Shown piece by piece: positions 1 to 64,000 of a stretch of DNA of 64,000 bases. Source of the DNA: Sphingobacterium humi (GTDB lineage: Bacteria; Bacteroidota; Bacteroidia; Sphingobacteriales; Sphingobacteriaceae); contig NZ_WSQA01000005.1 of NCBI RefSeq assembly GCF_009768885.1, positions 186,001 through 250,000 of the forward strand, read 5' to 3'. The position numbers and the translations under genes were made by a program. The notes beneath the pieces are model-generated. The model did not search any database. It was not told the origin of the DNA and saw only the letters and a program-made list of their open reading frames with translations. Position 1 is the first letter of the stretch. Each line of letters begins with the position of its first letter.

Positions 1-22
1 TTAGGAGGTAAATTAAAATCAG

Positions 23-34
23 GATCATATGATC
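23..34. promoter_or_regulatory. 12-bp palindrome upstream of the sigma-factor gene
   Basis: GATCATATGATC is a perfect palindrome about 67 bases before the sigma-factor start. It could be an operator, but a 12-base palindrome can arise by chance and there is no second copy, so the call is weak. Confidence 0.2.
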
Positions 35-100
35 AGAGGCTATTTATACAATTTGTAGGAAAGAAGAATATATGACAGTAATGCAGATTAGATAGTCGGA

Positions 101-709
101 GTGGGAATTTTGAATAAATACCTGGGGAGCGCTACGCCATTGAACCTTCGTGTTGCATTGGAGAAATGCCCTGTGTCTAATTCTGAGAAGTATAAAGCAT
201 ATATCTACAAGAAATACTATGGTTATGTGATGGCGATTGTTTTTCGCTATATGAAACATGAAATGGAGGCGGAAGAGATTAGCAATGAGAGTTTTGTGAA
301 GATCTTTAACAAGCTCTCGAGTTTCAGCATCCACGAGGATGATCAGGTGTTGGAGAAGACGTTTAAGTCTTGGATTGGCCGAATCGCTGTCAACACGTCA
401 ATTGATGCCCTTCGCGTGCGTAAGCAAGTTTATATGTTAGATGATTTAAATGGCAGTGATACCTTGTCCTTTTCGGTGGAAAACGAAAGCCGTTTAGAGT
501 ATGAGGATATTATCTCCTTAATTCAAGAGCTGCCGGACATTCAGCGGAGCATTTTCAATTTGTATGAAATTGAAGGTTACTCGCATGAGGAAATAGGTAA
601 GCAGTTACAAATTCCGGAGAGCACCTCGCGGACTTACCTCACGCGGGCCAAACAAAAATTACGGAAGTTATATGCTTCCCGCATTAATTTAGAGAATATT
701 CAATCCTGA
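101..709 (+). CDS. ECF-type RNA polymerase sigma factor
   Basis: A 202-aa sigma-70 family protein of the extracytoplasmic-function group. Region 2 is visible at about residues 30-75 (helices rich in aromatic residues, followed by EAEEISNESFVKIF). Region 4 is at about 135-192 (LPDIQRSIFNLYEIEGYSH, then EEIGKQLQIPESTSRTYLTR, the helix-turn-helix). There is no sigma region 1 or 3. It would direct RNA polymerase to a small regulon. The chosen start is GTG at 101; TTG at 110, preceded by a GGAGTGGGA stretch, is an alternative. The next gene begins 13 bases later on the same strand and encodes a membrane-anchored protein, the usual place for a partner or anti-sigma factor. The family assignment is secure; the target genes are unknown. 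Confidence 0.93.
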   Translation: MGILNKYLGSATPLNLRVALEKCPVSNSEKYKAYIYKKYYGYVMAIVFRYMKHEMEAEEISNESFVKIFNKLSSFSIHEDDQVLEKTFKSWIGRIAVNTSIDALRVRKQVYMLDDLNGSDTLSFSVENESRLEYEDIISLIQELPDIQRSIFNLYEIEGYSHEEIGKQLQIPESTSRTYLTRAKQKLRKLYASRINLENIQS

Positions 710-722
710 TTCGTTTAGAAAA

Positions 723-2066
723 ATGGAAAGTAAAAAAGAAAAAGATATTATTGCGCACATCGTGAAGACGATGAAGGATAAGGAGGAGCTACCTTATCGT
801 GAAGGCGCCTGGGAGCATTTCCGGGATACGCAGCTTCCACCTGTGCGTAAGAAAACGGCGATGTATTACTGGGCGGCGAGTGCTGCCGCAGCGATATTGG
901 TTGCATTTTTCGCCGTAAAACATAAGCTAGATCAGCAAGCCCTCGCGCCGACCTATACGCAGGTGGAGACGAAGCCAACAACGGCAAGTCCGCAAAGCCC
1001 GCAGCCCCTTCCGGTAACTGCTGGGGAAGAACCTGCAACAGGAGCTGCCGAAGGATTGCCGACCCTAGGAAGTAATCAAATGGCCATGCTTTCTTCAGCG
1101 GCAGCGCCCTTCGCTTCGCAAAGTGGCGATCCTTTTGTTAACGATAAATTAGCCTTGTCGGCCATGAGCCAGGCTGGTATTTCGTATACGCAAGCTCCCT
1201 ATGCGGTGCCACGCTTAACTGCCAAGCAACCTCAGGTGCAAGCCTTGGTATTGGATGATACGTACCGTATGGCACCTAGCGCCGGAACAAAAGAGGTATT
1301 GGCCTATCAAGGAGATCAATTTGCTGTGCAAGCTGCCGGAGCAGAACAGCAATTGGGAAATAAGAAGTTTAACTTTTCGGAGCGATTTGATTTGGGCCTC
1401 TTTGTTTCGCCCAATACGACGAATGAACGCATGAATGTTGGGGCAGGCATGTTAGTGGGCTTTAATATCAACAAGAATTTAAGTGTAAGAACAGGTTTAG
1501 CCTACAATCAATATGAGGTTGGCTTAATGAAGGACCCAATAGGGGCGCCAGAAACGCAGGTGTTGGCCTCTTCGGATGTGTTGGAGCAAGATGCGAAATA
1601 CAGCATGATGGCTACCCAGGCAAACCGAACCCTGATTTTACCTAACGTAAATGCAGTAAGTGGGAATGTGCAGGCCTTTGAAGTGCCTTTGGAAGTGAAA
1701 TACAAAAGCAATGCCGGCTATTATGCATCTTCCGGGTTAAGCTATGCCGTGGTGTTGAACCAGAACCGCTACACCCATTTTATTGAGAATGCCAATTCGG
1801 ATTTGTTTGATAAGGGATTGCCGAACTCGAAGGAAGAATTGCAACATGCTACCAAAGCGGTGACGCGAAAAGTGAAAACTGCCGAAGAAAATGTGAACAG
1901 CAATAACTTTGGGGGCTTCATCAACCTGTCAATAGGAAAGGAAATGAAGATGAACCGCAGGTTGAACTTATCGGTAGAGCCTTTTGTGAAACTTCCGGTA
2001 GGAAGCTTTAAGCAGGCCGATATGAATTATACCAACGGGGGGATTCGTATTATCACCCAGTTTTAA
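723..2066 (+). CDS. Inner-membrane-anchored outer-membrane beta-barrel protein, possible sigma-factor partner
   Basis: 447 aa in three visible parts. Residues 1-45 are charged and predicted cytosolic (MESKKEKDIIAHIVKTMK). One hydrophobic helix lies at about 48-66 (YYWAASAAAAILVAFFAV). A Pro/Ala/Gln-rich periplasmic linker runs from about 70 to 210. The last 230 residues look like a small outer-membrane barrel (SERFDLGLFVSPNTTN, AGMLVGFNINKNLSVRTG, NLSVEPFVKLPVGSF), ending in aromatic Phe as barrels often do. This arrangement would span both membranes. It is cotranscribed with the ECF sigma factor, so the N-terminus may bind the sigma factor. That role is inferred from position; there is no recognisable anti-sigma zinc motif. 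The stop codon directly abuts the stop of the convergent HAD gene. Confidence 0.72.
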   Translation: MESKKEKDIIAHIVKTMKDKEELPYREGAWEHFRDTQLPPVRKKTAMYYWAASAAAAILVAFFAVKHKLDQQALAPTYTQVETKPTTASPQSPQPLPVTAGEEPATGAAEGLPTLGSNQMAMLSSAAAPFASQSGDPFVNDKLALSAMSQAGISYTQAPYAVPRLTAKQPQVQALVLDDTYRMAPSAGTKEVLAYQGDQFAVQAAGAEQQLGNKKFNFSERFDLGLFVSPNTTNERMNVGAGMLVGFNINKNLSVRTGLAYNQYEVGLMKDPIGAPETQVLASSDVLEQDAKYSMMATQANRTLILPNVNAVSGNVQAFEVPLEVKYKSNAGYYASSGLSYAVVLNQNRYTHFIENANSDLFDKGLPNSKEELQHATKAVTRKVKTAEENVNSNNFGGFINLSIGKEMKMNRRLNLSVEPFVKLPVGSFKQADMNYTNGGIRIITQF

Positions 2067-2678
2067 CTAGAGCTGATCGATACGCACCCAAGACATGCCG
2101 GCAGCTACGGCGCCCTGTACACCCGGATCGCCGTCTTCAAACACCAGGCAATGTTCTGGTGCGACGTTGAGATGCTCGGCAGCCAATAGAAAGGGCTGGG
2201 GCGAAGGTTTGCCTAATTCGGTGTCGCCAGCACATACTAGGGTTTCATAATAACCCTTTACTTGTATTACGTCTAACGTAATGTTCAGCGTAGAACGGCT
2301 ACCGCCCGATACGATTCCTATACTTTTTATTCCATGAAAATCATAGAGCGTTTGGCGCACAAAATCGATAGGTTGGGTATGCTGAATATAATCTTGGATA
2401 AAGATGGCGGACTTACGTTTAGAAAAAACAGGATAATCTAAAGGCACTCCATAGCGTTTACTGATTTCTTCCGCAACAGCTACGGTTGGCCAACCTGCCG
2501 TTTCATCAATGAGGGCCGGGTCTAACTGTATGCCATATTCTTTAGCTGTAGCGATATAGGCGGCCTTATGGGCGTGCATATTATCGGCTAGGGTGCCATC
2601 GACATCAAATAATAAAGCTTGAAAAGGGGAAGCGAGTTCTTTTAGTTTCAGGTATTTTTGCAGTCCGTGTTCCGTCAT
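2067..2678 (-). CDS. HAD-superfamily phosphatase (beta-phosphoglucomutase-like subfamily)
   Basis: About 203 aa from the ATG at 2678, which is preferred over an ATG nine codons upstream because a TAnnTTTG promoter box lies only four bases before it. Motif I is FDVDGTLAD, with two catalytic Asp residues. Motif II is IVSGGSR. Motif III is the Lys of GKPSPQPF. Motif IV is FEDGDPGVQGA. A helical cap domain lies between motifs I and II, as in the phosphoglycolate phosphatase / beta-phosphoglucomutase group, which hydrolyse or transfer phosphate on small sugars. The substrate cannot be told from sequence. The cytosolic gene stands alone, tail to tail with the sigma-factor operon. Confidence 0.88.
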   Translation of the reverse strand: MTEHGLQKYLKLKELASPFQALLFDVDGTLADNMHAHKAAYIATAKEYGIQLDPALIDETAGWPTVAVAEEISKRYGVPLDYPVFSKRKSAIFIQDYIQHTQPIDFVRQTLYDFHGIKSIGIVSGGSRSTLNITLDVIQVKGYYETLVCAGDTELGKPSPQPFLLAAEHLNVAPEHCLVFEDGDPGVQGAVAAGMSWVRIDQL

Positions 2679-2682
2679 GCTG

Positions 2683-2690
2683 CAAAGGTA
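2683..2690 (-). promoter_or_regulatory. -7 promoter box TACCTTTG for the HAD gene
   Basis: Read on the minus strand the box is TACCTTTG, an exact match to the Bacteroidota TAnnTTTG element. The ATG follows after four bases (CAGC), so transcription would start at or next to the start codon. No TTG is found at the -33 position. Confidence 0.5.
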
Positions 2691-2720
2691 AGAAAGTCTC
2701 CGCAATTGGGAGACTTTCTT
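2690..2720 (-). terminator. Strong hairpin after the proline dehydrogenase gene
   Basis: The 12-bp perfect stem is AAGAAAGTCTCC / GGAGACTTTCTT with a 7-base loop. It lies 10 bases beyond the proline dehydrogenase stop and in the right orientation to end it, although the T-tract is broken (TTTCTTACC). The hairpin also fills the -33 to -7 region of the HAD promoter, so one sequence serves as terminator and promoter spacer. Confidence 0.7.
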
Positions 2721-2730
2721 TGGTTTTGAA

Positions 2731-3921
2731 TTATTTTGCTGCTTTACGGCGCTTCAGTTCTTTCATGATTAAGCTGAGCTCGCGTCCGGTTTGTCCACCT
2801 ACGGAGGTGTTTTCTTGGGCACGACGGAACAGGTAAGGCATTACTGATTTTACTGGTCCGTAAGGCATGTATTTGGCTACATTATAGCCGGCAGCTGCCA
2901 GGTTGAACGACAGGTTGTCGGACATCCCTAAGAGCTGGGCGAAAAATACATTTGGAATATGGTGAGGAATCTGTCTTTTCTCCAACTCATCGGCCAAGAG
3001 GCGACAAGAGGCTTCGTTGTGCGTACCTGCCATGAGGCCGATACGATCGATATGATCTAAACAGAAATGGATAGCTTCGTTATAATCGGTGTCTGAGGCT
3101 GCTTTATTCGGCTGAATAGGTGATGGGTAGCCATTCTCTTGCGCGCGTTCGCGTTCGATTTCCATATAGGCACCACGTACAATCTTGGCTCCTAAGTGGA
3201 AGTTTTGCGTAGAAGCATAAGCGAAGTCTGCTTTTAAAGACGCTAATTTATCGTGACGGTAAAGCTGGTACGTATTGTATACAATCGGTTTTTCCTGGTT
3301 GTATTTTTCCATCATATCCCTAGCGATATCATCAATGGTATCTTGAATCCAAGAGTGCTCTGCATCGATTAAGACGCGGATTCCGGCTTCATGACAGGCT
3401 TTACAGATTTGATCGCAACGATCTAACAGGCGTGCATACTCGGCTTTCTCCTCGTTATTAAGCGCTTGTTTGGCGTCAATTTTAGCAAACAGGTCAAAAC
3501 GACCCAGTCCCGTTGGTTTGAAAACACAGAAAGAAATCAAAGGGTTTGTTTTCGCGGAAACAACCGTACGTAGGATTTCTTTACAGGTTTCGTCGAAGCT
3601 TGCTTCAGACTCTTCTCCTTCGACCGAATAATCTAAAATGGTCGTCACGCCACCTTTACCAAGTTCCTGAATGGCGTGGTAACAATCGTCGATGCTTTCG
3701 CCACCGCAGAACTGTTTGTAGATGGTGTTTTTTATGATGCCTTGAATCGGAAGGCCAATGTTTAAGGAGAAGGTAGTAATAGGGGTGCCAATTTTTATTA
3801 ACGCATTGCTGGCCACCATTTTAAACAACCAATAAGCTTTGTTTAGATCCTTGTCGCTTTTAGATTGAAAAGCGATTTGGGTATTATTAAAATCAAGCTT
3901 TGTGGGCGCTGATAATTCCAT
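2731..3921 (-). CDS. Proline dehydrogenase (monofunctional PRODH)
   Basis: 396 aa. It oxidises L-proline to pyrroline-5-carboxylate with FAD and passes electrons to the quinone pool, the first step of proline catabolism. The family signature near the C-terminus is clear (YLFRRAQENTSVGGQTGREL, the RRxxEN substrate-binding motif), as are the barrel strands TTILDYSVEGEE, RVLIDAEHSW, LGAKIVRGAYMEIERE and MAGTHNEAS. The length fits stand-alone Bacteroidota enzymes, not the much longer bifunctional PutA; no P5C dehydrogenase gene is nearby. ATG 3921 is used. A TATTTTTG box lies about 20 bases upstream, and a hairpin terminator follows. It is transcribed away from the S4-domain gene. Function is secure. 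Confidence 0.95.
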   Translation of the reverse strand: MELSAPTKLDFNNTQIAFQSKSDKDLNKAYWLFKMVASNALIKIGTPITTFSLNIGLPIQGIIKNTIYKQFCGGESIDDCYHAIQELGKGGVTTILDYSVEGEESEASFDETCKEILRTVVSAKTNPLISFCVFKPTGLGRFDLFAKIDAKQALNNEEKAEYARLLDRCDQICKACHEAGIRVLIDAEHSWIQDTIDDIARDMMEKYNQEKPIVYNTYQLYRHDKLASLKADFAYASTQNFHLGAKIVRGAYMEIERERAQENGYPSPIQPNKAASDTDYNEAIHFCLDHIDRIGLMAGTHNEASCRLLADELEKRQIPHHIPNVFFAQLLGMSDNLSFNLAAAGYNVAKYMPYGPVKSVMPYLFRRAQENTSVGGQTGRELSLIMKELKRRKAAK

Positions 3922-3940
3922 GTGATGTGTATTTAATTGC

Positions 3941-3948
3941 CAAAAATA
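3941..3948 (-). promoter_or_regulatory. -7 promoter box TATTTTTG for proline dehydrogenase
   Basis: An exact TAnnTTTG match on the minus strand, leaving a leader of roughly 15 bases before ATG 3921. The flanking DNA is very AT-rich and shows no clear -33 TTG. Confidence 0.45.
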
Positions 3949-4014
3949 ACTAAATAATTATGGATTATATTAATCGTATAATGTAAAATAGTATGCATTT
4001 ATTGGCTAAATATA

Positions 4015-4022
4015 TACTTTTG
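4015..4022 (+). promoter_or_regulatory. -7 promoter box TACTTTTG for the S4-domain gene
   Basis: An exact TAnnTTTG match, followed by only three bases (TCT) before the ATG at 4026, so the transcript may be leaderless. No -33 TTG is visible at the usual distance. Confidence 0.5.
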
Positions 4023-4025
4023 TCT

Positions 4026-4232
4026 ATGCAAACATTTACATTACAAGGGGAGTATATCCAAATGATCCAGTTGTTAAAAGCGATGAATTGGGTTGAGCAT
4101 GGGGCCATGGCCCAGTGGGTGGTGGAAGAAGGCTTGGTGAAATATAACGGGCAGGTGGACCTTCGCAAACGCCTTAAAGTACGCGTGGGTGATATCGTGG
4201 AGTTTGATGGAAATAAAGTCAAGGTAATTTAG
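4026..4232 (+). CDS. Small S4-domain RNA-binding protein (YbcJ-like)
   Basis: 68 aa from ATG 4026. The in-frame ATG at 3993 is rejected because it lies upstream of the -7 promoter box. Nearly the whole protein is an S4 RNA-binding fold: YIQMIQLLKAMNWVEHG, then VVEEGLVKYNGQVDLRKRLKVRVGD and a final strand VEFDGNKVKVI. Family members such as E. coli YbcJ and RlbA bind structured RNA, probably in ribosome assembly or RNA metabolism, but their exact role is little known. The gene precedes aroB by 35 bases on the same strand; a TATATTTA sequence in that gap could give aroB its own promoter. Family secure, target unknown. Confidence 0.85.
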   Translation: MQTFTLQGEYIQMIQLLKAMNWVEHGAMAQWVVEEGLVKYNGQVDLRKRLKVRVGDIVEFDGNKVKVI

Positions 4233-4267
4233 CCATAAAAACCCTATATTTAGCCTGAAATTATATT

Positions 4268-5335
4268 ATGAAAAAGATAAAAAGCTTAGGATATGAGGTG
4301 GTTTTCGATGATGATTTGCAGGAATTGCAATCTTTTCTTTTAGACCACGATTATTCGCAATTGCTCATTCTCGTGGATCGGAATACCAACGACCACTGTC
4401 TACCTATATTACAAGCCGGCATTCCAGATATCCTGGACTATGACATTATTGAGGTAGATCCGGGCGAAGAAAATAAAAATATTGACTTCTGTATCGGGGT
4501 TTGGAAGACCATGTTGGACTTCGGTGCCGATCGGAAGGCGTTGATGATCAACCTGGGTGGTGGCGTGGTGACCGATATGGGGGGCTTTGCAGCATCAACC
4601 TACAAGCGTGGGATTGATTTTATCCATGTGCCAACGACCTTATTATCACAAGTAGATGCCTCCGTAGGCGGGAAAACAGGGATTGATATGGATAATGTGA
4701 AAAATATTATCGGAACCTTCACCCAGCCGCAGGCGGTTTTTATATCCACTAAATTTCTGCAAACCCTGGACGATCGTCAGATCCGCTCGGGATTCGCTGA
4801 GATTATTAAACATGGCTTGATTCAGGATAAAAGCCTATACCAAACCTGTAAATCCTTGCGCTTGCCGGTGGTTCCTACGGATATTATCCAGACCTCCGTG
4901 GAGATAAAAAATGAAGTCATCACCAAAGATCCGAAGGAAAAAGGCTTACGTAAGATTTTAAACTTTGGCCATACCATCGGTCATGCCGTAGAAGGCTATT
5001 CCTTGGCCAATGATGCTTCACCTTTGTTACATGGGGAGGCGATTGCCATCGGGATGATTTGTGAGGCCTACCTTTCGTATAAATTGAATAACCTGGATGA
5101 ATCGGAATTGGAAGATATTGTACAGTATCTAAAAGCCATTTATCCGGCCTACACCATCGACCCGAGCAGCTACCCTGTGTTGTTGGAATTGATGGGCAAC
5201 GATAAGAAGAATGAAAATAATAAATTGGGCTTTTCCTTATTACGCAGTATCGGCGATTGCGACTTTAACAAGTACGCCGATGAAAGCCTGATTATTGAAA
5301 GTTTAGATTTTTACGCTAATCAAGTTCAAAAGTAA
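4268..5335 (+). CDS. aroB: 3-dehydroquinate synthase
   Basis: 355 aa. It converts DAHP to 3-dehydroquinate, the second step of the shikimate pathway, using NAD and a divalent metal. The NAD-binding loop is LGGGVVTDMGGFAASTYKRG. The following segment PTTLLSQVDASVGGKTGID is diagnostic for AroB. Metal ligands are seen in the Glu of FAEIIKHGL, the His of FGHTIGHAVE and the His of LLHGEAIAIGM. The length is normal. It sits between a small S4-domain gene and a secreted ThuA-like protein, with no other aromatic biosynthesis gene in the window. The 3-base gap to the next gene suggests cotranscription even though the functions look unrelated. Confidence 0.96.
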   Translation: MKKIKSLGYEVVFDDDLQELQSFLLDHDYSQLLILVDRNTNDHCLPILQAGIPDILDYDIIEVDPGEENKNIDFCIGVWKTMLDFGADRKALMINLGGGVVTDMGGFAASTYKRGIDFIHVPTTLLSQVDASVGGKTGIDMDNVKNIIGTFTQPQAVFISTKFLQTLDDRQIRSGFAEIIKHGLIQDKSLYQTCKSLRLPVVPTDIIQTSVEIKNEVITKDPKEKGLRKILNFGHTIGHAVEGYSLANDASPLLHGEAIAIGMICEAYLSYKLNNLDESELEDIVQYLKAIYPAYTIDPSSYPVLLELMGNDKKNENNKLGFSLLRSIGDCDFNKYADESLIIESLDFYANQVQK

Positions 5336-5338
5336 TCC

Positions 5339-6052
5339 ATGAAGGCGGCGTATATACTCTTGGTTTTCCTGTTCTGCTTCAGTTTAGCGGGAGCGAAGGA
5401 GGGGAAGAAGCTGTTGTTATTTACGAAAACGGCAGGTTATCGGCATGATAACATTCCAAAAGGCGTAGAAACGATACAAGGGCTTTTTGCCAAGGAGGGC
5501 ATTACGGTTCGCCATTCGGAAGATGCGGCTGTTTTTTTAAGTGATTCTATAGCGAGTTTTGATGGGGTCTTGTTTTTCAGTACCACCGGAACCATCTTCA
5601 ATAGCGAAGAGAAGCTGGCCTTTCAAAAATTCATCGAATCGGGTAAAGGATTTATGGGGATTCATGCCGCCAGCGATACGGAGTTTGACTGGCCTTGGTA
5701 CAATCAATTGGTTGGAGCGTATTTTATGAGCCACCCGAGGGTGCAGGAAGCTAAATTGCAGGTGTTAAACAGAAAGCATAAAGCAACCCGGCATTTAGGG
5801 AAGATATGGATGCATAAGGACGAATGGTACGACTTTAAAAATGTGCAAGAAGGCCTGCATGTCTTGATGAACTTGGATGAAACATCCTATGAGGGAGGAA
5901 AAATGGGAGCTGTGCATCCTATTGCCTGGTATCGCAAAGTGCATGGTACGCGGATGTTCTATACCGGATTAGGCCATACGAAGGAGTCTTTTGATTCGCC
6001 TGATTTTCAAAAACATATTATTGGAGGGGTGAAATACGTCTTGGGGATGTAG
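5339..6052 (+). CDS. Secreted ThuA-like domain protein
   Basis: 237 aa with a signal peptide at about 1-20 (AAYILLVFLFCFSLAGA). The rest is a ThuA-like, glutamine-amidotransferase-like fold: KLLLFTKTAGYRHDNIP, FDGVLFFSTTGTIFN, GKGFMGIHAASDTEFDWPWY, YFMSHPRV, HKDEWYDFKN and RMFYTGLGHTKESF. These blocks are typical of Bacteroidota ThuA-domain proteins, often found near carbohydrate genes and linked to periplasmic sugar metabolism (ThuA itself acts in trehalose use). The usual catalytic Cys of class-I amidotransferases is absent at the nucleophile-elbow position, where the sequence reads GIHAAS. It starts 3 bases after aroB and is followed by a strong terminator. The substrate is unknown. Confidence 0.88.
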   Translation: MKAAYILLVFLFCFSLAGAKEGKKLLLFTKTAGYRHDNIPKGVETIQGLFAKEGITVRHSEDAAVFLSDSIASFDGVLFFSTTGTIFNSEEKLAFQKFIESGKGFMGIHAASDTEFDWPWYNQLVGAYFMSHPRVQEAKLQVLNRKHKATRHLGKIWMHKDEWYDFKNVQEGLHVLMNLDETSYEGGKMGAVHPIAWYRKVHGTRMFYTGLGHTKESFDSPDFQKHIIGGVKYVLGM

Positions 6053-6079
6053 TTTACTATTTCCATAAAAATAGTAACC

Positions 6080-6111
6080 AATAAGGAGCTTCCGCTCCTT
6101 ATTTTTTTTTT
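6080..6111 (+). terminator. Intrinsic terminator of the S4-aroB-ThuA unit
   Basis: A perfect 10-bp stem AATAAGGAGC / GCTCCTTATT with loop TTCC, running into nine or ten T residues. A textbook rho-independent terminator. Confidence 0.93.
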
Positions 6112-6236
6112 GCGTTAATAAATTCATCACGAAAATCTTGTTCTTTTAAGAATAATTCATATATTACATTAAACCATTGATTAATTCATAGCTTAATTAG
6201 GGGTAACCCTTAATTTTTAATAAATAAGCTAGAGGA

Positions 6237-6244
6237 TAGTTTTG
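6237..6244 (+). promoter_or_regulatory. -7 promoter box TAGTTTTG in the SusC leader region
   Basis: An exact TAnnTTTG match in the otherwise gene-free stretch 6112-6561. If used, it gives a leader of about 310 bases before the SusC start. The leader holds a 12-codon ORF (6378-6416, MNHFNPLFDKPS) and a 10-base direct repeat GAACCCTCAT (6367 and 6525). No other gene is seen in this stretch. Confidence 0.35.
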
Positions 6245-6561
6245 TTTGCTTAGGAATTTGCTGTTGAAATTACCTTTATTAATCAATAACCAATTATAAA
6301 CCACCAATAGCTCAGATAATAGCGCTTTGGATTCACCTGTTATCAACAAAAATTATTAATAGAAAAGAACCCTCATTATGAACCATTTCAACCCCTTGTT
6401 CGACAAGCCTAGTTAATCTTCGCTTTCCTAATTTATTTATGAAGTAAACCTGGCAAAAAGGCTTAGGTATGGATCCTTATTGCCTGAAAATCTCTTGTTA
6501 AGAACCGATGTTTTTGACGAGATGGAACCCTCATGCCTTATACAAACTAATTAAACCCGAT

Positions 6562-9500
6562 ATGATGGAAAAAATTAAAAAAGACGATTCCAATTTTAGT
6601 AAATCCAGGTTCCGATTAAAACCTGTGCTGCTCATTTCCCTGGGGCTGATACCAGCCTTATTACTGCCGCTGGGTCAGGCGGCCTATGCTGGCCAACAGG
6701 CAGCCTTATCGCGCGTCCTCCCGCTGCAACAAGCTTTATTGAAGGGAAAGATTGTGGATCAAACCAAACAAGTAGGAATTGCAGGTGCGACAATTAAGAT
6801 TGTCGGGAAATCTTCCAGCAGTACCTCAGATGCTGCGGGTAATTTTGAGATTGACGCCAAGGTCAATGATGTATTGGAGGTCACCTTTGTGGGCTATGCC
6901 TCAGTCCGCTATACGGTTCGCTCCTTAAAAGATCGGGTGACGATAGCCATAACCGAAGATAGTAGCCATTTAGATGAGGTGGTGGTGACGGGTTATAGTA
7001 CCCAACGTAAGCGAGACTTGTCCGGTGCGGTTGCTGTGGTTAGTGTGGAGGCTTTGAAATCGCAACCTGCAGCCTCGGCGGTGGAGGCCTTGCAAGGGCG
7101 AGCAACGGGGGTGCAGATTGTCAGCGATGGTGCACCGGGTGCTACGCCTCAAATCCGCATCCGCGGATACAGTACCATTAATAATAATGATCCGCTTTAT
7201 ATTATTGATGGGGTTCCCTTTGAGGGGAAATTAAGCTGGCTGAATCAAAACGATATCGAAAGTATGCAGGTATTGAAAGATGCTTCAGCAGCTTCCATCT
7301 ACGGCGCGCGCGCAAACAATGGGGTGGTTATTATTACCACCAAAGCTGGCAAACAAGGAAAAACCAACGTAGCCCTAGAAGCCTATGCAGGCGTAGCAGT
7401 TCCAAATGAAGGCGCATTTCCAAAAATGATGAGTCCCCAACAGGTATTGGATATGGAAAATCAATTGAATGGAACAAACCTGACTTTATCTGACTATTTA
7501 ATTGCGGGGCAAAAGAGTGGTTGGGAAATTCAGCCAGAGGATGTGGATATGTCGAAATATAATTTTAATGCCAAGAACAGGACTGATTTTTACCAGATTA
7601 CCAAAACCAATAAAGCTGGCACGAACTGGTTTAAGGAATTAGCGCAAAATGCGGCCGTACAATCTTACCAACTTTCGGCCAATGGCGGGACAGAAACATC
7701 GCAGTATATGTTTTCAGGTGGGTTTTTAGACCAAAAGGGCAGTGTGATTCATTCGGGATTCCGCCGGTATTCCGTGCGCAGCAATAATCTGTTTGAAGCC
7801 TTTCAGCAAAAATTCCGCTTTGGTCAAAACCTTTCTTACTCCTATACCGAAGGGGTGGGTATTGGTGTCAATCCGAATACACCGGGAGGTTATCAGGGTG
7901 ACGAGTCTATTCTGGCGCAAGCCTTTCGGATTCAAACCCTGATTCCGGTATATGATGAGGGCGGGAATTTTGCCGGAAGTCTTGGTGGATATGGCAACGG
8001 AAGAAATCCGGTGGCGATGGCTTATCGGCAAAAGGATAACCTTAACCGGACGAATTTCTTCTTTGGGAATGCCTTTGCCGAATACGACCTCATTAAGGGG
8101 CTGACCCTGCGCAGCAATTTCGGGCTGCAATATGAAAACTACAATAGCGTCACTTACCTATATCCAAATCCGGAGTTTTCCGAAGGTAGTTTTAATAATG
8201 GGATGACAGAGTTGCATGGCTTCAATACCGAATGGACTTGGACCAACTCCTTGAACTATAAACCGGATCTGGGGCCCGACCATAGCTTGGCCGTAATGCT
8301 CGGTACGGAAGCCATTCAACGCAATGTGCGCAGCATTGATGCCAGTAGAAACGGGTATTTCATTACGAGTAGTCTGGATTATTTATACCTCGGTGCTGGG
8401 AGTACCAATTTCGATAATGATGGATCTGGTGCCAGCTGGAGCATGTTTTCCTATTTAGGAAAAGCTGATTACGCCTTTAAGGATCGGTATTTACTGAGTT
8501 TAATAGCACGTCGGGATGGCTCTTCCAATTTCGGGGATAAGAATTTATATGGTGTCTTTCCAGGGGGCAGTATAGCTTGGCGGATCTCGCAAGAAGATTT
8601 CGCCAAGCGCCTGACCTGGTTGTCGGATCTTAAAATTCGGGCTGGCTATGGGGTAACAGGAAATCAGCGTATCCCTGGCTTCCAGTTTATGAACCGATTC
8701 CGGGAGTCTTTGGCCGAATCTTCCTATCCAATGGATGAAACGGTAGTAACGGGGGTATGGCAAAGCAATTATGCCAATCCGGATATTAAATGGGAACAGG
8801 TGAAGTCGCTGAACCTGGGGCTTGATTTCAGTATTTTGGGTGGCGCAATTGATGGGGCAGTAGATTGGTTTGATAAGCGCACAACGGATATGCTGTTTCC
8901 GGTGCCACAGCCTGCAATTGCTGTCGGCTTAGCCGAGCCGCCGTATCAGAATATCGGCGAAATGAGCAATAAGGGGTTTGAGTTTTCATTAGGTTACCAC
9001 TATGGTAAACAACAAAATAAGGAGTTTACCTTGGATTTAGGGCTTAATTTTTCGCGCTATGTCAATGAAATCATTGAACTATCGCCAACCACCGGGCAGA
9101 TTAATTATGGTGATTTTAGGTCTATGCAAACCTCCATCCTTAAGAAAGGAGAGGCTTTCGGGGCATTCTATGGTTATCAGGTTGCTGGTATTTACCAAAG
9201 TGTCGAGGACATTGCGCAATCGCCTTCCTATGCGAATGCAAGACCCGGAGGGCTTAAATATGCCGATTTGAATAAGGATGGCACCATCGATGCGGATGAT
9301 CGTACCATTATCGGGAATCCCCATCCAGACTTTGTGTATTCCTTTAATGTGAATGCCAGCTACAAGAATTTTGACCTGAATCTTTATTTCTATGGTTCGC
9401 AAGGGAATGACATCTTCGAAGCAACGCGTTACTTTACAGATTTTGGCGTGTTTAAAGGAACAAAAAGTGCGCGCATGTTACAGGCATGGTCAGCACAAAA

Positions 9501-9840
9501 TCCGAACAGTGACGTTCCTTCCTTGCCAGATCCTAAGCAGGCAACTTCGGGGATGGAATATGCGACCTCTTCTTACTATGTGCAGGATGCTAGTTTCCTC
9601 AAGCTTAAAAACCTGCAGCTAGGGTATAATTTTCCGACAGCGAAGCTATTCGGTACAAGGAGCACGGTCAACAAACTGCGGGTTTATCTAGGGGTAACCA
9701 ATTTGTTTACCATCAGCAAATATGAAGGTTTGGATCCGGAAGTATCGGCCACCCCTTCAAAATACCCGGCCTTAGGGGTTGATATGGGTATATATCCGCA
9801 GGCAAGGCAATATACCTTTGGTTTAAGTTTAGGCTTTTAA
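6562..9840 (+). CDS. SusC/RagA-family TonB-dependent outer-membrane transporter (pair 1)
   Basis: About 1092 aa from the MM start at 6562; an upstream ATG at 6508 would add 18 residues before a normal signal sequence (LKPVLLISLGLIPALLLPLG). After the signal come a carboxypeptidase-regulatory-like domain (GKIVDQTKQVGIAGATIKIV to about residue 140), a TonB-box-like stretch HLDEVVVTGYSTQRK, the plug domain (EALQGRATGVQIVSDGAPG, IRIRGYSTINNNDPLYIIDG, DASAASIYGARANNGVVIIT), and a long 22-strand-type barrel ending LSLGF. There is no STN signalling domain. SusC proteins import oligosaccharides or peptides with the lipoprotein SusD as lid; the SusD gene follows 19 bases later. No glycoside hydrolase or regulator is adjacent, so the ligand cannot be inferred. 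Confidence 0.95.
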   Translation: MMEKIKKDDSNFSKSRFRLKPVLLISLGLIPALLLPLGQAAYAGQQAALSRVLPLQQALLKGKIVDQTKQVGIAGATIKIVGKSSSSTSDAAGNFEIDAKVNDVLEVTFVGYASVRYTVRSLKDRVTIAITEDSSHLDEVVVTGYSTQRKRDLSGAVAVVSVEALKSQPAASAVEALQGRATGVQIVSDGAPGATPQIRIRGYSTINNNDPLYIIDGVPFEGKLSWLNQNDIESMQVLKDASAASIYGARANNGVVIITTKAGKQGKTNVALEAYAGVAVPNEGAFPKMMSPQQVLDMENQLNGTNLTLSDYLIAGQKSGWEIQPEDVDMSKYNFNAKNRTDFYQITKTNKAGTNWFKELAQNAAVQSYQLSANGGTETSQYMFSGGFLDQKGSVIHSGFRRYSVRSNNLFEAFQQKFRFGQNLSYSYTEGVGIGVNPNTPGGYQGDESILAQAFRIQTLIPVYDEGGNFAGSLGGYGNGRNPVAMAYRQKDNLNRTNFFFGNAFAEYDLIKGLTLRSNFGLQYENYNSVTYLYPNPEFSEGSFNNGMTELHGFNTEWTWTNSLNYKPDLGPDHSLAVMLGTEAIQRNVRSIDASRNGYFITSSLDYLYLGAGSTNFDNDGSGASWSMFSYLGKADYAFKDRYLLSLIARRDGSSNFGDKNLYGVFPGGSIAWRISQEDFAKRLTWLSDLKIRAGYGVTGNQRIPGFQFMNRFRESLAESSYPMDETVVTGVWQSNYANPDIKWEQVKSLNLGLDFSILGGAIDGAVDWFDKRTTDMLFPVPQPAIAVGLAEPPYQNIGEMSNKGFEFSLGYHYGKQQNKEFTLDLGLNFSRYVNEIIELSPTTGQINYGDFRSMQTSILKKGEAFGAFYGYQVAGIYQSVEDIAQSPSYANARPGGLKYADLNKDGTIDADDRTIIGNPHPDFVYSFNVNASYKNFDLNLYFYGSQGNDIFEATRYFTDFGVFKGTKSARMLQAWSAQNPNSDVPSLPDPKQATSGMEYATSSYYVQDASFLKLKNLQLGYNFPTAKLFGTRSTVNKLRVYLGVTNLFTISKYEGLDPEVSATPSKYPALGVDMGIYPQARQYTFGLSLGF

Positions 9841-9859
9841 TCTCTTTAAAATTAATATC

Positions 9860-11560
9860 ATGTATAAAAGAATATATTATATCCTCGCTATTGTTTTCAT
9901 GCTGCTGGCTACCGCTTGTTCGAAAGAGTTTTTGAAAAAGCAGCCTCAAGGAGAATTGTCAGAGGAGCAAATTTCTAGTAGCAATGGGGTAGAAGCGACC
10001 TTGATAGGTGCCTACAGTATTTTGAATGGTAATGTAAGTGGAACCTGGGGTAATTATAGTGCAGCACCTAGCCAATGGCTATTTGGCGAAGTGCCCTCCG
10101 ATAATGCCCATAAAGGTTCGGAAGCAACAGATCAACCGGAAATGAGTATGATTGAAAATTTCACAACCATTAGTGATAATCCAAATTTAAGTCGCATGTG
10201 GCAGGTGTATTACGAAGGCGTGCTGCGTTGCAACAATACCCTACGTAAGCTTGCCGCAGATCAGGCAGGGATGAAAGAGGTGTCGGTAGCTCGAGCCAAG
10301 GAAATTCAAGGGGAGGCGCGGATGTTGCGAGGCCATTATTATTTCTTTCTGTGGCGGGTTTTCAGGCATATCCCTATTGTCCCGGAGTCGGTGACAACGA
10401 TGCAGGAGGCTATGGGCATTGAGAATAACCAGGATGTTACGGCAGCGATTGAGCAAGATTTCAAGTTTGCCATAGAAAACCTCCCTGTTACCAAGATCAA
10501 CAATCAATATGGGCGGATGGATAAAAATATTGCACGAGCTTATTTAGGGAAATTGTACCTCTATCAGAAGAAATATCCACAGGCTTTGGCTCTATTTAAA
10601 GAGGTGATGGCTGGAAAAGACCTGACAACGATGTCTTTTGCCCATAATTTCGATATTACGAAAGAGAATGGCCCGGAAGCCCTGATGGTTTCAAAACATG
10701 CCATTAATGCCAATGGCTCGGCCGATAATGCCAATATAGGTGATATGCTTTCCGGCTTGCACGAAAATACACCGGTTGGTTGTTGTGGCTTTTACCAGCC
10801 AACCATCGATTTGGTGAATGCCTATCAGGTAGGTGATGATGGATTACCTTTAGCGCCCGCGAATTATCGTGCAAAGCCTTATATCTCGGATTTGAAAACC
10901 GATGCCAATGCCTATACCCTTGATGTAAGCCTGAAGTTTGACCCTCGTTTGGATTATACCGTGGGCAGACGTGGCGTGGCTTACCTAGACTATGGCATTA
11001 TGCTTGGCCGGACTTGGATTCGAGATATGAACTATGCAGGGCCATTTTTGGGGATAAAAACGATGATCCCCATGGCGCTTTTTGCCACACATGCGGTGCC
11101 GGGGGCAAATTACATCACCGGTTTAGATGTAAATATCATCCGCCTGGCCGATGTGTGGTTAATGGCTGCTGAATGTGAGGTGGAAGCCAATAATTTACCG
11201 GCAGCCTTAAAACTGGTAAACGATGTGCGCCTTCGTGCCGCCAAGTTGGAAGCCAAGAAGACAGCAACTGGGGAAGATGCTGCTGCTTATCTGGTAAAAC
11301 CTTACCCGGCCTTTGCATCGCAGGAGGCAGCACGCCTGGCCGTGCGGACAGAACGTAGACTGGAGTTGGCAATGGAAGGGCACCGCTTCTTCGACTTGGT
11401 ACGATGGGGCATCGCTAAAGAAACTCTTGAAAGTTATGCTGCATTTGAAGGTAGCTTTCTGCCTGCTTATAAAGATGTTCAATACCAAGCTTCACATGAC
11501 TATTGGCCTATTCCGCAAGTGGAAATTGACCGTAGTAACGGAGCCCTTAAGCAGCAATAG
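9860..11560 (+). CDS. SusD/RagB-family surface lipoprotein (pair 1)
   Basis: 566 aa. Lipoprotein signal IYYILAIVFMLLATAC, with the lipidated Cys at about residue 20 followed by SKEF. Tetratricopeptide-like helices typical of SusD follow (GEARMLRGHYYFFLWRVFRH, NIARAYLGKLYLYQKKYPQA). The C-terminal RagB/SusD block holds the usual signature RTERRLELAMEGHRFFDLVRWG and ends YWPIPQVEIDRSNGALKQ. It caps the SusC barrel on the cell surface and captures ligand. Cotranscribed with the SusC gene 19 bases upstream, with a terminator directly after. The ligand is unknown. Confidence 0.95.
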   Translation: MYKRIYYILAIVFMLLATACSKEFLKKQPQGELSEEQISSSNGVEATLIGAYSILNGNVSGTWGNYSAAPSQWLFGEVPSDNAHKGSEATDQPEMSMIENFTTISDNPNLSRMWQVYYEGVLRCNNTLRKLAADQAGMKEVSVARAKEIQGEARMLRGHYYFFLWRVFRHIPIVPESVTTMQEAMGIENNQDVTAAIEQDFKFAIENLPVTKINNQYGRMDKNIARAYLGKLYLYQKKYPQALALFKEVMAGKDLTTMSFAHNFDITKENGPEALMVSKHAINANGSADNANIGDMLSGLHENTPVGCCGFYQPTIDLVNAYQVGDDGLPLAPANYRAKPYISDLKTDANAYTLDVSLKFDPRLDYTVGRRGVAYLDYGIMLGRTWIRDMNYAGPFLGIKTMIPMALFATHAVPGANYITGLDVNIIRLADVWLMAAECEVEANNLPAALKLVNDVRLRAAKLEAKKTATGEDAAAYLVKPYPAFASQEAARLAVRTERRLELAMEGHRFFDLVRWGIAKETLESYAAFEGSFLPAYKDVQYQASHDYWPIPQVEIDRSNGALKQQ

Positions 11561-11586
11561 TAGGACCTTGTTTTTAATTGTTAGTT

Positions 11587-11616
11587 GCAGGCCCAGCGAT
11601 GGGTCTGCTTCTTTTT
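11587..11616 (+). terminator. Intrinsic terminator after SusC/SusD pair 1
   Basis: Nine-bp stem GCAGGCCCA / TGGGTCTGC (one G-T pair), loop GCGA, followed by TTCTTTTT. It lies inside the spurious 5' extension of the next ORF, which supports starting that gene at 11705. Confidence 0.88.
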
Positions 11617-11704
11617 GGCATGTTGGAATTGCAACAGCCTATTTCTTGAAGGATTTATTTGGATATCTTTTTCAAAAAATTGCAACATTGAGTATGTTTA
11701 CCAT

Positions 11705-13000
11705 ATGAAAAACATATGGATATTGCTGAGCTTCCTGATGGGTGTGACTGTACAGGCACAAGATCTGATGAAATTAAATGAGCAATTTGATACCTCATCG
11801 GTCTTGAATAAGCATTACTACGGATTTAGCCTCTACAATTTAGATACAAAACAAGTTGCATTCAGTAGGAATGAGGATAAGCATTTTACCCCTGCTTCCA
11901 ATACGAAGGTTTTTACGCTGTTCGCAGCGATTAAGCTAATCGGTGATTCTATTCCTGGCTTGGCCTATGTAGAGCGTGGTGATTCCTTAATATTTTGGGG
12001 AACAGGAGATCCTACCTTTTTGCACCCTAAGCTGGATAATGGCAAAGTCTATAATTTCTTGAAAAATAGCGGAAAGAAGCTGTATTATGCGGCGACGAAA
12101 GCACAAGAGCCTTTCTATAGAAACGGCTGGTCTATTGAAGATTATGAGTATTACTATCAACCGGAGGTTTCGGTGCTGCCAATGTATGGCAATGTGATTC
12201 AATTTCATGAACGCAATGGGGCTTTAAGCCTTTCGCCAGCATATTTCAATCGGTATATCCGGCATGTATCTGATACGACCTCGCGCTATTTGATCCATCG
12301 AGCCTTTGAATCGAATGCAATGAACTATAACGATGTGGCCTTGCCAAAAGGCTATGTAAATGAAAAGCCTTTTCATGTGTCGGATAGTTTGCTTATTAGC
12401 TTGTTGCAGGATACCCTGAAACGGGAGGTGCAAATGGTTGAGCAGGCTTTACCGCAAGATGCCCAATTGCTATTTTCGGTGAAGACCAAGGATGTGATCC
12501 GGGAAATGATGCTGCCTAGTGATAACTTCCTGGCGGAACAGCTTAATATGCTGGCCTCCTTTATGAAAGACCGTACGTTCCGCACAAAAACATTGCGTGC
12601 CTATATGGAAGAGCAGTTTTATCAGTTCTTTCCGGATAAAATAGAGCTGCGCGATGGGAGTGGGCTTTCCACCTACAATAAGATTACGCCAAGGGCTATG
12701 GTTACCCTATTGAACTGGATTCAATCGGAAGTGCCTAATGAACAGGAACGCTTGGCTTTGTTTCCTGCCGGAGGCCTAGAGGGCACCTTGAAGAATGTGT
12801 ATGCCACGCCGGGAGGTAAACCCTTTGTATGGGCAAAAACTGGAACCATCAATGCGGTGCATTGCCAAAGTGGCTATTTACAGACCAAAAAGGGGACACG
12901 CTATGCTTTTTCATTCCTAAATAACAATTTTATGGGCTCTGCTACACCAGTTCGGAAAGAAATGGTCAGAATTGTTACTTATATCTATGAAAACTTTTAA
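11705..13000 (+). CDS. dacB: D-alanyl-D-alanine carboxypeptidase/endopeptidase, PBP4 (S13) type
   Basis: 431 aa from ATG 11705. The ORF is open for 40 more codons upstream, but those cover a terminator and read as non-coding. Signal peptide 1-18 (IWILLSFLMGVTVQA). The three active-site motifs of the penicillin-binding fold are present: SNTK (Ser65, Lys68), SDN (about 272-274) and KTG (about 378-380). The TPASNTKVFT and LRDGSGLSTYN blocks place it in peptidase family S13. It would trim or cleave peptidoglycan peptides in the periplasm. It is somewhat shorter than E. coli DacB (about 477 aa), so the accessory domains are probably reduced. It seems to be transcribed alone. Confidence 0.9.
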   Translation: MKNIWILLSFLMGVTVQAQDLMKLNEQFDTSSVLNKHYYGFSLYNLDTKQVAFSRNEDKHFTPASNTKVFTLFAAIKLIGDSIPGLAYVERGDSLIFWGTGDPTFLHPKLDNGKVYNFLKNSGKKLYYAATKAQEPFYRNGWSIEDYEYYYQPEVSVLPMYGNVIQFHERNGALSLSPAYFNRYIRHVSDTTSRYLIHRAFESNAMNYNDVALPKGYVNEKPFHVSDSLLISLLQDTLKREVQMVEQALPQDAQLLFSVKTKDVIREMMLPSDNFLAEQLNMLASFMKDRTFRTKTLRAYMEEQFYQFFPDKIELRDGSGLSTYNKITPRAMVTLLNWIQSEVPNEQERLALFPAGGLEGTLKNVYATPGGKPFVWAKTGTINAVHCQSGYLQTKKGTRYAFSFLNNNFMGSATPVRKEMVRIVTYIYENF

Positions 13001-13040
13001 GCAATATTAATCCTGATTAGGTATATTCGCTTCGTATTGT

Positions 13041-14357
13041 ATGAAGATTATTAAGAAAAACGATAAGCGCCTTATCCGATCATGGTCCTTTTATGATTGG
13101 GCGAATTCAGCTTATAACTTGGTGATTACTTCCACCATTTTTCCTGTATATTATACCACCATTACCAGTAACCCGGAAACAGGAGATACCGTATCATTCT
13201 TTGGTTTTGAGTTTGTGAATACCGCGCTTTCTAACTTTGCACTATCCGTAGCGTATTTATTGATGGCTTTGTCTTTGCCTTTTATCTCGGCTTATTCGGA
13301 TGCGGCAGGAAGACGTCGCTTTTTCATGAAACTCTTTACCTATATAGGCGCAATTGCCTGTATGGGTTTGTTTTTCTTTAAGTTGGATACCCTTGAGCTG
13401 GGGATTATCTTCTTTGCGCTTGCCGCCATGGGCTATATTGGTGGGGTAGCTTTCAATAATTCCTACTTGCCGGTTATCGCGACACCAGATCAGCAAGATC
13501 GGGTGAGCGCGCAAGGTTTTGCTTATGGCTATATCGGCTGTGTAACTTTGCAATTGATTTGCTTTGTCTTTATATTCAAGCCGGAATGGTTTGGCATTAC
13601 AGACCCTTCTTTGCCGGCTAGAATCAGCTTTTTCCTGGTGGGCTTATGGTGGTTGTCTTTCGCGCAGATCCCGTTTCGCTTTCTCCCAAGAAATAAACCG
13701 ACAATTGAAAATAAGAAGCTCCCTTTCTTTATTAAAGCAAGAAAGGAGTTTATGGCTGTTCTTTCAGAAATACGGAAGATTCCAGCTATTAAGAAGTTTT
13801 TACCGGCCTACTTTTTCTATGCCATGGGCGTGCAAACCATCATGATTGTGGCAGCGGCCTTTGGGGAGAAGGTGTTAAACCTGGGCGCAACCAAACTGAT
13901 CGCTTCAATCCTACTGATTCAATTGGTAGCCATTGCCGGCGCTTTCATCATGTCATCGCTAGCGAAGAAGTTCGGGAATATCAAGGTTCTGCTGTTCGTG
14001 GTGAGTATCTGGATATTTATCTGTATCGCAGCTTACTATCTCAGCAATGAGTACCAATTCTATGGCATGGCTTTATTGGTAGGCTTAATGATGGGCGGCA
14101 TACAATCCTTATCCCGTTCTACCTATTCGAAGTTAATTCCGACCGATGTTGAAGATACAACCGCTTTTTTCAGCTTCTACGATGTGTCGGAAAAGCTGGC
14201 CATTGTGATCGGATTGTTTACCTTTGGAATCATCGAACAGCTTACGCATAATATCCGTTATTCTGCACTGTGTCTATCTGTGTTTTTCGTAATCGGCTTA
14301 ATATTGTTGTTTCGTGTGTTAAAATTTAATAAATTACAGATTATTCAAAGCAATTAA
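13041..14357 (+). CDS. MFS transporter, UMF1 family
   Basis: 438 aa with about 12 membrane segments. The N-terminus KRLIRSWSFYDWANSAYNLV is the hallmark of the UMF1 (Atg22-like) branch of the major facilitator superfamily, followed by FPVYYTTIT. Other segments include SAYSDAAGRRRFFMK (the loop 2-3 motif) and LMMGGIQSLSRSTYSKLIP. Members are predicted small-solute exporters in the inner membrane; substrates are mostly unknown (yeast Atg22 exports amino acids from the vacuole). The stop codon overlaps the start of the next gene by one base (TAATG), so the two are translationally coupled. Confidence 0.9.
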   Translation: MKIIKKNDKRLIRSWSFYDWANSAYNLVITSTIFPVYYTTITSNPETGDTVSFFGFEFVNTALSNFALSVAYLLMALSLPFISAYSDAAGRRRFFMKLFTYIGAIACMGLFFFKLDTLELGIIFFALAAMGYIGGVAFNNSYLPVIATPDQQDRVSAQGFAYGYIGCVTLQLICFVFIFKPEWFGITDPSLPARISFFLVGLWWLSFAQIPFRFLPRNKPTIENKKLPFFIKARKEFMAVLSEIRKIPAIKKFLPAYFFYAMGVQTIMIVAAAFGEKVLNLGATKLIASILLIQLVAIAGAFIMSSLAKKFGNIKVLLFVVSIWIFICIAAYYLSNEYQFYGMALLVGLMMGGIQSLSRSTYSKLIPTDVEDTTAFFSFYDVSEKLAIVIGLFTFGIIEQLTHNIRYSALCLSVFFVIGLILLFRVLKFNKLQIIQSN

Positions 14358-15088
14358 TGAATAAAGTCGAGTTATTTATACCGTGTTTTATTGATCAACT
14401 CTATCCGGAAACCGCTTTCAATACCATCAAAATATTGGAACGCGCAGGATGTGAAGTGATCTATAATACCGAGCAAACCTGCTGTGGTCAACCTGCTTAT
14501 AATGCCGGCTTCTGGGACGATGCCAAGGTTATTGGCCAGAAATTCCTAAATGATTTCAGTGAAGAACATCCAATCGTTTCGCCATCCGCCTCTTGTACAG
14601 GGATGGTGCGCGAAGGCTATGATGACCTGTTTACCAACTCCACAGATCATAACCGCTGTCGGGGAATTCAACGTAATATTTTTGAATTAAGTGACTTTCT
14701 GGTGAATGTGCTGAAGAAGGAGTACTTCGGAGCTGAACTGATCGGTACGGCCGTATATCACGATTCCTGCGCTGCGTTAAGAGAGTGCAACATCAAAGAG
14801 GAGCCTCGTCGATTATTGAGCCATGTAGGTGGTTTAGAACTCGTTGAGATGCGCGATCAGGAGACCTGTTGCGGTTTTGGAGGGACTTTTGCTGTTAAGT
14901 TTGAAGGCATATCAACAGCGATGGCCGAGCAAAAGGTGAAAAATGCCCTGGCGGTGAATGCTGATTACATTATTTCAACAGATGCCTCTTGCTTGTTGCA
15001 GTTGCAGGCCTATATTGATAAACATAAATTGGCCATCAAGACCATACATCTCGTTGATGTTTTGACTTCTGGATGGGCAAATATTTAA
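14357..15088 (+). CDS. LutA/YkgE-like CCG-domain iron-sulfur oxidoreductase subunit
   Basis: 243 aa. Two cysteine-rich CCG domains are visible: FIPCFID...TCCGQPAYNAGF with SASCTGM in the first half, and YHDSCAALREC...ETCCGFGGTFAVK with TDASCLL in the second. This matches LutA/YkgE, a subunit of the LutABC L-lactate utilisation complex, and related heterodisulfide-reductase-like subunits. LutB and LutC are not adjacent, so the partner must be elsewhere or the role differs. Cytosolic, and coupled to the MFS transporter by a one-base overlap. Family secure; lactate oxidation here is inferred only. Confidence 0.88.
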   Translation: MNKVELFIPCFIDQLYPETAFNTIKILERAGCEVIYNTEQTCCGQPAYNAGFWDDAKVIGQKFLNDFSEEHPIVSPSASCTGMVREGYDDLFTNSTDHNRCRGIQRNIFELSDFLVNVLKKEYFGAELIGTAVYHDSCAALRECNIKEEPRRLLSHVGGLELVEMRDQETCCGFGGTFAVKFEGISTAMAEQKVKNALAVNADYIISTDASCLLQLQAYIDKHKLAIKTIHLVDVLTSGWANI

Positions 15089-15106
15089 GATACTAATATT
15101 TAAACT

Positions 15107-15985
15107 ATGAACTCAAGAAGAGAATTTTTAAGAAACCTAGGCCTTGTTGCTGCAGGAGTTACTTTAGCTCCTTCCTTAGATGTGTTTGCAGCAAAAAAAG
15201 GTTGGTTTGACATTTCATTGGCCGAGTGGTCATTACACAAAAAATTGTTTAAGGGAGATTTGAAAAATATCGACTTCCCGGAATATACAGCCAAGAATTT
15301 CGGAATTTACGGCGTTGAATATGTAAATCAGTTCTTTAAAGATAAGGCACAGGATATGACTTACTTAAAGGATTTGAAAAACCGTGCTAAAGATAATGGC
15401 GTAAAGAACGTTTTAATCATGATTGATGGCGAAGGATCCCTTGGCGATCGTGATGAGAAGAAACGTCTTCAAGCCGTAGAAAATCATCATAAATGGATCG
15501 ATGCAGCACACTTCTTAGGCTGTCATGCTATCCGCGTGAATGCAGCAGGAGAGGGCACTAAAGAAGAAGTGAAAGGCCAAGTGGTAAAAAGTTTAGCTTC
15601 CTTAGCAGATTACGGTAAAAAAGGAAAAATCAGCGTGATTGTAGAAAACCACGGTGGTATTTCTTCCCATGGCGACTGGTTATCAGATGTACTAAAAACA
15701 GTAGGCAAGAAAAACTGCGGTAGTTTACCAGACTTCGGTAACTTTTACGAGTATGACCGCTATCAAGGTGTTGCCGATTTAATGCCGTATGCTAAAGGTG
15801 TAAGTGCGAAATCGCATGACTTCGATGCCAATGGCAATGAGTCTAAAATCGATTATGGCCGCATGATGAAATTAGTGAAAGATGCAGGCTATAAAGGCTA
15901 TGTAGGGATTGAATATGAAGGGTCAAATCTAAGCGAAGACGAGGGTATTAAGTTAACAAAAGCCTTGTTAGAGCGCTATAAATAA
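15107..15985 (+). CDS. Tat-exported sugar phosphate isomerase/epimerase-like TIM-barrel protein
   Basis: 292 aa. The N-terminus NSRREFLRNLGLVAAGVTLA is a twin-arginine signal, cleaved near DVFAAKK, so the protein is exported folded. The remainder matches the AP-endonuclease-2-like TIM barrel (sugar isomerase/epimerase family): ISLAEWSLHKKLF, GIYGVEYVNQFF, HFLGCHAIRVNAAGEG, and likely metal ligands in VIVENHGG (Glu), LPDFGNFY (Asp), SAKSHDFD (His) and YVGIEYEGS (Glu). Such periplasmic members are common in Bacteroidota near carbohydrate genes; their substrates are generally undefined. The next gene follows after 4 bases. Confidence 0.88.
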   Translation: MNSRREFLRNLGLVAAGVTLAPSLDVFAAKKGWFDISLAEWSLHKKLFKGDLKNIDFPEYTAKNFGIYGVEYVNQFFKDKAQDMTYLKDLKNRAKDNGVKNVLIMIDGEGSLGDRDEKKRLQAVENHHKWIDAAHFLGCHAIRVNAAGEGTKEEVKGQVVKSLASLADYGKKGKISVIVENHGGISSHGDWLSDVLKTVGKKNCGSLPDFGNFYEYDRYQGVADLMPYAKGVSAKSHDFDANGNESKIDYGRMMKLVKDAGYKGYVGIEYEGSNLSEDEGIKLTKALLERYK

Positions 15986-15989
15986 GCGA

Positions 15990-16880
15990 GTGAAAACGTA
16001 TTTGCATAAAATACTGTTCTTAATATTATTATCTTGCAGTACTGCTAGCTATGCGCAGCAGTCTGAAGTGAAGCTTCAACATTGGCAAGATAGTTTAGCA
16101 AGTCTGGGGAAAGCAATGTTCTCCAGACTTTCTGAACCTGAGCGCATGCAAAAGAACTTTACTTTTGTGAAAACGCTCGTATCGGCATTGAAGGAAAAGA
16201 ATTCCTTTCAATACCCCTTTACCAAGTTATCGATGATTTCGATCTTGAATTCGCCAGATCGTAATTTTCGGATATTCTCTTGGAATTTACCCCTTGATGA
16301 TGGATCTTACCTCTACTACGGTGCGATTCAGTTTCCAGGAAAAAATGGCGAGTTACAATTAAAACCACTGCTGGATAAAACCTTTGAAATAAAGGATCCA
16401 GACCATGCCAGCTTGAAAACCGACAACTGGTATGGAGCACAATATTATGATATACAAAAATTAGCGGATAACACCTATGTTCTTTTAGGATGGAAGGGGC
16501 ATCATGCCACTTATACGCAGAAAGTGATCGAGGTGATGCACGTTGCTGCAGGCGGAGTTGTTACTTTTGGTAAAAATGTTTTTACAGAAGATAATAAACT
16601 TGCGCGCAAAATCTTCAATTACACCCGACAGGCAAGTATGTTTTTGAAATTTAATCCGCAGGCCAAGCGCTATGAATTTGATCATATCGTTCCTGCAGAT
16701 CCTAAATTAAAAGGCAATTTCAAATATTATGGCCCTGATTTATCATTTGATGCCTATAATTTAGAAAATGGCAGCCTGCGCTTTCAGCCTGATGTTGAAG
16801 TTTTAAACCCTATTCGTGGCGATGAAGATAGCTTTTTAGCCCCCAATCGGAAGGATATAAAAAAGGACAGCGGTTTTTAA
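15990..16880 (+). CDS. Secreted protein of unknown function
   Basis: 296 aa from GTG 15990, four bases after the previous stop, so probably cotranscribed with it. Signal peptide 1-22 (HKILFLILLSCSTASYA, cut before QQ). The mature part begins with charged helices (LQHWQDSLASLGKAMFSRL) and then is mostly beta-strand (FRIFSWNLPLDDGSYLYYGA, YVLLGWKGHHATYTQKVIEV, RYEFDHIVPADPKLKG). I do not recognise a named domain. The Ser in SCSTAS could be read as part of a lipobox (LLSC), so a lipoprotein is possible. It lies in a context of exported sugar and cell-envelope proteins. Confidence 0.8.
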   Translation: MKTYLHKILFLILLSCSTASYAQQSEVKLQHWQDSLASLGKAMFSRLSEPERMQKNFTFVKTLVSALKEKNSFQYPFTKLSMISILNSPDRNFRIFSWNLPLDDGSYLYYGAIQFPGKNGELQLKPLLDKTFEIKDPDHASLKTDNWYGAQYYDIQKLADNTYVLLGWKGHHATYTQKVIEVMHVAAGGVVTFGKNVFTEDNKLARKIFNYTRQASMFLKFNPQAKRYEFDHIVPADPKLKGNFKYYGPDLSFDAYNLENGSLRFQPDVEVLNPIRGDEDSFLAPNRKDIKKDSGF

Positions 16881-16931
16881 TCCCTTTTAATTTGTAAATA
16901 AAAATTTGTTTATTTGCTTTCCAAATAAAAT

Positions 16932-16939
16932 TATGTTTG
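16932..16939 (+). promoter_or_regulatory. -7 promoter box TATGTTTG for the 55-aa ORF
   Basis: An exact TAnnTTTG match. Transcription would begin near 16945, giving a leader of about 30 bases to the small ORF. TTTG sequences occur 15 and 23 bases upstream, neither at the ideal spacing. Confidence 0.4.
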
Positions 16940-16976
16940 GAAATTAAACAGACATTAACGTAAATAAAAATAATAG

Positions 16977-17144
16977 ATGAAGCTAAAGAAAGACGTAAAA
17001 CTGGTGCAACAGCATGCTCCGATGGAGACGGAATTGCTGGGCGCAAAACGCCATGTTGCCAGTGTTTTATGCACGTCCTTGCTGCTTGGTGGGAGCCCTG
17101 TAGTCAAGCGAAAAGCGGTACCTGCTAGCATGTCTTCTTTCTGA
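16977..17144 (+). CDS. Possible small protein, 55 aa, own transcription unit
   Basis: An ORF too short for most gene tracks. It begins MKLKKDVKLVQQHAPM and ends KRKAVPASMSSF. It is basic, with a short hydrophobic patch (ASVLCTSLLLGG) in the middle. A TAnnTTTG box lies 38 bases upstream and a terminator-like hairpin begins 18 bases after the stop, so promoter, ORF and terminator form a compact unit. There is no clear ribosome-binding site (AAATAAAAATAATAG precedes the ATG). I recognise no family. It could equally be a small RNA whose ORF is incidental, or decayed coding DNA. Confidence 0.4.
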   Translation: MKLKKDVKLVQQHAPMETELLGAKRHVASVLCTSLLLGGSPVVKRKAVPASMSSF

Positions 17145-17162
17145 TTTATCCCTATTATTTGA

Positions 17163-17195
17163 TAGCTGAATTGATTTCTATTCGGCTATTTTAGA
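17163..17195 (+). terminator. Terminator-like hairpin before the POT transporter genes
   Basis: Stem TAGCTGAAT / ATTCGGCTA (one G-T pair), loop of 8, then TTTTAGATTTTA. It ends the small-ORF unit or acts as an attenuator for the downstream POT genes, which lack a clear TAnnTTTG promoter of their own. Confidence 0.55.
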
Positions 17196-17242
17196 TTTTA
17201 TAATCCTGCGAAAAAATTAGCGAGTATCCTAAATAATAAAAT

Positions 17243-19033
17243 ATGAGTCAGATTTCAGATGCTTCCTTTTCGGAAGAATTAGAAAAACAAGGAATCGATG
17301 GGAGTTTGGTTTTAGGCCATCCATCGGGACTGTTTGTTGTGTTTTTTACCGAGATGTGGGAGCGTTTTTCCTTCTACGGGATGCGGGTCCTTTTGATCAA
17401 CTTCTTAACCAGTGCGATTATTTCTGGTAGTCCGTTCTCTGGATGGGGTTGGGATCCGGTGCAGGCTGGAGCCCTTTATGGTACCTACGCCTTGTTATTG
17501 TACATTACACCTATCTTCGGGGGTATTTTAGCCGATAAGTATTTAGGCTATCGCTATGCCGTCGTCATCGGGGCTGCCATCATGACCCTGGGTCACTTGT
17601 TTATGGCCTTCGATACGCCGCTGTTCCTATATCTGGGGCTTGGCGCCTTAGTCATCGGTACAGGGTTCTTTAAACCGAATATGACGTCTATTCTTTCTGA
17701 GATGTACAAGAAGTTTCCGCAGAAAAAAGATGCGGCCTACACCATTTTCTACATGGGTGTAAATGCCGGTGCTTTCTTTGGTATGATGCTTTGTGGTTAC
17801 CTCGCTGAACGAGTAGGATGGCATTATGGCTTCGGATTGGCCGGAATCTTTATGTTCTTAGGAACCTTACAATTCTGGTATGCTAAACCAATCTTCGGTA
17901 AAGTAGGCGATCCTCCATCCAAAGAAGATAAGGCAAATACCGCCAAAATAGTAGAAAGCGACGATCCGGAAGATAAACCAAATCCATTTACCATGGTGGA
18001 TATGGTGCTTATTGCGGTAATGACCATCTTCGGATTAGCTTACTCTTTTAACGATCCATTATCTAAAATCGCAGGAATCGATATCCTGGCAAGCTTGCAG
18101 ATCGGCAATATGGCCGGACAGAATGTAGCTATTATTGCTGCTTTAGCCTTGTTCTTATTCGTTGTGATCTCCAGATTGATTCGTTACTCCAAGATTGTTA
18201 GAAACCGATTGATCGCTGTTATCATCTTTGCGTTCTTCGTGATCTTCTTCTGGATGTCTTTCGAGCAGGGAGCTTCCTCGCTGGTTATCTTTGCACGCGA
18301 TAATGTAGATCGAACCTTATCTGGTAACTCCTTAACCATTTTCAACATCGTTAATACGTTATTGACGGTTGTGCCCTTGATCTTGATTACTTATGTAGTT
18401 GCAAAACTGACCAAACAAACCTATGGCAAAGCACCTTTAACCAACTTGGTACAATTTGTTTGTTTTGCGGGTGTTTGGGGAATTGCTATTTACATGTTAT
18501 ACCGTGAGTTTACGGCTGAAGCTTCGGAAATCACTGTTTCCTGGTTCTCCATCATGAACTCTTTCTTCATTATTACCTTCGCTAACTTTGTTTCCAAAAT
18601 CTGGGATTCCAAATACAATCCACCTGCAGCGGTGAAGTATGGCTTAGGCCTTATTGTGATGGCTATCGGTTTCGGCTTATTAGCCTTTGGAGCGCAAGGT
18701 ATCCAAGAGGGGGTTAAAGTATCGATGATCTGGTTAATTTTGGCTTACTTATTCCATACCTTAGGCGAGTTATGCTTATCGCCAGTAGGATTATCTTATG
18801 TTTCCAAGCTTGTTCCGGCGCGCATGATCGGCTTTATGTTCGGTATGTGGTACCTGGCCATTGCTATAGGTAATAAATTGGCAGCCATCCTAGGTGGTCA
18901 GATCGAGAATATTACCAATGAATACTCCTTAAGTACCTTCTTCCTGATATTTACCGTTGTACCTATTGTTGCCGGTCTATTGGTGATGATGCTCAACCCG
19001 GTATTGAAGAGGTTAATGCACGGTGTAAAATAA
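17243..19033 (+). CDS. Proton-dependent oligopeptide transporter (POT/PTR2), copy 1
   Basis: 596 aa with about 14 membrane helices. It takes up di- and tripeptides with protons across the inner membrane. The ExxER motif essential for proton coupling is present (EMWERFSFYGMRVLL). The PTR2 signature is also present (GGILADKYLGYRYAVVIGA, then GTGFFKPNMTSILSEMY). FFWMSFEQGASSLVIFARD in the middle and LCLSPVGLSYVSKLVP near the end are usual for the family. A charged cytosolic loop lies at about 225-245 (DPPSKEDKANTAKIVESDD). It is followed after 19 bases by a related copy; the two are probably cotranscribed. Confidence 0.95.
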   Translation: MSQISDASFSEELEKQGIDGSLVLGHPSGLFVVFFTEMWERFSFYGMRVLLINFLTSAIISGSPFSGWGWDPVQAGALYGTYALLLYITPIFGGILADKYLGYRYAVVIGAAIMTLGHLFMAFDTPLFLYLGLGALVIGTGFFKPNMTSILSEMYKKFPQKKDAAYTIFYMGVNAGAFFGMMLCGYLAERVGWHYGFGLAGIFMFLGTLQFWYAKPIFGKVGDPPSKEDKANTAKIVESDDPEDKPNPFTMVDMVLIAVMTIFGLAYSFNDPLSKIAGIDILASLQIGNMAGQNVAIIAALALFLFVVISRLIRYSKIVRNRLIAVIIFAFFVIFFWMSFEQGASSLVIFARDNVDRTLSGNSLTIFNIVNTLLTVVPLILITYVVAKLTKQTYGKAPLTNLVQFVCFAGVWGIAIYMLYREFTAEASEITVSWFSIMNSFFIITFANFVSKIWDSKYNPPAAVKYGLGLIVMAIGFGLLAFGAQGIQEGVKVSMIWLILAYLFHTLGELCLSPVGLSYVSKLVPARMIGFMFGMWYLAIAIGNKLAAILGGQIENITNEYSLSTFFLIFTVVPIVAGLLVMMLNPVLKRLMHGVK

Positions 19034-19052
19034 CCTATATTATTATACGATT

Positions 19053-20585
19053 ATGTCATTAGAGGCACACAAATCACTTGAAGAAGTTCAAAACTTCCAA
19101 GGTAAATATCCCAAACAGATCTGGAGATTATTCTTCTCCGAGATGTGGGAGCGGTTCTGTTTTTACGGAATGCGCGGGATGTTGGTATTCTTTATGATTA
19201 CCCAACTTAACTTCGCTGAAAAAGAAGCCAACCTGCAATATGGTGCTACGCAAGCTTTCGTTTATGCTTTTACCTTTATCGGTGGATTATTCGCAGATAA
19301 GGTCTTAGGCTTCCGGAAATCCTTGTTCTTTGGAGGCTTGATGATGATTGTCGGTTCGGTACTCTTATCAATCGATACGCATCAGTTCTTCTTCTTCGGT
19401 TTAGCATTTATCATTATCGGAACAGGTTTCTTCAAGCCGAATATTTCCACGATGGTAGGCGAGCTGTACAAAGACGGTGATAACCGTCGCGATGCCGGAT
19501 TCTCCTTATTCTATGCAGGTATCAACTTAGGTGCTTTCCTAGGGGGGTACATCTGTGTGGCTATTGGTAAAGGCTATATGCTAAGCTCGGTAATCGATGA
19601 GGCCTATCGTTGGAATGTGGCATTCGGATTAGCGGCCGTAGGGATGATCATCAGTTTGATCAACTTCCAATTTACCAAGCATGAGCTAGGGCCTATTGGA
19701 TTGCAGCCCGGTCACCCCGATGCGATTGTGAAAGCCAAGCCCCTACCAAAATGGGTAGAGTATGCGGTATATGCTGGTGTGCTTTTATTGGTACCTTTGA
19801 TACAAACGATGGTCTCTAAAACCGCGTATACTGATTACTTTATGTATACCATAGGGCCATTAACCTTAATCTACTTGTTCTACGAAATGTCCAAAGTAGA
19901 GAAAAAGGAGCGCCAGAAGCTTATGGCAGCCTTAATCTTTATCTTATTCTCCATTGTTTTCTGGGGAATCTACGAGCAGAGTGGTGGCTCGCTAAGCATC
20001 TTTGCGGCGAAAAACTTAAATGATGAAGTATTGGGTGGCGCCTTCCGTTTAGACCCTAATGGGGTCAATAACTCCGGTGGAGCCTTCTTTATTATTGCCT
20101 TAGCGCCTTTGTTTGGTTTGCTATGGTTATGGTTAGCCAAGCGTAATATCGAGCCCAATACAGTTATTAAATTTGGATTAGGCTTTATCTTCTTAGGCTT
20201 AGGATTCTATGTGCTCTATGCTACACGTTTCTTCGCCGTTGAGGGTATGACCTCCTTAGATATTTTCACCATTGCTTTATTGGTGATTACCTTAGGTGAA
20301 CTCTGTTTGTCGCCGATAGGGCTATCTATTATGACGAAACTATCGCCAGCAAGATTGCAAGGCATCATGATGGGGATGTGGTTCTTGGCGAGTGCTTATG
20401 GTCAATACGCGGCCGGATTAATTGGCGCGAATATGGCGGAAGCCCGTGAAGGAGACTCCTTGATGGATAAGCTACTTACCTATACCGAAGGGTATAAGCA
20501 GTTGGGCATCTACGCCCTGATTGCCGGGGCCGTGCTGATCGTCCTCTCGCCGTTAATCAAAAAACTGATGCATGGCGTCAATTAA
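19053..20585 (+). CDS. Proton-dependent oligopeptide transporter (POT/PTR2), copy 2
   Basis: 510 aa with about 12-14 membrane helices. It carries the same family marks as its upstream neighbour: SEMWERFCFYGMRGMLVF (ExxER), GGLFADKVLGFRKSLFFGG, GTGFFKPNISTMVGELYKDGD, FWGIYEQSGGSLSIFAA and LCLSPIGLSIMTKLSP. Both proteins end KKLMHGV[KN] or KRLMHGVK, so they are tandem paralogues, but they differ in loop lengths and in the residues lining the helices, suggesting different peptide preference. An intrinsic terminator follows directly. Confidence 0.95.
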   Translation: MSLEAHKSLEEVQNFQGKYPKQIWRLFFSEMWERFCFYGMRGMLVFFMITQLNFAEKEANLQYGATQAFVYAFTFIGGLFADKVLGFRKSLFFGGLMMIVGSVLLSIDTHQFFFFGLAFIIIGTGFFKPNISTMVGELYKDGDNRRDAGFSLFYAGINLGAFLGGYICVAIGKGYMLSSVIDEAYRWNVAFGLAAVGMIISLINFQFTKHELGPIGLQPGHPDAIVKAKPLPKWVEYAVYAGVLLLVPLIQTMVSKTAYTDYFMYTIGPLTLIYLFYEMSKVEKKERQKLMAALIFILFSIVFWGIYEQSGGSLSIFAAKNLNDEVLGGAFRLDPNGVNNSGGAFFIIALAPLFGLLWLWLAKRNIEPNTVIKFGLGFIFLGLGFYVLYATRFFAVEGMTSLDIFTIALLVITLGELCLSPIGLSIMTKLSPARLQGIMMGMWFLASAYGQYAAGLIGANMAEAREGDSLMDKLLTYTEGYKQLGIYALIAGAVLIVLSPLIKKLMHGVN

Positions 20586-20590
20586 TACGA

Positions 20591-20621
20591 AAGCCGAATA
20601 GTTCAACTATTCGGCTTTTTT
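20591..20621 (+). terminator. Intrinsic terminator after the POT genes
   Basis: Perfect 11-bp stem AAGCCGAATAG / CTATTCGGCTT with loop TTCAA and a T run. Confidence 0.93.
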
Positions 20622-20700
20622 GTTTCTTCTGCACATTAGCCTCCCTGCTGTGCAATTAATGTTAAAGTTTGTTTAACTTTACGCCAACAAAATTTAAACA

Positions 20701-21432
20701 GTGTCAGATAGTATTGTAATCATTCCTACCTATAACGAGAAGGAAAATATTGAACGGATTATCAGAAAGGTGTTTTCATTAGAAATACCTTTTCATGTGT
20801 TGGTAGTAGACGATGGTTCGCCCGATGGCACTGCAGAAATCGTACGGCGTTTGCAAGGGGAGTTCCACGGGCAGCTGCATATGGAAGAGCGCAAAGGAAA
20901 GCTAGGGCTGGGCACCGCCTATATCCATGGATTCCGCTGGGCCTTACAACGTAGCTACGAATATATCTTTGAGATGGATGCTGATTTCAGCCATAATCCC
21001 GATGACCTGATCCGTCTGCGGGAGGCTTGTGCGCAGCAAGGTGCCGATATGGCCATTGGCTCACGATATATCAAAGGGGTGAATGTGGTAAACTGGCCAA
21101 TGAATAGGGTGTTGATGTCGTATTTCGCATCGGCCTATGTGCGTCTAATTACCCGCATCGATATTCAAGATGCCACGGCAGGTTTCGTTTGTTTCCGCAG
21201 GAAGGTTTTGGAAACTATCCCGCTAGATCAAGTGAAATTCGTGGGCTATGCTTTCCAGATCGAAATGAAATTTACAGCCATTAAGTATGGCTTTCGTGTG
21301 GTCGAGATACCAATTATCTTTACCGATAGAACATTAGGTACTTCAAAAATGAGTACAAAAATATTTAAAGAAGCTTTTTTTGGTGTTATTCAGATGAAAA
21401 TGGCCAGTTTCTTTAAGAATTACAATAAATAG
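20701..21432 (+). CDS. Polyprenol-phosphate mannosyltransferase-like GT2 glycosyltransferase
   Basis: 243 aa from GTG 20701. The GT-A fold begins at SIVIIPTYNEKENIERI, with DDGSPDGT for the nucleotide-sugar and DADFSHNPDDL for the metal-binding DxD. It resembles polyprenol monophosphomannose synthase / DPM1, which transfers a sugar from a GDP- or UDP-sugar to a lipid phosphate at the inner face of the membrane. The C-terminal membrane anchor of some relatives is absent; the protein ends after FKEAFFGVIQMKMASFFKN. A 7-5-7 inverted repeat (TAAAGTT / AACTTTA, 20664-20682) sits at the likely promoter (TAACTTTA). ruvB follows after 35 bases. Confidence 0.9.
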   Translation: MSDSIVIIPTYNEKENIERIIRKVFSLEIPFHVLVVDDGSPDGTAEIVRRLQGEFHGQLHMEERKGKLGLGTAYIHGFRWALQRSYEYIFEMDADFSHNPDDLIRLREACAQQGADMAIGSRYIKGVNVVNWPMNRVLMSYFASAYVRLITRIDIQDATAGFVCFRRKVLETIPLDQVKFVGYAFQIEMKFTAIKYGFRVVEIPIIFTDRTLGTSKMSTKIFKEAFFGVIQMKMASFFKNYNK

Positions 21433-21467
21433 TGTATTTTTCTGTTTAATACAATAGATTAATTTAT

Positions 21468-22490
21468 ATGAACGAAAACCTTGATCCAAATCCTGAGAGA
21501 TTGACGCCGACTGAAAAAGATCTGGAACGGGTTCTTCGTCCCCAGAGTTTCGACGACTTCACTGGACAGGCCAAGATCTTGGAAAACCTGTCTATCTTCG
21601 TAAAAGCCGCTAAACTACGTGGCGAAGCGTTGGATCATGTCCTCTTACATGGCCCCCCGGGACTCGGGAAAACCACGCTATCACATATTATTGCCAATGA
21701 AATGGGCGTAGGTATAAAAATTACCTCCGGACCCGTATTAGATAAACCTGGCGACTTAGCCGGGCTCTTAACCAACCTGGATGAAGGGGATATCCTATTT
21801 ATCGATGAAATCCACCGTTTAAGCCCGCTGGTGGAAGAATATTTGTATTCAGCAATGGAAGACTTCAAAATCGACATCATGCTGGAGACAGGGCCAAATG
21901 CACGTTCCGTGCAAATCTCATTGAATCCCTTTACCTTAGTGGGGGCAACCACCCGCTCGGGCTTACTGACGGCGCCCTTACGTGCGCGCTTCGGTATCAA
22001 TTCCCGTCTGCAATATTACGATTCCAAATTACTCACCGATATCGTGATGCGATCGGCTATTATCCTCAAGGTTCCTATCTCCGAAGAAGGGGCCTATGAA
22101 ATTGCCCGTCGTAGTCGCGGAACCCCACGTATTGCCAATGCTTTATTGCGTAGAACACGCGATTTCGCACAGATTAAAGGCAACGGATCCATCGATAAGG
22201 CCATCGCGCAATTCGCCTTGAATGCCTTGAATGTCGATGAAAATGGACTCGATGAAATGGATAATAGAATTTTAAGCACGATTATTGATAAGTTCAAAGG
22301 CGGTCCGGTAGGGGTGAAAACCATTGCGACAGCCGTTGGCGAGGATGAAGGGACTATTGAAGAAGTATACGAGCCGTTTTTAATACAAGAAGGCTATTTG
22401 ATGCGCACCTCCCGGGGGCGAGAGTGCACCGAATTAGCATTTAAACATTTAGGAAAAATTAATCACTACAAAGGAAACACACTATTTTAA
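21468..22490 (+). CDS. ruvB: Holliday junction branch migration helicase RuvB
   Basis: 340 aa, usual length. The AAA+ motor of RuvABC drives branch migration during recombinational repair. Walker A is [13 protein letters not shown], Walker [10 protein letters not shown], and sensor 1 VGATTRSG; the arginine finger region is APLRARFG. The C-terminal winged helix ends [31 protein letters not shown] at the N-terminus is the family opening. The next gene starts 2 bases after the stop, so it is cotranscribed, though functionally unrelated. ruvA and ruvC are not in the window. Confidence 0.97.
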
Positions 22491-22492
22491 TT

Positions 22493-23356
22493 ATGCAATT
22501 AAAGAAAATCTTAAGTCTAGGAGTCATCGCTATACCCTTATTTCTGAATGCACAAGCATTAAAATGTCCACCAGTAGATATGTACGGCAATGCCGATCAA
22601 AAGTTTGATCTTACCGCAGGTTTGGGTACAACGCTCCTTTACGGCGATATCAAGCACGAAACTAATCTAGGCTTCGGTGCTGTGTTGAAGTTAGATTATA
22701 AGGTTTATAAAGGCCTTTACCTGGGTGTAGAAGGGCAGATGGGTCGTCTGCGCGCCAAAGGAGATGATAATCCTTTATCACCAGACTGGGATCCACGCCA
22801 TGTGACCAACCAGTTTTACTATACCGGTTTGTTCAATGCAACCGTTTATCCCTATCGCTTCTTCGTGAATGAGCGCGAGCTCTTCCGCCGCAGTGGCTTT
22901 GAGAAAATCATCTTAAATGGCTTCTATGTAGCTTTAGGTGCCGGAGGGATATTTAATAACTACGCGAAAATCGAGCGTGCTACCACTTACAGGTATCAAT
23001 CCGCAGATGGTTTAGAAGAGATTGTACACCAGATTCCAGAAGGATTGGTGAACGGTCCGTACGAAAGCCAAACCCGTACCGATGCTGCGGGCAATGTGAC
23101 AGAAAGAAAGGTGTATAAAGATAGATCCCGTGATATCTTATTTCCTGTTGCCAACGTAGGACTTGCTATACCTTTGAATAAATACAGCAGCTACGGCAGT
23201 GCAGGCTACTTTACTTTGGTATTGAATACGCAATTTACCTTCTCGCAAGGTGAAGATCTAGACGGATATAATCCATTGGATTCCAATGGCCAATCCGCCA
23301 GTAAATACAACGATATGTATAACTTCTCCTATTTAGGCGTTCGCTATACGTTTTAA
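22493..23356 (+). CDS. Outer-membrane beta-barrel protein of unknown function
   Basis: 287 aa. Signal peptide 1-20 (KKILSLGVIAIPLFLNA). Alternating strand pattern throughout: FDLTAGLGTTLLYGDIKHET, GFGAVLKLDYKVYKGLYLGV, FYVALGAGGIFNNYAKIE, YFTLVLNTQFTFSQGED. It ends LGVRYTF, with a terminal Phe as in barrel proteins inserted by BamA. I cannot name the subfamily. It starts two bases after ruvB. Its last 24 bases overlap the 3' end of the gene on the opposite strand. Confidence 0.8.
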   Translation: MQLKKILSLGVIAIPLFLNAQALKCPPVDMYGNADQKFDLTAGLGTTLLYGDIKHETNLGFGAVLKLDYKVYKGLYLGVEGQMGRLRAKGDDNPLSPDWDPRHVTNQFYYTGLFNATVYPYRFFVNERELFRRSGFEKIILNGFYVALGAGGIFNNYAKIERATTYRYQSADGLEEIVHQIPEGLVNGPYESQTRTDAAGNVTERKVYKDRSRDILFPVANVGLAIPLNKYSSYGSAGYFTLVLNTQFTFSQGEDLDGYNPLDSNGQSASKYNDMYNFSYLGVRYTF

Positions 23357-23878
23357 TATACGGCTACCTCGGCTTTTTAACGCTGGGGTAGCTTCTTTTT
23401 CCAAGGCCAATTCTATGCGCAAGCGCAATTCATGTGCTATCCATTCCTGCTTGGGCACTAAGCGTGCTAAAATATCCATCGCATTTACCAATACGGCCAC
23501 CGGGCAGTCGCTATGGTCGATAATCCAAAACGATTTTTCCAATATCGCTTCTTCCTGTTCCTCCGTAATGTGTATCGCCTGATGGGACTTGCTGTATAAA
23601 AGCATAACGAGTTTGCTGAAGCTACGCAATACACTCCAATTTTCATTCGCCACATAAATCGCTATAATTTCCCTGCTATATTGGGCAAAATAGGCAGGTC
23701 GCTTCATAAAGATATGCTCCACATACCAGGCCGTCCGGAACGATAACCGCCCTTCAAGGGGCATTTGCAGCCAGGCCAGTAGCGTAGGCACCGGAAATAA
23801 ATCAATCGCTTCCTCTGTAAGCGAAGAAGCACTATAGTTCAATAGTGCTTCTTTCAGTTGTTCTTCGGTATAAACCAT
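23333..23878 (-). CDS. Helical protein of unknown function
   Basis: 181 aa, no signal peptide, almost entirely amphipathic helix. The repeated helix pairs (LLAWLQMPLEGRLSFRTAWY, FAQYSREIIAIYVANENWSV, CPVAVLVNAMDILARLVPKQ) resemble HEAT-type alpha solenoids. It begins one base after the stop of the DPP-IV-like gene and so is probably cotranscribed with it. The 3' end overlaps the convergent barrel gene by 24 bases. No function can be assigned. Confidence 0.75.
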   Translation of the reverse strand: MVYTEEQLKEALLNYSASSLTEEAIDLFPVPTLLAWLQMPLEGRLSFRTAWYVEHIFMKRPAYFAQYSREIIAIYVANENWSVLRSFSKLVMLLYSKSHQAIHITEEQEEAILEKSFWIIDHSDCPVAVLVNAMDILARLVPKQEWIAHELRLRIELALEKEATPALKSRGSRILKRIANA

Positions 23879-23879
23879 A

Positions 23880-26366
23880 TTATCTGGTCAACGGTCTATC
23901 GTTGTTAATTTCTGTCATGTCTACCTCGTTCAGCTTCGATTCTCCTAATAGGTGTTCGCTAAAGTAGTCGGCCATGCGCCAGAAGAAATACTCGGTCATC
24001 TCGCCGAAAGCATGGCGCTGTCCCGGTAATAACACAAAATCAAAACGTTTGTTTGCACGAATCAAGGCATCTACCATACGGATGGAATTCGCCGGATGCA
24101 CGTTATTATCGATGTCTCCTGTTACAATCAACAGCTTGCCTTTCAGGTTTTTCGCCAAATCCGAGTTGCGGGCAATCTGGTAGTTGAAAGTCGTATCGCC
24201 TTTGGCGCTGATGTTTTCTTTTACCCCATGATGGCGCTCGCTCCACCAACGGTTGTAGATGTTGTTTTCATGGTTACCAGCACCCGATACCGCCACTTTA
24301 AAGAAGTCAGGATAAACCAACATCGCTGCCGTAGACATAAAACCACCGCCCGAGTGTCCGGTGATACCGACGCGATTAATGTCGATAAATGCATATTTAT
24401 TAGCCAGTTGTTCGGCAACCACCTTCTTATCGGCCAATCCATAATCACGTAGATTACCATAACCATAGGTATGATACCATTTTGAGCGTGAAGGATGTCC
24501 ACCGCGGTTTCCAACAGACACGACGATAAAGCCCATTTGCGCTAAACGGTCGATACGATCCATGCTGCGGCCGAAGCTTTTGTTCACCGCCTCTGTTTGC
24601 GGCCCTGGATACACATATTCAATAATAGGGTAGGTCTTGGTCGAGTCGAAATCGAAAGGCTTGTACAGCACACCGTAAAGGTCTGTAATGCCATCTGCAG
24701 CTTTCACTTGGAAAGGCTCCGGGAATTTATAGCCCGCCGCGAACAAGCTCGAAAGATCAGCTTCTTCCAGTTTCATAATAAGCTGCCCATTGCTGTTGTA
24801 TAGCGCACTTACCGGTGTTGTATTAACGCGTGAGTAATTATCTACAAAAAAGTTCCCACTTTCGCTTACCTCTACTTGATGGTCAAAATCACCCGGAGTA
24901 AGTAGTTTTACCGCTCCACCGTTTTTATTTACCGAGTAAAAGAAAGTGTAATAAGGGTCTTTTCCTTTTTCCTTACCATTTGCTTTAAATAGCAGGTTGC
25001 CGCTTGCTTCCTGATAAGTGCTTAGCTCATCGCAATGGAAATCGCCTTTTGTAATCTGATGCAATAGCTTGCCTTGCTTATCGTAGAGGTAGAAATGGCC
25101 CCAGCCGTCGCGTTGCGACCAATGGATAAACTGATTGCCTTGTTGAATAAAGTAAGGCTTTTTAATGTCTAAATATACGTTCGAGCGCTCTTCCACCAAG
25201 GTTCGCACTTGCCCATTGACATTTACCGCTAAGACATCAATCCGCTTTAAATCACGGCTGGAACGGGCAATATAGAATTCTTCGTTATTGCCATGCCAGT
25301 AATTGATGAAGTAAGGGCCTTTCATGCTTTCCTTGCTGCGGTCTTTATTCCATAAGGTCAGGGTCTGGTTTTTAAACGCCTGCACCTCAATTTTGCGAGG
25401 TTTTAACTCGTTCGCCTGAAACACGTAAAGTTCGGTTTCCGTCGAGTCGGTTTCCCCGGGCATCAGGTATTTGTAAGTCTCTAATGAAGGTCTTTTTCCA
25501 CCTACATTATTAATTACCCATAAGGCACTTAAGTTCCTGTTATCCTTACGGCCTATGGCGAAATGCTGCCCGTTTGGCGACCAGTTTAACCAAACAGATT
25601 TACGCTTCTGTTTTTCCTCATCTTCCGACTTCTTATCGCCGGTGGTCACGCTGTAAGGTTCCGATCCCCATGCATAATACTGAACCCCATCGCTGGTGAT
25701 TTGATGCTCGACAATGGTCGAATCCTTCTCATCCTTTAAGGCCTTCTGGTAGTTGGCATAATCCATCCAATACAAGTTGTAGTTCTTGCTGAAGAACACC
25801 TTGCTGGTATCCGGATTAAAGCTTCCCCAAGCCAATTGGCGTTTCTTTTCGGTGGTATCACTAATTTCCTTCAGGTTGTTGTTATTCACGTTGTATTCAA
25901 AATAGAATAACTTCTTCTTGATGGTATCCGACTTATTTGTCAGCTTTTTGATTTCCTCTTTTGATTTCACCGTGTCTTTGCTGCTTTGCACTTCGAAACG
26001 GAAAATATGGTCCTGTTCAGTTACACGCAGGTTTATCAAGGAGAGGTGCTGCGCATCAAATGGGTTTTGAACAATAGACGTAATTTTTGCTGCCAAGTCT
26101 GACCGATCGAACAGTTCTTTCTTAGAACGGCTTTTCGGATCGACGATATACCAGTTATTGCCTTGTGGGCTACTGTATTCATACCAGAACTTATCGGAGA
26201 AGTTAATCCATTTGGGCGATACTTCGGTCGAAAAGATCAAGCTTCGGAGGCGTGCCGGCGAAAACTTGGCGGCCTGTTGGTAATTGGGTTTGGCCAGGGT
26301 ACTCTTCTCCTGTGCATAAAGGAGTCCTGAACAAATAAATAATAGGCTTAAATAAACTTTTTTCAT
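23880..26366 (-). CDS. S9-family prolyl peptidase (dipeptidyl-peptidase-IV-like)
   Basis: 828 aa. Signal peptide 1-18 (VYLSLLFICSGLLYAQ). The N-terminal two-thirds form the DPP-IV beta-propeller (SPKWINFSDKFWYEYSS, VWLNWSPNGQHFAIGRKD). The C-terminal hydrolase domain has the nucleophile motif GHSGGGF (Ser about 672), the acid in GDIDNNVHP (Asp about 753) and the base in LPGQRHAFG (His about 785). It would release dipeptides from peptides in the periplasm; with the two POT peptide transporters in the window this suggests peptide feeding, though the genes are not linked. The protein has an extra C-terminal tail of about 25 residues after the His helix. Confidence 0.93.
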   Translation of the reverse strand: MKKVYLSLLFICSGLLYAQEKSTLAKPNYQQAAKFSPARLRSLIFSTEVSPKWINFSDKFWYEYSSPQGNNWYIVDPKSRSKKELFDRSDLAAKITSIVQNPFDAQHLSLINLRVTEQDHIFRFEVQSSKDTVKSKEEIKKLTNKSDTIKKKLFYFEYNVNNNNLKEISDTTEKKRQLAWGSFNPDTSKVFFSKNYNLYWMDYANYQKALKDEKDSTIVEHQITSDGVQYYAWGSEPYSVTTGDKKSEDEEKQKRKSVWLNWSPNGQHFAIGRKDNRNLSALWVINNVGGKRPSLETYKYLMPGETDSTETELYVFQANELKPRKIEVQAFKNQTLTLWNKDRSKESMKGPYFINYWHGNNEEFYIARSSRDLKRIDVLAVNVNGQVRTLVEERSNVYLDIKKPYFIQQGNQFIHWSQRDGWGHFYLYDKQGKLLHQITKGDFHCDELSTYQEASGNLLFKANGKEKGKDPYYTFFYSVNKNGGAVKLLTPGDFDHQVEVSESGNFFVDNYSRVNTTPVSALYNSNGQLIMKLEEADLSSLFAAGYKFPEPFQVKAADGITDLYGVLYKPFDFDSTKTYPIIEYVYPGPQTEAVNKSFGRSMDRIDRLAQMGFIVVSVGNRGGHPSRSKWYHTYGYGNLRDYGLADKKVVAEQLANKYAFIDINRVGITGHSGGGFMSTAAMLVYPDFFKVAVSGAGNHENNIYNRWWSERHHGVKENISAKGDTTFNYQIARNSDLAKNLKGKLLIVTGDIDNNVHPANSIRMVDALIRANKRFDFVLLPGQRHAFGEMTEYFFWRMADYFSEHLLGESKLNEVDMTEINNDRPLTR

Positions 26367-26452
26367 TAAAATTATAGGATAATTATCAATAGGCGAAATT
26401 ATCCTTTTATCTCCCTAAAAAGGCATTTAACGTGTATTATTTTGGATAGGTT

Positions 26453-27874
26453 TTAAGAATAGAACTTCTCATTAAAATTCACCAAGAAAAGCTCTTTGCT
26501 GGCCCGGGTTATGGCGGTATAGAGCCAGCGTAGGAATTCGGTGTTCAGCATTTCGTCGACCATATAGCCTTGGTCTACAAAAACCAATGGCCATTGTCCA
26601 CCTTGTGCTTTATGGCAGGTAATAGCATATGCAAACTTGATTTGCAGCGCATTATAGTAAGGGTCTTTTTTAATAGCATCCAAGCGATCCTTTTTATAGG
26701 GGATGTCTGCATAATCTAAGGCGATGCGTTCATACAGTTCCTGCTGCTGCTCGTAAGGCAGGTTAGGGGCATCCACGTATAGGCTATCCAACAGCACGCG
26801 GCAGCGAATGGCATCGCCTTCGTTGTTGTCCATAAACTCCAGGTATAAGTCGGCAAAGCGGTAGCCATGCATCTCATGCACATTGCTCACTTTCTTGATC
26901 ACGGCCATATCACCATTGGCGATAAAGCCCGTGCTCTTTTCATCATTATCCTGCAGCCAATAGTAATTGTTGCGCACCACCATAATGATATCGCCACCAG
27001 TAATCTCCTCATCACGAAATAAAATCTGATTCCGGATATGGCGGTTATACAGGTTGGCTGATTTATTCGATCGACAGATAACCATGCAATGCTCCAAGCC
27101 ATACTTATCATAAGCATAGTGCAGCCCTTCAATCAGCCGATCGCCATTCATGCGGTAGATGTCGCGAAAAGGGCCGGTCACAAATTGAGGGTAGCTGTAT
27201 TCCGGGGCTTCTTCTTCCAGCCGAATCTCGTTCCTGATTTTCGTAGCGTTAAATAGAATTCCCGAGTGCTGATCTTGGCGCACCACATCGGTCAACTCGT
27301 AATGCATCACAAACAGGTCGAATTGATTGGCTAGGTACTCCGGAATTAAAGCAGGGCTTTCTTCCAAGCCAACGGGTGGGAGTTGGGCAATATCGCCGAC
27401 AAACATAATCGAGCAATTCTCTCCTGATTGCACATAGCGAAGCAGATCGGCCAAGAGTCCGTTTGAAAACATATTCATGCCCTCATTACTAATCATAGAT
27501 GCTTCATCTATAATGAATAAGGTGTTCTCATGTAAATTTTCAGCTAAGTCAAAATCCAAGGCTAACGTGGCGGCCGACTTCTTGCGATAGATCTTTTTAT
27601 GAATGGTTAATGCTTTCCTGCCCGAATAGGCCGACATCACTTTAGCCGCCCGACCGGTAGGCGCCAATAATACCGAACGTTTTTGCAGACTTGGTAAAGT
27701 ATGCACCAAGGCACTAATGATGGAGGTCTTTCCTGTTCCGGCATATCCCTTTAACACAAAGCAGCTGTTTGCCGCAAAACGATGTAAAAACTCGGCCAAC
27801 AAACGGAAGACTTCCTGCTGTTGCGCGGTAGCCTGATGGGGGAACTGTTGGCGTAAGGTATTTTGGATATGCAC
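26453..27874 (-). CDS. RecD-like ATP-dependent helicase (SF1B, UvrD-like C-terminus)
   Basis: 473 aa from GTG 27874. Walker A is KGYAGTGKTSIISAL (residues about 42-56), motif II LFIIDEASM and motif III MFVGDIAQLPPVG. Near the C-terminus are AYAITCHKAQGGQWPLVFVD and FLRWLYTAITRASKELFLVN, the RecD/Pif1-type motifs V and VI. The protein lacks the N-terminal RecBCD-binding region, so it belongs to the stand-alone RecD-like helicases of Bacteroidota, presumed to act in DNA repair or replication-fork processing. The start is unusual: a TAACTTTG promoter box ends four bases before the GTG, suggesting leaderless transcription. It is divergent from the DUF3822 operon with overlapping promoters. Confidence 0.9.
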   Translation of the reverse strand: MHIQNTLRQQFPHQATAQQQEVFRLLAEFLHRFAANSCFVLKGYAGTGKTSIISALVHTLPSLQKRSVLLAPTGRAAKVMSAYSGRKALTIHKKIYRKKSAATLALDFDLAENLHENTLFIIDEASMISNEGMNMFSNGLLADLLRYVQSGENCSIMFVGDIAQLPPVGLEESPALIPEYLANQFDLFVMHYELTDVVRQDQHSGILFNATKIRNEIRLEEEAPEYSYPQFVTGPFRDIYRMNGDRLIEGLHYAYDKYGLEHCMVICRSNKSANLYNRHIRNQILFRDEEITGGDIIMVVRNNYYWLQDNDEKSTGFIANGDMAVIKKVSNVHEMHGYRFADLYLEFMDNNEGDAIRCRVLLDSLYVDAPNLPYEQQQELYERIALDYADIPYKKDRLDAIKKDPYYNALQIKFAYAITCHKAQGGQWPLVFVDQGYMVDEMLNTEFLRWLYTAITRASKELFLVNFNEKFYS

Positions 27875-27878
27875 GTTC

Positions 27879-27908
27879 CAAAGTTATCTAAAAGGTTGGT
27901 CAATCCAA
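27879..27908 (-). promoter_or_regulatory. Promoter of the RecD-like helicase (TTG-N19-TAACTTTG)
   Basis: On the minus strand TTG (27908-27906), a 19-base spacer and TAACTTTG (27886-27879) match the Bacteroidota -33/-7 consensus in sequence and spacing. The GTG start codon follows after GAAC. Confidence 0.65.
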
Positions 27909-27926
27909 TTATTAAAACTATTTTTG
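27896..27926 (+). promoter_or_regulatory. Promoter of the DUF3822-rsmD-coaD operon (TTG-N20-TATTTTTG)
   Basis: TTG at 27896-27898, a 20-base spacer and TATTTTTG at 27919-27926, leaving a leader of about 15 bases to ATG 27948. It overlaps the opposing helicase promoter by 13 bases. Confidence 0.65.
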
Positions 27927-27947
27927 TGTGCATAGCAATAACACCGC

Positions 27948-28733
27948 ATGAATTATACTGCAGCAGATTTTCACTTACATTTTATTGCCAAATATACATT
28001 AATCGTGAAAGCGAATTTTGTGTATGACATTATATATGTGCTTGATCAAGAAGGACAATTGTTGGTTTACATGAAGTATGAAAGCAATAAGCCGACCGAA
28101 GAGGCCCTCAAGCTATTGAGTCTTCCTTTTCAACAGGTTTATGTCAGCTTACCACATAACAACCTGACCTTTATTCCAGCCGACCTCTATCAGGAAGATG
28201 ATACCGAATTGTACCAAGATTTTATGGATAATCCGGAGCAAGGGATGGAGCTGGTAGACCTTGACTACCTACAAGTTAAGGCTGTGTTCCAGTACGATGT
28301 GCTCTTGGCGCAACGCTGGCGATCCTTGTTCCCAGAAGCGCATATTGTCCCGGAATTCAAACTTAATTTAATGCAGGTTCGTCCGCATGTGCCTTTGAAA
28401 GGCGAGGTGCTAGGTGTGGTATTCAACGATACCAATACCGACCTGTTCCTGTTTGTAAACGGTCAATTCCAATTCTTTAATAGTTTTGAGATCATTACGG
28501 AAGACGACTTGAGTTATTTTGTGCTGAACCTATACCAAGCCTTCGGTATTCAAGATAAAGCAACCAAAGCCATTGTGAGCGGTGTTGATATCCACCCGAG
28601 CTTTATGCATAAGTTGCAGCAGCTTAGCCACGAGCAGGTGTTTATTAAAGCTAATACTGCTGTTCCTCCCGTGGAGGAATTGCCGCAGGAAGTGTGCACA
28701 AGTTATTTAATAGATTTGCCCCTATGCGTATAA
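27948..28733 (+). CDS. DUF3822 family protein
   Basis: 261 aa, cytosolic, no signal. It has the features of DUF3822, a Bacteroidota family with an ASKHA-like (actin/sugar-kinase) arrangement: LIVKANFVYDIIYVLDQEGQ at the N-terminus, then KGEVLGVVFNDTNTDLFLFV and SYFVLNLYQAFGIQDKATK in the second half. Its biochemical role is unknown. It almost always lies next to rsmD, as here; the rsmD start is nested in its last 10 bases, implying coupled translation and perhaps a link to ribosome maturation. Confidence 0.88.
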   Translation: MNYTAADFHLHFIAKYTLIVKANFVYDIIYVLDQEGQLLVYMKYESNKPTEEALKLLSLPFQQVYVSLPHNNLTFIPADLYQEDDTELYQDFMDNPEQGMELVDLDYLQVKAVFQYDVLLAQRWRSLFPEAHIVPEFKLNLMQVRPHVPLKGEVLGVVFNDTNTDLFLFVNGQFQFFNSFEIITEDDLSYFVLNLYQAFGIQDKATKAIVSGVDIHPSFMHKLQQLSHEQVFIKANTAVPPVEELPQEVCTSYLIDLPLCV

Positions 28734-29257
28734 TCGGCGGAAAGCTGGCGGGCCTTCGTTTAAATCCACCGCAAAACTTACCGGTTCGCCCCACTACAGA
28801 TATTGCCAAAGAAGCTCTCTTCAATATCCTGAACAATCGGATTGATTTTGAGGATAAAACCTGTTTAGATCTATTTGCCGGAACGGGGAATATTACCTTC
28901 GAACTGGCTTCCCGTGGCGTAGCCTCTGTGGATGCAGTAGATTTACATGGGAAATGTGTGTTTTATATTTCCGAAACCGCCAAGAAATTAGGCGTAACGC
29001 AGGTTAAAACACGCAAAGCCGATGTGTTTAAGTACATTAAAGCCACAAAGAATAGTTACGACTTTATTTTTGCCGATCCTCCCTATGATATTGGTTTATT
29101 GCCGCAGCTAGCTGAGTTCATCCTGAACCAAGGCCTCTTGAACCCGGGGGGCATCCTGGTCGTTGAACATCCCAGCGCACGTAAATTGGTAGAAAATCCG
29201 TATTTTGTAGAAACGCGAGTTTACGGAAACTCCTCGTTTAGTTTTTATACTATCTAA
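28724..29257 (+). CDS. rsmD: 16S rRNA (guanine-N2)-methyltransferase RsmD
   Basis: 177 aa from ATG 28724 (an upstream in-frame ATG at 28694 lies inside the DUF3822 gene and is less likely). It methylates G966 of 16S rRNA (E. coli numbering) using S-adenosylmethionine. It opens with the family signature MRIIGGKLAGLRLNPP, then VRPTTDIAKEALFNIL, the SAM-binding LDLFAGTGNITFE and the catalytic FADPPYD. It overlaps the preceding gene by 10 bases and coaD follows after one base, an arrangement conserved in many bacteria. Confidence 0.96.
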   Translation: MRIIGGKLAGLRLNPPQNLPVRPTTDIAKEALFNILNNRIDFEDKTCLDLFAGTGNITFELASRGVASVDAVDLHGKCVFYISETAKKLGVTQVKTRKADVFKYIKATKNSYDFIFADPPYDIGLLPQLAEFILNQGLLNPGGILVVEHPSARKLVENPYFVETRVYGNSSFSFYTI

Positions 29258-29258
29258 T

Positions 29259-29735
29259 ATGAAAATAGCAGTCTTCCCCGGATCCTTCGATCCGTATACC
29301 TTGGCACACCATGATTTATTGATGCGCGCCTTACCGATGTTCGATAAGATTTATGTCGCCATTGGTGTCAATAGCTCCAAGGTAGGCTTAATGGATGTAT
29401 CGATGAAGTTGGAAGCGATTAATGCCTTATATGCCGATCAGGAGAAAGTGGAAGTCAGCACCTACAAAGGACTTACAGTAGATTATTGTAAAGAGGTAGG
29501 GGCGCAAGTCATATTACGCGGACTACGCAACACGACAGATTTAGATTATGAGAACATCATTGCGCAGAATAACTTATTACTGAATCCGGCGGTAGAATCT
29601 TATTTCTTAGTCAGTCGCAGTGGCCTGGCGCATATCTCATCCACCATTGTGCGTGATATCTGGCGGAACCAAGGCGATATTAGCCCTTTAGTTCCGCAAG
29701 CCATCCTCAGGGTTATTGAAAAACTTAAACCGTAA
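29259..29735 (+). CDS. coaD: Pantetheine-phosphate adenylyltransferase
   Basis: 158 aa, usual length. It adenylates 4'-phosphopantetheine to dephospho-CoA, the penultimate step of CoA synthesis. The nucleotidyltransferase opening is FPGSFDPYTLAHHDLL; the catalytic His of the usual TxGH is kept, but the preceding Gly is Ala here (TLAH). RGLRNTTDLDYEN binds the substrate, and HISSTIVRDI is the ISSTxVR motif. It is the last gene of the DUF3822-rsmD-coaD unit. The 3' end overlaps the convergent RNA helicase gene by 11 bases. Confidence 0.96.
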   Translation: MKIAVFPGSFDPYTLAHHDLLMRALPMFDKIYVAIGVNSSKVGLMDVSMKLEAINALYADQEKVEVSTYKGLTVDYCKEVGAQVILRGLRNTTDLDYENIIAQNNLLLNPAVESYFLVSRSGLAHISSTIVRDIWRNQGDISPLVPQAILRVIEKLKP

Positions 29736-31035
29736 ATACGCGAACTTTTTGTCCCTTTACTTTGGTATTATTTGCCGCTTGAACAAGCGCTGAAGCCTTA
29801 TTTGCGGCTACTGCCACATAGGATTCATTGGCTTTAACGTCAATTAAACCGAGATCATCCTTTTCAATGCCGGGGAAGGAGTGAATAAAGCCAACCACGT
29901 CAATCTTGTTTACTTTTTGCTTTTTACCCGCTGAAATGCGGATGGTTTTATACTTTGGTGGCTCCGGGATCGGATAGAACTCATCCAGAATCAATTCTTC
30001 CGCATCCTCAAAGTAAGTCGGGAAGCGATCTTCCGGCGTGAAAATACCATATACATTCCCCTCACTCTGATTTCTACCGGTACGACCATTCCGGTGCACA
30101 AATTCTTCTTCTTTGTAAGGGAATTGATAATGGATGACGTGTTTTATTTCCGGAATATCCAGCCCACGTGCCCCTAAATCCGTCGTCACCAAAATATGCT
30201 CACTGCCGTTCTTGATTTTGATAATGGCTAACTCACGGTCGTACTGATCTAGGCCTCCGTGGTAATTAATACATTCTATGCCCTTGCCAATCAATAATCG
30301 TTGAATATGGTCTACCGCTTCGCGGTGGTTGCAGAAGATCAATACCTTCTCCATGCCAATTTTGCAGACCAGCTTAAAGAGCCATTCCAGCTTCATCTTG
30401 CTGCTGGCCTTCACTTGGTAATAATGGATATTCGGGGTAAAAACCTGATCGCTCAAGAAATCCAATACCACTGGGTCTTTTAAGTGCAAAAAGCTCGGTT
30501 GTTCTTTAATGGCCGTTGCGGAGGTCAGGATCTGGTGTTCGATGCCACGACAGGAGCGGAAGATAAACTCCATTTGATCTTGGAAGCCTAATTCTAAGGA
30601 TTTATCGAATTCATCCAGTACGAGAATTTTGCAGTCTGCCAATAGGGCAGGGTTCCGGTCTACGTGGTAGATGATCCGTCCAGGCGTACCGACAATCAGT
30701 TCAGGCTGTTGTTCTAGTTTTTTACGCTCGGCACGCGTGTCGCTTCCGCCATATACACAAACCAGGGAGATATCCTTGGTCAAGGCTTTAATTACCTGTT
30801 CAATCTGCAAGGCCAGCTCGCGGGTAGGCACAATAACTAAAGCAGAAGTGCCGGCATGCTTATGCTTTTGCATTAGTTTCAACATAATTAAAGCAAAGGC
30901 GAGGGTTTTGCCACTGCCGGTAGGAGAGAGCAACATAAAGTCGCGATTGTAGTCGAAATCAGCCAGAGATTGTTCCTGCATGGCGTTCAACTTCTCTATC
31001 CCTAAGTTTTTTAAGTATTTTTCTAATGCTAGCAT
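29725..31035 (-). CDS. DEAD-box RNA helicase, DbpA-like, with DEFD motif II
   Basis: About 436 aa from ATG 31035, chosen over 31050 because the -7 promoter box TACTTTTG ends three bases before it. Motifs are Q (LNAMQEQSL), I (SPTGSGKT), Ia (PTRELALQ), Ib (GTPGRI), II (VLDEFDKS), III (SAT), V (TTDLGARGLDIPE) and VI (HRNGRTGR). Motif II reads DEFD instead of DEAD. The last 75 residues (KIDVVGFIHSFPGIEKDDLG onward) match the DbpA RNA-binding domain, which recognises 23S rRNA hairpin 92 in E. coli. A role in 50S ribosome assembly is therefore likely. Confidence 0.92.
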   Translation of the reverse strand: MLALEKYLKNLGIEKLNAMQEQSLADFDYNRDFMLLSPTGSGKTLAFALIMLKLMQKHKHAGTSALVIVPTRELALQIEQVIKALTKDISLVCVYGGSDTRAERKKLEQQPELIVGTPGRIIYHVDRNPALLADCKILVLDEFDKSLELGFQDQMEFIFRSCRGIEHQILTSATAIKEQPSFLHLKDPVVLDFLSDQVFTPNIHYYQVKASSKMKLEWLFKLVCKIGMEKVLIFCNHREAVDHIQRLLIGKGIECINYHGGLDQYDRELAIIKIKNGSEHILVTTDLGARGLDIPEIKHVIHYQFPYKEEEFVHRNGRTGRNQSEGNVYGIFTPEDRFPTYFEDAEELILDEFYPIPEPPKYKTIRISAGKKQKVNKIDVVGFIHSFPGIEKDDLGLIDVKANESYVAVAANKASALVQAANNTKVKGQKVRVFTV

Positions 31036-31038
31036 GCG

Positions 31039-31046
31039 CAAAAGTA
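31039..31046 (-). promoter_or_regulatory. -7 promoter box TACTTTTG for the DbpA-like gene
   Basis: An exact TAnnTTTG match on the minus strand, three bases (CGC) before the ATG. It is the same layout as at the S4-domain gene and suggests a leaderless transcript. Confidence 0.5.
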
Positions 31047-31112
31047 TCAATTTTTGACGTTTAATTGTAAGGAATGTAAAAACTATAGTTACAAACTATT
31101 ACTTAGTGTTTT

Positions 31113-31127
31113 TGGCACACTCTTTGA
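31113..31127 (+). promoter_or_regulatory. Sigma-54-like promoter (-24 TTGGCAC, -12 TTTGA)
   Basis: TGGCACACTCTTTGAT has the -24 GG (31114-31115) and -12 G (31126) at the correct N10 spacing; the -12 C is replaced by A. It lies between genes and points to a terminator, not to an ORF. Confidence 0.45.
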
Positions 31128-31137
31128 TTTAGTGTTA

Positions 31138-31207
31138 GCATTCATAATTTAGGTTAATAATTGGTTAGTTTAGGCTTGTATTCTCCCCGAATACAAGCCT
31201 TTCTTTT
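31138..31207 (+). ncRNA. Candidate small RNA of about 70 nt
   Basis: The interval from the predicted start (about 12 bases after the sigma-54-like -12 element) to a strong terminator contains no ORF of note. The terminator has a perfect 12-bp stem AGGCTTGTATTC / GAATACAAGCCT (31172-31200), loop TCCCC and a TTCTTTTTT tail. No coding gene ends near it: the helicase upstream runs the other way. A terminator without a gene implies a short non-coding transcript. I recognise no known RNA family. Confidence 0.45.
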
Positions 31208-31209
31208 TT
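31172..31209 (+). terminator. Strong orphan intrinsic terminator
   Basis: Perfect 12-bp stem with a 5-base loop and TTCTTTTTT tail. It ends the candidate small RNA and also insulates the repeat element that begins directly downstream. Confidence 0.9.
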
Positions 31210-31645
31210 GCTGGGGTGCTGTCGTAGTGCTGTCATCGTTTTGCTGAGGTGCTGTCATCGTTTTGCTGTCATCGTTTTGCTGGGGTGCTGTCATCAGTTT
31301 GTCATCAATTTGTCATGGTGTTGTCATCGTGAGCGGAGTCGAACGACTGGTACGTCAGTGCAATCAGAAATGTGCAACTAACTAAATAATAAGTTATTAC
31401 AAAAACAGCGGAGAGAACTAAAGTGATTAATTAAAATATTAGTAATAAGTGTGTTAAGTATGATTGATTGCACTGACGTACCAGTCGTTCGTGGTTCGAC
31501 TCCGCTCACCATGACAAATTGATGACAAATTTATGACAGCACCACAACAGGCCCCCCAAACACACCCTCTCGCTCTCTCCCTTTTCTCCTCCCTTGCTCA
31601 CCCCTTTCACTCCCCTTTCAACCCCCTTTCAAGAGGGATAAAATA
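31209..31645. repeat. Composite inverted-repeat element, copy 1
   Basis: Five parts in order. A tract with three exact copies of GCTGTCATCGTTTT (31229, 31251, 31265). A left arm 31329-31366, beginning GTGAGCGGAGTCGAACGACT. An AT-rich core of about 100 bases with no ORF. A right arm 31465-31509, the reverse complement of the left arm with a 7-base insertion. A pyrimidine-rich block 31546-31645 (CTCTCCC, CCCCTTTCA repeats). Each arm contains its own small hairpin (AGTCG-AA-CGACT). The whole arrangement recurs inverted near 60 kb. There is no transposase, so it resembles a REP/MITE-like non-autonomous element. Confidence 0.88.
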
Positions 31646-31690
31646 CGCGACATAAAGGGCTAATCAAAAGCCTTAACAAACCCCAAAAGC

Positions 31691-31720
31691 AAAGCCTTCC
31701 TTAACGAAAAAGAAGGCTTT
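31691..31720 (-). terminator. Hairpin after the head-GIN protein gene
   Basis: Stem AAAGCCTTC / GAAGGCTTT with a 12-base loop, then GCTTTTGG on the minus strand. The T-tract is weak. Confidence 0.55.
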
Positions 31721-31739
31721 AACTACTTATATAAAAATG

Positions 31740-32492
31740 CTAATTCGCGTTATGGATATTCCCGCCGGTTGATTTCTCGAAATTGCTGGTTTTCGGTTGG
31801 CCGGTATATTGGATATTTGCGCCGGTTGAGGCGTCGGCGTTGAGGCTTTCGGTGACATGGGTTTGTATTTTAGCGGCAGAGCGCGCATTTGCCACTACCG
31901 TTTTTGCACTCAGCTTAGCCAGGTTAATGTTGGCGCTGGAGTTGGCATCTATGTTCAAGAGGGTGCAAGATCCCGATATTTGCACCGCAGAGGCAGAGGA
32001 TGCATCGATGGACAGCTCTTTGGCTTTCACAGCGCCGGAGAAACTGGCGGAGGAGCTTAAGTCGAGACTGATTTTGTTGGCTGTCAGGATGTCCGATTTC
32101 AGGGATGCCGCAGATGACAGGTTGATCGCTAAGTTCTGTAGCGTCCAAGGCTCCTTGATGGCTAAACTTGCTGCTGAGGATAAATCAATGCTTTCCAGGT
32201 TACTATTGATGTAAATGGTTGCTTTTAAGCTTTTGGAATTCTGGAAGTTACTGTTTCGTTTGATTCTGATGACCAATACGCCATGTTCAATTTTTGCTTC
32301 CATGCGATTTAATTGCCCTGAGCTGGCAGCTTGCAGAACAACTTCGTTCTTATTGGATTTGATAAGTGTAGCCTGTATGCCCGTAGATACCGAGATGCCG
32401 ATAGGTTTGGATGGCAAGGCCCGTGTTTCGGATTTTTGTGCAAATACCAAACTGCAAAACCCGATAAAAGCAAGGGTTAATAATGTTCTCAT
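31740..32492 (-). CDS. Head-GIN domain (DUF2807) exported protein
   Basis: 250 aa with signal peptide 1-18 (LLTLAFIGFCSLVFAQ). The mature part is a right-handed beta-helix of short repeated turns rich in SSAAS: ESIDLSSAASLAIKEPW, LAINLSSAASLKSDI, ISLDLSSSASFSGAVK, LSIDASSASAVQISGS. This is the DUF2807 / putative auto-transporter adhesin head GIN domain pattern. Such Bacteroidota proteins are exported and of unknown role. It stands alone and is read toward repeat element copy 1. No clear promoter match; TAACTTGC lies about 40 bases upstream. Confidence 0.88.
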   Translation of the reverse strand: MRTLLTLAFIGFCSLVFAQKSETRALPSKPIGISVSTGIQATLIKSNKNEVVLQAASSGQLNRMEAKIEHGVLVIRIKRNSNFQNSKSLKATIYINSNLESIDLSSAASLAIKEPWTLQNLAINLSSAASLKSDILTANKISLDLSSSASFSGAVKAKELSIDASSASAVQISGSCTLLNIDANSSANINLAKLSAKTVVANARSAAKIQTHVTESLNADASTGANIQYTGQPKTSNFEKSTGGNIHNAN

Positions 32493-32586
32493 AGTAGGTT
32501 AAAATATTTACTCATGCAAGTTACACATTTACTCTACATAATTTACCTTTCGGTATGGTTTAAAGCTGTTTTTGTAGCCGTTCCTT

Positions 32587-32602
32587 GGGCACATGCATTG
32601 CA
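32587..32602 (+). promoter_or_regulatory. Sigma-54-type promoter upstream of the Crp/Fnr gene
   Basis: GGGCACATGCATTGCA fits the -24/-12 consensus: GG (32588-32589), ten bases, GC (32600-32601), with GGCAC and TTGCA intact. Transcription would start near 32613, 29 bases before ATG 32642. Confidence 0.55.
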
Positions 32603-32641
32603 AAATAAGCTTGCTTAGTCGGGGAAAAAAGTATATTTTAA

Positions 32642-33229
32642 ATGAAAATTGCAGAAGCTGGACAAACCATGAAGCTAATTAACTATTTTAAAGAATTATA
32701 CCCCATTACAGATGAATTAGAGGCATTTTTGGACCGTGTCGTGGTTACCAAAACCTTTCAGAAGTCTGAAATTATCTTTGAACCAGGCGCCTACCTGCGC
32801 TATATCTACTTTATTGAAGAAGGCTTTACCCGCATATATTACTATAAAAACAAAAAAGAAATTACCCATTCTTTTTTTAACGACAATACCTTCAGCACCG
32901 GTATTGAAAGTGTCTTCTATCGGAAACCTTCCTTATTTGGGTTTCAGGCGTTGACCCGTGCAGAAATCAGTCTGATTCCTTTTGAAGCGATTGAGGAGTT
33001 GGCAAAAACGAACATCACCATGAACCAAATTATCCAAAAGGTGCTTTTGGATAACCTGATTAATTTCTCCACCCGATTTTATAATACGCAGTTTGAAACG
33101 GCACAAGAGCGGTATCTTTCCTTAATTGAGGAAAACCCGGCCTTGTTTCAGCATGTCAGTTTGGGGATGATCGCTTCCTATCTAGGGATTTCCCAGCAAA
33201 CCCTCTCTGTGATTCGTGGTCAGCTTTAA
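32642..33229 (+). CDS. Crp/Fnr-family transcriptional regulator
   Basis: 195 aa; ATG 32669 is an alternative start. The cyclic-nucleotide-binding-like fold is visible (VVTKTFQKSEIIFEPGAYLR, YIYFIEEGFTRIYYYKNKKE, FFNDNTFSTGIESVFYRKPS). The C-terminal segment HVSLGMIASYLGISQQTLSV is the DNA-binding helix-turn-helix. It lacks an Fnr-type cysteine cluster and the full cAMP-binding motif, as usual for Bacteroidota members. It lies 73 bases before a TolC-HlyD-ABC2 exporter on the same strand and may control it. A sigma-54-like promoter precedes it. Confidence 0.88.
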   Translation: MKIAEAGQTMKLINYFKELYPITDELEAFLDRVVVTKTFQKSEIIFEPGAYLRYIYFIEEGFTRIYYYKNKKEITHSFFNDNTFSTGIESVFYRKPSLFGFQALTRAEISLIPFEAIEELAKTNITMNQIIQKVLLDNLINFSTRFYNTQFETAQERYLSLIEENPALFQHVSLGMIASYLGISQQTLSVIRGQL

Positions 33230-33302
33230 TTTCATTTTTTAAGATATCTGAAAATTATTTTGCTAAACATCTTCGACCTTTGTCGTGTTAAAGGAACAAA
33301 GA

Positions 33303-34703
33303 ATGATACGCATGGAATTTGCAATGAAAAGAATTTTTCTGAGTTTAGCTATTCTCAGTGCCTGCGCCTATAATGCCATGGCACAAGAAGGCTTAAGTAC
33401 ATTTAAAGAGCCGGTAGAGAAAGCCATTCAATACAACAAGAGTTTAAAAAATGCTGCCTTGGAGAATCAAAAGGTAGCCCTGGATCGCGAAATGGTGAAG
33501 GGCAAACTATTGCCTACGGTTTCGGCCAATGCCATGTATGGCTATATTAACAGTTTAGTTGATGTAGACTTACCGACACAGCAACTGCCGATTACCGGGA
33601 TAAACTTGTTTGAAGGCAGCCAGAAAGCCCGTGTATCCTCTCAGATCGGTATGGCCGGAGTTACAGCTACCCAGGTTATTTTTAGCGGCCTACAAATTAG
33701 CAATGGACAGAAGGCCTTGGCTGAGAAATTTAAAGCGCAGCAATTTTTGCAGGAGGCCGGCTATGATCAGGTGGCGCAAGAAGTGATAATGAGTTTTGAT
33801 CAGTTGATGCTGTTGAATGAGGTGGATGTGCTGATTGCGGATTCGGAAAAACGATTGAATAAGGAGCATTTGAAAGTAGTGCAGGCCATTGCGAACGGCT
33901 TAGCCATTCCTTACGATCGGGATAAATTGAAATTGGCGATTTTAGAATTGGAGAGCAAGAAAGCGGAGCTGGAAAGTAATCGCGAGTTGCTGTATTTTAA
34001 ACTGGAAGAGCTGACAGGGATGCCGGTTGCGGAATTGAAGGCCATTCAGTTTAAGCTGGCGGAAGTTTATTTGGATAAGGAAAGTGCAACGGAAATGAAC
34101 CGCAAGGAATTAAACGCCTTGGAGGCCTCGCAAAAAGCTTATGAATATGTGTTGAAAAAAGAAAAAGGAGCCAAGTTGCCGCAAGTGTTCGGATTTGCCA
34201 ATGTTTCCTACCTCAATGCTTTCGATAACCGCTTAACGGTGAAAGATTTGCCGCATGTAGGTGATTTAAAACTGAAAGGGAATCACATCATGTTTGCCCC
34301 TAATTATGCCGTAGGCTTGGGGGTGAAATGGACTATTTTTGAAGGGAAAACTCATGCTTCGGCAATTGATAAGGCAAAATTGGACCTGCAGATTAACGAT
34401 AATAAATTGGCCGATACCAAGGAGAAGCTTTCGCTATTGCAGCGTAAAACGGTAGTTGATTACGATTTGTCGATGAAAAAGATTCAGGTGAACCAGCAGC
34501 AGGTAGCTATCGCTAAAAACAACCTGCATTTAGCGGCACGCCAGTTTGAGGAAGGCTTAACGGATGTGACCGAACGCCTGGAAGCTGAAAATGAATACTA
34601 TAAACAAACACTGAACTATTATAATCAAATCTTAAATCAACGCACAGCGGCGCTGGAGCTGCTGAAAGCAAATGGTAATTTATATCAAACCGTAACACGA
34701 TAA
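33303..34703 (+). CDS. TolC-family outer-membrane efflux channel (exporter 1)
   Basis: About 466 aa from ATG 33303, which has AAGGA seven bases upstream; ATG 33324 is an alternative. Signal peptide FLSLAILSACAYNAMAQ. Long coiled helices typical of OEP family proteins follow (NKSLKNAALENQKVALDREM, ELESKKAELESNRELLYFKL). The last block, VAIAKNNLHLAARQFEEGLTD, is the classical TolC repeat. It forms the outer-membrane and periplasmic duct for the pump encoded by the next two genes. Gap to the next gene is two bases. Confidence 0.92.
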   Translation: MIRMEFAMKRIFLSLAILSACAYNAMAQEGLSTFKEPVEKAIQYNKSLKNAALENQKVALDREMVKGKLLPTVSANAMYGYINSLVDVDLPTQQLPITGINLFEGSQKARVSSQIGMAGVTATQVIFSGLQISNGQKALAEKFKAQQFLQEAGYDQVAQEVIMSFDQLMLLNEVDVLIADSEKRLNKEHLKVVQAIANGLAIPYDRDKLKLAILELESKKAELESNRELLYFKLEELTGMPVAELKAIQFKLAEVYLDKESATEMNRKELNALEASQKAYEYVLKKEKGAKLPQVFGFANVSYLNAFDNRLTVKDLPHVGDLKLKGNHIMFAPNYAVGLGVKWTIFEGKTHASAIDKAKLDLQINDNKLADTKEKLSLLQRKTVVDYDLSMKKIQVNQQQVAIAKNNLHLAARQFEEGLTDVTERLEAENEYYKQTLNYYNQILNQRTAALELLKANGNLYQTVTR

Positions 34704-34705
34704 TC

Positions 34706-35671
34706 ATGAAAAAACTGACATATATATGCGCTGCTTTGGTTGTTTTGCAAAGCTGCTCATCCAAGGATGCGAATAAACAAATAAAATTGGAAGGGAAAAT
34801 TGAACGGGATCAGTTGGCAGTGACCACGAAGATTCCGGGAAAAATTCAAAAAATATTAGTGGAAGAAGGGCAGCATGTGCAGCGTGGAGATACCTTGTTA
34901 ATCTTGGAGCTTCCGGAAGTTGACGCCAAATCTATTCAGGCGCAAGGGGCATTGGATGCCGCGCAAGCGCAGTATGAAATGGCGGTTAAAGGTGCTACCG
35001 ATGGACAAATGAAACAGCTGCATGCTAAAGTTGCCGGTTTGAAAGAACAGTTTGATTTTGCACAGAAGTCGCTAGATCGGATGAATAACTTATTGCGCGA
35101 CTCCTTGGTTGCGCAACAAAAATACGATGAGGTGTATGCGAAATATCAAGGGGCCAAGAATCAGTACCTCGCTGCGCAAGCTGAATTGGCAGATGTGCAA
35201 CATGGGGCACGGGTAGAGCAACAACGTATGGCCATGGGGCAGAAGGAGCGGGCCTTAGGCGCGGTGAACGAGGTGAATGTGGCAGCGAAAGAACGCTATA
35301 TTCTAGCTCCGCAGGATATGACCATTGAAAATATTAACCTTCGCGTTGGCGAATTGGCCCTGGCTGGTTATAGCCTGGCTTCCGGATATATTGTGGATGG
35401 TACCTATTTTCGGGTGACTGTTCCGGAAAGCAAGGTGAAGGATTTTCAAAAAGGAGCCGTAAAGACCTTGATGCTGCCTTATTTGGAAGGCAAAGAGATT
35501 CAGGCGAAGGTGGAAACCATTAAGTCCTTGAGCTCTTATGCGAACATCAGTACGGCCTATCCGGATTTTGAAGAGCAAGAAACCTTGTTTGAAATCCGCT
35601 TGAAACCCACAGATAACAACGCCAGTAAGGACTTGCTGACTAAAGCGTCCTTTATTGTAAAACAAGACTAA
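34706..35671 (+). CDS. HlyD-family membrane fusion lipoprotein (exporter 1)
   Basis: 321 aa. Lipoprotein signal YICAALVVLQSC with Cys at about residue 17. The biotinyl-lipoyl-like halves are VTTKIPGKIQKILVEEGQHV and APQDMTIENINLRVGELALA, around a coiled coil at about 75-185 (LKEQFDFAQKSLDRMNNLLR). It resembles YhiI-type adaptors that join an inner-membrane ABC-2 permease to TolC. It is flanked by both on the same strand with short gaps. The substrate is not deducible. Confidence 0.9.
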   Translation: MKKLTYICAALVVLQSCSSKDANKQIKLEGKIERDQLAVTTKIPGKIQKILVEEGQHVQRGDTLLILELPEVDAKSIQAQGALDAAQAQYEMAVKGATDGQMKQLHAKVAGLKEQFDFAQKSLDRMNNLLRDSLVAQQKYDEVYAKYQGAKNQYLAAQAELADVQHGARVEQQRMAMGQKERALGAVNEVNVAAKERYILAPQDMTIENINLRVGELALAGYSLASGYIVDGTYFRVTVPESKVKDFQKGAVKTLMLPYLEGKEIQAKVETIKSLSSYANISTAYPDFEEQETLFEIRLKPTDNNASKDLLTKASFIVKQD

Positions 35672-35681
35672 GGAGGAACAG

Positions 35682-36851
35682 ATGAAGAACTTTTTAAGCT
35701 TATTAAAAAGGGAGTTTAGCCTTTTCTTCCAAAACAAGGTGTTGCTGGTTTTATTTCTTGGTGCACCAATTATGTACGGTGTGTTGATTGGTGGGGTATA
35801 TAAAAAAGGAAAAGTGACCAACTTACCTATTATTGTGGTGGATGAGGATAAAAGCCCTCTGAGCAAGCAGTTGATTGATATGTTCAACGAGAGTGAGGTG
35901 ATATATGTGGCGGAGGTGCTGAACGATGCCTTTCAGGCGAAAGACAAGGCTTTGGCGCATGAAGCAACCGTAGTGGTGAATATTCCGCGTAATTTCTCCT
36001 CGGATGTAAATTACAACCGCACGACCGAACTTACCCTGTTTGTAAACGCATCGAATACCCTGACGTCTAACTATGCCATGATGGCGGTTAATGTGGCGGC
36101 AGGAACCATGAAGGCCGGTATTCAGATTAAAGCGCAACAAAAGAAGGGGGTGCCTGAGTTTGTGGCGACCCAACAATACGAGCCTTTTAAAACGACCATC
36201 ATTAAGCAAAATATACGCAGTGGAAACTACTTGTATTTTATGCTGCCGGGGGTATTGCTTACCGTGTTGCAGCAGGTGATGATGTTGGCCTTGGCCTTAA
36301 GCTTTGCGTCGGAGTTTGAAAAGGGAACTTTTAAAGACCTGGTGAATCGCAGTAGCAATGTATTTGTGCTGATTCTGGTGAAAATATTGCCTTATATTTT
36401 GATGTCTATCTTGATTTTGGGCTTGTACTACGGCTATTCCCTGTATTACCGCATGCCGATGCATTTGGACAGCTTGCTGTTTTATGGCTATACCTTCTTG
36501 TTTTTACTGGCTGTGGCCTTTATCGGTATCTTGGTGAGTATTGCCATTCCGAGCCAGTTGAAAGCTACGGAGATCCTGATGGTTATTGCCACGCCAAGCT
36601 TTATATTAAGTGGTTTTACCTGGCCCTTAAGCCAGATGCCGGATTGGATCGTGGGTATTGCAAAGGTGATACCTTTGACGCATTACCTGCAGATCTTTAG
36701 AACCATGATTATTGAGCAGGGGGCAAGCAGCTATGTGCAGTCCTCGGTATGGGGGCTGGCGATTATCGCTATCGTGACCTTCGTCTTATCGGTGATTCTG
36801 TTACAGCTGAAGATTAATAAAGCGAAGAAAAACGTACTTATTACGGAATAG
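35682..36851 (+). CDS. ABC-2 type permease (exporter 1)
   Basis: 389 aa. One N-terminal membrane helix (LVLFLGAPIMYGVLIGGVY), then a large periplasmic domain at about 40-175, then five C-terminal helices including the ABC-2 signature region (MLALALSFASEFEKGTFKDL, TPSFILSGFTWPLSQMPDWI). It matches the YhhJ/YbhR class. A strong AGGAGG ribosome-binding site precedes the start, rare in this window. No ATP-binding protein is encoded next to it, so the ATPase must be supplied from elsewhere or the permease works differently. A terminator follows. Confidence 0.9.
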   Translation: MKNFLSLLKREFSLFFQNKVLLVLFLGAPIMYGVLIGGVYKKGKVTNLPIIVVDEDKSPLSKQLIDMFNESEVIYVAEVLNDAFQAKDKALAHEATVVVNIPRNFSSDVNYNRTTELTLFVNASNTLTSNYAMMAVNVAAGTMKAGIQIKAQQKKGVPEFVATQQYEPFKTTIIKQNIRSGNYLYFMLPGVLLTVLQQVMMLALALSFASEFEKGTFKDLVNRSSNVFVLILVKILPYILMSILILGLYYGYSLYYRMPMHLDSLLFYGYTFLFLLAVAFIGILVSIAIPSQLKATEILMVIATPSFILSGFTWPLSQMPDWIVGIAKVIPLTHYLQIFRTMIIEQGASSYVQSSVWGLAIIAIVTFVLSVILLQLKINKAKKNVLITE

Positions 36852-36859
36852 ATAAACAA

Positions 36860-36887
36860 GGGATCATGTTGCATGGTCCCTTTTTTT
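36860..36887 (+). terminator. Intrinsic terminator after exporter 1
   Basis: Stem GGGATCATG / CATGGTCCC (one T-G pair), loop TTG, seven T residues. It lies at the junction with the convergent HMCES-like gene. Confidence 0.9.
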
Positions 36888-37602
36888 AAAACAGTTCGCC
36901 TTGCTTTTGCTGGCGTATCGCTTCTTGTACATCGGGTCGGTTGGTATCTGCACCACGCGCAGCCGTAACCCGCATGACCTGATGGCTCCCCAATTCGCTA
37001 GCATAGGGCTGGATCAGGGATTGTATTTCTTGCTTCCCCTCAGCAATTAACCAAGCTTCCCGTTTGTCGGCGGGAATAATTAATGGCATCCGTTTTTTCT
37101 CATTATGAATCTCCTCCAGTAACGGATTGGCCGGTGTGGTAATCACCGAGAAAGTGGGGTAGGTTTCGCCCGTTTCCTGGTCTGCAAAGTTCGCATAGAC
37201 TATCCCTAAGGTAAAGATCTGTTGCTGTGGAGCATAGATAAAATAGTTGTCCGTTTCTTTTTGGTTTTTAACTTTATGGGGTTCATAAAACCCTGTGACA
37301 TACAGTAAACCGCGCTGTGAGCTGATGTAATTCTTGTAGGATGCTTTTTCGAAGATGCTTTCCCCTTCTGCATTCAAGGTGTTGGCATATTTGGCGGCGT
37401 CTGCCTCGCTTTTCACCCAGCTTGGAATCAGCTTCCAACGTGCCGCAATAATGGCCTCATCGTCCGTATTCAACGTAACAGGAAGGTACGGGCGGGTAAA
37501 GCCACTGACATGGTAATACACATTTTGATCGTACAATATCTTTTTTTCAGGAAAGGTTTGTTTTAACCCTTCTTTACTTGGGGAGGCCGCGTGGTAGCAC
37601 AT
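36886..37602 (-). CDS. SOS response-associated peptidase / HMCES (YedK) family protein
   Basis: 238 aa. It begins MCYHAASPS; Cys2 is the residue that, after Met removal, forms a covalent thiazolidine link with abasic sites in single-stranded DNA in this family. Other family blocks are ITARWKLIPSW-like (IIAARWKLIPSWVKSEADAA), ARAE-like (NTLNAEGESIFEKASYKNYI), VTGFYEPHK with the conserved Glu, and the EIHNEKKRMPLII segment with the catalytic His. It would shield abasic sites during replication. The start overlaps the end of the upstream membrane-protein gene by 40 bases. Confidence 0.93.
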   Translation of the reverse strand: MCYHAASPSKEGLKQTFPEKKILYDQNVYYHVSGFTRPYLPVTLNTDDEAIIAARWKLIPSWVKSEADAAKYANTLNAEGESIFEKASYKNYISSQRGLLYVTGFYEPHKVKNQKETDNYFIYAPQQQIFTLGIVYANFADQETGETYPTFSVITTPANPLLEEIHNEKKRMPLIIPADKREAWLIAEGKQEIQSLIQPYASELGSHQVMRVTAARGADTNRPDVQEAIRQQKQGELF

Positions 37603-38282
37603 AGGGCTGTTTTAGTTTTTAATAAATGGAAGTTAGTAAAAACTTGATCGAGTGCCAAGTATAACATAAAAGAATACATGATGGTTTCAAAAAGCTTCGG
37701 ATCGAACGCTTGAGAATCGCTTAAGTGTAGGATGGCGTAATAGAGTATAAAAATGGCATATAGGGAATAGATAATAAATCGAATGCGGTTGTTGTTCAGA
37801 ATATCGGGCATCATATGGTTGTTATCCCTGTTTTCTTCGCTTTCTTTTCCAGTAGAAAGCAAGGAATTTATTTGCTTAAGCAAGAAATTGCTGGCGACCG
37901 AAGCTAGGGTAAAAGTTAAGGTAATAAAGGTGAAAAATAAAAGATAAGCATTTGCAGCAGGAAAAATAAGGGGTACTATTTTATAGGTAATAGCTCCTGT
38001 AGCAATGGCTAAATAAACTAAATAGACCAGGGTGTTTGATAGACCTAATATGAAGACGTTGTTTGCTAGGATTAGATTGCCGGGCCATTGTATCCAGCGT
38101 GTTATTGGGGAGCCAGGCCAATTATCACTAAAAATATAGGCAGCTAAATAGCATAGTAGAATGGAATACCATGGGATTTGGAAGATGTTATTAGAAAGCA
38201 GGCTGAATGCTAGAAATAACGCAGTGGCTGCAATGATTGTCCGGATAACTATCTTTTTATTTTTATCTTTTTTCTTCGTCAT
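37563..38282 (-). CDS. Multi-pass membrane protein of unknown function
   Basis: 239 aa with about six or seven hydrophobic segments: IIAATALFLAFSLLSNNIF, YSILLCYLAAYIFS, NNVFILGLSNTLVYLVYLAI, LLFFTFITLTFTLASVAS, FIIYSLYAIFILYYAIL and TIMYSFMLYLALDQVF. The N-terminus is very basic (MTKKKDKNKKIVIR). I recognise no family. Its last 13 codons overlap the HMCES-like gene in another frame, so the two are probably coupled. Base composition is more AT-rich than in its neighbours, which could mean recent acquisition. Confidence 0.72.
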   Translation of the reverse strand: MTKKKDKNKKIVIRTIIAATALFLAFSLLSNNIFQIPWYSILLCYLAAYIFSDNWPGSPITRWIQWPGNLILANNVFILGLSNTLVYLVYLAIATGAITYKIVPLIFPAANAYLLFFTFITLTFTLASVASNFLLKQINSLLSTGKESEENRDNNHMMPDILNNNRIRFIIYSLYAIFILYYAILHLSDSQAFDPKLFETIMYSFMLYLALDQVFTNFHLLKTKTALCATTRPPQVKKG

Positions 38283-38357
38283 GGTGCTGCAGGTTAGGGA
38301 ATATTAAATTTTCCCGTCTAAAATACAGGATAATTAACGTGCAGGCAAAAATGAAAC

Positions 38358-38397
38358 AGCTTAAAAAGAAAAACCGGATGAGGGTCTTCATCCGGTT
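38358..38397 (-). terminator. Intrinsic terminator after the FemAB-like gene
   Basis: Read on the minus strand: stem AACCGGATGA / TCATCCGGTT, 6-base loop, then TTTTCTTTTT. It separates the FemAB-like gene from the membrane-protein gene. Confidence 0.88.
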
Positions 38398-38415
38398 GTA
38401 GGTGCTTTTATAGGG

Positions 38416-39543
38416 CTAGCTTAGATGGTAGCTTTGATTTTTAAACTCCATTGAAGCATAGAACGCATATTTTTCTTTATCTAAAGGGTAGTCCCAGCAG
38501 CCCATTCTATGATAGACCTGACCGCCAAAGCCTGACTTAAAGCGGTATAAGCCGTACATGGGGTGGGAAGGGTCGGCTTGTGGAGAGATGCCGAAGAAGT
38601 CGTATTCGGTACATCCTTTTTCCTTAGCTACCTGCATGGCCTTCCATTGCAGGGCATAAGTGGCCATATAGTTTCTGTTTTCTGTGGCCGAAGCCCCGTA
38701 TAAATAGGTGCCGCGGCTGCCCGTGACCACCAAGAACATAGCGGCAAGGGGCTTATCATCGACTTCCGCAACCAAGAGGTACACATCTGCCGGCGATTGC
38801 GTGTCATTGGCACGTGCCGATAAGACGATGCGGAAATAGTTGATATCGTGTAAGAAGAAGTTGTTGCGCTGCGCCGTTTGCCGATATAGCTCATACCATA
38901 TTTCCAGGCTATCTAATCCTAAGGATTTAATCTGAACACCTTTACGTTTGGAAAGGTTGATGTTATAGCGCGTTTTCGGCTTCATATGACCTAGTAGATC
39001 ATCCTGATCTTTGCTGAGGTCCATAAAGATGGTGTTGGAGGGCAGGATATCGGTATTGGCCTTCTTGAGGTTCCAATGCTCGGTGCTGTAGTTCATCCGG
39101 ATCTCCTGCAAGCGCTTATCTGGCGCGCCAATCCAGTTGCCATGTAAATCATAGCAATCATCATCTTTGGCCCATAACGACTCCCAGGACAGGTCGTAAC
39201 GGATCATGATGCAGTTTGGCGGCAGGTATTGCCGTAAGGCTTCTGATAATTGCTCGAGGAAATAACCTTGCATATCCTCGGCCGGTTCTATCTCGGGGCC
39301 ATAAGGCACATAGGCCAGGCAATGCTCGGCATCGAGCTTTTGCAGAATGATCAGCAGGTCGCCAACAAAGAAGGTTTCCGAAGCATATTGCTCCTGAAAT
39401 AAATCGGCTTCCTTCACCTTAAAGTTAAAGGCGCAGGTTTCAATACCCTGAAGTAGCTTCACCTTCGACCAGTAAGCTGTTTGTTGGATAATGGATGTTT
39501 TGTAAATCTCTTTGATTTCCTTTTCCTGTAAATCTGCAATCAT
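38416..39543 (-). CDS. FemAB/peptidoglycan-bridge-type GNAT aminoacyltransferase
   Basis: 375 aa built of two GNAT-like halves as in FemA/FemX proteins. Recognisable blocks are IIQQTAYWSKVKLLQG at the start, YVPYGPEI, KPKTRYNINLSKRKGVQIKS in the middle, and the C-terminal TYLYGASATENRNYMATYAL followed by GCTEYDFFGISPQAD, which is close to FemX. FemX-type enzymes add amino acids from aminoacyl-tRNA to the peptidoglycan stem peptide. Gram-negative Bacteroidota homologues are common but their acceptor is not established. Single-gene unit with its own terminator. Confidence 0.88.
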   Translation of the reverse strand: MIADLQEKEIKEIYKTSIIQQTAYWSKVKLLQGIETCAFNFKVKEADLFQEQYASETFFVGDLLIILQKLDAEHCLAYVPYGPEIEPAEDMQGYFLEQLSEALRQYLPPNCIMIRYDLSWESLWAKDDDCYDLHGNWIGAPDKRLQEIRMNYSTEHWNLKKANTDILPSNTIFMDLSKDQDDLLGHMKPKTRYNINLSKRKGVQIKSLGLDSLEIWYELYRQTAQRNNFFLHDINYFRIVLSARANDTQSPADVYLLVAEVDDKPLAAMFLVVTGSRGTYLYGASATENRNYMATYALQWKAMQVAKEKGCTEYDFFGISPQADPSHPMYGLYRFKSGFGGQVYHRMGCWDYPLDKEKYAFYASMEFKNQSYHLS

Positions 39544-39732
39544 GATGCTTTGCTTTTGCTATTTCATCGGCAAAGGACTAAAAAACCTATTCCTTTGGCC
39601 AAAAATGGCAAACATAGCCAATTTATCGGAGCTAAACATGACTGGATTGTCACTAAGTTGTTAAAAAGGGAAAGCTTTTCTGGAAAAGGAAGAAAACTGG
39701 CTGGAAATAATAAAAAAGCGGATTTTTGATGC

Positions 39733-39757
39733 AAAAAAAGGAAGATATTAATCTTCC
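39733..39757 (-). terminator. Terminator overlapping the ywbE-family stop codon
   Basis: Minus-strand stem GGAAGAT / ATCTTCC, loop TAAT, then CTTTTTTT-type tail. The TAA in the loop is the stop codon of the upstream gene, so coding sequence and terminator share bases. Confidence 0.78.
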
Positions 39758-39951
39758 TCAATAATTTCTGCTACCCGACCGATTTGCCCATCGGTTAAGC
39801 AAACCTTGATTCCGCGGCTGTGGTAAGGGGAGGAGGTTAAGATGTCTTTTACCTCACCCTCGGTTAAATTGCCGGATCGTTGGTCTTTTTTTAAGATAAT
39901 GTTCACCAGCATGCCTGGTTTTATATTCGCTCTAGTGTTTCCCTCGCTCAT
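39748..39951 (-). CDS. YwbE-family protein (DUF2196)
   Basis: 67 aa. The whole protein fits the YwbE family: NIKPGMLVNIILKKDQRSGN, LTEGEVKDILTSSPYHSRGI, KVCLTDGQIGRVAEI. The fold is expected to be a small beta-barrel similar to KOW or S1-like nucleic-acid binders; the function is unknown. A TAATTTTG promoter box lies about 20 bases upstream and a terminator overlaps the stop codon, making a compact single-gene unit. Confidence 0.9.
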   Translation of the reverse strand: MSEGNTRANIKPGMLVNIILKKDQRSGNLTEGEVKDILTSSPYHSRGIKVCLTDGQIGRVAEIIEED

Positions 39952-39970
39952 GTGTTGTTGTGTTTTTTGT

Positions 39971-39978
39971 CAAAATTA
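39971..39978 (-). promoter_or_regulatory. -7 promoter box TAATTTTG for the YwbE gene
   Basis: An exact TAnnTTTG match on the minus strand, with a leader of about 14-18 bases to ATG 39951. Confidence 0.45.
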
Positions 39979-40048
39979 AAGGAATATTTTCAGATAGTTG
40001 CGTAATCGGTGGGGAAACTTTGCCTTTGCTGTGGATTCTACCGTTTTC

Positions 40049-41320
40049 CTATTCGGCTAGGCTCAAGGAAATGAGATCGAATTGCGCTTGCCAAAGGTCT
40101 TGTTTGGCCTTGATTAATTCGCCATTGGCTTTGTTGTACTCCGATAGCAACAAGCGTCCTTCGGTATAGGCAGCTTTTTGTTGGTCTAGGAGCTGTTGGG
40201 CCAGGTCGAGGATATGCTGCAAACGGACAATCTTCTGCTTGGCCGCAAACACTTTCTTCTCTTTTATGGCCTGCTGCTGTTGCCAGTCGTTCTGCTGCTG
40301 TTGGATTTTGATGCGACTCAGCTTTTCCTGTAAGTTGCTTTTCTGATAGGCAGGGCGATTGCTGATGTAGGCAGATATGGGGAGCTTAAGCCCTATATTG
40401 GCGAAGCTATTGCCATACCAGCGGTCGCTTTCTATAATATTGAATGAATTGCTGAAAAACTGCGTACCGAAATAGGCGTTAAACGTTAAGGTAGGGAGTA
40501 GTTTTTTGCGTAGGTTCTTCAGGTCTACCAGTGCCGAATTCCGGTCGAGTTCCAAGAGTTGAACGGTGTAATCTTGCTCTTGTAGGCTTTCTACATAAGA
40601 TTGGATATCAGCAATGTTAGAGCTTAAGAATTGTAGGTCTTCTTGAGCCAATAGCCCGCGAAACTGAATATCTGCTTCCTGTAATACCGCCCAGGCTTCC
40701 TGCCATTGAATAAGCTTACGTGTCATCTCTTGCTGCGCACTGATGTAATCGGCTTGCTTCTCGCGACCCGCTTCCGCCCGCTGCTTGGAAATTTCCAGAA
40801 TCTGCTGGTAATTGCTGGAATCGGCTATGGCTAATCGGAGTTGTTCGCTGGCCAATACACTAGCCGCATAGGCTTTAATGGCCTCTTTTAACCAATCTTG
40901 TTCCTCTTTTTGAATTTGCAGATTCGTCTTTTCCAGTTCGATGTCCTTGCTGGCCTGATCGGCTTGCTGGGTCGGGTTGAACAAATCCCAGCTTAACTGA
41001 ATGCCGGCTTTACTGTTCCAACGGGTCGCAAATTTTAAAGGTAGAATAGCCCCTTCGTCGGCTTGCGGATCAAAGGCAATCGCTGGAACCGGCGTGGTCG
41101 GGATGATTAGATTGCGCTGCAAATTGGCATCGCCAAAGATTAATGGGATCCGATTGCTGTTTAATTGTTGTTTTTCTGCTTTTTTAATGGCCAATTCCGT
41201 TTGTTTTTCCTGCATACGCAGGCTTTTGTCGCGGTATTGCGCCAGTTCCTCAACCCGTAAGGATTGGCTGTAACCAAGCCAGGGAAGGATAAGGAGGATA
41301 TAGCAGATGATGTATTTCAT
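40049..41320 (-). CDS. TolC-family outer-membrane channel (exporter 2)
   Basis: 423 aa, signal peptide KYIICYILLILPWLGYSQ. Long coiled helices (EKQTELAIKKAEKQQLNSNR, KLSRIKIQQQQNDWQQQQAI) and the terminal TolC-type repeat (AAYTEGRLLLSEYNKANGEL). It is the last gene of a four-gene operon on the minus strand (ATPase, fusion protein, permease, channel), two bases after the permease. It would form the outer-membrane exit for that pump. Confidence 0.9.
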   Translation of the reverse strand: MKYIICYILLILPWLGYSQSLRVEELAQYRDKSLRMQEKQTELAIKKAEKQQLNSNRIPLIFGDANLQRNLIIPTTPVPAIAFDPQADEGAILPLKFATRWNSKAGIQLSWDLFNPTQQADQASKDIELEKTNLQIQKEEQDWLKEAIKAYAASVLASEQLRLAIADSSNYQQILEISKQRAEAGREKQADYISAQQEMTRKLIQWQEAWAVLQEADIQFRGLLAQEDLQFLSSNIADIQSYVESLQEQDYTVQLLELDRNSALVDLKNLRKKLLPTLTFNAYFGTQFFSNSFNIIESDRWYGNSFANIGLKLPISAYISNRPAYQKSNLQEKLSRIKIQQQQNDWQQQQAIKEKKVFAAKQKIVRLQHILDLAQQLLDQQKAAYTEGRLLLSEYNKANGELIKAKQDLWQAQFDLISLSLAE

Positions 41321-41322
41321 AG

Positions 41323-42456
41323 TTAAAAGACAGATGCGGGTTCTAATTTGGAGATTTTTCGTACAGCAAACAAGGAGCCGCCGACCGAAATAAACATGGT
41401 AACCACAAACAGGAAGAAGGCAAAACCTAGGCTGACATTGATGGATAAACCACTTTGGGCCACCCCGAATTTAAAGCCTAAAATAAGCAACATGGCAATC
41501 ACATAGCCTATGGACGCATATAAGAAGGCTTGCGCCACAATTAAGCGGTTGACATAGCCTTTTTTGGCGCCAATGGCTTTCAGTGTTCCATAATCTTTAA
41601 TGCGATCCAGTGCGGAAGAATAGAGTGTTAGGCCAATGATAAAGAAGCCGGATATCATGGCAAAGACCACCAGGGTGCCGAAGCTCATGCCCATGTTGGA
41701 GGAAATCAGGATTTCTTTCACGGTGGAGGAGCGAAGTTTCTCGGGATCCCAAGCACGCAGGTGCGGATAGATTTTGCTGATATCTGCCTGCAGCTGTGCC
41801 TTATCTTTTGGATCTTTAAGTTGGGCGATTACCATGCTCACCTTATTGGGAGAACTGTTGCTTAAGGAACGCACATTTTCCAAACTGCTGTACATAAATG
41901 CTGCACCAAAGGCTTGCGCATTTTTGGTGATAAGACCTATTCTCGCGCTCTTTCCGTTTATTTCTATGGGTTTTCCGCGGAATAGGGAGGTTTCCCAAGT
42001 TTTGGCGTTGAAGAACTCCGCCGAAACGGTATAGGGCGCTAGTAAATCAGTGATACTGCCATCCTCAATCCGATCAGGAGTTGGCCCCATAAGGAATCCC
42101 GGCGCATTGCAACCTACTAAGGTTACGGATGCTGTCTTCCCGTCGAGGAAAGTAGCCTGAGCAGGCGCAAAGACCACGGGGCTAGTTTTCGTTATTCCGG
42201 GCAGGCTGGCCAGTTCTTGTACTAAGCGGGCATCGATGGCATTGATTGCATTGATATTGCGGCTTTGGGATTCGATGATCCAGAGTTGATCTTCCCGAAC
42301 AGGGGCATTGCCCACTAAATTACCCATTAAGCCCATCAGGAAAAATAACAGACTGAGCTGTTGTCCGATGAGGAAAATGCTGATGACAATGGCCGTTATA
42401 ATGCCGAAGCTTTTCGCCCGGTCGAAGCGAATAAATTTCCAAGCTAATCCTAGCAT
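41323..42456 (-). CDS. DevC-like FtsX-type ABC permease (exporter 2)
   Basis: 377 aa with four membrane helices, one at the N-terminus (FGIITAIVISIFLIGQQLSL) and three near the C-terminus (FGTLVVFAMISGFFIIGLTL, FLYASIGYVIAMLLILGFKF, FAFFLFVVTMFISVGGSLFA). A periplasmic domain of about 230 residues lies between, as in FtsX/MacB-type and cyanobacterial DevC permeases. TLYSSALDRIKDYGTLKAIGAKKGYV is the coupling segment typical of FtsX families. Such mechanotransmission exporters move lipids, peptides or siderophores from the periplasm outward; the substrate here is unknown. Confidence 0.9.
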   Translation of the reverse strand: MLGLAWKFIRFDRAKSFGIITAIVISIFLIGQQLSLLFFLMGLMGNLVGNAPVREDQLWIIESQSRNINAINAIDARLVQELASLPGITKTSPVVFAPAQATFLDGKTASVTLVGCNAPGFLMGPTPDRIEDGSITDLLAPYTVSAEFFNAKTWETSLFRGKPIEINGKSARIGLITKNAQAFGAAFMYSSLENVRSLSNSSPNKVSMVIAQLKDPKDKAQLQADISKIYPHLRAWDPEKLRSSTVKEILISSNMGMSFGTLVVFAMISGFFIIGLTLYSSALDRIKDYGTLKAIGAKKGYVNRLIVAQAFLYASIGYVIAMLLILGFKFGVAQSGLSINVSLGFAFFLFVVTMFISVGGSLFAVRKISKLEPASVF

Positions 42457-42458
42457 GT

Positions 42459-43406
42459 TTATAAGTTAATGCGACACTCTACTTTTCCATTCAAGAGTAG
42501 GTTCTGTTGTTCTGCCGGTAATATTATAATCTTTCTAACACGTCGATCTTCACCTTCATTCGCCGTTTCAAAAAGGATAGACTTATTCGTGAGTACCGGA
42601 CTGACGTAGATAACCTTGCCGGTGGCAATTTGTTGTGCATTGCCAACGCGACTCATACTGACCGTTTGGTTAATGCGTATGCTATCTGCGAATAGCTCAT
42701 CCACTTCGGCCTCGATAATCAAGTGCTTAAGGTTGGTGATTTCTCCCAATTCTTGCGCATTTGATACCGATTGGCCCAGCTTGGCATTCAACAGCGTGAT
42801 AATTCCGGTTTGCGGTGCTACAATCTGCAGATTGCCAATTGCTTTTTGATCTTTAGCGATAGCAATCTGCTGTTCTTTCTCGCTTAATTGTGCGCCTGCT
42901 ATTTGTTCTTTTATAGCATTAACGCGTTGTTGCTGTTGCCTCCAGGAACTGTAGTCGTTATCTACATTCTCCTTGGTCTCGGCATTTTTATCATATAGGC
43001 GTTTGGAGGTTTGGTATTTTTGCTCTAGGTTCTCCAATTGGAATTGTTCTTTTTTTAGCTCTTCCACTTGTTGTTGCCGATTTGCTTGAAGGCTCTTGAG
43101 CTGTGTATTGGCCTGCGACAGGTTCAGGGATTCTGTATCTTCCTTAAGGGTCATTAATACCTGTCCCTGCTTTACCGAATCGCCTTCTTTGATGTTGATT
43201 TGTTGCAGAATGCCGGTATTCGGGCTGCTGATGATACCAATGCCTTCTGTAGATGTTACCTTGCCGATGGCCAACACCTGCTTAACTTCCTGCAGCACTT
43301 GTTCACTGGTTTTTTCGGTTTCCTTTGCCGCTTTTTGTTTGCAAGATGTGCAGACTAAGGCGATTAAAATGAAATAGAGGTAGGTATTATTTATAATCTT
43401 CTTCAT
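42459..43406 (-). CDS. HlyD/DevB-like membrane fusion lipoprotein (exporter 2)
   Basis: 315 aa. Lipoprotein signal LYFILIALVCTSC with Cys at about residue 22. The lipoyl-like halves are GIISSPNTGILQQINIKEGD and IVAPQTGIITLLNAKLGQSV, joined by a coiled coil (about 90-190, for example QQVEELKKEQFQLENLEQKY). It links the permease to the TolC channel. Its start lies 20 bases inside the end of the ATPase gene, so translation is likely coupled. Confidence 0.9.
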   Translation of the reverse strand: MKKIINNTYLYFILIALVCTSCKQKAAKETEKTSEQVLQEVKQVLAIGKVTSTEGIGIISSPNTGILQQINIKEGDSVKQGQVLMTLKEDTESLNLSQANTQLKSLQANRQQQVEELKKEQFQLENLEQKYQTSKRLYDKNAETKENVDNDYSSWRQQQQRVNAIKEQIAGAQLSEKEQQIAIAKDQKAIGNLQIVAPQTGIITLLNAKLGQSVSNAQELGEITNLKHLIIEAEVDELFADSIRINQTVSMSRVGNAQQIATGKVIYVSPVLTNKSILFETANEGEDRRVRKIIILPAEQQNLLLNGKVECRINL

Positions 43407-44091
43407 GTTGAATGCTGTTAGAGACTTTTCCTTCTTCTACATAAATAATGCGGTCGGCATATTTGCGAAGCCTTAAATCGTGTGTGACAATAATGACAGC
43501 CTTTCCCTGACTGGCGAGGGACTTGAGTTCTTCCATAATGATACCTGCACTTTTAGCATCCAAAGAGGCTGTAGGTTCGTCGCAAAGCATCATGCTGGGA
43601 TTCGTGACGAGTGCCCTAGCAATGGCTACCCGCTGCTTCTGCCCGCCACTTAACTTCTTAGGGAGGTTATTTATCCGATCGCTTAAGCCAACCTCTTCCA
43701 AAGCTTTCAAGGCGCGATCTTTAGCGTCTTGCTTGGAGATGCCTTGAAGTAGGAGGGGCTGCATCACATTTTCTAAAGCCGTAAGGGGTTCAATTAGGTT
43801 AAACTGTTGGAAGACGAAGCCGATTTCGCGTAATCGTATTTCGGCAAGTTTATCTTCCGAAAGACCAGTTACCTCGCTGCCTTTGTAAAACACCTTGCCT
43901 TGCGTGGGGTAAATCACACAGCCTACGATAGATAATAGCGTCGTTTTCCCCGATCCTGAAGGCCCCATAATCAGGGTTAACTGATTGGAGGATAGGCTGA
44001 GGTCGGTAGATGCTAAAGCAGTGATACTAGTATCTCCTGTTTGGTAGATCTTTTCGACAGCTTGGAGACTTACGATTTCTTCGGGCATCAT
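43387..44091 (-). CDS. ABC transporter ATP-binding protein, DevA/LolD/MacB type (exporter 2)
   Basis: 234 aa. Walker A GPSGSGKTT, Q-loop FVFQQFNLIEP, signature LSGGQKQRVAIA, Walker B MLCDEPTASLD and switch His in IVTHDLR are all intact. It belongs to the MacB/LolD/DevA group that partners FtsX-like permeases. A ribosome-binding site TTAGGAG precedes the ATG on the minus strand. It is the first gene of the four-gene exporter operon. Confidence 0.95.
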   Translation of the reverse strand: MMPEEIVSLQAVEKIYQTGDTSITALASTDLSLSSNQLTLIMGPSGSGKTTLLSIVGCVIYPTQGKVFYKGSEVTGLSEDKLAEIRLREIGFVFQQFNLIEPLTALENVMQPLLLQGISKQDAKDRALKALEEVGLSDRINNLPKKLSGGQKQRVAIARALVTNPSMMLCDEPTASLDAKSAGIIMEELKSLASQGKAVIIVTHDLRLRKYADRIIYVEEGKVSNSIQHEEDYK

Positions 44092-44161
44092 AGCTCCTAA
44101 TTTAGGGATTTTAATAACAACCTACAGTCGGAAAGCTTAAAAATAGGCTATATTACTGATT

Positions 44162-44548
44162 TTAGTTAGTTTTCTGTTTCTTGGGAAGCTTGATGCGCAG
44201 CGGTAATGAAAACCGAACGGGCGTAGCTACGCCATTTATAATGATAGGTTGCCAATCGTTTGTGCTGGTCATCATTTGTACTACCATTTCGTCTAATCCA
44301 AAGCCTAGGCTATCTTTCACTGTTACGTCTTTAATGGATCCGTCTGCCTCAACAACAAATACAAAGGTGCCTGTTAGCTCTTTCTTTCCGGCTTCTTTCC
44401 GTGTAGGGAATTTTTTCTCATTCAGGTCGATAAAATTTGTAATTTCTGCTGTATTCTTGGCTACTGCCTTTTGGTTTGCATCTTGGGCATTGGCCTGTTG
44501 GAAAAATCCGAATAAGCAACAGAAGATAATGAGTCGCGTAAATTTCAT
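44162..44548 (-). CDS. Exported TonB C-terminal-domain-like protein
   Basis: About 128 aa from ATG 44548; a longer frame to 44605 exists but adds residues before a normal signal peptide (KFTRLIIFCCLFGFFQQANA). The mature domain reads KKELTGTFVFVVEADGSIKD, then VTVKDSLGFGLDEMVVQMM and WQPIIINGVATPVRFSLPLR, which is the TonB C-terminal fold (energy transducer pattern). It lacks the N-terminal membrane anchor and Pro-rich spacer of a full TonB, so it cannot energise receptors alone. The function is unknown. Confidence 0.8.
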   Translation of the reverse strand: MKFTRLIIFCCLFGFFQQANAQDANQKAVAKNTAEITNFIDLNEKKFPTRKEAGKKELTGTFVFVVEADGSIKDVTVKDSLGFGLDEMVVQMMTSTNDWQPIIINGVATPVRFSLPLRIKLPKKQKTN

Positions 44549-44610
44549 AATTGTTATTATTGTATAATGGAATCGCAAAATAATGTTTAATAAAAGGTAA
44601 ATCAAAATTT

Positions 44611-45105
44611 ATGTTTGTTGAGCTTCATACCGATCGATTAAGCTTCCATCCACTTGATGTATACGATGCTTCATTTATGCTTAGGCTCTTGAATACGGAG
44701 TCTTGGCTGCGCTTTATTGGTGATAAGCAAGTTCAAGATTTAGCGGATGCTGCGGGGTATATCTTGTGGATTCAACAAAATAAAGCCTTTTATTATCATG
44801 TGATTCGTTTAAAAGACAGCTTCGAGCCCATCGGAGTGGTTACACTACTGCATCGGAATGGACAGCCTGCTCCTGATTTGGGATTCGCCCTAATGCCTGA
44901 TTATGAAGGTCAAGGCTATGCAATCGAAGCTTGCGCAGCCTATCTGCAAAAGCTTCAAGAAGATAAGACTTTGAAGGTTATATTGGCTATTGCTATGCCT
45001 GCTAATGAGAAGTCGCTGAAGCTGTTAGGCCGACTTGGGTTTTCCTTTGAGAAGGAGATGGAAGAAGCAGGGGAAACTTTACTGGTTTATAAGAAGGAGC
45101 TATAG
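44611..45105 (+). CDS. GNAT-family N-acetyltransferase
   Basis: 164 aa, cytosolic. RimJ/RimL-like opening LHTDRLSFHPLDVYDASFML, core strand PIGVVTLLHR, and the acetyl-CoA-binding region LGFALMPDYEGQGYAIEACA followed by NEKSLKLLGRLGFSFEKEME. It would acetylate an amine on a protein N-terminus, antibiotic or metabolite; the substrate is not deducible. It is divergent from the TonB-C-like gene with a 60-base AT-rich gap. Confidence 0.9.
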   Translation: MFVELHTDRLSFHPLDVYDASFMLRLLNTESWLRFIGDKQVQDLADAAGYILWIQQNKAFYYHVIRLKDSFEPIGVVTLLHRNGQPAPDLGFALMPDYEGQGYAIEACAAYLQKLQEDKTLKVILAIAMPANEKSLKLLGRLGFSFEKEMEEAGETLLVYKKEL

Positions 45106-45546
45106 CCGTAGCAGTTCAGTACATATGCTTTATGTTAGCTTTATCTTTCCTTTATTCATTTAGTAGTTAAACTCTATTTCTTCTTTTTAATATTAGTGTA
45201 ATATATTTTTTACAAAGCGAAGTTTATCCTGTTGTACGCATATTTCTCCGATATGCTTATTCGTTTTAGCTAATATTTTCTTTATTAGGATTTCTCTTTT
45301 TATTCCTTTTATTAGGTTAAGTAATTATAAAATATTGGTTATTAAATCTTTATTATTTGGTTAATAAATGCTTTTTATTTGTTTTCTAATCTTTAATTTC
45401 CTTATTTTAGTCTTGAAAAGAAACCAATTTTAACAAATACCTATTCAAATTCATTCAGATTTAGAAGGGAAATTTACCGGGAATACGCTTTAAGCGTATA
45501 AAAATCAAATATTAACGAAACTAAATAAGTGTTTAATTAATAAATT
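45106..45546. other. AT-rich gene-free region upstream of SusC/SusD pair 2
   Basis: 440 bases of strongly AT-rich DNA with no plausible ORF. The best promoter candidate is TAGTCTTG (45408-45415), one mismatch from TAnnTTTG, with no well-placed -33 TTG. A perfect inverted repeat lies near its end at 45483-45499. This is probably the promoter and leader of the SusC gene. Confidence 0.5.
45483..45499. promoter_or_regulatory. 8-1-8 inverted repeat in the SusC2 leader
   Basis: ATACGCTTTAAGCGTAT is a perfect palindrome with a one-base centre, 48 bases before the SusC start. It could be an operator for a dimeric regulator. Confidence 0.4.
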
Positions 45547-48500
45547 ATGAAAATTCAACAAGTCAATTGGTGTAAAATTCTCTTTTGCGTCGCTTGTGGA
45601 ATCCTATGGTGTTTTCAGCCAGTTACGGCTCAAACTTCGCAGCAGATGCGGGAGGTGCGAGGGACGATTACTGACACCTTGGGACAAGCATTGGCCGGCG
45701 TATCTGTTGTTGTCAAGGACAACAGCAAATTCGCAACGAGTACAGACCTGAATGGTAAGTACTTCTTGGAAATTCCTGCAAATGCTGTACTGCTGTTCAG
45801 CATGGTGGGTTATGAAAGTCAAGAAATCCCAATAGGAACGCAAGAGGTTATAAATGTGCAGTTGAAAGCGGGTTCCGCAATGATTGACGATGTTGTTGTT
45901 GTGGCTTTCGGGAAACAACGAAAGCAAGACGTAATTGGCGCTGTAACCCAAGTAAGACCGGGTGATCTTAAAGTGCCCTCCAGTAATTTAACAACAGCTT
46001 TGGCGGGGCGGATTGCCGGTGTAATTGCTTACCAACGCAGCGGAGAACCCGGACAAGATAATGCAGACTTTTTTATTAGAGGCGTAACTACCTTTGGGTA
46101 TAAAAAGGATCCATTAATATTGATTGATGGGGTTGAGCTGACGTCCACAGATTTAGCAAGACTACAACCTGATGATATCGCTAGCTTTTCCATTATGAAA
46201 GATGCCACCGCGACGGCACTTTATGGTGCGCGTGGTGCTAATGGGGTGATTTTAGTGACGACCAAGCAAGGTGCCGAAGGGAGTGCTAAACTCAATTTTA
46301 GAATTGAAAACTCCGTGTCTGGAGCAACCAGTAATGTGGAGTTAGCAGACCCAATAACGTATATGCGCTTAGGAAATGAGGCCGTTGTGACGAGAGATCC
46401 TTCGGGAATGGCACGAGAGCCTTATTCGCAAGAAAAGATCGACAATACGATTTTAGGCGTAAATTCTGATGTTTATCCTGCTAACGATTGGCGTAAGGAA
46501 CTTTTTAAACCCTATACCATGAACCAACGAGCAAATATGAGTATCTCTGGTGGGGGTAAAGTTGCTCGCTATTATGTTGCAGGTTCTTTTTATAAAGATA
46601 ATGGGGTGCTAAAGGTTGATAATCGCAATAATTTCAATAATAATATCAATTTAAAAACCTACCTGCTGCGGTCTAATGTCGATATTAATGTCACCAAAAC
46701 TACGGAGTTGGGTGTGCGATTATATGGATCATTTGATGATTACTCAGGGCCATTGTTATCGGGATCTGAGATGTATAATCGAGTGATGAATTCTAATCCT
46801 GTTATGTTTCCGGCCTATTACCCGGTGTTACCCGGCTATGAGCATTTAACCCATATTATGTTTGGAAACGCCTATAAGGAAGGTGGCTCAAGTGCTGGAT
46901 TTATCAATCCGTATGCAGATATGGTAAAGGGTTATAAGGAATATTCTTCTTCCTTAATGATGGCACAATTGGAGTTAAGACAAAACCTTGATTTTGTTAC
47001 GCCAGGCTTGAACTTCCGGTTAATGGGGAATACAAATCGGAGAGCGCGTTTTGATGTTTCTCGTCAGTATAAGCCATTTTATTATGTTGCTAGTGGCTAT
47101 GACCGGATGGATGATACCTATAGATTAGATGTGATTAATGAAACAGAAGGTCAGGAATGGTTAGATTTTAACCTGGGTTCTCGGACTATGTTTTCCCAGT
47201 TCTATATGGAGTCTGCCCTAAACTACAACCGTACCTTTCAGGAAAAGCATGGTTTAAGTGCGATGGCCGTATTTATTATGCGCCAAGAGCTGAGTGCTAA
47301 TGCAAATGATTTATTACAAACCTTACCCTTTCGGAATTTAGGACTGTCCGGACGATTTACCTATAACTACGATAGTCGGTATTTTGCAGAATTCAATTTT
47401 GGCTATAATGGCTCCGAACGCTTTCATAAGAAGAATCGCTTTGGTTTCTTCCCCGCCTATGGTGTTGCATGGCAGCTATCAAATGAGAAGTTCTGGGAGC
47501 CTTTATCCAATACAGTATCATTATTTAAACTTCGTGCTACATATGGATTAGTAGGAAATGATGCGATTGGTGATCCTACAGATCGGTTCTTTTACCTTTC
47601 TAATGTGACGATGAACGATAGTGGTAGAGGGGCAACTTTCGGAATTGACAATACCTATAATAGACCTGGGGTTTCGATTACCCGATATGATAATGAGGAT
47701 ATTTCTTGGGAGACTTCTGAGAAAATCAATTTAGGATTAGAAGCCACGGTTTTCAAAAAGTGGAATATACAGGCCGACTTCTTTAAGGAACATCGTCGTA
47801 GTATTTTAATGAGTAGAGCCTCCATTCCTGAATATATGGGCTTGTCAGCAACTGTACGAGCAAACGTTGGGGAAGCCATGGGAAAAGGGATGGATTTATC
47901 TGTTGATTTCTCGCATCATTTTAATCCACAATTCTGGGTAACTGCTCGTGGTAATTTTACCTATGGTACTAGTGAATTCCGCGTATATGAAGAACCTGAA
48001 TACCTGAAGGAATATTGGAAATCTCGCGTAGGGTATTCCCTAAACCAACGTTGGGGATATATTGCGGAGCGTCTTTTTGTGGATGATCAGGAAGCCTTAA
48101 ACTCTCCGGAACAGAACTTCGGTATTGAGGTAATGGGGGGTGATATTAAATACAGAGATGTGAACAACGATGGGAAGATTACTCCATTGGATCAGGTTCC
48201 TATTGGCAATCCTACCGTTCCGGAAATCGTTTATGGATTTGGATTTTCTTTAGGCTATAAGCAATTTGATGTGTCTGCATTTTTCCAAGGACTCGCTCAA
48301 GAATCTTTTTGGATAGATCCTAAAGCCACGGCTCCTTTTGTTAACGAGCGCCAATTGTTAAAAGCTTATGCAGATAGCTATTGGTCAGAATCTGATAATA
48401 ACGTGATGTCGCTGTGGCCACGATTAAGTTCGGTAGCAAATCCCAATACGGAACAATCCAATACCTGGTTTATGCGCGACGGAACTTTTCTACGCTTAAA

Positions 48501-48696
48501 ATCGGCGGAGTTCGGTTATTCCTTCCAGCCTGAGAAATTGAAAAAACTACATATGGAACGACTACGGGTGTATGCCAGTGGTACCAATTTATTGATGTGG
48601 AGCAAATTTAAGTTATGGGATGTCGAGATGGCCGGAAATGGATTGGGTTATCCTGTTCAACGCGTATTTAACCTAGGAGTCAACGTCAATTTTTAA
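45547..48696 (+). CDS. SusC/RagA-family TonB-dependent transporter (pair 2)
   Basis: 1049 aa. Signal region ILFCVACGILWCFQPVTAQ, carboxypeptidase-regulatory-like domain (REVRGTITDTLGQALAGVSV), TonB-box-like DDVVVVAFGKQRK, plug (TTALAGRIAGVIAYQRSGEP, DATATALYGARGANGVILVT) and a barrel ending FNLGVNVNF. It pairs with the SusD gene two bases downstream to import an oligomeric ligand. It differs clearly from the pair 1 SusC in the plug and barrel, so they should take different ligands. It is followed by two surface lipoproteins but no degradative enzyme. Confidence 0.95.
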   Translation: MKIQQVNWCKILFCVACGILWCFQPVTAQTSQQMREVRGTITDTLGQALAGVSVVVKDNSKFATSTDLNGKYFLEIPANAVLLFSMVGYESQEIPIGTQEVINVQLKAGSAMIDDVVVVAFGKQRKQDVIGAVTQVRPGDLKVPSSNLTTALAGRIAGVIAYQRSGEPGQDNADFFIRGVTTFGYKKDPLILIDGVELTSTDLARLQPDDIASFSIMKDATATALYGARGANGVILVTTKQGAEGSAKLNFRIENSVSGATSNVELADPITYMRLGNEAVVTRDPSGMAREPYSQEKIDNTILGVNSDVYPANDWRKELFKPYTMNQRANMSISGGGKVARYYVAGSFYKDNGVLKVDNRNNFNNNINLKTYLLRSNVDINVTKTTELGVRLYGSFDDYSGPLLSGSEMYNRVMNSNPVMFPAYYPVLPGYEHLTHIMFGNAYKEGGSSAGFINPYADMVKGYKEYSSSLMMAQLELRQNLDFVTPGLNFRLMGNTNRRARFDVSRQYKPFYYVASGYDRMDDTYRLDVINETEGQEWLDFNLGSRTMFSQFYMESALNYNRTFQEKHGLSAMAVFIMRQELSANANDLLQTLPFRNLGLSGRFTYNYDSRYFAEFNFGYNGSERFHKKNRFGFFPAYGVAWQLSNEKFWEPLSNTVSLFKLRATYGLVGNDAIGDPTDRFFYLSNVTMNDSGRGATFGIDNTYNRPGVSITRYDNEDISWETSEKINLGLEATVFKKWNIQADFFKEHRRSILMSRASIPEYMGLSATVRANVGEAMGKGMDLSVDFSHHFNPQFWVTARGNFTYGTSEFRVYEEPEYLKEYWKSRVGYSLNQRWGYIAERLFVDDQEALNSPEQNFGIEVMGGDIKYRDVNNDGKITPLDQVPIGNPTVPEIVYGFGFSLGYKQFDVSAFFQGLAQESFWIDPKATAPFVNERQLLKAYADSYWSESDNNVMSLWPRLSSVANPNTEQSNTWFMRDGTFLRLKSAEFGYSFQPEKLKKLHMERLRVYASGTNLLMWSKFKLWDVEMAGNGLGYPVQRVFNLGVNVNF

Positions 48697-48698
48697 CT

Positions 48699-50585
48699 AT
48701 GAAACTCAAGAAATTAATTATAGCAGTTAGTTTGATTGGATCAAGTTTGCTGCATAGCTGTAAATACCTAGATATTGTGCCCGATAATGTGGCAACGATA
48801 GAGTATGCCTTTAAGACGCGGAATACGGCAGAATCTTATTTATTCACCTGTTATTCATGGATGCCGGGGCATGCAGCATCATCGCAGGTGCCGGAATTCC
48901 TGAGTGGCGATGAGATTTGGTTGTATAATAATGTCAGTGGCCGAAATAATTGGCAGATTGCGCGAGGCAATCAAAATGTCGTATCTCCTTATCTCAACTT
49001 TTGGTCGGGAAAGGAAGAGGCCTCCGACTTATACCGAGGTATACGGGAGTGTAATATTTTCCTGGAAAATATTAAAACAGTGAACGATATGGCTGATACA
49101 GAAAAAAGTCAATGGGCTGCTGAGGTGAAGTTTTTAAAAGCGTATTATCACTTTTATTTGATGCGCATGTATGGTCCAATTCCATTAATTCGGGAAAACC
49201 TACCGGTGTCTGCATCGGTTGAAGAAGTGAAGAGCGTGGTTCGCAAGCCCATCGATGAATGTGTGGAATACATTGTATCCTTGTTAGATGAGGCCATTGC
49301 AGACTTACCCAATGAAGTGTTATTTCCAGCTACGGAAATGGGGCGAGCCAATAAAGTAATTGCATCGGCTTTAAAAGCAAAAGTGCTAGTTACGGCCGCA
49401 TCTCCTATGTTCAATGGGAATAAAGACTTCTCAAGCTTTAAAGGAAAGGATGGCACTACCTTTTTTAACCAAACTGTCGATGAGAACAAATGGAAGGTAG
49501 CTCAGGAAGCCTGTCAAGCAGCGGTAGATCTTTGTGAATCCTTAGGTTATAAATTATTTACTTATACGCCAGCTGTAGGCTCCATGAACCTTTCTGATAC
49601 CACAAGGATTGAATTGGGTTTTCGATCCAGTTTAACGCAGAAATGGAATTCTGAGATTATTTGGGCGGACAATAATAGTTTGTTGAACACTTTACAGAAA
49701 TACAGTCAACCTCGATTACATTTGGGGCCAGGATATTATTCAGGCGTACATGCTCCCCCTATCAAAATGGCGGAACTATTTTACAGCGAGAATGGCGTAC
49801 CTATAAATGAGGATAAGGACTATCCTTATGAAGATCGGTTTAGTTTACGGAAAGTAACCGAGCAGGATCGATTATATCTTAAGCCAGGCGAAGACTTGCC
49901 GATTTTGCACCATGACCGCGAGCCTCGTTTTTATGCTAGCTTGGCTTTTGATGGCGGCCGTTGGTTTGGCACTGGATGGCTGACAGATCAAGATAATAAA
50001 TATGTAGAAGCGCGTGCAGGCGGTATGGCTGCGGGTCACCCAACGAGTTATTCTGTTACAGGATACTGGGCCAAAAAGCTTGTAAATTATTTGAATACAG
50101 CAAGTGATGCCAACTACGTGGTGCAAGCGGTTCCTTTTCCTTTAATGCGTCTTTCTGATCTCTATTTATACCTAGCAGAAGCAATTAATGAAGCCGAAGG
50201 GCCAACAGATAAGGCTTTGACTTATATTGATAAAGTACGTCAAAGATCTGGCTTAGAGGGCGTGGCTGCTAGTTGGAGCAATCATTCCATCAATGCCGAT
50301 AAGTATAAAACAAAAGAAGGTTTACGAGCTATCATTCAGCAAGAACGATTGATTGAGCTCGCCTTTGAAGGACATCGTTTTTGGGATTTACGTCGCTGGA
50401 AAAAATCTATTGAGGTCTTAAATCAACCTATTTATGGTTGGGATATTCATCAGGAAACACCTGCAGAGTATTATAGACCTGTATTGTTATTTAACCAGGA
50501 ATTTAAAGTGCGCGATTACTTGTGGCCAATTGAGGAAGCAGAGATATTGAAGAATCAGAACTTAATTCAAGCACCAGGTTGGTAA
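48699..50585 (+). CDS. SusD/RagB-family surface lipoprotein (pair 2)
   Basis: 628 aa, longer than pair 1. Lipoprotein signal IIAVSLIGSSLLHSC with Cys at about residue 21. SusD helices include EVKFLKAYYHFYLMRMYGPI, and the C-terminal signature is IIQQERLIELAFEGHRFWDL, ending DYLWPIEEAEILKNQNLIQ. It forms the lid of the adjacent SusC. Cotranscribed with SusC (2-base gap) and the next two lipoprotein genes (9 and 4 bases). Confidence 0.95.
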   Translation: MKLKKLIIAVSLIGSSLLHSCKYLDIVPDNVATIEYAFKTRNTAESYLFTCYSWMPGHAASSQVPEFLSGDEIWLYNNVSGRNNWQIARGNQNVVSPYLNFWSGKEEASDLYRGIRECNIFLENIKTVNDMADTEKSQWAAEVKFLKAYYHFYLMRMYGPIPLIRENLPVSASVEEVKSVVRKPIDECVEYIVSLLDEAIADLPNEVLFPATEMGRANKVIASALKAKVLVTAASPMFNGNKDFSSFKGKDGTTFFNQTVDENKWKVAQEACQAAVDLCESLGYKLFTYTPAVGSMNLSDTTRIELGFRSSLTQKWNSEIIWADNNSLLNTLQKYSQPRLHLGPGYYSGVHAPPIKMAELFYSENGVPINEDKDYPYEDRFSLRKVTEQDRLYLKPGEDLPILHHDREPRFYASLAFDGGRWFGTGWLTDQDNKYVEARAGGMAAGHPTSYSVTGYWAKKLVNYLNTASDANYVVQAVPFPLMRLSDLYLYLAEAINEAEGPTDKALTYIDKVRQRSGLEGVAASWSNHSINADKYKTKEGLRAIIQQERLIELAFEGHRFWDLRRWKKSIEVLNQPIYGWDIHQETPAEYYRPVLLFNQEFKVRDYLWPIEEAEILKNQNLIQAPGW

Positions 50586-50594
50586 TTAATCTAA

Positions 50595-51806
50595 ATGAAA
50601 ATCATGAAAAAATTTAATTATATCCTTCTTGTCGTCATCAGTATGATGCTGCATTCCTGTGGTGAAGATGCGATGAAGGTCCTCGATACTTCAGATGAAG
50701 TGCCCCAGCCCCTTAAGCATGCACAAGTGGAGCGACTGCCGGGGGAAATCAAACTTTCTTATTCTATTCCTGCGGAAGGCAATATTTTATATGTAGAAGC
50801 AGAAGTAGATATGGGGGAGAAGGGCGTTCAAAAAGTACGTTCATCCTATTATCAAAATAGTTTATCGCTAGTGGGATTTGGTGATACCTTGAGTTATCCC
50901 ATCAAGCTCTATACGGTAGGCCGGAATCAAAAGAAATCTGAAGCTTATGCATTAACAGCTAAGCCTGGATTACCAGCTATCTGGAATGTGTTTTCTTCTT
51001 TGGAAGTAAATGAAGATTTTGGTGGCATCAAGCTATCCTATGAGAATCAAAGTTTGGCAAATGTGGCCATCATGATTTATAAAAAAGGGATGAATGGCGA
51101 TTGGCAACCAACGCAGAATTTCTATACCAGCCAGGCTGCTGGAGAATTTGCACTACGCGGATTGCAACCAGAATTAACCATGTTTGGCTTTGCAATTAAA
51201 GACCGCTGGGGCAATCAAACGAATATTATAGAGAAGGAATTAACGCCACTTTATGAAGAGCGAGTGCCCGCGGATGGATTTAAGGCGATGTTTGCGAACC
51301 TTCCAACGGAAGCTCCAGGATGGGCAGGAGGTACCACCCTAAGTAACCTTTGGTCTGGTATTTTTGTGGGAACTACCAATAGTAGGGCCTGGTACCGGAC
51401 AGATGAAAAGGCAACCATGCCGCAGCACTTTACCTTTGATCTGGGGAAAACAGCGAAGCTTAGTCGCTTGGTGTATTTTCAACGGGGTGCATTTGATCGT
51501 CCTGATTTGCTTTATTCAGGTGGTAGTGTTCGCAGGTTTGAGGTGTGGGGTAGTACAAACCCAGATCCTGGAGGTTCTTACAATGGCTGGACCTTATTGT
51601 CTACTTGTGAGTTAGTGAAACCATCGGGATTACCTACCGGAAATAATAGTACGGAAGACGTAGATGCTGCAAAAGCAGGGCATGAATTTTCCTTTGCTAT
51701 TGACAATCCTGATGTCAGGTTTATCCGGATTCGCGTATTGGAAACCTATGGTAAAACGACCTACATGTGGATGTCGGAATTGGAATTTTACGGTCAATTA
51801 AAATAA
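50595..51806 (+). CDS. Surface lipoprotein with DUF4959-DUF5126-DUF5000 architecture
   Basis: 403 aa. Lipoprotein signal NYILLVVISMMLHSC. Two fibronectin-like beta-domains follow (DUF4959 at about 30-120 and DUF5126 at about 125-215). The C-terminal half is a DUF5000 discoidin-like domain (NLWSGIFVGTTNSRAWYRTD, MPQHFTFDLGKTAKLSRLVY, RRFEVWGSTNPDPGGSYNGW). This architecture is usual for lipoproteins encoded right after SusC/SusD genes, thought to bind glycan at the surface. Its C-terminal domain is clearly related to that of the next gene. Confidence 0.88.
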   Translation: MKIMKKFNYILLVVISMMLHSCGEDAMKVLDTSDEVPQPLKHAQVERLPGEIKLSYSIPAEGNILYVEAEVDMGEKGVQKVRSSYYQNSLSLVGFGDTLSYPIKLYTVGRNQKKSEAYALTAKPGLPAIWNVFSSLEVNEDFGGIKLSYENQSLANVAIMIYKKGMNGDWQPTQNFYTSQAAGEFALRGLQPELTMFGFAIKDRWGNQTNIIEKELTPLYEERVPADGFKAMFANLPTEAPGWAGGTTLSNLWSGIFVGTTNSRAWYRTDEKATMPQHFTFDLGKTAKLSRLVYFQRGAFDRPDLLYSGGSVRRFEVWGSTNPDPGGSYNGWTLLSTCELVKPSGLPTGNNSTEDVDAAKAGHEFSFAIDNPDVRFIRIRVLETYGKTTYMWMSELEFYGQLK

Positions 51807-51810
51807 AGCC

Positions 51811-53073
51811 ATGATGAAAATAAGTAGAATATTTAGCAACCTTTGCTTCCTAGCAATCGTAATGCTTATGGCCTGTCAAAAGCAAGATCATGGCTATAAA
51901 GAATTTTTAGAAGGAGGAGAGAAGATATATGTGGCCAAGGCGGATTCTCTTCGCGGCTTCCCGGGGAAAAACAGAATTGAATTGCAATGGTTATTATTAT
52001 CTGACCCGACTATTGCTTCCGCAAATATCTATTGGAACAATCGGGCGGATTCCATGAAAGTTGATCTGGTTAAAACCGATAAGATAGATACGGTATCTGT
52101 CATTATCCCTAATTTAGAAGAGGGCGGTTATGATTTTGAAGTCATCAGTAAAGACAAAAAAGGAAATAGCTCTATTTCCAAAACCGTTTATGCCTATGCA
52201 TATGGAGAAAATTATCGACGTTCCTTATTACCTCGATCCATATCCAATACGACCCTGACTGCCCAAAACGAATTAAAATTCACTTGGCGGAAGGCTAACG
52301 AGCAAGTATTATCAACAGAAATAAAGTATTTAAATGCAGAAGATCAGGAACGGGTCGTTGTTCTTCCTCAAACAGAAACTGAACTTTTATTGCCTGATTG
52401 GAAAATAGGTTCAACCATACAATATGCGAGCTGGTATAAGCCAGATACACTGGCTATTGATAGTTTTCTATCAACAGCAAAAGACTTGGTGTTAACCATG
52501 AAATTCGATGGTGATAATGCAGTGAGTCCAAGTGCATTTAAGCGATTGAAACTTCCGGGAGATGCGCCAGATGCAACTATGAACGGAAATGCGTTTGAAA
52601 ACTTATGGAGTGGCGTATTGGCAGGAGGAGCAGCAGCAAAAGCTTGGTACCGCACCGAAACTGGTTCAGGCATGCCGCAGCACTTCCAAATTGACCTAGG
52701 GAAAAAGGTGTCCCTCTCTAAACTGCGTTTATGGCAGCGAGGATCTATGACCGAATATAAATTAATATATGCCAATGGTAATATTCAAAATTTTGAAATA
52801 TGGGGAAGTAATGACCCTGCTGCAGATGGAAGTTTCTCAGGATGGACAAAATTACGGAGTTGTGAAGTGGTAAAACCATCCAATACCCCTGTCGGCGAGT
52901 ACACAGATGCGGATGTGGAGGAAGCTGCGAATGGGCATTTATTCGAATTTCCGTCCAGTACGCCTGCATATCGATATGTACGCGTGAAGGTATTAAATAC
53001 ATGGGCTGGAACGGATTATATGTTTGCGAGTGAGTTTAGATTTTGGGAATGGAAATCTAAATTATCAGAATAA
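51811..53073 (+). CDS. Surface lipoprotein with DUF4998 and discoidin-like domains
   Basis: 420 aa. Lipoprotein signal NLCFLAIVMLMAC. The N-terminal half matches DUF4998 (AKADSLRGFPGKNRIELQWL, ASANIYWNNRADSMKVDLV). The C-terminal half is a discoidin/F5-8-type domain (NLWSGVLAGGAAAKAWYRTE, MPQHFQIDLGKKVSLSKLRL, FEIWGSNDPAADGSFSGWTK). It shares the order NLWSG, AWYRT, MPQHF, SCE-VKPS with the previous gene, so both descend from a duplicated module. It is the last gene of the SusC/SusD operon, followed by two hairpins. Confidence 0.88.
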   Translation: MMKISRIFSNLCFLAIVMLMACQKQDHGYKEFLEGGEKIYVAKADSLRGFPGKNRIELQWLLLSDPTIASANIYWNNRADSMKVDLVKTDKIDTVSVIIPNLEEGGYDFEVISKDKKGNSSISKTVYAYAYGENYRRSLLPRSISNTTLTAQNELKFTWRKANEQVLSTEIKYLNAEDQERVVVLPQTETELLLPDWKIGSTIQYASWYKPDTLAIDSFLSTAKDLVLTMKFDGDNAVSPSAFKRLKLPGDAPDATMNGNAFENLWSGVLAGGAAAKAWYRTETGSGMPQHFQIDLGKKVSLSKLRLWQRGSMTEYKLIYANGNIQNFEIWGSNDPAADGSFSGWTKLRSCEVVKPSNTPVGEYTDADVEEAANGHLFEFPSSTPAYRYVRVKVLNTWAGTDYMFASEFRFWEWKSKLSE

Positions 53074-53087
53074 GGGTTAAAGGTTAA

Positions 53088-53116
53088 TTTTCAGCAGGAT
53101 GATATCCTGCTGAAAA
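53088..53116. terminator. Hairpin after the SusC/SusD pair 2 operon
   Basis: Perfect 13-bp stem TTTTCAGCAGGAT / ATCCTGCTGAAAA with a 3-base loop. It has no T tail on the plus strand, so it probably protects the mRNA 3' end or aids the next terminator. Confidence 0.6.
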
Positions 53117-53136
53117 ATGATCGTTTGTTAAAATGG

Positions 53137-53175
53137 AATCGAGGTTAGCTTTAGGCAACCTCGATTTTTTCTTTT
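53137..53175 (+). terminator. Intrinsic terminator of the SusC/SusD pair 2 operon
   Basis: Ten-bp stem AATCGAGGTT / AACCTCGATT, 10-base loop, then TTTTCTTTT. Confidence 0.9.
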
Positions 53176-53246
53176 ATAATAAATCCCGAAAAGTTGCTAT
53201 ATTTCTACTTTATTATGCCTATACCGAAATCTTTATTCAAAATAAA

Positions 53247-53269
53247 TTGTTTAGAACAATTCTAAACAA
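53247..53269. promoter_or_regulatory. 10-3-10 palindromic operator over the TonB-receptor promoter
   Basis: TTGTTTAGAA-CAA-TTCTAAACAA is a perfect inverted repeat. It starts at the -33 TTG and fills the spacer up to the -7 box, ideal for a repressor. Size and AT-rich half sites resemble Fur/PerR-class metal-regulator boxes, but the exact sequence is not one I can match to a known regulator. Confidence 0.7.
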
Positions 53270-53278
53270 GTATATTTG
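53247..53278 (+). promoter_or_regulatory. Promoter of the TonB-receptor operon (TTG-N21-TATATTTG)
   Basis: TTG at 53247-53249 and TATATTTG at 53271-53278, an exact -7 match with 21-base spacing. The start near 53284 leaves a 69-base leader. Confidence 0.7.
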
Positions 53279-53352
53279 CGCAAATCTTAGGGAAAACAAA
53301 ATCAAACTACCGCCCAGTAGGATATTTATTAATTTAGATCCGCACAGTGTAA

Positions 53353-56175
53353 ATGAAATTACATGCTCTTAAACTCGGGATCGCTGCTGCATGCATTGGC
53401 GCGCTGTCCAGCACGAATGTTGTCGCACAAGAACGCAAAGCAGAAATCTCGGGGACTGTTTACGAAACGGTTCAAGGAAAAAACATTCCATTACGACAAG
53501 CCACACTTTCCATTGAAAACATGGGCATCAGTGTTGCCACGGATGCTTCCGGCAAGTTTATCTTTAAAGATCTGCCCTTAGGCCGATTAAAGATTCACGG
53601 TCAATTTGTAGGGAAGTTGCCAGTCGATACCATCATCAACCTTCAAGGCAATCAGCAAATCACCTTATTCTTTAAAGAGAATTCCTTCCGTTTGGATGAG
53701 GTAGGGGTTACAGCTGAGGCCTCCAATAAGAATATGGCCACCAGTTCGGTCATTGGCCGGGCAGCGATTGAGCACTTGCAGGCTAATAGTTTGGCCGATG
53801 TGATGAGCTTAATGCCGGGTGCTCGTGCTTCCAACCCCGATCTGACCAATGCTAAGCAGATCAATATCCGCGAGATGGTAGGCCAAATGGCCGACCCGTC
53901 CAATGCATTTGGAACATCTGTGGTGGTGAATGGTGCGCCTACGTCTAATAATGCAAACTTGCAGGTCATCAACCCGGTTACGGCCGGTGGTAATGCGGCC
54001 CTGGGGGGCGGAGCGCCTCCAGCGGGTGGATTTGATGTGCGGAACATTCCGATCCAAAACATCGAATCCATTGAAGTGGTGCGCGGTATTCCTTCGGTAC
54101 AATATGGAGATGTAGCTTCGGGGGTGGTTATTGTGAATCAGAAAGCCGGTAAGCAGCCCCTGTTGGTGGAAGCACGCACAAACCCGAATCTATACAGCAT
54201 TATGGCCAATCAAGGTATACAGCTGGCTGGGAATAGCGGAGCCCTAAACCTAGGTGCCGATTACAGCTATAATGTCACTAAGCCGGAACAGGCAGATCGC
54301 TATTATCAACGGGCTACCTTTAATACCTTATATAGCAATCAATTTTTTGGAAACCGTTTAGCCTCCAATACCTCCTTTTCATTTACTTATGGCAAGGATA
54401 GCCAAAAGCCGAATCCGGATGATGCCCGCAATTTTACCGAGTCTAATGGTAAACAGGTAGGTTTTACTTTAAATACCAATGGAAACTTAGGATTTAGTGA
54501 TCAATGGTTAAAGAGTTTAAATTATTCTGTTAATGCGAGCTATGCAAATAAAGATTCCTATTTAAAAACACAATATACCAATGCGACAGCTCCTTATTCG
54601 ATGACCTACAATGATGGTGCTGTTTTGAGTAACCGTCCGGGACAATCGTATTACGATGCCAATGGACAGGAAATTACGCATATCCCGGCAGGCGAGCAAA
54701 ATCTCTATGCGGTCTATTTGCCGGCTACTTATATTGGGGTTTACAATATTGATGGCAAGGAGTTCTCGGGCTATGCCAAAGCTATCGCCAACTTTTTCAA
54801 TAAAGTAGGCAATACCAGTCATAAATGGCTATTAGGAGCCGATTTCAAGGTAGATAAGAACTTCGGAATGGGGAAACAATTTGTTGATTCTTTGCCGCCG
54901 GTAAAGAGTGGCTCTTTCCCGAATGCCAGTTTCCGCCGGCGTACGTTTAAGGAAATTCCAGCCTTGCAGCAAGTTGGCTTGTTTGCGCAGGAAAACTTTA
55001 CCGCGCAGCTCGGAAATCATGAAATTAATCTGGAAGCAGGATTGCGGTACGATCTATTTAGTGAGAACAAATCCGCATTATCGCCGCGTATCAATGCCAA
55101 TATTGAAGTTATTCCTAATGTGTTGCGCATTCGCGGGGGCTATGGCCTTTTAGCCAAAGCACCAAGCTTGCTCTATCTACACCCGGAAAATGCATATTTT
55201 GAATATATCAACGTGAATGAGTTGGCTTCGAACATCCCGCAAGATCAGCAGGTATTCATGACCACGACACGCGTTTTCAGTACGCAAAACCCAGATTTAA
55301 TGATTTCCAAAAATGAAAAGGCCGAGGTAGGCTTTGATTTAGAGATTGCCAAATCGCAATTGCGGGTAACGGCCTTCCAAGAACAGGTGAAAGATGGCTA
55401 TAGCTATAGCTTAATAAACAGTTCTTTCCAACCCGTTAACTATATTGAATACAAGCGTGTAAATGCAGCGAGTCCGGTTTTTGTAGGAACCGATAATGCG
55501 GTATTGGCCAAGTTCAATAAACCTAATAATACGGCGCGCCTAGAGAAAAAAGGGATAGAGTTTGAGTTGAACCTCAAACGCATCGATGCCATCCGTACGC
55601 AGTTTAGCATCAATGGCATGCACTTATGGCGCAAATCCTATTCCAGTGCCTATACTTATTACGATGCGGAAAGTGGCTTAGGTGCCAACCGTACGCATGT
55701 GGGCTTATACGATTCAGACATGATCGTTTCTATTGAAAAGGCAACAAGCACCGCCATCCGTGCTACCCATAATATTCCTTCCATTGGTTTAGTCGTTACC
55801 CTAACAGCGGAAACCATTTGGAATGAATCGGATTGGAAGCTGTATGGCAATGATTCTATTCCGGTTAAATACATCAGTAAATTCGATGGGCAGGTGTATG
55901 ATTTCGATTCGAATCGAAAAGACGAGGATGAGTTTAAATCCATTATGCGCCGGGTAGCGCGTCCAGATGAGGTCGTAGAGAGTCTGCCGGCCTTCTTCAA
56001 TTTCAATATCAATATTACCAAGGAGATTCGCGACTTTATGCGGGTGTCATTCTTTGCGAACAATATGTTTCGTTCTTACCCGATGCATCAATCCGATCGC
56101 GTGAAAACGGATTATATCAGCCGAAATGCATCTTATCCTTTCTTCTTTGGTTTAAATCTCGCTTTAAAATTTTAA
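53353..56175 (+). CDS. TonB-dependent outer-membrane receptor (not SusC type)
   Basis: 940 aa. Signal peptide LKLGIAAACIGALSSTNVVAQ, carboxypeptidase-regulatory-like domain at about 30-115 (EISGTVYETVQGKNIPLRQA), plug domain at about 120-270 (TSSVIGRAAIEHLQANSLAD, NIESIEVVRGIPSVQYGDVA) and a 22-strand-type barrel ending PFFFGLNLALKF. The plug holds a Gly/Pro-rich insertion (GGNAALGGGAPPAGG). It has no SusD partner and is shorter than SusC, as in siderophore, metal or cofactor receptors. It is followed by DUF4876 and DUF6850 genes in one operon. The palindromic promoter suggests control by nutrient status. The ligand is unknown. Confidence 0.92.
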   Translation: MKLHALKLGIAAACIGALSSTNVVAQERKAEISGTVYETVQGKNIPLRQATLSIENMGISVATDASGKFIFKDLPLGRLKIHGQFVGKLPVDTIINLQGNQQITLFFKENSFRLDEVGVTAEASNKNMATSSVIGRAAIEHLQANSLADVMSLMPGARASNPDLTNAKQINIREMVGQMADPSNAFGTSVVVNGAPTSNNANLQVINPVTAGGNAALGGGAPPAGGFDVRNIPIQNIESIEVVRGIPSVQYGDVASGVVIVNQKAGKQPLLVEARTNPNLYSIMANQGIQLAGNSGALNLGADYSYNVTKPEQADRYYQRATFNTLYSNQFFGNRLASNTSFSFTYGKDSQKPNPDDARNFTESNGKQVGFTLNTNGNLGFSDQWLKSLNYSVNASYANKDSYLKTQYTNATAPYSMTYNDGAVLSNRPGQSYYDANGQEITHIPAGEQNLYAVYLPATYIGVYNIDGKEFSGYAKAIANFFNKVGNTSHKWLLGADFKVDKNFGMGKQFVDSLPPVKSGSFPNASFRRRTFKEIPALQQVGLFAQENFTAQLGNHEINLEAGLRYDLFSENKSALSPRINANIEVIPNVLRIRGGYGLLAKAPSLLYLHPENAYFEYINVNELASNIPQDQQVFMTTTRVFSTQNPDLMISKNEKAEVGFDLEIAKSQLRVTAFQEQVKDGYSYSLINSSFQPVNYIEYKRVNAASPVFVGTDNAVLAKFNKPNNTARLEKKGIEFELNLKRIDAIRTQFSINGMHLWRKSYSSAYTYYDAESGLGANRTHVGLYDSDMIVSIEKATSTAIRATHNIPSIGLVVTLTAETIWNESDWKLYGNDSIPVKYISKFDGQVYDFDSNRKDEDEFKSIMRRVARPDEVVESLPAFFNFNINITKEIRDFMRVSFFANNMFRSYPMHQSDRVKTDYISRNASYPFFFGLNLALKF

Positions 56176-56187
56176 CACGAATTACCC

Positions 56188-57420
56188 ATGAAATTAGCTC
56201 CAATATACGCCGGTCTGCTTGCCTTTATGGCCTTGAGCACTTCTTGTGACCGCATTGATAACGGACTGAATACCGATGATATAGGCTATATGACCTTAAA
56301 CGTTACGGCAAACCCGAAAGCGGCAGGCATCGAATCAACCGAAGGCTTAAAAATTGTTCTGGAAAACTTTACCGAAGGCTTCCGCACCGAACATATCATG
56401 ACCGACGGTGTGAATAAAATCGATAAGCTGATTCCGGGAACCTATTCCATTAATATTACCGGAAATGTGGAAGAAGATGGAAAGACCTTTTTTCTGAATG
56501 GCAGTAAAATCAATTATCTCTTAGTAAAGGACGGGGAATCTATCAACATCGATGTGAGTGGTGCATCTGTAGGTCCCTTAGCCTTTAGTGAAATCTTTTT
56601 TGCCGGCACGGAACCTTTCTACTTCCGGAACCAGTTTTATGAAATCATCAATAACTCCGATGAGACGGTATACCTTGATGGCTTGTATTTCGCCAACCTA
56701 ACCCCCGGAACGGCAACTTTAAAATTGCCGGTTTGGCCAGAAGAGGATGCTGGAAAATATATTTATGCCGAGCGCATCTGGAAGATTCCTGGAACGGGCA
56801 AAGACTATCCTTTAGCACCGGGTGAATCGTTTAGCATGGCACAATTTGCGGCGAATCATAAATTGCCGCAGTACAGCCCGAACTCACCAATCGATTGTTC
56901 TACGTCGGAATTTGAGTTTAACATGAACAATGCGAATTTCCCCGATCAGCCAGCGGCAAATATGCAACACGTATTCTATAATGGTTTGGCAGGAAAGGGC
57001 AGTTTGCCACAATACCTTACAGCGGTATTTGGCGGTGCCTATGTGATCTTCCGCGTGCCGGAGGGTGAAACCTACGATCCGGTAAACAATAAGTCTTTGC
57101 AAACGCGCAACTTGGGCACTACATCTGCCAATCTTTTTGCGAAGATTCCGCTGACCTATATTATGGATGCGGTAGAATGTGGGCATAATGAAAATATGAT
57201 TGAGGCCAAGCGGGTCGCTTCGGTATTGGATGCCGGCATGACCTATGTAGGGGCCACCTACAATTCTAAAGGCGTACGTCGGAAGAAGTCGGGCACAAAC
57301 GCCGATGGGAAGCCTATATTACAAGACACAAATAACAGTACTGAAGATTTTGAACGTATGGTGGTACCTACCTTCCGCTTCTACGGCGAAGGAATTCCAT
57401 CCTGGTCTTTAGCAAATTAA
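56188..57420 (+). CDS. DUF4876 surface/periplasmic lipoprotein
   Basis: 410 aa. Lipoprotein signal YAGLLAFMALSTSC with Cys at about residue 20. A carboxypeptidase-regulatory or fimbrillin-like beta-domain occupies about 30-125 (GYMTLNVTANPKAAGIESTE). The DUF4876 domain follows: GPLAFSEIFFAGTEPFYFRN, YEIINNSDETVYLDGLYFAN and the C-terminal RMVVPTFRFYGEGIPSWSL. The middle resembles lamin-tail-type beta sandwiches. Its known distribution is next to TonB receptors in Bacteroidota. It may act as a SusD-like surface ligand binder for the receptor; that is inference. The stop is 12 bases after the receptor gene, and it overlaps an ATG of the next frame by one base. Confidence 0.88.
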   Translation: MKLAPIYAGLLAFMALSTSCDRIDNGLNTDDIGYMTLNVTANPKAAGIESTEGLKIVLENFTEGFRTEHIMTDGVNKIDKLIPGTYSINITGNVEEDGKTFFLNGSKINYLLVKDGESINIDVSGASVGPLAFSEIFFAGTEPFYFRNQFYEIINNSDETVYLDGLYFANLTPGTATLKLPVWPEEDAGKYIYAERIWKIPGTGKDYPLAPGESFSMAQFAANHKLPQYSPNSPIDCSTSEFEFNMNNANFPDQPAANMQHVFYNGLAGKGSLPQYLTAVFGGAYVIFRVPEGETYDPVNNKSLQTRNLGTTSANLFAKIPLTYIMDAVECGHNENMIEAKRVASVLDAGMTYVGATYNSKGVRRKKSGTNADGKPILQDTNNSTEDFERMVVPTFRFYGEGIPSWSLAN

Positions 57421-57440
57421 TGATCCATAGCCACGCATCT

Positions 57441-58991
57441 ATGAAAACGATATACATACGCCTTACCCTTGCCAGTCTGTTAGCAAGCATCGCTCCGGCC
57501 ATGGCACAGGAAGGGAATAAGAGCATTATTGAACAAGAACAAGAGATTCAGTATTTACAATGGAATAAAACTAATAATGCTGCGGGTTTATTGCTTGATC
57601 AGCCCAAGGAGCATTCCAGTTTATCGCTGGGCTATGGACAAACCGATGGCAATTTCCGACGGCCACAAGCAGGGAAAAGCCAAACCGATGTTGATCTGTA
57701 TACCCGTGGGAATACCTATTTGAAAAAGGCCTATATTCAGGGCTACTTTAGCTATAATCGGAATGACATCAAAGCGGCGGAATACAATACCACCTTGATC
57801 GATCCGTTCCGTGGGATGCCGTATATGTTGGCCGATACAAATGCCAGCAATTGGCAAAACCAGCATTATGCCTTCGGTTTTAAAGCCAGCAGTCGCCAAT
57901 TAGGCGAGCATTGGTATCTAGGCTTGGCCGCACATTATAAGGCTTCCTCTGGAGCTAAACAACGTGATATTCGAACCAACAATAAGTATTACCAATTGGA
58001 TGTGTTGCCCGCTGTAACCTTTGCAGTGAATGAACAGCATGCATTGGGGGCCAACTTTTTGTATAAAAACTATAAGGAAGAGGCCAACAATTCTAATTTC
58101 ACCAGCAATGTAGACCAAGGTTATTTCGCCTTATTTGGTTTGGGCAATTCCTTTAATTATGTGGGGGCAGGAAGAACCTATAATTACCTGGGCGATGCTT
58201 TAGGTGGCGGACTACAATATCAGTATCAAGGGGCCATTAAAGCCTTGCTTTTCGCGAACTACCGCGTGAAGGCTGAAGATGCCAATATCTCCTTTAGCAA
58301 TTCTAGGCCCGGTGGTTCTACCTTGGAAAAGCGTTGGGATGGCGGCTTGCAGCTGCAACGCGAGGGTGCTATTTTCTTGCATGGCTTGCAGGCTGATTTT
58401 AGCGATGGAAAAACCAATGGCATTGAATACATCAATGAATTTGTAAGCGGAACGGAGAGCGACGGTTATTATACCCGCTATCAATCTGTGCGATCAACCT
58501 ATCACCGTCAACAGTTTGCGGCGCGCTATGAGATTTTGCAAAAGCAGGGCGATGCGTATAATTGGAAGGCTGCGGCATTGCTAAGCTATGATCAATTGCA
58601 CGATAGCTACCTTATTCCGGAATCGAACATGGAAGTATCGAACATCAGCTACGGTTTAGAAGCCAACAAGCTATTTTCCTTATCGAGCATTCGTAAATCG
58701 CAATTGGCGATTGGATTGAAGGCGCAGTTTAAGAAAAACGATAAGGCTTCTTTTGTTTATAATGGCTCTGATGCAAACAGTTTAACCGTAACAGATTTGG
58801 AAGAACGTAATTTTCAGTTTTATAAAGCAGATTTTCAGCAGTACGAACTACCCATTACCTATGCTCAACAGCTTAATAACCAGTCGAATGTTCAGCTGTT
58901 TTTCAAAGCTGCCGGACGCTTCACTAAAACGGATAGCTATACCTTTAAAGACCGGAAATCGTTTCATTTTAGCATTGGCGCAACATTTTAA
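57441..58991 (+). CDS. DUF6850 outer-membrane beta-barrel protein
   Basis: About 516 aa from ATG 57441, which directly precedes a normal signal peptide (KTIYIRLTLASLLASIAPAMAQ). ATG 57420, overlapping the previous stop, is the alternative. The rest alternates in strands with aromatic girdles (SSLSLGYGQTDGNFRRPQ, KKAYIQGYFSYNRND, NYVGAGRTYNYLGDALGGGL) and ends KSFHFSIGATF with the terminal Phe of barrel proteins. It matches the DUF6850 family. As a second outer-membrane barrel in the same operon as a TonB receptor, it might be a companion pore or assembly factor; the role is unknown. Confidence 0.86.
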   Translation: MKTIYIRLTLASLLASIAPAMAQEGNKSIIEQEQEIQYLQWNKTNNAAGLLLDQPKEHSSLSLGYGQTDGNFRRPQAGKSQTDVDLYTRGNTYLKKAYIQGYFSYNRNDIKAAEYNTTLIDPFRGMPYMLADTNASNWQNQHYAFGFKASSRQLGEHWYLGLAAHYKASSGAKQRDIRTNNKYYQLDVLPAVTFAVNEQHALGANFLYKNYKEEANNSNFTSNVDQGYFALFGLGNSFNYVGAGRTYNYLGDALGGGLQYQYQGAIKALLFANYRVKAEDANISFSNSRPGGSTLEKRWDGGLQLQREGAIFLHGLQADFSDGKTNGIEYINEFVSGTESDGYYTRYQSVRSTYHRQQFAARYEILQKQGDAYNWKAAALLSYDQLHDSYLIPESNMEVSNISYGLEANKLFSLSSIRKSQLAIGLKAQFKKNDKASFVYNGSDANSLTVTDLEERNFQFYKADFQQYELPITYAQQLNNQSNVQLFFKAAGRFTKTDSYTFKDRKSFHFSIGATF

Positions 58992-59004
58992 CCAAGATTA
59001 GGGT

Positions 59005-59012
59005 TATATTTG
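59005..59012 (+). promoter_or_regulatory. -7 promoter box TATATTTG for the secreted 206-aa protein
   Basis: An exact TAnnTTTG match identical to that of the TonB-receptor operon. The predicted start near 59018 leaves a 34-base leader, so the gene has its own promoter. Confidence 0.55.
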
Positions 59013-59013
59013 T

Positions 59014-59027
59014 ATAGCATGTGCTAT
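59014..59027. promoter_or_regulatory. 6-2-6 palindrome at the predicted transcription start
   Basis: ATAGCA-TG-TGCTAT spans the predicted start site, so it could be an operator or a 5'-end hairpin stabilising the mRNA. Confidence 0.4.
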
Positions 59028-59051
59028 GAATAGAAAATAAAATTTACAACG

Positions 59052-59672
59052 ATGAAAAGAATAATTAGTTTCTTGATGCTTGCCAGCGCTATGTTATTGC
59101 ATGTGCAGGCACAACAGACCAAAGAGGTGAAACCTAGAGCGGTTCCTGCTGCCGATGTGCAGATCAAAGTTGCCTTGCAAGCAGCTCCTACAGAGTTTCG
59201 TGAAGGCGCAAAGGTGTATGGCTATAGCCCGGAAGGTAAATTTGTGACTCTTCGTGAAGGAACCAATGGCTATATCTGTTTAGCACCAGACTATAAAATG
59301 TCGGTATATTATGCGTATTGCTATCCAGAGAGTTTGGATCCGTTTATGGCGCGTGGCCGTGAGTTGACCGCCGAAGGAAAACGCAAGCAACGCGATGAGA
59401 TCCGCGAAGCGGAATTCAAAGCCGGCAAATTAAAGATTCCGCAAACGCCTAGCATGCTGTATGGCTACTGGGGACCAGCCGAAGACTTAAACCCGGAAAC
59501 CGGCGAAATTAAAGACGCCAAAAGACGCTACGTAATTTATGTGCCATACGCTAAAGCAGCCGATTACGGGATGTCTAATAAAGGGAATAACATCGGAATG
59601 CCATGGCTTATGGACGAAGGTACTTACAAAGCGCATATCATGATTACCCCGCCGCTAGATCATCAGCATTAA
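59052..59672 (+). CDS. Secreted protein of unknown function
   Basis: 206 aa. Signal peptide RIISFLMLASAMLLHVQAQ. The mature part has beta-strands (AADVQIKVALQAAPTEFREG, KVYGYSPEGKFVTLREGTNG) and a central YYAYCYPESLDPFMARGREL, then a charged helix (GKRKQRDEIREAEFKAGKLK). It ends in HQH after MITPPL. One Cys at about 75 and one at about 92 could form a disulfide. I recognise no family. Own promoter and terminator make it a single-gene unit downstream of the TonB-receptor operon, so the link to that operon is only positional. Confidence 0.8.
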   Translation: MKRIISFLMLASAMLLHVQAQQTKEVKPRAVPAADVQIKVALQAAPTEFREGAKVYGYSPEGKFVTLREGTNGYICLAPDYKMSVYYAYCYPESLDPFMARGRELTAEGKRKQRDEIREAEFKAGKLKIPQTPSMLYGYWGPAEDLNPETGEIKDAKRRYVIYVPYAKAADYGMSNKGNNIGMPWLMDEGTYKAHIMITPPLDHQH

Positions 59673-59700
59673 GCGATCCGCTTTAACAGAAGGAAATAAG

Positions 59701-59731
59701 AAATCCCGGTTCATGTGAGCCGGGATTTTTT
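59701..59731 (+). terminator. Intrinsic terminator after the secreted 206-aa protein
   Basis: Stem AAATCCCGG with further pairing / CCGGGATTT, loop around ATGT, then a T run. Confidence 0.9.
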
Positions 59732-60001
59732 ATGGCATGCTATGGAGATGGGTTTTTTAATACGCTTTGTTATACCTTTTTTCTCCCTTTGCAGAGCCCT
59801 TTGTAAAGGGGGGTGATACGGGTGTGAAAGGGGAGAGCAAGGGGAGAGAAAGGGGGGAGGACGGTAGTTGGTAGTGCTGTCATCGTGAGCGGAGTCGAAC
59901 GACTGGTACGTCAGTACAATTAATCATGTATTGTGTTAATTATCAGTGTTTTGTGTGAACCTATCATCGCAAACGGCATCGTAACATTGGAACATCACAA
60001 T

Positions 60002-60045
60002 AATAATAACTTGTTTATCAAAGTGTTGATAAACAAGTTATTATT
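60002..60045. repeat. Perfect 19-bp hairpin in the core of element copy 2
   Basis: AATAATAACTTGTTTATCA and its exact reverse complement are separated by AAGTGT. It is nested inside the larger inverted arms. Confidence 0.9.
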
Positions 60046-60073
60046 GTTATTTACCTGCACTGACGTACCAGTC

Positions 60074-60100
60074 GTTCGTGGTTCGTGGTTCGTGGTTCGT
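60074..60100. repeat. 7-bp tandem repeat in the right arm of element copy 2
   Basis: Three copies of GTTCGTG plus a partial fourth. The matching site has one extra unit in the right arm of copy 1 and none in either left arm, which indicates slippage. Confidence 0.85.
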
Positions 60101-60112
60101 CCTTCGACTCCG

Positions 60113-60172
60113 CTCAGGATGACAAAGCTCAGGATGACAAAGCTCAGGATGACAAAGCTCTCGATGACAATG
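60113..60172. repeat. 15-bp tandem repeat at the end of element copy 2
   Basis: Three exact copies of CTCAGGATGACAAAG and one degenerate copy (CTCTCGATGACAATG). Confidence 0.92.
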
Positions 60173-60221
60173 TCATCGCAAAGCGGTGATAATTTGATAA
60201 CAGCACGAAAACAAAAATCTC

Positions 60222-62447
60222 TTAAATCTTATGCGAAGCGCCGTGGATTCTGTTTTTTGTTTTCAGGGCTTCTTTTTTCACGGCTTCAGGCGCATTGGAA
60301 GCGATAATCTCTTCACAACCTTTAATGATGTTTTCACGTTGGTAGGATAGCGTAAACCAGCCTAGGGCTTCCAAAGCTGTCGTGCGGATTACCTCTGAGT
60401 TTTGCTCGTCTTTAGCGACATCAATTACGGTTGGTACAGCGCTGTGGTGTCTGTAAAGTCGTAGGGTTGTAAGTTCACCTAGTCTTTCTTTTTCGGAAAG
60501 TTCTTTGTTGCCGATGGCTTTTACTAAGTCTTCAGATTTCTTTTTGTAATAATCTAAGTCCTTATCCAGCTTATTGGCGAGCACTTCGCGGCCAGCGATT
60601 GCCGGGTTATTGCGGATGAGCTCGTTTACTTCCTTTTTAGCAAGGCTCGGGTTTAAGAATTGTAATCCCCATTTCGCGCGGTAGGTAATTCGCTCGGAGT
60701 GCGGATCGTTGATGTAAAACTCGATTAAGTCGCGGGTGAAATCATCCGATCCGAAATCGCTCAGGTCGTAGATGGCACGACGACGGATATATTCGTAAGA
60801 ATCCGATTTGGCGGCATGCAGCACCTCTTGGTAGTCGTTGTTTTCAAAGCGACGTAACAGTTGGAAGGCTTGCATCCGTGTTGGCTCAAATGGCGAATTA
60901 AAGTAATATTCCTTCAAAAGGGCAGAAGCCTCTTTTTCAGATAGGATATTGGTTAATTTAACCAGGGCCAAGGATTGTATATCGGCATTGTTTTCCTGCA
61001 AAAGCTTCTTCCAGTAGCTCGCCGATTTGTTTAAGAAACTGGCGTCGTTCAGCTCTTTGCTACGCGTGGAGGCAAAGTGGAAGGTAGGGTCGCCCAGGAT
61101 ATGGGTTTCCAAGTAGGCGAAATGCTTCAACCAGTTACCGATGCGGTAGCCGTCTTTTAATAAGCCCATCATTTCGGTAGGCCATAAATCTTGCAATACC
61201 CCTACGGAGTTGGCAACGGCGGCAATATTTTCATTCTTCGAGAAAGGGTAATAGCCGGCAATGTAATTGTCTAATTGAAAAGAGCCTGTTAAGCAGCTGT
61301 TTAAGTAAACTAATTTTGATTTGATGCCTGCATCCTTCAGGTCGTCCATCTGCATATCCATATTGATATTGTAGATGGAATCGGCCTCGATGGATTTGGC
61401 ATCGAATGCATCTTTAAACCATTTATCAGAAACGCCTAAGGATTCTTTAAAACCGTTGATAGTTTTATCTACATCGCGGCCATCTTCTTTGGCGCTGCGC
61501 ACTTTAGAACGTAAATAGCGGGCCACATTGTCCATGGAAGGTTGCGGACTGGATACATAAGGGTAGCCGTTCAGCAATTGCAGTGTGGCGGTACCATGAC
61601 CGGTCATATAGGCAAAATCCAATTGATCGCGTTTCAATTCCGAAAGGAGGTTGAACTTCATAAACTCGGCGTTTCTAAAGTTCAAGAATTTAATGGAACC
61701 TCCTGGTTTGAAGAGTTGCGGCATTTGGGATTTCAAGGCTAAAGACTCGCCCATAATGGAGTTTACGGCATTCGAGTTATAGCCATGTCCATAGGAAGCA
61801 ATCATATCATCCAATGGGTAGGCCTTACTGCGTAAAGCAACCAATCGGGTCAGGTAGTCCTTAATTTTTGCGGTTCGGTCTTCTCCTGCAGCCACCGGCG
61901 GTTTGATACGCGCGGTATAAATATCCATTTCCAGGAATTGAGGCGATTCTGCTTTTAAGGAATAATAGTGCAAGAGTTTTCTGCTGCTTGCGGTATCCTG
62001 TTTCAGGTAATCAAATTGCAAGTCAAAATCGTCATAATACCGATCGGAAGGTACCGAAGATCTATCCCAGCGTATTTTTTGATTTATTTTTAATGCCGAG
62101 GTCAGGAATTGCGCATCGCGTAGCATAGGGATTGGAATTTCCCCCACGAGTACCGCGCCTTCCAACGGCGATTTCTTCTGTTTGTATAAGCCTTGTAGGA
62201 TTTCGCGGATTTTTTCCGGCGATTCCCAGTTGGCATGAATGATATAAGTGCCAAGCCCATCTTTTTCTACAAGCTTCTTATAGGCTTCCAGTTCGCTTTT
62301 TGCGGCATTGTAGGTTTTACTGTCTACAACAATGGCAAAACTGGTATTGGAAGCGATACTTGGTTTTTCAATTTCTTGTCCACTGGCCCATAATGCGGAG
62401 CTTATTAAGGCAATGGATAGGGTAGATTTGAGGTTTTTTAAGAACAT
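60222..62447 (-). CDS. Secreted C25-like (gingipain/caspase fold) peptidase with HEAT repeats
   Basis: 741 aa. Signal peptide 1-23 (KSTLSIALISSALWASG). Residues about 35-460 resemble the peptidase C25 fold: AVLVGEIPIPML (about 98-109), PSDRYYDDFD (133-142), MTGHGTATLQ with candidate catalytic His284, YLNSCLTGSF with candidate nucleophile Cys385, and the closing ILGDPTFHF (450-458). From about 470 the protein is helical repeats of HEAT type (IQSLALVKLTNILSEKEASA, YEYIRRRAIYDLSDFGSDDF, SEVIRTTALEALGWFTLSYQ). There is no type IX secretion C-terminal domain, so it may stay periplasmic or at the surface. Monocistronic; a C25 domain fused to HEAT repeats is uncommon as far as I know. Catalysis is inferred from the His-Cys pair. 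Confidence 0.82.
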   Translation of the reverse strand: MFLKNLKSTLSIALISSALWASGQEIEKPSIASNTSFAIVVDSKTYNAAKSELEAYKKLVEKDGLGTYIIHANWESPEKIREILQGLYKQKKSPLEGAVLVGEIPIPMLRDAQFLTSALKINQKIRWDRSSVPSDRYYDDFDLQFDYLKQDTASSRKLLHYYSLKAESPQFLEMDIYTARIKPPVAAGEDRTAKIKDYLTRLVALRSKAYPLDDMIASYGHGYNSNAVNSIMGESLALKSQMPQLFKPGGSIKFLNFRNAEFMKFNLLSELKRDQLDFAYMTGHGTATLQLLNGYPYVSSPQPSMDNVARYLRSKVRSAKEDGRDVDKTINGFKESLGVSDKWFKDAFDAKSIEADSIYNINMDMQMDDLKDAGIKSKLVYLNSCLTGSFQLDNYIAGYYPFSKNENIAAVANSVGVLQDLWPTEMMGLLKDGYRIGNWLKHFAYLETHILGDPTFHFASTRSKELNDASFLNKSASYWKKLLQENNADIQSLALVKLTNILSEKEASALLKEYYFNSPFEPTRMQAFQLLRRFENNDYQEVLHAAKSDSYEYIRRRAIYDLSDFGSDDFTRDLIEFYINDPHSERITYRAKWGLQFLNPSLAKKEVNELIRNNPAIAGREVLANKLDKDLDYYKKKSEDLVKAIGNKELSEKERLGELTTLRLYRHHSAVPTVIDVAKDEQNSEVIRTTALEALGWFTLSYQRENIIKGCEEIIASNAPEAVKKEALKTKNRIHGASHKI

Positions 62448-62599
62448 TTTTTTAACATATTCGTGTACACCTTACAAATTTGCAATAAAAACTACATGTT
62501 ATGTTAATATATATGTAAAAATATAGTGAATGATACGCCGTTTTTTGAGTAGGGTTTCCTTTCTTAACATACATCAATGTGTAGGCTTTACCGTATATG

Positions 62600-62607
62600 C
62601 ATCTTTG
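62600..62607 (+). promoter_or_regulatory. Likely -7 promoter box CATCTTTG for the mhqO-mhqD-like pair
   Basis: One mismatch from TAnnTTTG, leaving a leader of about 50 bases. No clear -33 TTG. Confidence 0.35.
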
Positions 62608-62663
62608 TAGTGTTAAATAAACAATAAAGGAATAATAAACGTTTAATCGAAAAGGAGTATATC

Positions 62664-63602
62664 ATGGAAAATAAAGTATTAGGCTTGCATCACATTACCG
62701 CTATCGCTAACATGGCCCAGCGTAATTATGATTTTTATACCAAAACACTAGGCTTACGCATGGTGAAGAAAACGGTGAATTTTGATGATCCGGGCACATA
62801 CCATTTTTATTATGGTGATGAAAAAGGGAATGCAGGAACCATTTTAACCTTCTTTCCATGGGAAGGCATTGGTAAAGGAAGAAATGGCGCAGGTATGGCG
62901 ACAGAAATAGCCTATGCCGTTCCGGCGGGAAGTTTAGACTTTTGGAAAGCGCGTTTTGGCGAACATAATGTTTTGACCGGAGAGGCCGTAGAGCGTTTTG
63001 GTGAAGTATATCACCCTTTCTTAGATCCGGATGGCTTGAGTCTTTCCTTGGTGGTGCCTAAAACGGAGGATAAGCGTGTTGGATGGGCTACTTCTGAAGT
63101 TTCTGCTGCAGAAGCAACCAAAGGATTTCATAACACGACCTTAACCTTACATGAATTGGAGCCTACCGCAAAGGTGTTGACCGATTTATTGGGTTACGAG
63201 CAGGTGGCACAAGAGGGCAATCGTTATCGTTTTGCGACCAATAGTATCGATACAGCGAACATCATCGATATTTTAGTGGATGAGCATGCTAAACGCGGCG
63301 TAAATACGGCTGGTACGAACCACCATATTGCCTTCCGGGTGAAGGATGATGCCGATCAGATGGCCTTACGCGAGCGTATTTTAAGTGCAGGCTTGCAGAT
63401 TACCCCACAAATAGACCGGGATTACTTCCATTCCTTGTATTTCCGCGAACCGGGAGGGGTGTTGTTTGAAATTGCAACGGAGAACCCAGGTTTTGATGTA
63501 GACGAGCCGCTAACTTCATTGGGTAGCGCGTTGAAATTGCCTAAGCAATATGAGTCGCATCGTGCAGAAATCGAGCAGGTATTGCCGGCACTTAAGGACT
63601 AA
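62664..63602 (+). CDS. VOC-family ring-cleaving dioxygenase (MhqO-like)
   Basis: 312 aa with two vicinal-oxygen-chelate modules, about 5-130 and 150-290. Opening LGLHHITAIANMAQRNYDFY carries the first metal His pair; the second module has TKGFHNTTLTLHELEPTAKV and NHHIAFRVKDDADQM, and GGVLFEIATENPGFDVDEPL ends with the metal-ligand Glu. This matches the LinE/MhqO branch of extradiol dioxygenases that open hydroquinone rings. An AAGGAG ribosome-binding site precedes the start. A carboxylesterase gene follows, the mhqO-mhqD order known from quinone-responsive operons of Bacillus. Family secure; the quinone role is inferred. Confidence 0.92.
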   Translation: MENKVLGLHHITAIANMAQRNYDFYTKTLGLRMVKKTVNFDDPGTYHFYYGDEKGNAGTILTFFPWEGIGKGRNGAGMATEIAYAVPAGSLDFWKARFGEHNVLTGEAVERFGEVYHPFLDPDGLSLSLVVPKTEDKRVGWATSEVSAAEATKGFHNTTLTLHELEPTAKVLTDLLGYEQVAQEGNRYRFATNSIDTANIIDILVDEHAKRGVNTAGTNHHIAFRVKDDADQMALRERILSAGLQITPQIDRDYFHSLYFREPGGVLFEIATENPGFDVDEPLTSLGSALKLPKQYESHRAEIEQVLPALKD

Positions 63603-63626
63603 TTTTTAATATTTTCTATTTCTTTT

Positions 63627-63654
63627 AGTCTACCGGGCTATGGCTTGGTAGGCT
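63627..63654. other. Hairpin between the mhqO- and mhqD-like genes
   Basis: Stem AGTCTACC / GGTAGGCT (one wobble pair), 12-base loop, no T tail. It may tune mRNA stability between the two genes. Confidence 0.4.
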
Positions 63655-63677
63655 ATTCATCAAAAGGAGGACAACAT

Positions 63678-64000
63678 ATGCAACAAGGAACAATATATCA
63701 AGGCGGGAATACTCAAAACCCGCAAAAGGCTTTAATCATGATTCATGGTCGCGGAGGTTCGGCGCAGGATATCATGTCGCTTTCGCGGTATTTAAAAGTT
63801 GACGATTATTTATTGTTAGGCCCACAAGCCGCTGCGCATACCTGGTATCCGCATTCTTTTATGGCCCCTGTGGCCGATAATCAACCGGACCTGGATCAGG
63901 CCTTGGCCTTAGTTCAGGAGGCGGTGGCCCAAGCCTTGGCCAAAGGGATAGCGAAGGATAAGATTTACTTCTTAGGCTTCTCGCAAGGCGCTTGTTTAAC
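63678..64000 (+). CDS. Carboxylesterase/phospholipase-like alpha/beta hydrolase (MhqD-like), cut by window end
   Basis: The first 107 codons are present and the gene runs off the window. Start ATG 63678 follows a strong AGGAGG site. The translation contains KALIMIHGRGGSAQDIMSLS (oxyanion-hole HGRG), LLLGPQAAAHTWYPHSFMAP, a coil rich in Ala/Leu, and the nucleophile elbow FLGFSQGACL with the catalytic Ser. This is the phospholipase/carboxylesterase family that includes MhqD. The gap to the dioxygenase is 75 bases on the same strand, so they are likely cotranscribed. Confidence 0.9.
   Translation, partial: MQQGTIYQGGNTQNPQKALIMIHGRGGSAQDIMSLSRYLKVDDYLLLGPQAAAHTWYPHSFMAPVADNQPDLDQALALVQEAVAQALAKGIAKDKIYFLGFSQGACL

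Follow-up and report, generated by a model that had tools for sequence, protein, structure and literature searches.

TGTC-tagged REP-like doublets dispersed through intergenic regions of Sphingobacterium humi

The stretch of Sphingobacterium humi DNA analyzed here (the window, 64,000 nucleotides) holds two copies of a repeat family with ~100 intergenic elements in the 4.69-Mb, 32-contig genome (G000). The explanation that we prefer, with a probability of about 0.68, is that the repeat is composite and non-autonomous, a TGTC-tagged REP doublet spread by a trans-acting enzyme other than a resident Y1 transposase. Under this explanation, a facing pair of tagged REP hairpins of the CGTC superfamily with conserved arms of ~45 bp would constitute a non-autonomous interspersed repeat, whose copies would have arisen in one Sphingobacterium lineage by insertion into spacers that were short and for the most part adjoined the 3′ ends of genes. 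In single-stranded form, the tagged hairpin would most likely be what a DNA-processing enzyme acts on in trans, moving the element by cutting and joining, with the tag as the putative cleavage site. A Y1 (RAYT/IS200) transposase resident in this genome would not be that enzyme: the mover would be an enzyme of another kind, or a RAYT that has since disappeared.

Anatomy of the element

Copy 1 lies at ~31.21–31.65 kb and copy 2 at ~59.78–60.20 kb of the window. The parts of the two copies, and a neighboring terminator, are as follows (window positions).

31209..31321, + strand: copy 1 tag array, inward-pointing, degenerate TGTCATCnnnT units
31322..31366, + strand: copy 1 left arm, with tagged hairpin TGTCATCGTGAGCGGAGTCGAACGAC and inner motif TGGTACGTCAGTGCAATCA
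31367..31464, no strand: copy 1 core, variable and AT-rich
31465..31516, − strand: copy 1 right arm, inverted; its stem is of the GG/CC type and it carries a single 7-nt insert, CCACGAA
31517..31538, − strand: copy 1 tag array on the right, built of GATGACA units
31565..31640, + strand: copy 1 pyrimidine block, CCCCTTT units in 11-nt phase
59696..59740, + strand: the 206-aa gene's own intrinsic terminator, lying outside copy 2 and at the same place in congeners
59778..59865, − strand: copy 2 pyrimidine block, on the opposite side relative to copy 1, motif CCCGTATCA..CCCCTTT.CAAAGGG
59878..59922, + strand: copy 2 left arm
59923..60055, no strand: copy 2 core, with its own internal hairpin of 23 bp at 59999–60048
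60056..60124, − strand: copy 2 right arm, containing several heptamers (GTTCGTG)
60125..60170, − strand: copy 2 right tag array, 15-nt units GCTCAGGATGACAAA

Both copies have the part order described in the first-pass annotation (tandem tract, arm, AT-rich core, inverted arm, pyrimidine-rich block), and their arms are indeed inverted pairs: GTGAGCGGAGTCGAACGACT, with a chance expectation of 0, occurs exactly at 31329 and 59885 and has inverted partners with 2–3 mismatches at 31490 and 60098. The annotation had counted 31 identical bases in one arm. That identity is real but slightly longer: the longest stretch shared by the two copies is 38 bp when they are aligned directly (31322 = 59878) and 23 bp when one is inverted, both being present because an element is almost a palindrome in its own right. 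As the pyrimidine block lies to the right of copy 1 and to the left of copy 2, the copies are, in that sense, inverted relative to each other, as had been claimed.

Across the family, the element consists of an inverted arm pair, TGTCATxxTGAGCGGAGTCGAAyy...GGTACGTCARTGCAATCA, around a variable AT-rich core. From the outside inward, the parts are the tag array, the tagged hairpin, optional heptamers (CCACGAA), the inner motif CTGGTACGTCARTGCAATCA and the core; the arm fades into the AT-rich core on the inner motif side, and the core varies in length. The whole unit is ~450 bp, with an arm-to-arm spacer of ~100–400 bp and conserved inner arms of ~20–45 bp. Cores are mostly unrelated between copies.

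The tag, TGTC followed by AT, was found in nearly all of 126 arms that had been pre-filtered for a GTCAT-like end (≤1 mismatch). Stem types in these arms were compensated (CG/CG in 54, GG/CC in 44 and CC/GG in 11), and 232 of the 252 xx/yy stem positions were paired, compared with 162 ± 5.5 (maximum 187) in shuffles. It is therefore TCATxxT...Ayy that is the conserved pairing, rather than the AGTCG-AA-CGACT hairpin previously assigned to each arm, which has a 2-nt loop; single arms fold weakly, being by folding energy no more stable than shuffled sequence. Contiguous stem pairs number only 4–5 (5 in G004, a closed, single-contig congener genome), and a CCA tail is not clearly present. Within an element, the left and right arms were no more alike than arms from different elements. 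Concerted evolution of arms within an element, which single cases had seemed to show, was rejected (stem concordance 18/45, p = 0.23; p = 0.22 for arrays and p = 0.83 for inner arms). A tRNA-like character of GGTTCGACTCCGCTCACCA was likewise rejected, with no tRNA match and no Rfam match at gathering score.

The arrays outside the arms are strongly oriented. In 90 flanks of 100 bp, TGTCAT pointed inward 116 times and outward 8 times, and successive units were most often 11 nt apart (127 such gaps). The pyrimidine block genuinely belongs to the element: 41 of 50 intergenic regions with an element had it, versus 1 of 51 others of ≥100 bp, and it lay on a single side in 39 of 40 block-bearing copies. 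Its CCCCTTT units were separated by gaps of 11 nt (68 gaps) or 22 nt (36 gaps), and the block ends in CCCGTATCAATCCCCTTTGCAAAGGG. Phased (11-nt) CCCTTT/GGGTTT arrays were also observed upstream of the helicase orthologue in two congeners (L194 in G093, L193 in G079), and, since REP arms are absent there, this suggests from sequence comparison that the block module may be older than the composite element. A second repeat module was seen beside arms at several loci (L001, L018, L033, L069 and others), in which TGTCATCGTGAGAGGGTAAAATGTTTGCAAAATTTATTGGAAGGTGATGACA is followed by GC-rich CGGCACGC units, the whole being bounded by TGTCATC and GATGACA.

Copy number and insertion into short spacers

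The annotation had proposed a genome-wide search for further copies, and these proved to be numerous. The 13-mer GAGCGGAGTCGAA occurs exactly 190 times in the genome (92+98; reversed control, 0), and the tagged 21-mer GTCATNNTGAGCGNAGTCGAA 208 times with ≤1 mismatch (102+106). The first 99 13-mer hits fell into 54 clusters, of which 34 were ‘+-’, three ‘++-’, three ‘+--’, 14 single and none ‘-+’, making the inverted doublet the main arrangement. The loci read comprised these 54 regions and the window, or about half of the copies; those on later contigs were counted only. These counts support the earlier view of a REP-like element lacking its own transposase, in the form of a non-autonomous composite with many copies in the genome, and they run counter to the lack of further copies that the annotation had named as grounds for refuting it.

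Comparison with orthologous sites indicates that both window copies were probably inserted, because congeners have short spacers there. The spacer that holds copy 2 measures 552 bp, as against 66, 69 and 88 bp in G079, G093 and G013, the three nearest congeners found (83–84% amino-acid identity in the flanking HEAT-repeat protein), whose spacers hold the terminator only. The hairpin was found in 0 of 26 other orthologous HEAT-gene loci. At copy 1, the distance from the DUF2807 stop to the helicase leader is ~530 bp here versus ~25 bp in G013; this site carries other repeats in G079 and G093, so that the clean short spacer is that of G013 alone. The copy 2 site seems to accept insertions, as its orthologous spacer holds an apparent fragment of a group II intron reverse transcriptase in L157 (G069) and seemingly a gene in L151–L153.

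A possible inversion of the 28 kb between the copies had also been raised. The helicase|DUF2807 and 206-aa gene|HEAT gene adjacencies are both those of the congeners, so the assembly shows no fixed inversion of this kind; since the elements are nearly palindromic, recombination between them could delete as well as invert. The helicase and HEAT genes are 29 kb apart here and ~205–257 kb apart, on the same strand, in G079, G093 and G013, so that ~180–230 kb differs between the two loci. The helicase gene, which is of DbpA type, has a conserved 5′ leader (window 31065–31206, − strand) comprising a GGGGA-loop hairpin and then AACTAACCAATTATTAACCTAAATTATGAAT. This leader is kept upstream of orthologues with 50–61% amino-acid identity (L196–L201) and in L195; it matched no Rfam family at gathering score and is possibly autoregulatory.

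Candidate mobilizing enzymes and alternative explanations

Across ~340 kb of loci and the window itself, no predicted gene contained an element. The inner arm motif had no match at ≤1 mismatch in 93 other genomes of the genus, and none in viral contigs. G004 contains 205 tagged hairpins, which in the loci read formed compact doublets ~45 bp apart, often nested in a CGTCATTGCGAGGAACGAAGCAATC repeat. In G030 (L085–L113), a different dispersed repeat was observed around GGGTGAGCGGAGTCGAACCC, with flanks GATCTTGGTCCATCC and CATCCTGGTTCAAA, and this was not arranged as doublets.

The first-pass annotation had suggested that a RAYT-type enzyme elsewhere in the genome may move the element. A resident RAYT is unsupported, because no Y1_Tnp (PF01797) match was detected in G000 or G004, whereas the same search was positive for 28 of the 60 relatives and 5 of the 14 controls. 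G000 has four small contigs (C22, C24–C26, ~6 kb) that read as N, and a hidden Y1 gene is therefore possible there; no such limit is known for G004. The present copies could alternatively be the decaying remnants of a REPIN moved by an ancestral RAYT that has since been lost. Hairpin doublets with tags do resemble REPINs, several congeners have Y1_Tnp genes, and variable cores are what decay outside recognized ends would leave. However, the two hairpin-richest members of the genus, G000 and G004, are those just described as having no Y1_Tnp match, while the genomes richest in Y1_Tnp (G002 and G036, with 12–19 matches) have no tagged hairpin. Moreover, of 108 arms selected by the inner motif, independently of the hairpin, 82 retain the hairpin 13-mer exactly, and CGTC-REPs elsewhere were not seen flanking RAYT genes in the part of their description considered here (PMC3733652). 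We therefore regard a lost RAYT as unlikely.

Other candidates for the mover were examined and rejected. IS110 (PF02371) and rve (PF00665) transposases gave single matches in G000 and 22 and 5 matches, respectively, in G004, and the hairpin was not consistently adjacent to them in the loci read. An autonomous parent element was not apparent in the loci read either: long arm-to-arm intervals and contig ends proved to be host genes or rRNA operon flanks with no transposase. The long intervals read held the host genes for PRPP synthetase and MTHFR, or acyltransferase and GNAT genes. The acyltransferase gene (L033, 3273–4214) and the GNAT acetyltransferase gene (L060, 3464–4006) each lie between opposing arms and are possible captured genes; as there are two such cases and neighboring elements explain both, a reading of these genes as cargo was set aside.

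The placement of the elements bears on functions that do not involve movement. Of the 50 element-bearing spacers, 29 were co-directional, 16 convergent and 5 divergent, compared with 146, 28 and 30 of 204 other neighboring gene pairs, so that convergent spacers are enriched (16/50 vs 28/204, p = 0.006); these counts are approximate because the gene calls came from a simple custom ORF scorer. This enrichment would suit an RNA-level element, either a bidirectional terminator, as the annotation had considered, or a 3′-UTR stem-loop, as would the 32 of 60 element-facing 3′ ends with no other terminator and the predicted RNA fold of the whole element, which is far more stable than shuffles (−148.9 kcal/mol and z −11.4 for copy 1; z −8.6 for copy 2). 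We nevertheless consider an RNA-level role highly improbable. No T run follows the arm hairpins in either window copy, and a terminator role is unsupported because many flanking genes keep their own: 28 of the 60 facing 3′ ends have an intrinsic terminator before the element (4.6 expected), and the three congeners compared at the copy 2 site use the one small terminator alone.

The elements could also be chromosome-organizing sites, in which repeats phased at 11 nt toward a dyad are bound co-operatively by a putative compacting, bridging or segregating protein, a function that would account for retention of the copies. Tag arrays and CCCTTT arrays share the 11-nt phase, and the intergenic elements, at about one per 40 kb, are spaced more evenly than random (CV 0.73 vs 1.00 ± 0.14, p = 0.01), although this evenness could stem from gene-dense sequence and contig ends. 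Based on period and spacing, a phased protein-binding role is possible. As an explanation of the family, organization of the chromosome appears quite improbable, given that the element as such is absent from the 93 congeners and that tag arrays range from none to ~ten units among copies. A tentative combination, in which a composite CGTC-type REP spreads without Y1 and its helically phased tag arrays dock a putative non-HUH protein that mobilizes it or organizes the chromosome, is conceivable but doubtful.

Elements were also observed near rRNA operons, on both sides (beside 5S rRNA at L043 and L082, and upstream, as judged by sequence, at L050, L069 and L079). Three copies upstream of rRNA operons are 78–95% alike, core included, unlike most others, and it is only next to rRNA operons that copying of a whole element is visible. 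Concerted evolution could explain this likeness. This restriction tells against the preferred explanation, as do the weak folding of single arms, the lack of a recognizable target-site duplication or autonomous parent in the loci read, the imperfect fit to classical CGTC stems and tails, and the reliance on G013 alone for a clean short spacer at copy 1.

The preferred reading, a non-autonomous doublet moved in trans by an enzyme other than a resident Y1, bears on how CGTC-tagged REPs spread, which was left open in 2013, in the text considered here, because no transposase had been linked to them (PMC3733652). Two Sphingobacterium genomes, one of them closed, with ~200 tagged hairpins each and Y1 undetected, provide a tractable system. 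Candidate enzymes would be expected to be common to G000 and G004, and the many congeners in which copies are few or absent provide the contrast for a search. Testable substrates for binding and cleavage are offered by the tag arrays, with their 11-nt phase, and by the one-sided block.

Comparison with known systems

Element sequences searched as strings in the literature gave primer-like matches only. Like MITEs such as RUP and Correia elements, the element has long terminal inverted repeats, no gene and an intergenic location; in contrast to them, its core is unconserved, and in the approximately half of copies read neither a parent insertion sequence nor a target-site duplication was found, with degenerate tag arrays blurring the element ends. 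With the REPIN/RAYT system (Bertels and Rainey 2011, PMC3116915), it shares inverted pairs of REP hairpins that are intergenic, high in copy number and lineage-specific. It differs in being much longer and more complex, in its tag (TGTC rather than GTAG), in having no detected Y1/RAYT gene and, accordingly, no RAYT gene flanked by repeats.

The nearest architectural parallel, judging from the part of the source considered, is with the Neisserial NIME arrays of dRS3 and RS (PMC3898611), in which short inverted hairpins and variable units (30–160 bp) likewise form intergenic arrays. The dRS3 repeat, ATTCCC-N8-GGGAAT, differs in sequence from the hairpin described here and is known as a site of phage integration, for which the present element showed no counterpart; phased tag arrays are not reported for NIME in that part of the source. 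In the 2013 account, dRS3 is itself filed under CGTC-1 REPs (PMC3733652).

It is with the CGTC-tagged REPs of Di Nocera, De Gregorio and Rocco (2013) that the likeness is closest in detail. In the portion of their paper considered here (PMC3733652), the tag options are CGTC, TGTC or CCTC, followed by AT at the stem base, TGTC being a stated variant; the repeats have AT next to the tag and covarying stems, occur mainly as doublets with a 3′-end bias, are found in Bacteroidetes, and had no dedicated transposase. The present element shares the TGTC tag with AT, compensated stems, doublets, 3′-end bias and absence of a transposase. Classical CGTC-REPs have a stem of 8–9 bp, a loop of 4–5 nt and a CCA-like tail, and, because a clean match in stem length and tail was not obtained, we consider membership of the CGTC-REP superfamily likely rather than certain. 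The element's own features are the spacer, inner arms and unit length given above, the 11-nt tag arrays, the one-sided, phased CCCCTTT block and the heptamer inserts. Relative to the CGTC-REP description, as far as the portion considered extends, the extended arms, phased tag arrays and polar block are new.
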